Shown here: positions 1 to 22,366 of the stretch, one piece after another
Layout: every line of letters starts with the position of its first letter
Numbering within the stretch: position 1 is the first letter of the stretch
NCBI GenBank assembly: GCA_002344625.1
Contig: DDUE01000038.1
Coordinates: 1 to 22,366 of the forward strand
Length of the DNA: 22,366 nt
DNA from: Rhodocyclaceae bacterium UBA2346
GTDB taxonomy: Bacteria; Pseudomonadota; Gammaproteobacteria; Burkholderiales; Rhodocyclaceae
Direction: 5' to 3'
Position numbers and translations under genes: made by a program
Notes under the pieces: model-generated
Seen by the model: the letters and a program-made list of their open reading frames with translations, nothing else
Databases searched by the model: none
Told to the model about the DNA's origin: nothing

Positions 1-165
1 GATGTCGAGCATCGGCTCACCGAAGAATACGTCGCCGCCCTGCTGCTCGAGCGCGAGCAGATTGCGCTGGATGGCGCCGATCGAGGCCGGGGAGATGTTG
101 CCGTATTCGGTGGTGAAGCTCTTCGCATTCTCCCCCACGAACTGCACCATCGCGCGCAGGTCCTT
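1..165 (-). CDS. HerA-like DUF853 ATPase fragment (partial, chimeric 5' end)
   Basis: Read on the minus strand, the segment encodes [15 protein letters not shown] followed by an [20 protein letters not shown] stretch and [20 protein letters not shown]. This pattern (KDLRAM, YGN, GAIQR, LALE-QGG--FFGEPML) matches my recollection of the central part of DUF853/YjgR proteins, HerA-FtsK-type P-loop ATPases of unknown role. The gene runs off the left edge of the window, so its C-terminal part is missing. Its own N-terminal Walker A region is absent, because upstream of the KDLRAMV codons (about 145-165) the frame passes straight into a sigma-54 activator AAA+ domain. The family call is from memory of conserved motifs; the truncation and junction are seen directly. 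It is either a real gene fusion or, more probably, an assembly join at a short shared sequence. Confidence 0.55.
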
Positions 166-600
166 GTGCGTCGCCGCGAGCAGTCGCAGGTCCAGCGCGA
201 TCGTCTCGCTGCCGCCGACGCGACGGATCGAGCGTTCCTGCAGCGCGCGCAGCAATTTGCTCTGCAGGGCGGGCGGCATGTCCCCGACTTCGTCGAGGAA
301 CAGCGTGCCGCCGTTCGCGAGTTCGAGCAGGCCCGGCCGGTCGCGGTCGGCGCCGGTGAAGGCGCCCTGAACGTGGCCGAACAACTCGCGCTCCATCAGC
401 TCCGAAGGCAGCGCCGAGCAGTTCTCCGCCACGAACGGGCCGCGGTGGCGCGCACTGCGATCGTGCAGCGCGCGGGCGACGAGCTCCTTGCCGACGCCGG
501 TCTCGCCGAGCACCAGCACCGGCAGCTCGAGCGGTGCGATCTTGTCGATCTGCGCCCGCAGATCCCGCATCGGCTTGCTGTCGCCGAGCAACTGGCCGCC
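148..600 (-). CDS. Sigma-54-dependent activator AAA+ domain fragment
   Basis: The minus strand encodes the N-terminal two thirds of a bacterial enhancer-binding protein AAA+ core. In order it shows [15 protein letters not shown], the Walker A motif GETGVGKEL (about 490-515), [20 protein letters not shown], an intact GAFTGA sigma-54 contact loop (about 346-363), [20 protein letters not shown] (Walker B, about 285-300) and [14 protein letters not shown], then [11 protein letters not shown]. Normally sensor I is followed by a FREDLYYRLNV-type segment, sensor II and a Fis-type HTH. Here these are replaced in frame by DUF853 sequence. The N-terminal sensory domain is also absent: above position about 600 the sequence becomes the sense strand of a PPDK-like gene. 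Thus only about 150 residues of the activator remain, lacking both signal input and DNA binding, and the piece cannot work as a conventional activator as written. Confidence 0.75.
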
Positions 601-1317
601 GTCGCGCCGCAGGTCTGGGAGGCGTTGCTGCAGGCGACCGACCTGCTCGAACGCGTTTTCGGCGATATGCAGGATTTCGAATTTACCGTCCAGGACGGCC
701 GCCTGTATCTGTTGCAGACGCGCGACGGCAAGCGCACGCCGCTGGCTGCGGCCCGGATTGCCCTCGATCTGTGGGCGGAGCGGCGGATCAGCACGCACCT
801 CGCACGTGCGCGCACCGCCGGGCTCGATGCGAAATCGCTCGCCCAGCGCCGCATCGGTACCGCCGCAGACGGCGCCGAACTGGTCGCGCTGGCGTATGCG
901 CCGAGCGCGGCCAGCGGTGTGGCCAGCGGCGAAATCGTGCTCGACGAGGCGCGCGCGCGTGAGCGCAGCACTGCCGGTGCGGCGGTCGTGCTCGTCCGCC
1001 ACGATGCCGAAACGCGCGATATCGGCGCACTCGATCTCGCCGATGGCCTGCTGACGCAGCGCGGCGCGCGAACCTCGCATGCCGCGGTCGTGGCCCGGCA
1101 ACTCGGGAAGGTGTGTCTGGTCGGTTGCGAGGCCTTGCGGATCGACAACGCGTCCCGCTCGATCAGCCTAGGGGGCACGACCCTGCGCGAGGGCGATTTC
1201 CTGACGCTCGACGGAAACGAGGGGGCCATCTACGCCGGCCACACCCGCATCGTGGAGGCGGTCCCCACCGAACTGGTCGAGCGGCTCGCCGCCCTGCGTG
1301 CCGCGAACAGCGACTGA
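583..1317 (+). CDS. PPDK-like PEP/pyruvate-binding protein, C-terminal part (5' truncated)
   Basis: The translation shows the end of a PPDK-type ATP-grasp domain ([20 protein letters not shown], then [20 protein letters not shown], about 640-765). After it comes the phosphohistidine swivelling domain with [22 protein letters not shown] (about 1062-1128), whose His in TSHAA would carry the phosphoryl group. The frame ends in [21 protein letters not shown] with TGA at 1315-1317, so the PEP/pyruvate TIM barrel of full-length PPDK (about 350 further residues) is absent. This agrees with short PPDK-like proteins that lack the barrel, although truncation cannot be excluded. No start codon can be assigned: the PPDK similarity begins at about 583-600, and upstream the same frame is only the antisense of the sigma-54 activator fragment. 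The real N-terminal ATP-grasp portion is therefore missing. Confidence 0.7.
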
Positions 1318-1363
1318 GCGCTCGTGCCCGACCTTCGGTTGCGCCGCGCTGACCCGCCGGCGG

Positions 1364-3208
1364 TCACACCGTTTCCGCCACCACCTTCAGGATCTCGGCA
1401 CCGTAGGCGTCGAGCTTGCGGTCGCCGATGCCGCTGATGCCGCCGAGCTCGGCGAGCGTGGTCGGGCGTGCGAGCGTGATTTCGCGCAGCGTGGCGTCAT
1501 GAAAGATCACGTACGCCGGCACGTTGCGCTCGCGCGCAGTCGTGGCGCGCCAGGCGCGCAGCCGGTCGAACAGCGTCGTCGGCAGGCCTCCGGGAATGTC
1601 GATGGCGCTCGAGCTGCCGCGCCGGCGTGCCTGCTTGCCGCCACGCTCCGGGCTCAGGCGCAGGTGGAACGCGGCCTCGCCGCGCAATAGTGGACGTGCG
1701 AGATCGGTGAGCGCCAGCGCGTTGTAGCGCTCGGCGTCGACCGCGACGAACTCGCGCGCGATCAACTGGCGAAACACCGCCTGCCAGCGCTTCTTGTCGA
1801 TATCGGCGCCGATGCCGAAGGTGCTGATGCGGTCATGACCGCGTTCGCCGACCTTGTCGGTCACCTCGCCGCGCAGAACGTCGATCAGATGGCCGGCGCC
1901 AAAGCGTTGCCCGGTGCGATAGACGCATGACAAGGCCTTGCGCGCTGCGTCGGTGGCATCCCAAGTCTGCGGGGGATTGAGGCAATTGTCACAGTTGCCG
2001 CAAGGCGGAGCGGTCTCGCCGAAGTAGGCGAGCAGGTGCTGGCGGCGGCAGTCGGTCGCCTCGACCAGCCCGACCAGCACTTCGAGGCGGTTGCGGGCGA
2101 GGCGCTTGAAGTCGTCGGAGGCCTCGGATTCGTCGATCATGCGCCGCTGCTGCACCACGTCTTGCGCGCCCCAGGCCATCCAGGCCTGGGCGGCGAGGCC
2201 ATCACGCCCGGCCCGGCCGGTTTCCTGGTAGTAGCCTTCGATCGAGCGCGGCAGGTCGAGGTGGGCGACATAGCGCACGTCCGGCTTGTCGATGCCCATG
2301 CCGAACGCGATGGTCGCGACCATCACGATGCCGTCCTCGCGCAGGAAGCGCATCTGGTTGTGTGCGCGCGCCTCGACCGGCAAGCCGGCGTGGTAGGGCA
2401 GGGCCTTGACCCCCTGCTCGCACAACCATGCGGCGGTCTCCTCGACCTTGCGCCGTGACAGGCAATACACGATCCCGGCCTCGACCGGGTACTCGTCACG
2501 GATGAAGGCGAGCAGCTGGCGGCGCGGGTCGGCCTTCTCGACGATGGTGTAGCGGATGTTGGGCCGGTCGAAGCTCGAGATGAAGCGTCGCGCATCTTCG
2601 AGCCGCAGGCGCTGGGCGATCTCTTCGCGCGTCTGGCGATCCGCCGTGGCGGTGAGCGCGATCCGCGGAATCGACGGATAGCGTTCGGGCAGGATCGACA
2701 ACTGCAGGTATTCGGGGCGAAAGTCGTGCCCCCATTGGGAAACGCAGTGGGCTTCGTCGATCGCGAACAACGCCAGGCGGCGAGTGTCGCGCAAATGGTC
2801 GAGTGCATCGAGAAAGCGCGGGGTCATCAGGCGCTCGGGAGCGACATAGAGCAGATCGAGCCGGCCGGCGAAGAGGTCGTTCTCGATCCGCCGGGCCGCG
2901 TCCATGTCGAGGCTGGAGTTCAGGAAGGCGGCCGCGACGCCGGCCTCGACCAGTGCGCTGACCTGGTCGTGCATCAGCGCGATCAGCGGTGAAACGACGA
3001 TGGCCGTGCCTTCGCGCAGCAGCGCCGGTATCTGGTAACACAGCGACTTGCCGCCACCGGTCGGCATCAGCACCAGCGCATCACCGCCGTCGGCCACATG
3101 CTCGACCACCGCCTGTTGTTCGCCACGAAATGCGGTGTAACCGAATACATGCTCGAGCTTGTGAAGGGCGGCGTTGCCTGGTTTGGCGTCGGTGGCTGGT
3201 GTGTTCAT
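1364..3208 (-). CDS. recQ: ATP-dependent DNA helicase RecQ
   Basis: This 614-residue protein has the full RecQ layout. The Walker A motif is LMPTGGGKS (residues 48-55), the DEAH box is at 151-154 followed by [13 protein letters not shown], and motif VI is ETGRAGRDG (329-337). The RQC zinc site has Cys387, Cys403, Cys406 and Cys409. A C-terminal HRDC domain ends in [20 protein letters not shown]. RecQ unwinds DNA 3' to 5' in recombination and fork repair. Length is typical (about 600). The start at 3208 begins [23 protein letters not shown], in agreement with the family. The gene converges with the PPDK-like gene, the stop codons being 46 bp apart, and is divergent from the cox cluster across a 426-bp spacer. 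Confidence 0.96.
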
Positions 3209-3381
3209 GCCGGCATTTTAACGGCCACGGGCGTCGTGCGGGCTTCGAAGGTCGGTGCGCCGCGGGCGTGGCGACCCTTCGCGATGTGCGCGCTGCAGCA
3301 TCAAGTCGCCTTCTGTGCCGATAGAGTTGGCTGTTTGCATGGATTGTGCCCGTTGCTTACCAGATGTTGCATGGCAGCATA

Positions 3382-3395
3382 TTGACAAATGTCAA
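3382..3395. promoter_or_regulatory. FNR/CRP-family-like palindrome upstream of coxB
   Basis: The sequence TTGACAAATGTCAA is a perfect TTGAC-N4-GTCAA inverted repeat. It differs from the FNR/ANR consensus TTGAT-N4-ATCAA by one symmetrical base per half-site. It lies about 245 bp before the coxB start and just upstream of the candidate promoter at 3405-3434. This suggests oxygen- or redox-responsive control of the aa3 oxidase, which would make physiological sense, but the regulator is inferred only from the half-site spacing. Confidence 0.45.
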
Positions 3396-3404
3396 AAAAT
3401 CTCG

Positions 3405-3434
3405 TTGCGACCGTCAAAGCGGCTATGGCATGAT
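3405..3434 (+). promoter_or_regulatory. Candidate sigma-70 promoter for the cox cluster
   Basis: TTGCGA (3405-3410) and CATGAT (3429-3434) are separated by 18 bp and sit in the AT-richer patch upstream of coxB. A start near 3441 would put the FNR-like palindrome at about -52. The match to consensus is moderate and no experimental support is available. Confidence 0.3.
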
Positions 3435-3561
3435 CAGCCGAGATTTGCGGAACGGCAGGCGCCTGCGGCTTTCGGGCCGGGATTCACGCGCCGCCGCCGA
3501 TGATCGAGGCATCACAACAATCCATCTGGATCGTTGACGGCATGAATGTCCGGATCTGCGA

Positions 3562-3580
3562 CGAGCCCTCAGAAGGCTCG
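3562..3580 (+). other. Hairpin in the coxB leader
   Basis: CGAGCC (3562-3567) and GGCTCG (3575-3580) form a perfect 6-bp stem with a 7-base loop, 54 bp before the coxB start. No T-run follows, so it is not a classical terminator. It may shape the leader RNA or be chance. Confidence 0.3.
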
Positions 3581-3634
3581 CCGGGCACCGCTGGCGTGTA
3601 CGTTGAACGATCGGATCCACTCGAGGGTTGGAAA

Positions 3635-4438
3635 ATGAATCTATCAGGTCGCCTGGTGCTGTCAGGCTCGTCGCTGATCGTGTCCGGCAGCGCCCTTGCC
3701 CAGAGCCGTTTCAATTTCCAGGAGCCTGTCACCTCGGTCGCCGAGCAGCTCTACGACCTGCATACCTTGATGCTGATCATCTGTGCGGTCATCTTCGTCG
3801 CGGTATTCGGTGTGATGTTCTGGTCGGTGTTCAAGCACCGCAAGTCGCGCGGGGCGGTTGCCGCCAATTTTCATGAAAGCACCACGGTGGAGATCCTGTG
3901 GACGATCGTGCCGGTGTTCATCCTGGTGGGTATGGCCTGGCCGGCGACCAAGACGATTCTCTACATGAAGGACACGTCTTCGCCCGACATCACGATCAAG
4001 GCGACGGGTTATCAGTGGAAGTGGGGTTACGACTATCTGCAGGGCGAGGGCGAAGGCATTCGCTTCGTCTCCAATCTGTCGACCCCGCGCGAGCAGATCG
4101 AGGGCAGCGCCGCCAAGGGCGAGCACTATCTGCTGGAGGTCGACAACCCGGTCGTGGTGCCGGTAGGCAAGAAAGTCCGCCTGCTCACGACCGCGAGCGA
4201 CGTGATCCACTCGTGGTGGGTGCCCGCGTTCGGCGTGAAGCAGGACGCCATCCCCGGGTTCATCCGGGATACCTGGTTTCGCGCCGACAAGGAAGGCATC
4301 TACCGCGGCAGCTGTGTGGAGCTTTGCGGCAAGGACCATGGTTTCATGCCGATCGAGGTGCATGTGGTTTCGGAACAGGCTTACGCGCAATGGGTTGCCG
4401 GGCAACTCGCCGGCAAGGCCGCGTTGGCGTCGAATTGA
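3635..4438 (+). CDS. coxB: Cytochrome c oxidase subunit II
   Basis: This 267-residue subunit of the aa3-type oxidase accepts electrons from cytochrome c through a binuclear CuA centre on the periplasmic side. A signal peptide ending near ALA-Q (residues 20-23) precedes two membrane helices (about 43-64 and 88-110) and a cupredoxin domain. All CuA ligands are visible: His192 (in DVIHSWWVPAFG), Cys227, Glu229, Cys231, His235 and Met238 (in GSCVELCGKDHGFM). The aromatic electron-entry motif GYQWKWGYDY is at 125-134. The protein ends about 30 residues after the CuA loop, so it has no fused cytochrome c domain, unlike some betaproteobacterial homologues. The start at 3635 is preferred over upstream in-frame ATGs because it directly begins the signal peptide; a purine-rich GAGGGTTGGAA precedes it. 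It is the first gene of the cox cluster. Confidence 0.95.
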   Translation: MNLSGRLVLSGSSLIVSGSALAQSRFNFQEPVTSVAEQLYDLHTLMLIICAVIFVAVFGVMFWSVFKHRKSRGAVAANFHESTTVEILWTIVPVFILVGMAWPATKTILYMKDTSSPDITIKATGYQWKWGYDYLQGEGEGIRFVSNLSTPREQIEGSAAKGEHYLLEVDNPVVVPVGKKVRLLTTASDVIHSWWVPAFGVKQDAIPGFIRDTWFRADKEGIYRGSCVELCGKDHGFMPIEVHVVSEQAYAQWVAGQLAGKAALASN

Positions 4439-4473
4439 GCCGGCGATTTGCAGGTTCGTCGAGGGCCGGTTGA

Positions 4474-4488
4474 GCCCGCGGCGCGGGC
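4474..4488 (+). other. Short hairpin between coxB and coxA
   Basis: GCCCGC (4474-4479) and GCGGGC (4483-4488) pair perfectly over a 3-base loop in the 104-bp coxB-coxA spacer. There is no T-run, so transcription probably continues into coxA. A role in mRNA stability or differential subunit stoichiometry is possible but inferred. Confidence 0.3.
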
Positions 4489-4542
4489 GACATATTCAAT
4501 CCGGCCGATGAGCGTTGCGGCCGGTATCGCGAAGGAGGCAGC

Positions 4543-6120
4543 ATGGCGGCGGTAATCCCCGATCATTTGAACGAACATCACCATGGACCGAGCGGGTTGA
4601 TGCGGTGGATCACGACCACCAATCACAAGGACATCGGCACGATGTACCTGCTTTTCAGCTTCGTGATGTTCCTTTCCGGCGGGGTGATGGCGCTGACCAT
4701 ACGGGCGGAGCTGTTTCAGCCCGGCCTGCAGGTCGTCGTGCCGGAACTGTTCAACCAACTGACCACCATGCATGGTCTGGTGATGGTGTTCGGCGCGATC
4801 ATGCCGGCCTTCGTCGGCTTTGCGAACTGGATGCTGCCGTTGATGGTCGGTGCTTCGGACATGGCGTTCGCGCGCATGAACAACTGGAGCTTCTGGCTGC
4901 TGCCGGTTGCCGCCGTGATGCTGATCGGTTCGTTCTTCGTGCCGGGCGGGGCGACCGCGGCGGGCTGGACCCTGTATCCGCCGCTCTCGATCCAGATGGG
5001 CATGGGCATGGATCTGGCGATCTTCGCGATCCACATCATGGGTATCAGCTCGATCATGGGCGCCATCAACATCGTGGTCACGATCCTCAACATGCGTGCC
5101 CCCGGGATGACCTTGATGAAAATGCCGCTGTTCTGCTGGACATGGCTCATCACCGCCTATCTGCTGATTGCAGTGATGCCGGTACTTGCCGGCGCGGTCA
5201 CGATGATCCTCACCGACCGGCATTTTGGCACCAGCTTCTTCAACGCGGCCGGCGGGGGGGATCCGGTGCTGTTCCAGCACATCTTCTGGTTCTTCGGGCA
5301 TCCCGAGGTGTACATCATGATTCTGCCGGCGTTCGGCATCGTGAGCCAGATCATCCCGACCTTCGCCAGGAAACCTCTGTTCGGCTACGCGTCGATGGTC
5401 TACGCCACCGCATCGATCGCGATTCTGTCGTTCATCGTGTGGGCCCATCACATGTTCGCGACCGGCATGCCCAAGCAAGGTCAGTTGTTCTTCATGTATG
5501 CGACGATGCTGATCGCAGTGCCGACCGGGGTGAAGGTGTTCAACTGGATCGCGACGATGTGGCGCGGTTCGATGACCTTCGAGACGCCGATGTTGTGGTC
5601 GGTCGGTTTCATCTTCGTGTTTACGCTGGGTGGTTTTACCGGGCTCATCTGTGCGATCGCTCCGGTGGACATCCAGCTGCACGACACCTACTACGTCGTC
5701 GCGCACTTTCACTACGTATTGGTCGCCGGCAGCCTGTTCGCGCTTTTCGCCGGGGCCTACTACTGGCTGCCGAAATGGACCGGCCACATGCCCAACGAGA
5801 CGATTGGCAAACTGCATTTCTGGTGCTCGATGGTCTTCTTCAACATCACCTTCTTCCCGATGCACTTTCTCGGCCTGGCCGGCATGCCGCGCCGGATTCC
5901 CGACTACGCGCTCCAGTTTGCCGATTTCAACGCAATGGCGACCGTCGGCGCGTTCGGGTTCGGATTGTCGCAACTGATATTCATCGTGGTGGTGGTGAAA
6001 TGTGTGCGCGGCGGAGAAAAAGCGGCCGCGCGTGCCTGGGAGGATGCCGACGGTCTCGAATGGACCGTGCCTTCGCCGGCGCCGCACCATACCTTCGAAG
6101 AAGCGCCGGTATTCAAATGA
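4543..6120 (+). CDS. coxA: Cytochrome c oxidase subunit I (aa3, heme-copper family A1)
   Basis: This 525-residue, 12-helix catalytic subunit reduces O2 to water and pumps protons. Metal ligands are all in place: His77 (heme a; TTMHGLVMVFG), His253 and Tyr257 in HPEVY (CuB and the cross-linked Tyr), His302/His303 in WAHHM (CuB), and His388 and His390 in HDTYYVVAHFHYV (heme a3 and heme a). Glu255 in HPEVY and the DMAFARMNN loop mark a D-channel of the A1 subtype. The N-terminus is rich in His (HLNEHHHG). Start at 4543 is supported by a strong AAGGAGGCAGC site just upstream. It follows coxB by 104 bp and is followed by assembly genes on the same strand. Confidence 0.97.
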   Translation: MAAVIPDHLNEHHHGPSGLMRWITTTNHKDIGTMYLLFSFVMFLSGGVMALTIRAELFQPGLQVVVPELFNQLTTMHGLVMVFGAIMPAFVGFANWMLPLMVGASDMAFARMNNWSFWLLPVAAVMLIGSFFVPGGATAAGWTLYPPLSIQMGMGMDLAIFAIHIMGISSIMGAINIVVTILNMRAPGMTLMKMPLFCWTWLITAYLLIAVMPVLAGAVTMILTDRHFGTSFFNAAGGGDPVLFQHIFWFFGHPEVYIMILPAFGIVSQIIPTFARKPLFGYASMVYATASIAILSFIVWAHHMFATGMPKQGQLFFMYATMLIAVPTGVKVFNWIATMWRGSMTFETPMLWSVGFIFVFTLGGFTGLICAIAPVDIQLHDTYYVVAHFHYVLVAGSLFALFAGAYYWLPKWTGHMPNETIGKLHFWCSMVFFNITFFPMHFLGLAGMPRRIPDYALQFADFNAMATVGAFGFGLSQLIFIVVVVKCVRGGEKAAARAWEDADGLEWTVPSPAPHHTFEEAPVFK

Positions 6121-6182
6121 ACCCGCGTTCGGCGCGCGGCGGCCTGTGAGCCGGGCGCCGTTCGTCCCTTCTTGGACTGACC

Positions 6183-6308
6183 ATGATCGATCCTTCGATG
6201 AGTGACAATCGTAAAGCCGCCAATCGCCGCACCGGCCTCGCACTAGCAGCGGTCGCCCTGGCGATGTTCCTGTTCGTGGTCGTGCGCCGCGGTGTTTTCG
6301 GGGTCTGA
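6183..6308 (+). CDS. Cytochrome oxidase small assembly protein
   Basis: This is a 41-residue protein beginning MIDPSMSDNRKAANRRTG. It has a basic N-terminus, one membrane helix (GLALAAVALAMFLFVVV) and a short RRGVFGV tail ending at 6308. It lies between coxA and ctaG, where betaproteobacteria carry a tiny single-helix protein annotated as a cytochrome oxidase small assembly protein, and its stop is only 5 bp before the ctaG start. Neither possible start (6183 or the in-frame ATG at 6198) has a strong Shine-Dalgarno sequence, so the exact N-terminus is uncertain. Function is assigned by position and topology. Confidence 0.7.
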   Translation: MIDPSMSDNRKAANRRTGLALAAVALAMFLFVVVRRGVFGV

Positions 6309-6313
6309 AGCGC

Positions 6314-6880
6314 ATGCCGAACCAGAACTCACTGCATGGCGAAAACCGCAAGCTCCTGGTACGCCTTTCGATTGGCGCGCTGGTCATGTTCGGGTTCGGA
6401 TTCGTGCTGGTGCCGTTCTACGAGAAGATCTGCGAGGTCACCGGCATCAACAACATCCTCAAGGCTGACGAAGTCGTCAACACCCAGGTGGATACGAGCC
6501 GCCTGATCACGGTCGAGTTCGACGCCAACATCCACGACCTGCCCTGGCAGTTTCATCCGCTGCAAAGTGTGGTGCGTGTGCATCCCGGCGAACTCGTCAC
6601 GGTTGCCTACGAGGTCGAGAACACCCGCGACAGGCCGGTCACCGGTCAGGCGGTGCCGAGCTACGGCCCTGCGATATCGGGCCAGTTCTTCCGCAAGATG
6701 GATTGTTTCTGCTTCACCCAGCAGACCCTCGCGGCCGGCGAGCGCCGAACCATGCCGGTTGCGTTCGTGCTCGATCCGGCGCTGCCCGATGATGTGCATA
6801 CGGTCACCCTGTCCTACACCTTCTTCGAGATCGCCGGCCGCAATGCGGCTTTGCCCGCGACCGGTGATGGCGCGTCATGA
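6314..6880 (+). CDS. ctaG: Cytochrome c oxidase assembly protein CtaG/Cox11
   Basis: This 188-residue copper chaperone delivers Cu to the CuB site of subunit I. One N-terminal membrane helix (about 15-36, ending VLVPFYEKICEVTG) anchors a periplasmic immunoglobulin-like domain. The copper-binding pair Cys131 and Cys133 sits in the family motif MDCFCFTQQTL, and the segment VTLSYTFFEI is also typical. Length matches the family. Its stop codon overlaps the start of the following DUF2970 gene (ATGA at 6877-6880), indicating translational coupling within the cox operon. Confidence 0.95.
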   Translation: MPNQNSLHGENRKLLVRLSIGALVMFGFGFVLVPFYEKICEVTGINNILKADEVVNTQVDTSRLITVEFDANIHDLPWQFHPLQSVVRVHPGELVTVAYEVENTRDRPVTGQAVPSYGPAISGQFFRKMDCFCFTQQTLAAGERRTMPVAFVLDPALPDDVHTVTLSYTFFEIAGRNAALPATGDGAS

Positions 6881-7116
6881 AGCAGCCCGGAGCGCGGCAG
6901 CCTGTGGACGAAACCGCGGGGCCGGTCGAGCGGGCAGGGTTCCTGGCGACCATGAAAGCGGTGCTGTGGGCCTTTGCGGGCATTCGCAAGCGTAGTGACT
7001 ATGGCCGTGACGCCCGTTCGCTCGACCCGCGGGCGGTGATCGCGGCGGGGGTGCTGGGTGGAATCGTTTTCGTGCTGACGCTGGTCATGATCGTGCGACT
7101 CGTGGTCGGTGCTTGA
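6877..7116 (+). CDS. DUF2970 single-helix protein
   Basis: This is a 79-residue protein. A polar N-terminus is followed by the conserved-looking segment FLATMKAVLWAFAGIRKRSD (about 22-41) and then one C-terminal membrane helix (about 53-77). The WAFxGIRK pattern is what I recall for DUF2970, small proteins of unknown function found in betaproteobacterial cox clusters. It overlaps ctaG by 4 bp and precedes coxC by 18 bp, so it is almost certainly co-expressed. A role as accessory or assembly factor of the aa3 oxidase is inferred from position only. Confidence 0.8.
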   Translation: MKQPGARQPVDETAGPVERAGFLATMKAVLWAFAGIRKRSDYGRDARSLDPRAVIAAGVLGGIVFVLTLVMIVRLVVGA

Positions 7117-7134
7117 TCAATGGGGAGAATCTAG

Positions 7135-7986
7135 ATGAGCCACGCGGTGGATAAGTACTTCGTCCCTGAGCCGTCCAAGTATCCGATCTTCGGGTCGATT
7201 GCGTTGCTGCTCTTCGGCACGGGGGCGGTGCTGTGGCTCAACGAGACGGGTCCCGGCCCCCAGTTGTTCTTCCTTGGCGTCGCGGTACTTATCTACATGT
7301 TGTTCGGCTGGTTCGGGCAAGTGGTTCGCGAATCCGAAAGCGGCGAGTACGGCAAGCGGGTCGACAAGTCGTTCCGATGGTCGATGGGCTGGTTCATCTT
7401 CTCGGAGGTGATGTTTTTTGCCGCCTTCTTCGGCGCGCTTTTCTATGCGCGGGTGTTGAGCGTGCCGTGGTTGGCCAGCGGCGACAACGAAGCCTTGCTG
7501 TGGCAGGGTTTCACGGCCGATTGGCCTTCTGCCGGCCCACGGCCGGACGAGGCGTTCACGCCGATGGGCGCCTGGGGTATTCCCGCATTCAATACCCTGT
7601 TGTTGCTGACTTCGGGTGCCACCCTGACCTGGGCGCATCATGCTCTGCTCAAGGGCGATCGCGGTCAGCTCAAGCTCGGCTTGCTGCTCACGATCCTGCT
7701 CGGTGTAGTGTTTCTCGGGTTCCAGATGTACGAGTACGTGCATGCCTATGCGGACCTCAACCTGCGTCTCGACAGCGGCATCTATGGCTCGACGTTCTTC
7801 CTGTTGACGGGGTTCCACGGTCTGCATGTGACGATCGGCGCGATCATGCTGACGGTGATGCTGTTCCGGGTGATGGCGGGCCACTTCCGGCCGGACCACC
7901 ACTTTGCCTTCGAGGCAACGGCGTGGTACTGGCACTTTGTCGACGTGGTATGGCTGATTCTGTTCGTAGTCGTCTATTGGCTCTGA
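7135..7986 (+). CDS. coxC: Cytochrome c oxidase subunit III
   Basis: This 283-residue integral membrane subunit has seven predicted helices and stabilises proton uptake and the active site of the aa3 oxidase. Family landmarks are FSEVMFFAAFFGALFYAR (helix III with its acidic residue), LLLTSGATLTWAHHALLKGD, GFQMYEYVHAYAD, FFLLTGFHGLHVTIGAIML and the C-terminal ATAWYWHFVDVVWLILFVVV. Start at 7135 has GGGGAGAATCTAG upstream. The gene ends 31 bp before the stop of the convergent DUF2909 gene. Confidence 0.95.
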   Translation: MSHAVDKYFVPEPSKYPIFGSIALLLFGTGAVLWLNETGPGPQLFFLGVAVLIYMLFGWFGQVVRESESGEYGKRVDKSFRWSMGWFIFSEVMFFAAFFGALFYARVLSVPWLASGDNEALLWQGFTADWPSAGPRPDEAFTPMGAWGIPAFNTLLLLTSGATLTWAHHALLKGDRGQLKLGLLLTILLGVVFLGFQMYEYVHAYADLNLRLDSGIYGSTFFLLTGFHGLHVTIGAIMLTVMLFRVMAGHFRPDHHFAFEATAWYWHFVDVVWLILFVVVYWL

Positions 7987-8017
7987 TGACGTGCCCGGAA
8001 GATGACGCCGCTACGGT

Positions 8018-8212
8018 TCATAGCTTGCCCGTGAGCAGGCCGGTGGCATAACCGATCATGAGCATGAGAAACAAGGTGATAGAAAGGCCGACCCGGATCG
8101 CGAGCGCCTTTACGGTGCGGGTGCCGGAGCCCTTGTCCTTGAGCAGGAACAACAGGGCGGAGCCGAGGCTCGCGACGATCAGAACGAGGAAGACGATGAC
8201 GACCAGGCGCAT
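8018..8212 (-). CDS. DUF2909 twin-transmembrane protein
   Basis: This 64-residue protein begins MRLVVIVFLVLIVASLGSAL and carries two membrane helices (about 3-24 and 41-62) separated by a polar loop with KDKGSGTRTVKALAIR. This twin-helix pattern corresponds to DUF2909-type proteins that recur next to cox genes in betaproteobacteria. It is the only gene on the minus strand inside the cluster, convergent with coxC and divergent from SURF1, so it needs its own promoter in the 121-bp gap at 8213-8333. A GGAG sequence lies about 7-11 bases before the start. Longer in-frame extensions at the N-terminus look like antisense of SURF1 and were not used. Function is unknown. Confidence 0.75.
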   Translation of the reverse strand: MRLVVIVFLVLIVASLGSALLFLLKDKGSGTRTVKALAIRVGLSITLFLMLMIGYATGLLTGKL

Positions 8213-8333
8213 GAAGGGGCTCCAGCGGACGAATCCGACCAATGACTGCGATCGCGCCGTTGCTAACGTGGGCGCTGCCGGGCATTTTCGCGCCAAACGC
8301 GTCGTCGCGCGCGCTTCGATGCGGGTGTTTTGA

Positions 8334-9035
8334 TTGGCGCGGCGTCGAGTACATCCGCTACCGCTGCTGGCGGGCGCGGTGGTTTGTGTGATCGGGCTGC
8401 TATTGGGCAATTGGCAGATGCGGCGTGCGGACGAGAAGACGGCGCTGAGCGATGCCATCGCGGCCGCAGCGCAGGTAAGGCCGGTGGATGGGCGCGCACT
8501 GATCGACCCATCCGAGTGGCAAGCGGTGATTTTGGAGGGTGAGTGGGTCGGAGAAGGTACCGTCTTTCTGGACAACCGCATCCACTTGGGCATGGCCGGC
8601 TACGAGGTACACACGCCGCTGAAACTCTCCAGGGAACGTGGCTTCGTTCTGGTGAAGCGCGGTTGGATCATGGCCGGCCCGGATCGCGGCAAGTTGCCGT
8701 CGGTCGCAGTGCCGGAAGGGGTTGTCGCCATCGAAGGGGTGGTGCGCAAGCGGCACGGGGAGGGATTTACGCTTGCGAACTCGCCGGGCGATGGTGTCGT
8801 GCTGCAGTACATTGACCTCGATCATTACCGGAGCCGGACCGGCATCGCGGTGCGTGACTGGGTGCTTCAACAGAATGCAGGGCCGGAGGACGGCCTGGTG
8901 AGACAGTGGCCCCGACCTGATGCCGGGGTGGATCGCCACCATGGCTACGCGTTCCAGTGGTATTCACTGGCGGGCTTGGCCTTGGTCCTGACCTTGGTCT
9001 ACACGAGTAGGAGTATCTTCAGACATGCAACGTAG
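8334..9035 (+). CDS. SURF1-family cytochrome oxidase biogenesis protein
   Basis: This 233-residue Shy1/SURF1 protein helps insert heme A into subunit I. It has an N-terminal helix ending in the family motif GNWQMRRADEK, the segments FLDNRIHLGMAGYEVHTPL and FVLVKRGWIM, and a second helix near the C-terminus preceded by HHGYAFQWYSLAG. The likely start is TTG at 8334, immediately after an in-frame TGA (8331-8333). An ATG five codons upstream (8319) would be terminated by that TGA, leaving the TTG as the first usable codon. No convincing Shine-Dalgarno site is visible. The gene overlaps the next one by 11 bp. Confidence 0.9.
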   Translation: MARRRVHPLPLLAGAVVCVIGLLLGNWQMRRADEKTALSDAIAAAAQVRPVDGRALIDPSEWQAVILEGEWVGEGTVFLDNRIHLGMAGYEVHTPLKLSRERGFVLVKRGWIMAGPDRGKLPSVAVPEGVVAIEGVVRKRHGEGFTLANSPGDGVVLQYIDLDHYRSRTGIAVRDWVLQQNAGPEDGLVRQWPRPDAGVDRHHGYAFQWYSLAGLALVLTLVYTSRSIFRHAT

Positions 9036-9585
9036 CGCAAAACTGACGCTGGCGATTCTGGCGCTGGTTTGTACCCTGCCGATCATCGCGTCGTATCTGG
9101 CCTTTTACGTCTGGCAACCGCATACGACCATGAACTATGGCGAGCTCATTCAACCTGCGCCCCTGCCCGACGCCCGGCTGAACGGCTTGGCCGGTCAGCC
9201 GGCTGTCGATCGCGGGGCGCTGAATGGTCACTGGACGCTGGTCTATGCCGGCTCGGGTGATTGCCGTGCGGCCTGCGGCGAGGCGCTGTACGCGATGAGA
9301 CAGAGTCGGCTGGCGCAGGGCAAGGAGATGGGGCGTGTCGCCCGTCTGTGGCTGGTGACCGACGACGTGACGCCCACGCCCGGGGTCATTCAACAGCATC
9401 CCGAATTGCGTATTGCGCGCGGCCACCCGGCCTGGATCGCAAGTCTGCCCGCCGCGGAACGCGAGGCGCACCTGTTCCTGGTCGATCCGCTGGGCAATGT
9501 CATGATGCGCTTTCCGGCCCAACCGGATGTGAAGCTGGTCATCAAGGATCTGCAGCGCCTTCTCAAGTATTCGGGGTTGGGTTGA
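9025..9585 (+). CDS. SCO-like membrane-anchored thioredoxin-fold protein of the cox cluster
   Basis: This 186-residue protein has one N-terminal helix (about 7-29) and a periplasmic thioredoxin-like domain. It has a CxxxC motif (Cys80 and Cys84 in GDCRAAC) and a later segment HLFLVDPLGNVMMRF that aligns with TYVFDPNGRLRLY of the SCO1 gene downstream. The Cu-ligand His of true SCO proteins, eight residues before the Asp of this segment, is Arg here, so copper binding of the classical kind is doubtful and a thiol-reductase role seems likelier. It overlaps SURF1 by 11 bp and ctaA by 1 bp of its stop (TGATG), so it is translated with the heme A and copper assembly genes. Confidence 0.75.
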   Translation: MQRSAKLTLAILALVCTLPIIASYLAFYVWQPHTTMNYGELIQPAPLPDARLNGLAGQPAVDRGALNGHWTLVYAGSGDCRAACGEALYAMRQSRLAQGKEMGRVARLWLVTDDVTPTPGVIQQHPELRIARGHPAWIASLPAAEREAHLFLVDPLGNVMMRFPAQPDVKLVIKDLQRLLKYSGLG

Positions 9586-10622
9586 TGCAGACCTATCGTC
9601 GCCTGCTGTTGGTCGCGCTTTCCCTCACGTTGGTCGTGGTGGTGTTCGGCGCCTACGTGCGCCTTGCGGATGCCGGACTGGGCTGTCCCGATTGGCCTGG
9701 TTGCTACGGGAAGCTCACGCCGGCGCATGCTGCGGAGCAGATTCTCGATGCCCATGTGGCCAATCCCCATGGTCCGGTAAGCCTGCCCAAGGCGTGGAAG
9801 GAAATGATCCACCGCTATCTGGCGAGCGGCCTGGGGCTGCTGATCATTGCAATTGCCTTGCGCGCGTGGCGTTTGCGCCGTGAGCCCGGCAGTGCCCCCT
9901 GGCTGGCGAGCGGGCTGGTCGGGGTCGTCGTCTTCCAGGGCATGCTGGGGATGTGGACGGTGACCCTGCTGCTCAAACCCGCAATTGTCACCGCGCACCT
10001 GCTGGGGGGGCTCGCTACCCTGGCATTGCTGGTGTGGCTGTCACTGCGGGCATTTCGTTTCCAGCGGGCCGGGACCAGCCCGGGAATGTTGTTGCTCGGG
10101 CGCTTGGGGTTGGTTCTGCTGGTGGCCCAGATCACGCTTGGCGGCTGGACCAGCACCAACTACGCCGCGCTGGCATGTTCGGACTTCCCGACCTGTCACG
10201 GTAGCTGGTGGCCCGAGGGCGACTATGCGAACGCGTTCCATGTGGTGCGCGAACTGGGCATGACGCCGGATGGCGAACTGCTGTCGCTGGCGGCGCTCAC
10301 GGCGATCCATTGGATGCACAGAGTGGGCGCCGTGCTGGCGGGGGGGGTACTGTTCCTGTTGGCCTGGCTGTTGTCGCGCCGACAGGCGACTCAGCATGTC
10401 GGCCTGGCGCTCCTGGCCTGCGTGGTGCTGCAGGTCTTGTTGGGCGTTGCGAATGTGGTTTTCGGGTTGCCCCTGCTGCTGGCGGTGGCACACAACGCGG
10501 GCGCAGCGTTGCTGGTCGTCGTGATGATATGCGTCAACTATCGGCTGGTGCGTGAGGGGGCCGCGGTGCGGGCGGAAAGGAGGGGAAATGAGCGGACCGA
10601 ACACAAGAACTCTTACGCTTGA
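9585..10622 (+). CDS. ctaA: Heme A synthase (COX15/CtaA)
   Basis: This 345-residue, eight-helix enzyme oxidises the C8 methyl of heme O to the formyl group of heme A. The four heme-ligand histidines of the two-fold pseudo-symmetric bundle are visible: His76 ([11 protein letters not shown]), His138 (TAHLLGGL), His245 ([10 protein letters not shown]) and His303 (VAHNAGAA). Each half also has an extracytoplasmic Cys pair, GCPDWPGC (Cys34, Cys40) and CSDFPTC (Cys198, Cys204). Start at 9585 overlaps the preceding stop as TGATG; a longer in-frame extension back to 9261 is antisense-like sequence within the previous gene and was rejected. The C-terminus overlaps the start of ctaB by 35 bp. Confidence 0.94.
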
Positions 10623-11502
10623 CCGGCTTGCAGCCAGTCGTCGTTTGCATGCCTTTTATGTGCTGACCAAACCCAGGGTCAATACACTGATCGTGTTCTG
10701 CGCCATCATCGGCATGTTTCTCGCGGTTCCGGCGGGTTTGCCCGATGCGGCGCGGGTGCTGAGCGCAACACTCGGTATCGCATTCGTGGCCGGCGCCGCT
10801 GCTGCCTTCAACTGCATGATCGAAAGTCGCATCGACGCCCATATGTCACGTACGCGCGGGCGCCCTTTGCCGCGCGGTGAGCTCGGCAATGGCGAAACGC
10901 TGGTGTTTGCGGGGGTGTTGGGAGCGTGCGGGCTCGTGATCCTGCACCAGTTCGTGAATCCGCTCACGATGTGGCTGACGCTGGCGACCTTCGTAGGATA
11001 TGCCGTCATCTACACGGTGGTGCTCAAGCCGCGTACGCCGCAGAACATCGTCATCGGTGGTGCTTCCGGTGCGATGCCGCCCGTGCTGGGCTGGGCGGCC
11101 GTCACCGGAGAGGTCAGCGCGGATGCGCTGTTACTGTTCCTGATCATCTTCGCATGGACACCGCCGCATTTCTGGGCGCTGGCGCTCTATCGCACCGAGG
11201 ACTATGCCAGGGCGGGTCTGCCGATGCTGCCGGTCACCCATGGCGAACAATATACGCGGCTATCGGTTCTGCTCTATACCTGTATCCTGTTCGCGGTGAC
11301 CCTGCTGCCGTTCGCAACCCGCATGAGCGGATGGCTCTATCTGTTTGCGGCAGTGGCACTCGGCGGTGCTTTTCTGCATCATGCCTGGCGGCTGTATGTC
11401 ACGTACAGCGATCGCCTGGCGCGCAAGACGTTCAGGTTTTCGATCCTCTACCTGTTCTTGCTATTTGCGGGTCTTCTGACCGATCATTACATCCGTTTCT
11501 GA
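10588..11502 (+). CDS. ctaB: Protoheme IX farnesyltransferase (heme O synthase)
   Basis: This 304-residue UbiA-family membrane prenyltransferase transfers farnesyl to heme b, making heme O for ctaA. Visible landmarks are [15 protein letters not shown] (23-37), the prenyl-diphosphate motif [20 protein letters not shown] (75-94), [20 protein letters not shown] (148-167) and [12 protein letters not shown] (189-200). The start at 10588 is chosen because GGAAAGGAGGGG lies just upstream. A longer frame from 10552 lacks such a site. The 35-bp overlap with ctaA indicates tight coupling of the two heme A synthesis steps. Confidence 0.94.
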
Positions 11503-11518
11503 TCGAAGGCTATCGCTG

Positions 11519-12103
11519 ATGCTTCGCTTCCTGATGATTGCGGCAACCGCTCTCGCCCTTGCCGGCTGCGGCGGTGAAACCGGAACCCGCTTTTACAACA
11601 CCGATCTTACGGGCGCAGCGTACGGCAAGTCGCTGTCCTTGACCGACCATCACGGCGATCGGCGCGAACTGGCCGATTTCAAAGGAAAGGTCGTTACCCT
11701 TTTTTTTGGTTTCACACAGTGCCCTGACGTGTGTCCGAGCAGTTTGTCCACCATGAGCGAGGTCATGCGACAGCTCGGTGCGGACGCCGATCGCCTCCAG
11801 GTGCTGTTCGTGACCGTCGATCCGGAGCGTGACACCCGCGAGCTGCTCGAAGCCTATGTACCCGCTTTCGATCCACGTTTTCTGGGCCTGTATGGCGACC
11901 TCGAGGAGACCGCAGAGGTCGCGCGCGAATTCAAGGTGTTCTACCGCAAGAGCGGTGATGTCGAGGGCCCGAACTACACCATCGACCACTCCGCCGGCAC
12001 CTATGTGTTCGATCCGAACGGCCGCCTGCGCCTGTACATCAAGCACGGCGAACCGGTGGACAACATCGTGGGCGACATCCGGCTCCTGCTCGACGGAAAG
12101 TGA
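11519..12103 (+). CDS. SCO1/SenC-family copper chaperone lipoprotein
   Basis: This 194-residue periplasmic protein delivers copper to, or reduces, the CuA site of subunit II. A lipobox LALAGC gives a lipidated Cys17. The thioredoxin-fold domain carries CPDVC (Cys68 and Cys72) within FFGFTQCPDVCP, and the third ligand His157 lies in the conserved TIDHSAGTYVFDP. The overall length is typical. It follows ctaB by 16 bp with GAAGG before the ATG. It is the last gene of the cluster, with a hairpin 50 bp downstream. Confidence 0.93.
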   Translation: MLRFLMIAATALALAGCGGETGTRFYNTDLTGAAYGKSLSLTDHHGDRRELADFKGKVVTLFFGFTQCPDVCPSSLSTMSEVMRQLGADADRLQVLFVTVDPERDTRELLEAYVPAFDPRFLGLYGDLEETAEVAREFKVFYRKSGDVEGPNYTIDHSAGTYVFDPNGRLRLYIKHGEPVDNIVGDIRLLLDGK

Positions 12104-12152
12104 GGCGGGTGGGCCAACCGACGGCTACCGCGTTGTCCCGACGAGGAAGGGG

Positions 12153-12184
12153 AGGGCGCCACTGAAGGCGCCCTACGCTATTTT
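12153..12184 (+). terminator. Hairpin between SCO1 and rpoH
   Basis: AGGGCGCC (12153-12160) and GGCGCCCT (12167-12174) form a perfect 8-bp stem over a 6-base loop, followed after a few bases by ATTTT. It lies between two convergent genes and probably ends the cox transcript. The T-run is short, so efficiency is uncertain. Confidence 0.6.
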
Positions 12185-12209
12185 GAAGGCGAACGGTGGC
12201 GGCTCGTCG

Positions 12210-13061
12210 TCATGCCGCCAGCAGGCCGCGCATCTTTTGCATCGCCTTTGCCTCGATCTGGCGGATGCGCTCGGCCGAAACGCCGTATTCGGCGGCAAGC
12301 TCGTGCAGGGTTGGGCTGTCGCCCTCGCTGAGCCAGCGGCGGCGCACGATATTGCGGCTGCGCTCATCGAGACTCGCCAAGGCATCGCTCAGGCCTTCGT
12401 CTTGCAGGCGTGCCGATTCGGCACGTTCGAGAACCTCGGACGGTTCGGCATGAGGGTCGGGCAGGTAGGCAATCGGGGCGAAGCGTTCCTCCTCGCCGTC
12501 GTCGCGGTCGCCTTCCAGGGGCATGTCGCGTCCGCCCAGCCGGGTTTCCATTTCGACGACTTCCTCAGGCTTTACGCCGAGCTGGGTCGCAACCGCCGCC
12601 ACTTCGTCGCAGTTCAGGGTGCGGGTGTCGGTCTTGAGACTGCGCAGGTTGAAGAACAGCTTGCGCTGTGCCTTGGTCGTGGCGATCTTGACCAGGCGCC
12701 AGTTGCGAATGATGTATTCGTGGATCTCTGCCTTGATCCAGTGGATCGCGAACGAAACGAGGCGTACTCCGCGCGCCGGATCGAAACGCTTCACGGCCTT
12801 CATGAGGCCGACATTGCCTTCCTGGATAAGGTCGGCATGGGGCAGGCCGTAGCCGAGGTAACCGCGCGCAATCGCAACGACCAAACGCAGGTGGGACATC
12901 ACCAACTGGCGAGCGGCATCGACGTCGCCTTCGTCATGCAGGCGTCGTGCAAGCTCGCCTTCTTCCTTTTCCGTCAGAAGCGGGATGCGGTTGACCGACT
13001 GGATGTACTGGTCGATGCTGCCAACGGTGGATGGAGCAGGCATCGCAAGTGCATGAGTCAT
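12210..13061 (-). CDS. rpoH: RNA polymerase heat-shock sigma factor RpoH (sigma-32)
   Basis: This 283-residue group 3 sigma factor directs transcription of heat-shock genes. Region 2 reads HLRLVVAIARGYLGYGLPHADLIQEGNVGLMKAVKRFDP, shown here only as landmarks at residues 57-95, followed by SFAIHWIKAEIHEYI. The RpoH-specific box QRKLFFNLR (132-140) separates it from other sigma factors. The C-terminal region 4.2 helix-turn-helix is PTLHELAAEYGVSAERIRQI (250-269). The start at 13061 has a full AAGGAGGA site 9 bases upstream. A perfect CIRCE operator lies 27 bp ahead of the start codon, so HrcA repression of the sigma factor gene itself is expected. Confidence 0.96.
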   Translation of the reverse strand: MTHALAMPAPSTVGSIDQYIQSVNRIPLLTEKEEGELARRLHDEGDVDAARQLVMSHLRLVVAIARGYLGYGLPHADLIQEGNVGLMKAVKRFDPARGVRLVSFAIHWIKAEIHEYIIRNWRLVKIATTKAQRKLFFNLRSLKTDTRTLNCDEVAAVATQLGVKPEEVVEMETRLGGRDMPLEGDRDDGEEERFAPIAYLPDPHAEPSEVLERAESARLQDEGLSDALASLDERSRNIVRRRWLSEGDSPTLHELAAEYGVSAERIRQIEAKAMQKMRGLLAA

Positions 13062-13085
13062 GTTTATTGATCCTCCTTGGTCGCT

Positions 13086-13115
13086 ATTTTAGCACTCTGT
13101 GCTTGGGAGTGCTAA
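13086..13115 (-). promoter_or_regulatory. Candidate rpoH core promoter overlapping CIRCE
   Basis: On the minus strand TTAGCA (13115-13110) and TAAAAT (13091-13086) are 18 bp apart and fall at the two ends of the CIRCE repeat. A bound HrcA repressor would then cover the whole core promoter. The predicted start would leave a very short leader just before the Shine-Dalgarno site, so the assignment is tentative. Confidence 0.35.
13089..13115. promoter_or_regulatory. CIRCE operator (HrcA-binding site)
   Basis: TTAGCACTC-N9-GAGTGCTAA is present without a single mismatch to the CIRCE consensus. HrcA binds CIRCE to repress chaperone genes and releases on heat stress. Here the element lies between the acyltransferase stop and the rpoH start, 27 bp before rpoH. 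Confidence 0.92.
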
Positions 13116-13145
13116 GGAGGGTATGAGTTCCGCAGTCCGGCTAGT

Positions 13146-13958
13146 TTAGGCGGCGTGCCAGGCATGTCCGCCCGTGCTTGATGTGCTTGTGCTTGCGGGG
13201 CGTTCGCCCACGAACGCCGAGACCATGGTCTGATCGATTTCCTCAAGTATGACGCGCCACATCGGCTTGACCAGAAAGCGCATGTTTTTGATGATCGACT
13301 GCACATCCATCATCGAAGGCACGCGCGCGCCACGATGCTCCACCGCGCCGCCGATCTGGCGGATATCGACTCCGAGCTTGGCGAAATGAGCGGCAAGGCG
13401 TGGTTCGGTGAGCACGAACATCGTGTCGATATTGCTGCGATGCGCCATCGCGACTGCGCCCAGATAGAGCCCGATGGGAATATAGGGAAAACGTGGCTGG
13501 CTTCGGGTGCCGAAGTCCTCGTCGTTGATCGGCGCGGGGCTCTGCGCTTCGCCGCGTCGACGTCGGTAGTAGGCACGTACCGCCAACCTGGAAACCTCGG
13601 CGATTCGTTCGCGGGGCAGTTTCATCGGATCGACGATGGAGCGGTCGAGCGTGGCTGCGCATGTTCGTTCGAATGGCAGAAGGCCGCTTCGGTCGTTGGG
13701 ATCGGTCAGCACCAGACGGGTGCAGCCGACCAGGGTGTCGGGTTCGGTGCTGGTTCGGATGAGGCAATGCAGGCTGTGGCGATCGTAGCTGTCGATCTCG
13801 CGGCGGTCCGGGCGCTCGGGCTCGAACTTGAGCTCTTCGCAGTACACTTCGTGGCGTATTCGGTAGACGTCGTCGCGCAGTGCGTCTGATGCGGCCGCTT
13901 GGATTTGGAAGTACTTGCGGAATCCGTGCCCCAGGTTGAAGCGATCAAACAGTTTCAT
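13146..13958 (-). CDS. PEP-CTERM/exosortase system-associated acyltransferase
   Basis: This 270-residue protein resembles the exosortase-associated acyltransferase family (TIGR03694), which is related to N-acyl amino acid synthases and autoinducer synthases of the GNAT fold. Visible landmarks are VYRIRHEVYCEELKFEP (31-47), a basic-acidic stretch with DSYDRHSLHCLIR, VGCTRLVLTDP (77-87), PRERIAEVSRLAVRAYYRRR (115-134, containing ExSRLxV) and PYIPIGLYLGAVAMAHR. The family is known to occur in genomes with exosortase/PEP-CTERM systems, which agrees with the two PEP-CTERM genes a few kb away. The start is 3 bp beyond the upstream permease stop, with AAGGAAG inside that permease's 3' end, so it is the last gene of the four-gene operon. 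Its acyl product and acceptor are unknown. Confidence 0.85.
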   Translation of the reverse strand: MKLFDRFNLGHGFRKYFQIQAAASDALRDDVYRIRHEVYCEELKFEPERPDRREIDSYDRHSLHCLIRTSTEPDTLVGCTRLVLTDPNDRSGLLPFERTCAATLDRSIVDPMKLPRERIAEVSRLAVRAYYRRRRGEAQSPAPINDEDFGTRSQPRFPYIPIGLYLGAVAMAHRSNIDTMFVLTEPRLAAHFAKLGVDIRQIGGAVEHRGARVPSMMDVQSIIKNMRFLVKPMWRVILEEIDQTMVSAFVGERPASTSTSSTGGHAWHAA

Positions 13959-13961
13959 GGT

Positions 13962-15176
13962 TCAACTTCCTTGGCGCAGCGCCTCGACCACCGGCATACC
14001 GGAAACCCTGCGGGCCGGAATGACGGCCGCGAGCGCAGTTGCGAAAAAGCCGATCACGAAGGCCGAGGCCACGGTCAGCGGGACGATCCTTATGAAGGCA
14101 GTGTAGCCGATGTTCGCATTCGGTGGCGGCGGCATCGGGATGCCGATCGCCGAGATTCCCAGCGCCAGCAGCACCCCCGCGATCACCCCGAGCGATGCGC
14201 CCATCACCCCGAGCAACATGTTCTCGACGATGATGAGCTTGAAGATGTAGCTCTTGCGGTTGCCCAGCGCCTGGAGTGTGCCAAACTCTCCCATGCGCTC
14301 GAAAGTGCTCATGTTAACGCTGTTGGCGACCGACAACAGCACCATGCACAGGATGATGAGCTGCAGAACACCGAACTGGCGGTCGTAAAGCTGCAGTGTC
14401 TTGTCGTAGAAGTCCGAAAGCGTTCGCCAGCTGCGGGCTTCGGTCTGAGCGGGGTCGAGCAGGGTGTTGATCGCAGCCAGCCCGGCGTCCGTGTCCTCGG
14501 TCCGATGCAGCGTGATGACCAGGACGTTGGATCCGCTGCTGGCCATCAACTCTTGTGCCGCAGGCAGCGGAATGCGCACCGCGCGTGCGTCGAAGTCCTT
14601 CGAGAAACTCTGGAACACGCCGACCACCTCGAAATCGAGTGTGTTGAGTGCGCCGTCCGACGTATTCATCACCAGGGTCACCGGGTCGCCAGGGTGCAGA
14701 TTGAGCGAATGTGCGACCCCTTGGCCCACGACCATGCCGAAGCGGTCGGTGTCGGCAAGATGGCGGCCCGCGGTGATTTGCAGATAAGTGCCGAGGCGCG
14801 CTTCCTTGTCCGGTTCGATGCCCTCACCGATGATTGCCAAATCGCGGCGGCCGTTATTGAGCAGTCCGGCGAAGTTGAGCCGCGCGGCCACTTCGTCGAC
14901 CTCATGCAGCGCTGCGATGCGCTGGGCCAGTGCTTCCGGAGCATCGATCAGGAAACGGTCGGGCTGTCGTGTGCCGCGTTCGAGGTAATCCTTGCGGAAC
15001 ACCTGCACATGGCCGGTCTGTGAGTGGATGATCGCTTCGCCGAGCTGAATGAAAATGTCGTGTACGAAACCGCCCGCCAGGATCAGACCCGATACGCCGA
15101 ACATGATTGCCGCGAGCGTCATCGCGGTGCGCATCTTCTGGCGAAATACGTTGCGAATCGAGAGCTTGAGCAGCAT
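13962..15176 (-). CDS. FtsX/MacB-type ABC transporter permease (second of a pair)
   Basis: This is a 404-residue membrane protein. It has one N-terminal helix (about 14-38), a large periplasmic MacB-type core domain (about 40-270) and three C-terminal helices, ending IPARRVSGMPVVEALRQGS. Such permeases (LolC/E, MacB, FtsX) move lipoproteins, lipids or small molecules from the inner membrane by mechanotransmission, powered by a separate ATPase. It is a paralogue of the gene just upstream: both are 404 residues and share IHSQ-GH-QV near residue 51 and SAIGIPMPPPP near the C-terminus. The 6-bp and 3-bp gaps on either side show operon structure. No ATPase or membrane-fusion protein gene is present in the window. 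Confidence 0.85.
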   Translation of the reverse strand: MLLKLSIRNVFRQKMRTAMTLAAIMFGVSGLILAGGFVHDIFIQLGEAIIHSQTGHVQVFRKDYLERGTRQPDRFLIDAPEALAQRIAALHEVDEVAARLNFAGLLNNGRRDLAIIGEGIEPDKEARLGTYLQITAGRHLADTDRFGMVVGQGVAHSLNLHPGDPVTLVMNTSDGALNTLDFEVVGVFQSFSKDFDARAVRIPLPAAQELMASSGSNVLVITLHRTEDTDAGLAAINTLLDPAQTEARSWRTLSDFYDKTLQLYDRQFGVLQLIILCMVLLSVANSVNMSTFERMGEFGTLQALGNRKSYIFKLIIVENMLLGVMGASLGVIAGVLLALGISAIGIPMPPPPNANIGYTAFIRIVPLTVASAFVIGFFATALAAVIPARRVSGMPVVEALRQGS

Positions 15177-15182
15177 GGTGAC

Positions 15183-16397
15183 CTAGCGTTGGTGACGGAG
15201 CGCGTCGACGATGTTCAGGCGCGAAGCCTTGAGCGCGGGGAATATGCTTGCTGCCAGGGTGGTCAGGAAGGCAAGCAGCCAGGCATCAAGCGCCAGTGTC
15301 GGCGAGATCGCGATCTGGCCGATGTAGCCACGCGCCATCCCGGGTGGGGGAGGCATCGGGATGCCGATTGCGGAAATGATCTCGCTCAGCATGAATCCAA
15401 GCAGCACACCGAGAATGCCGCCCACGACGCCGAGGAGCATTCCCTCCCAGATAAACTGAGCCAGAATGCCGCGCCGTCTGACGCCAATCGCCATGGCGGT
15501 GCCGATTTCGCTGGTCCGCTCGATCACCGCCATGGTAAGGGTGTTCGAGATGCTGAGAACGACTATGAAGGCGATCAGAATGCGCACTACGCCGACCTGC
15601 TTGGTAAACAGTTCGACAGTTTTATTGTAGAAATCGGCAAGCTCGGTCCATGGGATGATTTCGAACTCGGTTGATGGTAGCCGCGCGCGCAGGTCGGCGA
15701 TCACAGTGTCGGTCGAGTCGGTTTTGTCGAGCAGAATCGCCCAGCTCGTGGCCCCCTCGACTCGCATCAGCCGGCGCGCCACTTCGATCGGTGCACGCAG
15801 CGCGGTGTCGTCGTAAGCCTTGGTGATCGTCTGGAACAGACCTGCAACGTTCAGCTCGACGGCATTGACACTGCCCTCTGCCGTGGTGGCCAACAACACC
15901 ACTTTGTCGCCAGGCTGGGCACCGAGGTTTGCCGCCAATCCCTCACCAAGCAAAAGCGAGTCTTCCGAAGCGGCTGTCAAGTCCTGCCCTGCGACGATGG
16001 CGATTGCGCGCGTGATCGGCGCTTCGGCCTGCGGGTCGATGCCTTCGCCCACGAACGATACCGTGTCATCGCCTTTGCTGATCAGACCGCTGAAGGCAAG
16101 TCGAGGGGCAACCGCACGGATTCGCGGGTCGCTTGCTGCGCCCAAGGCGTCGAGTGACTCCGGCAGCAGGTAGGCGTAGGGGTCTCCGAGCCCCTCGCGA
16201 AAGAAGCCGGGGCGGGTCACCTGCAAATGACCCAGTTGCGAGTGAATAGTCGATTCACGCATGTCCACCAGAATCCAACTGATGAACCCACCTGCAAGCA
16301 AGAACGCGACTACGCCGCCGCATACGATCGCCAGCGCGAGTGACGTGCGGCGCACGCTGCGACGAAGGTTGCGTGCCGCGAGTCCGATGCTCTTCAT
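15183..16397 (-). CDS. FtsX/MacB-type ABC transporter permease (first of a pair)
   Basis: This 404-residue permease has the same four-helix layout. The N-terminal helix follows MKSIGLAARNLRRSVRRTSL, the periplasmic core domain occupies about 45-275, and three C-terminal helices end in FPALKASRLNIVDALRHQR. It would pair with the next gene as a heterodimer, as LolC does with LolE. The start at 16397 is chosen over an upstream extension of 72 residues because AGGGAGG lies just before it and the extension overlaps the flavin oxidase gene without family resemblance. Gap to the flavin oxidase stop is 35 bp. Substrate is unknown; the neighbouring acyltransferase suggests a lipid-like or acylated product. 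Confidence 0.85.
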   Translation of the reverse strand: MKSIGLAARNLRRSVRRTSLALAIVCGGVVAFLLAGGFISWILVDMRESTIHSQLGHLQVTRPGFFREGLGDPYAYLLPESLDALGAASDPRIRAVAPRLAFSGLISKGDDTVSFVGEGIDPQAEAPITRAIAIVAGQDLTAASEDSLLLGEGLAANLGAQPGDKVVLLATTAEGSVNAVELNVAGLFQTITKAYDDTALRAPIEVARRLMRVEGATSWAILLDKTDSTDTVIADLRARLPSTEFEIIPWTELADFYNKTVELFTKQVGVVRILIAFIVVLSISNTLTMAVIERTSEIGTAMAIGVRRRGILAQFIWEGMLLGVVGGILGVLLGFMLSEIISAIGIPMPPPPGMARGYIGQIAISPTLALDAWLLAFLTTLAASIFPALKASRLNIVDALRHQR

Positions 16398-16432
16398 GCG
16401 CCTCCCTGGATGCAGCTTAATCCCGACCGATT

Positions 16433-18055
16433 CTAGGGTAGATTGTAGCGTCCGGGCGCAATGATGTTGTCGGGGTCGAACACTTGCTTGAGCTCTCGCA
16501 CTGTCTTCCAGTAATCCGGCGTGTTCGCGACGATCTCGTCCATCATGTCGGCGCGCGCGCGATAGACCTCGAGCCCGCGTGAGCGGATGAATGTCAGTAG
16601 TGCATCCGCACAACGGTGTGCGCGTGCCACCTCGTCCTCGGACGAACGATCAAATAATAAATTGATGACCGCCACCAGTGACGTCGGAGTTTCGACGTTG
16701 AGGGTCATGTAGAGAACGTGATCGAACTGCTTCGCCACCGTGGCCATGCCGTCGATGACTTCGGCCACCACCTTGCCGTCGAGCGGTAGCGCCGGATTGA
16801 CGAACAGTAGCCCGCAGCGTGACCGGTCGAGTTCGGCAGCACGCTTGCTACTATGGCCGAATTTCCACAGCAGGTTCTCGATTGCGACATCGGTTGGAAC
16901 GCCGAGCGCGAGTTTGTGTAGCGGGCGCATCGCTGCGATGGCCGCCGCATTCGCACGCGCGAACGGAATCGAGCGCAGGCGATGAGTGATCGCATAGCCG
17001 AAATCGAGAATCCCATCTGTTACGACCATCAAGCGCGCGAACTTGCGCGTACGTCGCCAGATCTCGACGAGGGCCGCACGCACCTGGCCGCGATTGCCGC
17101 TCACGGAAGCAAGGCTTGCCCACTCGTTGGGGGCCACCAGGTTGAGCACCTTGTCGGTTTCGCCCAGCGCGGCCTCCGGCGTGTAGCCGCACTCGTGCTC
17201 GAGATAGCGGGTGATGCCGTAGGCCATCGACGAGTGGGTGCGGGCACGGTTGCCGATATGGGTCACCGATGTAAGCAAGCCTTCGCGCTTCAGGCGTGCC
17301 AGTTCATTGATGAACAAGGGCAGGTCCGAGGTGTCGCGCAACGCTAGGGAAACGGCGACTTCGCTTGGGCGACGTGGATACAGGCGGAAGCATGCGCTGG
17401 TCACGATCCCAAAATTACCCTGGAAGAACAGTCCGTCGAGAATCGGTCCGAGCCCGAACGGATGGCAGTGCGCCAACGGAGAGTCGTCGCCCAAGCGCCT
17501 GAATCCGGTGCGCAGGATATCACCTGTACCGGTCACCACTTCCAGCCCGTAAAGATCATCCTTGCGCGGTCCGGTATAGCCTACGCCCCGGTCGAGCGCA
17601 TTGCCGATAATGCTGGTGTCCCGGCCGGCGCCCGTCACGTTGAAGGTGAGTTCAGGGCAGCGTCGTTCCAGGAATTCGTACAACTGCTGCTGGGTGACGC
17701 CCGGCTCGATCAACGCTACCGGATTGTCAAGTGAGATCTCATCTGCGTTGAGGATTTGGTTCATGCGGCTCAGGTCGACGGGGATGCAGTTGTCGACGAT
17801 GGGCGCGCGCGAGCCATAGCCCCAGTTCAGGCCGGTCGAGAAGGGGTAAAGTAGGGACCGGGTTTCACGCGCCAGTTTGATGATACTGACGACATCCTGT
17901 ACTGACTCGGGGCGTACTTCGTCGGCGCTTACCGAGGTGTAGCCGGTGACATTCGTCGTAGCATTCCGTTGGTAGCCGGGACGTACCGGCTCTCCGGAGG
18001 GGGTATCGGAACCTGTCAAATCGAGAAGCGACGATACGTCATCAGTCTTGAGCAT
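16433..18055 (-). CDS. FAD-binding oxidoreductase, vanillyl-alcohol oxidase/4-cresol dehydrogenase type
   Basis: This 540-residue flavoprotein has the PCMH-type FAD fold. Landmarks are PFSTGLNWGYGS (71-82, pyrophosphate loop), ALIEPGVTQQQLYEFLE (114-130), GNALDRGVGYTG (151-162), LEVVTGTGDILRTG (171-184) and GLFFQGNFGIVTS (208-220). The C-terminal motif FDPDNIIAPGRYN is also typical. These match the VAO/p-cresol methylhydroxylase branch, which oxidises phenolic substrates. The true substrate here cannot be read from sequence. The start at 18055 (MLKTDDVSS) is supported by GAGGGGGGAATC directly upstream; a frame starting 13 codons earlier lacks such a site. It leads the operon with two permeases and the exosortase-associated acyltransferase, suggesting it modifies a small molecule or lipid precursor in that pathway. 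Confidence 0.82.
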   Translation of the reverse strand: MLKTDDVSSLLDLTGSDTPSGEPVRPGYQRNATTNVTGYTSVSADEVRPESVQDVVSIIKLARETRSLLYPFSTGLNWGYGSRAPIVDNCIPVDLSRMNQILNADEISLDNPVALIEPGVTQQQLYEFLERRCPELTFNVTGAGRDTSIIGNALDRGVGYTGPRKDDLYGLEVVTGTGDILRTGFRRLGDDSPLAHCHPFGLGPILDGLFFQGNFGIVTSACFRLYPRRPSEVAVSLALRDTSDLPLFINELARLKREGLLTSVTHIGNRARTHSSMAYGITRYLEHECGYTPEAALGETDKVLNLVAPNEWASLASVSGNRGQVRAALVEIWRRTRKFARLMVVTDGILDFGYAITHRLRSIPFARANAAAIAAMRPLHKLALGVPTDVAIENLLWKFGHSSKRAAELDRSRCGLLFVNPALPLDGKVVAEVIDGMATVAKQFDHVLYMTLNVETPTSLVAVINLLFDRSSEDEVARAHRCADALLTFIRSRGLEVYRARADMMDEIVANTPDYWKTVRELKQVFDPDNIIAPGRYNLP

Positions 18056-18150
18056 GATTCCCCCCTCGTTACCTTTATATACAGTGGGGAGCAAGGATAG
18101 CGTGCGGTCTGCGGCCGGTCACGCAAATGTGCCACCGGTGTGTCTCTCGA

Positions 18151-18167
18151 TGTCGGTAAATTTTACA
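18151..18167. promoter_or_regulatory. Candidate enhancer (UAS) copy 1 for PEP-CTERM genes
   Basis: TGTCGGTAAATTTTACA lies 62 bp upstream of the -24/-12 promoter at 18230 and matches the element at 19259-19275 in 15 of 17 positions. The second copy is a TGTC-N9-GACA dyad; here the last half-site is TACA. It sits in the divergent region, 96 bp from the start codon of the flavin oxidase, so it could affect both directions. Binding by a sigma-54 activator is inferred. Confidence 0.6.
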
Positions 18168-18229
18168 GTGCTGTTTCTTATCTGTGCGGTGCTTTGAGAA
18201 AACTACAAAAAAACAATCTTCTATGTGCT

Positions 18230-18245
18230 TGGCACACTCCGTGCT
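18230..18245 (+). promoter_or_regulatory. Sigma-54 (-24/-12) promoter of the PepA-like gene
   Basis: TGGCACACTCCGTGCT fits the sigma-54 consensus TGGCAC-N7-TGCW with the invariant GG and GC ten bases apart. It lies about 100 bp before the start codon. Control of PEP-CTERM genes by RpoN with the PrsK/PrsR two-component system has been described in floc-forming betaproteobacteria, which agrees with this site. Confidence 0.75.
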
Positions 18246-18275
18246 TATGAGATGACAGCAAAAGAAGTTTCGGGA

Positions 18276-18308
18276 GCCGCAGGCGTAATTAAAAGCGTGC
18301 TTTGCGGC
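18276..18308 (+). other. 5' leader stem-loop of the PepA-like gene
   Basis: GCCGCA (18276-18281) pairs with TGCGGC (18303-18308). The stem can extend through AGGC/GCTT with wobble pairs and a bulge to about nine base pairs. It lies between the sigma-54 promoter and the ribosome binding site, 25 bp before it. A stabilising or regulatory role is possible. Confidence 0.35.
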
Positions 18309-18344
18309 AAAAAATTTTCAGTTCAGTAACTTAAAGGAATCATG

Positions 18345-19178
18345 ATGAGTATCAATAGCTACAAAAAAATCGTTTGGGGTGCGGGTCTGGCGGCTGCATG
18401 CGCTTTCGGCACGGTTGGTGTGGCCAATGCCGCACCGTCGTTCACGGTGAATCCGACCGTGATCGGAAATGATTTCTTGGAAGGTCTGGGTTTCGGAGCT
18501 GCACCGTTCGATTCTGATTTCATTCAAGGTCAGTCATCGTCGCAGGTGATTCTCGGTGCTGACGGAATTACGCAGGCTGGAGCGGGTTGGCTGAACTTGA
18601 CCGGGTTTAGCGGGCACAATTCGGCCAGTAGCGGACTCGGGTTTACGTTCACTTTGTGGGCCGAATACGAGTACACCGCGGTCGTGAAGTCGGGCGTTTT
18701 TGGTGTGCCGGGCAGTGTTAGCGACATTACGGCGCTCACCTATACGCTCTGGGCTTCGACCAACACGAATGGTGCGGCATCGACGACGGCCTTTTCTGAA
18801 GCGACGACTAGTTCGGCGGCTGCAGTTAATCGTGGCGCGTTTGCACAACAGATCGGTTTCGGTTCGTTGATCTCCGGTGATGGTGGCGCTGTCCTTAACG
18901 ATCAAGGTGGAACTGGTTTCAACACGGTTGCCAGCTACACCAATACCGAATTCGGCAACACCTTCTTCGTCGCGCCGTCGCCGTTCTACAATATTTTGTT
19001 CAACAACTTCAATAACACTCGTCAAGGCGTTGCTGTTAACGGCAATGTGATGGCGGTGAACTCGGCAAATGGTGGTGTCGATTTCAACGCGAATCGTGTG
19101 CCGGAACCGGCAACCTTGTTGCTTCTGGGTGCAGGGTTGATTGGTTTGGGTTTTGCAACTCGGCGCAACAAGGCGTGA
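18345..19178 (+). CDS. PEP-CTERM sorting-domain protein, PepA-like (flocculation-associated)
   Basis: This 277-residue exported protein has a signal peptide with a probable cut after ANA (27-29). Its body is rich in Asn, Gly, Ser and Thr and has no Cys after the signal peptide. A C-terminal exosortase sorting signal (252-277) has VPEP, a hydrophobic helix LLLLGAGLIGLGF and a basic tail ATRRNKA. Exosortase recognises this tail, anchoring or releasing the protein during export. The body segments DFIQGQSSS, GVPGS, FFVAPSPFYN and FNNTRQGV resemble, from memory, the flocculation-associated PEP-CTERM protein PepA. The ATG at 18345 is preferred to the adjacent one at 18342 because AAGGA then has a normal 6-base spacing. 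It is preceded by a sigma-54 promoter and ends in a strong terminator, so it is monocistronic. No exosortase gene is in the window. Confidence 0.85.
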   Translation: MSINSYKKIVWGAGLAAACAFGTVGVANAAPSFTVNPTVIGNDFLEGLGFGAAPFDSDFIQGQSSSQVILGADGITQAGAGWLNLTGFSGHNSASSGLGFTFTLWAEYEYTAVVKSGVFGVPGSVSDITALTYTLWASTNTNGAASTTAFSEATTSSAAAVNRGAFAQQIGFGSLISGDGGAVLNDQGGTGFNTVASYTNTEFGNTFFVAPSPFYNILFNNFNNTRQGVAVNGNVMAVNSANGGVDFNANRVPEPATLLLLGAGLIGLGFATRRNKA

Positions 19179-19201
19179 TTTGTCAAATTCGCTGATTCAA
19201 C

Positions 19202-19231
19202 AAAAAACCCGGCTAAGCAGCCGGGTTTTTT
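19202..19231. terminator. Strong, bidirectional intrinsic terminator
   Basis: AAAAAACCCGGCT (19202-19214) and AGCCGGGTTTTTT (19219-19231) form a perfect 13-bp stem over a 4-base loop. The T-tract (and A-tract on the other strand) makes it functional in both directions. It closes the PepA-like transcript and isolates the next gene. Confidence 0.92.
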
Positions 19232-19258
19232 GTGCTTGGCGACTGAGCTGTTAAGTTG

Positions 19259-19275
19259 TGTCGGAAAATTTGACA
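19259..19275. promoter_or_regulatory. Candidate enhancer (UAS) copy 2 for PEP-CTERM genes
   Basis: TGTCGGAAAATTTGACA is a TGTC-N9-GACA dyad, nested in a longer TTGTGTC-N9-GACACAA inverted repeat (19256-19278). It matches the element at 18151 in 15 of 17 positions. It lies 50 bp upstream of the -24/-12-like site. Centre-to-promoter distances for the two copies are about 71 and 59 bp, differing by about one helical turn. Confidence 0.62.
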
Positions 19276-19325
19276 CAAGATTTCGGCTTAAAAATTTTGT
19301 CTTTATAAAACAAAAGTTTAGTATT

Positions 19326-19341
19326 TAGCATAAAACTTGCT
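19326..19341 (+). promoter_or_regulatory. Sigma-54-like promoter of the THxN PEP-CTERM gene
   Basis: TAGCATAAAACTTGCT has a complete -12 element (TTGCT) with correct spacing. The -24 element is degenerate (TAGCAT for TGGCAC), including loss of one of the two usual G residues, so it may be weaker. The nearby enhancer-like dyad strengthens the call. It lies 48 bp before the start codon. Confidence 0.55.
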
Positions 19342-19351
19342 TCATTTGTAT

Positions 19352-19366
19352 CGCACAATAAGTGCG
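19352..19366 (+). other. Leader hairpin of the THxN PEP-CTERM gene
   Basis: CGCAC (19352-19356) and GTGCG (19362-19366) pair over the loop AATAA, just after the predicted transcription start. The other PEP-CTERM gene also has a leader stem-loop, though with different sequence. Confidence 0.3.
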
Positions 19367-19388
19367 GATTGCGCAGGAACTGCTCAAA

Positions 19389-20210
19389 ATGAAAAAAATC
19401 ATCGGCTCCCTCGGTTTTGTCGGCACGATGCTCGCTTCGACCGTGGCTAGTGCTGCGCTGGTCACTGAATGGGATTTTCAGGCGGTCACAGTGTTTTCTG
19501 GATCGACTTTCAGCAGCGGTAGTGGTGTCAAGATCGATACCGCGAACTTGGTGAGTTGGGGGGCCAACGCGGGAGCGTCTACGGCGACCCGTCACACGCA
19601 GGCAGGTCTGAGCTCCAGTCGGTCGCGCAGTGCGCTTGGGATGACGGCAGGTGATGTATCTGGGGTTTTGCTGACGAACAACGTGCTGCCGGAATTCAGT
19701 GGCCAGATCACCCACTACAACAATGCTATTCAGTTGAGCTTTGCTAGCCTGCTTTCAACCTCGATTACGTCCAATCTGTTCCTGACGCCGAAAACACCGG
19801 TTGGTGAGCCTGTTCCACTCGATCCCAAGACATTCAATGTCAGGTTCACCGAAACTCCAAATATCGCGCGTTGCGGCTTCGAGTCAATCACTAGCTGTGA
19901 TGACATTTTCGTGATTTCTCTCGGAGATCTCGATTTCACGTTCGACTACAACGGGTATAGATACACAGTTGGTATCGTTGCCGATGGGCTCGGTCCCTTG
20001 ACAAAACTTCAGTGCGAGAAGGCAGGAGCTGCCGAAGGTTGTATAGGGTTTAAGACTGAAGAGGCCAAGTTTACCCAAGTCAACTTTGGGCTATTAATTA
20101 GCGCAAGGTCGCTGGAAGTGCCGGAGCCGAGTGTTCTCGCACTACTCGGTCTCAGTTTGATCGGCCTCGGGTTTTCTGGTCGGCGCAAGCTTTCAGGTAT
20201 GTTTAGTTGA
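19389..20210 (+). CDS. THxN-family PEP-CTERM sorting-domain protein
   Basis: This 273-residue exported protein has a signal peptide (MKKIIGSLGFVGTMLASTVA, cut after ASA at 20-22). The body contains the motif THYN (108-111, in GQITHYNNAI), characteristic of the THxN family of PEP-CTERM proteins. The C-terminal sorting signal (244-273) reads VPEPSVLALLGLSLIGLGF followed by the basic tail SGRRKLSGMFS. The tail is a little longer than usual. Cys residues in ARCGFESITSCDD and LQCEKAGAAEGC could form disulfides. The start at 19389 is chosen because it begins the signal peptide; an upstream in-frame ATG at 19362 falls in the leader hairpin region. A terminator follows at 20260. Its function at the cell surface or in the matrix is unknown. 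Confidence 0.85.
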   Translation: MKKIIGSLGFVGTMLASTVASAALVTEWDFQAVTVFSGSTFSSGSGVKIDTANLVSWGANAGASTATRHTQAGLSSSRSRSALGMTAGDVSGVLLTNNVLPEFSGQITHYNNAIQLSFASLLSTSITSNLFLTPKTPVGEPVPLDPKTFNVRFTETPNIARCGFESITSCDDIFVISLGDLDFTFDYNGYRYTVGIVADGLGPLTKLQCEKAGAAEGCIGFKTEEAKFTQVNFGLLISARSLEVPEPSVLALLGLSLIGLGFSGRRKLSGMFS

Positions 20211-20216
20211 GGGGCA

Positions 20217-20234
20217 TGGCGCTTTTAGGCGCCA
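20217..20234 (+). other. Small hairpin directly after the PEP-CTERM gene
   Basis: TGGCGC (20217-20222) and GCGCCA (20229-20234) pair over TTTTAG, starting 6 bp after the stop codon. There is no T-run behind it, so it may protect the 3' end or be part of a two-hairpin terminator with the one at 20260. Confidence 0.4.
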
Positions 20235-20259
20235 GAGCAATGTAGGCGATTGGAATGCC

Positions 20260-20299
20260 GAATGCCGTGTGAGCGACTCATGCGGCATTCTGTTTTTTT
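20260..20299 (+). terminator. Intrinsic terminator after the THxN PEP-CTERM gene
   Basis: GAATGCCG (20260-20267) pairs with CGGCATTC (20283-20290). Inside it, TGAG (20270-20273) pairs with CTCA (20277-20280) across a 2-base internal mismatch. A TGTTTTTTT tract follows, giving a good rho-independent terminator. Confidence 0.85.
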
Positions 20300-20328
20300 G
20301 GTGTTCTTTCTCTTTGGGCGGGCTGATC

Positions 20329-20803
20329 TGTGTATTGACCCAGCAGAATCTGCACAGGTCAGATCGCTAATGCAAATGCCTCAGTGGGGGTTCTCATGTT
20401 CAGCGCCCGGTGCAGGCGCCGGTGGTTGTAGAAGTTGATCCAGTCGCCGAGCAGGCGGCTGGCGTGGTGCAGCGATTCAAACGGGTTGCGGGGCACGCAT
20501 TGATCCTTGAGCGTGCGGATCACCCGCTCGACCAGACCGTTCTGTTCCGGGCTGTGCGGCGTGATGAACTCCTGGCGCAGTCCGTAGCTCCTGACCAGCG
20601 CGGTGAAACTGCGGCTGGTGAAGATCGAGCCGTTGTCCGAGTGCAGCAGGAATGGCACCGGCACCCGACCCAGCGTTCTGAACCGCGCGATCAGGACCCG
20701 CTCCAGTGCCGGCTCGGCCGTCTTGGACTTTCCGCTGTGTGACAGGTGCCAGCCCAGCAACTCGCGGCTGTGGCAGTCGATCACCAGGGTCATCGTGGTC
20801 TAG
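20329..20803 (-). mobile_element. IS3-family element remnant A (3' end only)
   Basis: The segment keeps the 3' part of an IS3-family transposase gene on the minus strand plus a probable terminal end starting TGTGTATTGACC at about 20329. The rest of the element is missing: at about 20803 it meets a different IS in the opposite orientation. The exact terminal repeat cannot be proven without the other end. Confidence 0.65.
20359..20803 (-). pseudogene. IS3-family transposase OrfB, N-terminally truncated
   Basis: About 145 residues of the DDE integrase core remain. The first catalytic Asp is in LVIDCHSRELLGWHLS, the second in LLHSDNGSIFTSRSF, and the Glu in PEQNGLVERVIRTLKDQC. The tail is WINFYNHRRLHRALNMRTPTEAF. 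The helix-turn-helix and N-terminal part are absent. Just before MTLVIDC the frame has TAG where family members have Trp (GWTTLTLV), so the frame is closed at the break point. It is not functional. Confidence 0.85.
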
Positions 20804-21216
20804 CCGTTCGATGCGTACCGACTTTGTTCTGGATGCCCTGGAGCAGGCGCTCTACGCCCGCCAACCGGAGCGGGATAGCAGCCTGATCCATCATTCGGAT
20901 CGCGGGTCTCAGTACGTTTCCATCCGTTATACCGAGCGATTGGCAGAGGCCCGCATCGAGCCTTCCGTTGGTAGCAAGGGCGATTCCTACGACAACGCCT
21001 TGGCCGAAACCATCAACGGCCTCTACAAGGCCGAACTGATCTACCGTCGGGCGCCACTGGAAAACAGTGGAATCGCTCGAACTCGCCACCCTCGAATGGG
21101 TGGCCTGGTTCAACCACCAGCGACTCCTTGAGCCCATCGGCTACATCCCACCCGCCGAGGCTGAGGATCGGTATTATCTGCAACTCGCCGTTCAGGCCGA
21201 ACACGCCTGCACTTAA
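20804..21216 (+). pseudogene. IS3-family transposase OrfB, truncated and frameshifted
   Basis: The frame gives SMRTDFVLDALEQALYARQP, LIHHSDRGSQYVSIRYTERL (second catalytic Asp) and GDSYDNALAETINGLYKAEL (catalytic Glu). At about 21057 one extra C shifts the frame (RAP then WKTVESLELATLEWVAWFNH in the next frame). The C-terminus continues as RLLEPIGYIPPAEAEDRYY and stops at 21216. The N-terminal half is lost. It is inactive unless the extra base is a sequencing error, and even then it is truncated. Confidence 0.85.
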
Positions 21217-21237
21217 GCCACGGAGCCTCTACGAAAC
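20804..21237 (+). mobile_element. IS3-family element remnant B (3' end, interrupted by element C)
   Basis: This is a second IS3-family remnant, of a different subgroup, on the plus strand. After its transposase stop at 21216 the sequence AGCCTCTACGAAAC looks like the start of its right terminal repeat, cut short at 21237 by the end of element C. Its left part is missing at the junction with remnant A. Confidence 0.65.
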
Positions 21238-21278
21238 TGAACTGACCCCCAGAAGTTGGACGGTCACAATTTCGCGGA

Positions 21279-22178
21279 TCAGGCGGTGCTTCTCAATCGG
21301 TACTCCACCGGACTGAGCCCCTGTAGCCCGAGCTTGATGCGCTCGCAGTTGTAGTAGTGGACGTAATCATGCACGCCCGCTTCGAGCGCATCAATGCTGT
21401 CGGGCCTTTCGAGATGGAAATACTCAGCTTTCAGCGTACCGAAGAAGCTTTCAATCGCCGCGTTGTCGAAGCAATTGCCCTTGCGGCTCATGCTTTGCTT
21501 GACTCCGCGTCGCGCGAGCATCGCTCGGTAGGGCTGCATCTTGTAGTGCCAGCCTTGGTCGGAGTGCACGATCAGGCCGGCGGCGCAACTGGTCTGCGAG
21601 AGCGCGGCCTCGAGCATGCTGGAAACCATCTCGAAGACTGGGCGCCTTGCCATGCGGTACGCGACGATCTCGCCGTTGTACAGGTCTATGCAGGCCGACA
21701 GGTAGAGCTTATGGCCGCTCACATTGAACTCGGTGACATCGGTCGCCCACTTCTGGTTCGGGGCGGTCGCGCAGAAGTCGCGTTGCAGAACGTTGGGCAC
21801 GTGCTCATCGCTCATGCCCGGAACATGCCGAGAGCGCTTCTTCGCCCGAATCAACGCGCGCAGCCCCATCTTCTGCATTAGACGCTGCACGCACTTGTGG
21901 TTGACCGGTTCTTCCATTGAATTGCACAGCAACGCCGTGATTCGCCGGTATCCATAGCGACCCTTGTGCTCGTCATAGACGGTGCGGATTCTGGTCTCCA
22001 TGTCGCTTTGATGGTTGGCGCGCTGGGTCGCCTGGTACTGGTAGTAGAACGTGCTGCGCGCCAGGCCTGCGACCTGCAACAGGTCCGCCAACTTATGGTC
22101 ATGCCTCAACCCGGCAATCAGACGCGCTTTGTCGGCGCAGCTGACCTCTTCGACCGGATCAAGGCCTGCAATTTTTTT
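21279..22178 (-). CDS. IS3-family transposase OrfB (by -1 frameshift from OrfA)
   Basis: The protein begins after the slippery site as KKIAGLDPVEEVSCADKARL and has an HTH-like region (DLLQVAGLARSTFYYQ). Next come the HTH_21-type stretch GRYGYRRITALL and the catalytic DDE triad: Asp in KWATDVTEFNV, Asp in GLIVHSDQGWHYKMQ, and Glu in CFDNAAIESFFGTLKAEYFH. It ends YYNCERIKLGLQGLSPVEYR. There are no stops or missing motifs, so it looks active. A frame with an ATG at 22271 exists, but its first part is the antisense-like overlap with orfA; production of OrfAB by frameshifting is the rule in this family. Confidence 0.88.
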   Translation of the reverse strand, partial: KKIAGLDPVEEVSCADKARLIAGLRHDHKLADLLQVAGLARSTFYYQYQATQRANHQSDMETRIRTVYDEHKGRYGYRRITALLCNSMEEPVNHKCVQRLMQKMGLRALIRAKKRSRHVPGMSDEHVPNVLQRDFCATAPNQKWATDVTEFNVSGHKLYLSACIDLYNGEIVAYRMARRPVFEMVSSMLEAALSQTSCAAGLIVHSDQGWHYKMQPYRAMLARRGVKQSMSRKGNCFDNAAIESFFGTLKAEYFHLERPDSIDALEAGVHDYVHYYNCERIKLGLQGLSPVEYRLRSTA

Positions 22179-22366
22179 AGGTACGCGACCTCCGCGCGCA
22201 GTCGGTCGTTCTCTTCCCGCAGGGCTTTCTCCGCATCGGCAACGACCGTGCTCGACGGTGCTGCAGCGCATCGTTCTGGCTTCATCTTGGGCTGTTCTTC
22301 TTCTCCGCTCTCGCTTGCCTGCAAGCGGCCTTGATCGAGATTGCGTCGCCAGACCACGACCTGATT
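22118..22366 (-). CDS. IS3-family transposase OrfA, C-terminal part (partial)
   Basis: This is the 3' end of orfA, entering from the right edge and stopping at 22118. It includes a leucine-zipper-like coiled coil, EKALREENDRLRAEVAYLKK, then LQALIRSKRSAAPTKRV. The leading HTH lies outside the window. A run of seven A residues (22178-22172 on the minus strand) within the codons for KK is the expected -1 slippery sequence leading into OrfB. Confidence 0.8.
   Translation of the reverse strand, partial: NQVVVWRRNLDQGRLQASESGEEEQPKMKPERCAAAPSSTVVADAEKALREENDRLRAEVAYLKKLQALIRSKRSAAPTKRV

Follow-up and report, generated by a model that had tools for sequence, protein, structure and literature searches.

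The predicted PrsR/sigma-54 cassette of two tandem PEP-CTERM genes in a Rhodocyclaceae bacterium, its spacer ladder and its candidate targets beyond surface-protein sorting

Two tandem PEP-CTERM genes and their upstream cassettes

The window analysed here, a stretch of 22,366 nucleotides (contig DDUE01000038.1, positions 1 to 22,366) from the assembly GCA_002344625.1 of Rhodocyclaceae bacterium UBA2346, carries, on the + strand, a tandem pair of PEP-CTERM genes, each with its own upstream cassette, and both very probably carry the known PEP-CTERM control cassette of motif 1, PrsR and sigma-54. The cassette is not new, since it corresponds to the motif 1 and motif 2 of Haft 2006 (PMC1569441), where motif 1 is the predicted PrsR site and motif 2 the predicted sigma-54 promoter, and where 99 of 167 proteobacterial PEP-CTERM genes were found to have the two upstream. 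The window is thus a further instance of the cassette described in 2006, and both the observation and the reading of the preliminary description are correct; its assignment of the motif to PrsR, put forward there as its own suggestion, is supported as a prediction, being the one published in Haft 2006. The additions made here are a helical ladder of spacers, an HprK-related operon and, above all, a covarying sphingomonad RNA.

The first gene (18342..19178) encodes a protein of 278 aa assigned to the flocculation-associated PepA family (NF033554, 118.9 bits, cut-off 80), with a PEP-CTERM domain scoring 28.5 bits against PF07589 (cut-off 20.7). The second (19389..20210), which is intact, encodes a protein of 273 aa of the THxN family (NF038125, 225.3 bits, cut-off 85), and its PEP-CTERM domain scores 27.6 bits against the same model and cut-off. 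To the left lies a divergent gene for a protein with a FAD-binding domain (16433-18094). When the PepA-type protein was used as a query, no relative was found among the genome contigs searched.

Upstream of the pepA-type gene, the first copy of motif 1 (TGTCGGTAAATTTTACA, 18151..18167, + strand), its predicted PrsR site, agrees with the published motif in its length of 17 nt and its TTTACA end, the features to which the comparison is limited. It is followed after 62 nt by a -24/-12 (sigma-54) site of the form GG-N10-GC (TGGCACACTCCGTGC, 18230..18244, + strand). The second copy (TGTCGGAAAATTTGACA, 19259..19275, + strand) ends in TTGACA, one substitution away from the published end, and is followed after 50 nt by a -24/-12-like site (TAGCATAAAACTTGC, 19326..19340, + strand), partly degenerate (AG-N10-GC). 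The preliminary description had reported two 17-mers alike at 15 of 17 positions, each followed by a -24/-12-type site (18230 and 19326) at centre-to-promoter distances of 71 and 59, with the second copy forming a dyad within a longer inverted repeat. The coordinates and letters were exact, the distances were correct, and the repeat was found as 7-bp arms, TTGTGTC-N9-GACACAA, at 19256-19278, which makes the second site the more perfect dyad of the two. Measured from the motif end to the -24 element, the spacers differ by 12 bp and both fall inside the published range of 32-92 (mean 62.8, SD 10.6; PMC1569441), as do the start codons, 97 and 48 nt from the TGC end, with respect to the published 23-221 nt after motif 2. 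The arrangement is therefore like that of Haft 2006 (17-nt motif, TTTACA end in copy 1, spacer, -24/-12 element, PEP-CTERM gene downstream), and unlike it in the TTGACA end of copy 2 and the TAGC at its -24 position, in a comparison by length and end only.

Since the DNA downstream of the motifs is AT-rich, with a G+C content of 41% and 33%, a chance resemblance in intergenic DNA was considered, and we give it a negligible probability. Scanning the window with up to 3 mismatches returned two motif matches only, both exact to the pattern, whereas 100 shuffles of the window gave a mean of 0.04 matches and never two at once (0/100). In 20,000 mononucleotide shuffles, a TRGC-N8-TGC box arose by chance at a frequency of 0.4% for site 1 and 0.3% for site 2, the box being sought 40-100 nt downstream or as far as the stretch reached. 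Chance is likewise contradicted by the associations within the source genome and across 150 genomes given below.

Another reading holds that sigma-54 drives gene 1 only, gene 2 being transcribed from another promoter or by read-through while its motif copy decays. It is compatible with the main reading as far as gene 1 is concerned, and the odds of the two overlap. The second -24 box is TAGC instead of TGGC and is the weaker of the two sites; among 29 counted matches at loci from the order-wide search, with chance matches left in, TGGC was present in 26 and TAGC in 3. The TTGACA right half of copy 2 points in the same direction. However, a likely terminator lies between the genes (19208..19225, + strand; a CCCGGCT-AAGC-AGCCGGG hairpin followed by T6, read from the sequence), so that each gene probably has its own promoter. 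Moreover, the better dyad, with its 7-bp arms, belongs to the second site, the spacer of 50 is common to four TTACA-type sites of PrsR-positive genomes, and gene 2 is intact. We thus regard this reading as rather unlikely, and favour the one in which both genes are under the cassette.

Comparable systems have been characterized in part. In Aquincola tertiaricarbonis, pepA is transcribed in an RpoN1-dependent manner from a start that maps to a -24/-12 promoter, upstream of which an enhancer had previously been predicted (PMC9850573). Like the window genes, Aquincola pepA is thus a PEP-CTERM gene with a -24/-12 promoter, mapped in that case, and an upstream enhancer; it is directly followed by prsT (PMC9850573), whereas the first window gene is followed by another PEP-CTERM gene that has a cassette to itself. 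In Zoogloea, prsK and prsR mutants are planktonic, and this is bypassed by PepA overexpression, according to the summary of PMC9012009. Against the main reading counts the Aquincola mutant with an insertion in epsB2, a neighbour of prsK and prsR, in which flocculation was not restored by plasmid-borne prsK-prsR (PMC9850573).

Cassettes and the PrsR system within the assembly

The source genome is represented by a 53% complete assembly of 1.75 Mb in 89 contigs. A composite pattern (motif, 40-70 nt, -24/-12 element) was found at four places in it, the two in the window, C50:2634 and C47:48105, and the reversed pattern at none; C74:71479 has one more cassette, the fifth, in which the spacer is 74 nt. 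A looser composite pattern gave one further match, on C35. Motif 1 alone, with up to 3 mismatches, has seven matches in the genome, five of which are the cassettes, while the remaining ones are located inside an 892-aa frame (C31) and near a contig end (C15). Four of the five cassettes precede PEP-CTERM genes and all four identified PEP-CTERM genes have a cassette; further such genes may lie in the unassembled part or have escaped detection. The preliminary description had proposed to scan the genome for the motif and the -24/-12 element together upstream of other PEP-CTERM genes, and such co-occurrence was found on C50 and C47.

The C50 cassette precedes a gene for another THxN PEP-CTERM protein (225.1 bits). 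Transposase frames, IS3-type by eye, are found at the right end of the window (20359-22271) as well as directly upstream of the C50 cassette (L019:1459-2549), and both THxN PEP-CTERM loci thus adjoin such frames. The C47 cassette precedes the gene for the exosortase-dependent protein XDP1 (193.7 bits, cut-off 125), which the Pfam PEP-CTERM search of the genome had missed and which was recovered via the motif. In this locus (L021:5094-9013), a second PrsT-like TPR gene (542.1 bits) is located directly upstream of the XDP1 gene, its stop codon being immediately followed by motif 1.

As in the systems of Haft 2006 (PMC1569441), PrsR, PrsK and PrsT are all encoded in the source genome. They are found together on C19, each over its cut-off (727.4 bits for PrsR, cut-off 502.6; 852.9 for PrsK; 847 for PrsT), along with an EpsB2 glycosyltransferase (520.6 bits). 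With the looser pattern, no cassette was found in the 18 kb of C19 examined.

The cassette tracks PrsR across the order

The composite pattern (40-70 nt) was found at 114 sites in 46 of 150 genomes from the order of the source organism, and the reversed pattern at 7 sites. PrsR was present over the cut-off in 37 of the 150 genomes, and a site was found in 31 of these 37 versus 15 of the 113 others (Fisher p = 4e-15, a value that treats these related genomes as independent); 91 of the 114 sites are in PrsR-positive genomes. With spacers widened to 40-100 nt, the corresponding figures are 33 of 37 and 21 of 113, which leaves four PrsR-positive genomes with no site at 40-100 nt. Of the 15 PrsR-negative genomes with a site at 40-70 nt, six have TGACA-type matches only, which are probably due to chance, and in two (G092, G128) the PrsR matches are truncated and score below the cut-off. 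Several of the remaining ones (e.g., G005, G082, G100, G137) have what look like real cassettes, in which case PrsR may have been missed or another activator may act.

These genomes bear on a further explanation, namely that the motif is the site of another sigma-54 activator of the NtrC family, with which PrsR merely co-occurs. Besides the 15 genomes having a site and no PrsR over the cut-off, it draws on the source genome itself, where 25 of the 26 matches to the PrsR model (TIGR02915) are weaker or partial and represent other response regulators and sigma-54 activators. Yet the C19 protein is the sole match above the curated cut-off, and the cassette tracks PrsR genome by genome. In addition, DVUA0057, a PrsR-like regulator of Desulfovibrio vulgaris, enriched five predicted PEP-CTERM targets in vitro (PMC3333781), although the organism is distant and, according to a figure legend in that report, no binding site motif was validated for DVUA0057. 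We consider a different activator very unlikely, and PrsR the best candidate for motif 1.

Spacers follow a helical ladder

The distance between motif 1 and the promoter is not evenly distributed. All 129 TTACA-type sites with spacers of 40-100 nt in PrsR-positive genomes fall on five rungs, the limits of which were set after inspection of the data and in genomes that are related: 50-55 (13 sites), 60-65 (68), 73-77 (18), 81-88 (18) and 94-98 (12). In these genomes, no TTACA-type site was found at 40-49, 56-59, 66-72, 78-80, 89-93 or 99-100. Outside the 129 are 13 TGACA-type sites at 40-100 nt and the sites with spacers below 40, and one motif copy (G050:C2:157299) is counted twice in the ladder, with spacers of 64 and 86. 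When the TGACA-type sites are included, 138 of 142 are on rungs, the four off-rung ones all being TGACA-type (58, 68, 68 and 72). The extra searches gave 18 sites versus 4 reversed at 10-39 nt and 65 versus 6 reversed at 71-100 nt.

The best single period is 11.2 bp, with a vector length of 0.72, a value reached by none of 2,000 uniform random sets; the periodicity of the 61 sites outside 60-67 was likewise reached by 0/2000, and retaining one site per genome and spacer (109 sites) gave a vector length of 0.70. In PrsR-negative genomes, the rungs hold 22 of the 24 TTACA-type sites and 9 of the 13 TGACA-type ones. Given that the TTACA-type ones are mostly on rungs, these genomes do not provide a clean negative control, and the result is as expected if most of their TTACA-type sites are real. 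A second set, consisting of at least 119 strict cassettes from named records, the species of which may overlap with those of the 150 genomes, has spacers of 42-43 (7), 48-55 (18) and 60-66 (94), and none at 44-47, 56-59 or 67-70 among the matches listed. The spacers of the window (50, 62) and those elsewhere in its genome (62, 63, 74) are on rungs as well. The available text of Haft 2006 gives the mean and spread of the spacer, and no ladder was found in it (PMC1569441).

The ladder fits an activator that acts over a short distance and has to face the polymerase on one side of the DNA, and the genome comparison suggests that motif 1 and the promoter lie on the same face of the helix. In the mechanism that we propose, PrsK would phosphorylate the response regulator PrsR, which would then bind the dyad-like motif 1 and contact the sigma-54 RNA polymerase waiting at the -24/-12 element, 50 or 62 bp downstream, the promoter being opened by ATP hydrolysis. 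The spacers would differ by whole turns because both sites must stay on the same helix face. In the source organism, the two surface proteins would be co-expressed with the exopolysaccharide system they serve.

Cassettes in front of genes without a PEP-CTERM tail

Of the strict cassettes, a sample of at least 119, 60 are followed by a protein with a C-terminal sorting tail (called by a regular expression, with L088 probably spurious), 20 by a hairpin (as judged with a strict rule) and 34 by something else, while in 5 the sequence ends too early to tell. Some of the 34 are less regular RNA forms (e.g., L121, L133, L145) or small proteins. Several cassettes, in Thiobacillus (L034, L052, L103), in sphingomonads (L035, L039, L082) and also at L130 and L150, are followed by small frames of about 35-100 aa that resemble membrane proteins; the three sphingomonad loci have 43-nt spacers, and the sequence of L035 is cut off.

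The fifth cassette of the source genome, on C74 (L020:2295-5480), precedes an operon with no PEP-CTERM gene, which encodes, in order, a protein without a family match, a 115-aa frame without a family match, an HprK-related kinase A (TIGR04352, 355.3 bits) and a nucleotidyltransferase (PF14907). The 115-aa frame may be PqqD-like, by analogy with such systems. Across the order, a strict cassette is present upstream on the same strand in 8 of 25 TIGR04352 loci (that of the source genome included) and on the opposite strand in none of the 25; two more have a looser cassette, and at 15 no cassette was found within the about 1.5 kb examined. The further cassette-bearing HprK-related operons are L189, L190, L192, L194, L197, L199 and L208-L210. 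At the 10 cassette-bearing TIGR04352 loci, the first frame has, by eye, a Tat-like signal of RRR- or RRK-type near its start.

A candidate structured RNA in sphingomonads

Many sphingomonad cassettes are followed by no convincing reading frame. Instead, a hairpin is found directly behind the cassette, about 30 nt after the -12 box, with the consensus GAGGCGG...GGUCUCC...CCGCCUC (L053:7765-7850 and 22 other cassette loci, as well as L184-L188). Compensatory changes were observed in 8 of 9 predicted pairs among 20 aligned sequences. In a trimmed set of 14, the helix has 11 pairs with 93.4% of the cells paired, versus at most 56.6% if it is slid by one to three columns, and both-sided changes occur in 5 of the 11 pairs. 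Its covariation score was reached by none of 500 shuffles; one of the five shuffle measures, the number of pair types, was not beaten outright, being reached by 34 of the 500.

A covariance model built without any promoter sequence found matches in 6 of 99 genomes of the sphingomonad order, one of them the source genome of the model. The five new copies, new in that they have no 40-mer in common with L032-L150, are all (5/5) located behind a cassette with a 64-65 nt spacer. At E <=0.1, the model matched 23 of the 60 cassette-bearing loci examined, 14 of which are the training set and one of which (L094) is cut off. No match was found in the genome of L069; the misses may be due to limits of the initial search, stricter filters and a divergent Sphingomonas form (L049, L069, L090, L040). 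In 6 of 10 loci examined (L040, L049, L062, L063, L093, L095), the convergent gene is, by eye, that of the monothiol glutaredoxin grxD. A locus from a record titled Cytophagales (L132) has a cassette and hairpin like the sphingomonad ones, perhaps due to a binning error in the assembly.

Taken from alignments and genomic position, these results suggest that the sphingomonad hairpin is a candidate structured RNA behind a predicted PrsR/sigma-54 cassette. A search of 19 hairpin loci against Rfam at gathering thresholds returned tRNAs only, with no sRNA family at the hairpin loci, and that of the L053 stretch nothing up to E = 1. By description only, the hairpin can be likened to the SuhB sRNA of Sphingopyxis granuli, a regulatory RNA that is also short and is conserved within one genus of sphingomonads; SuhB, of 61 nt, is described as being controlled by growth rate, and a link to sigma-54 is absent from the available description (PMC6563040). 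A literature search that covered mostly open-access papers returned no description of the hairpin RNA, of the link to the HprK-related operon or of the ladder.

A possible wider PrsR/sigma-54 regulon

Overall, we find it somewhat probable that the PrsR/sigma-54 regulon is wider than the PEP-CTERM genes and includes the HprK-related operon and the sphingomonad RNA, with a ladder of helical turns setting the distance between PrsR and the polymerase. The operon, a similar one being found in relatives, would then add a kinase, a small protein and a secreted protein with a Tat-like signal. The controls give the cassette predictive value: with the little background in the 150 genomes (7 reversed versus 114 sites), PrsR targets can be listed from the combination of motif, promoter and spacer. 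Since that list already includes a candidate structured RNA and an operon whose kinase is unexplained, roles of PrsK/PrsR beyond surface-protein sorting become directly testable. If the wider regulon is real, the conserved RNA loop GGUCUCC could pair with ribosome-binding sites, and a switch linked to exopolysaccharide would thereby act on other mRNAs too.
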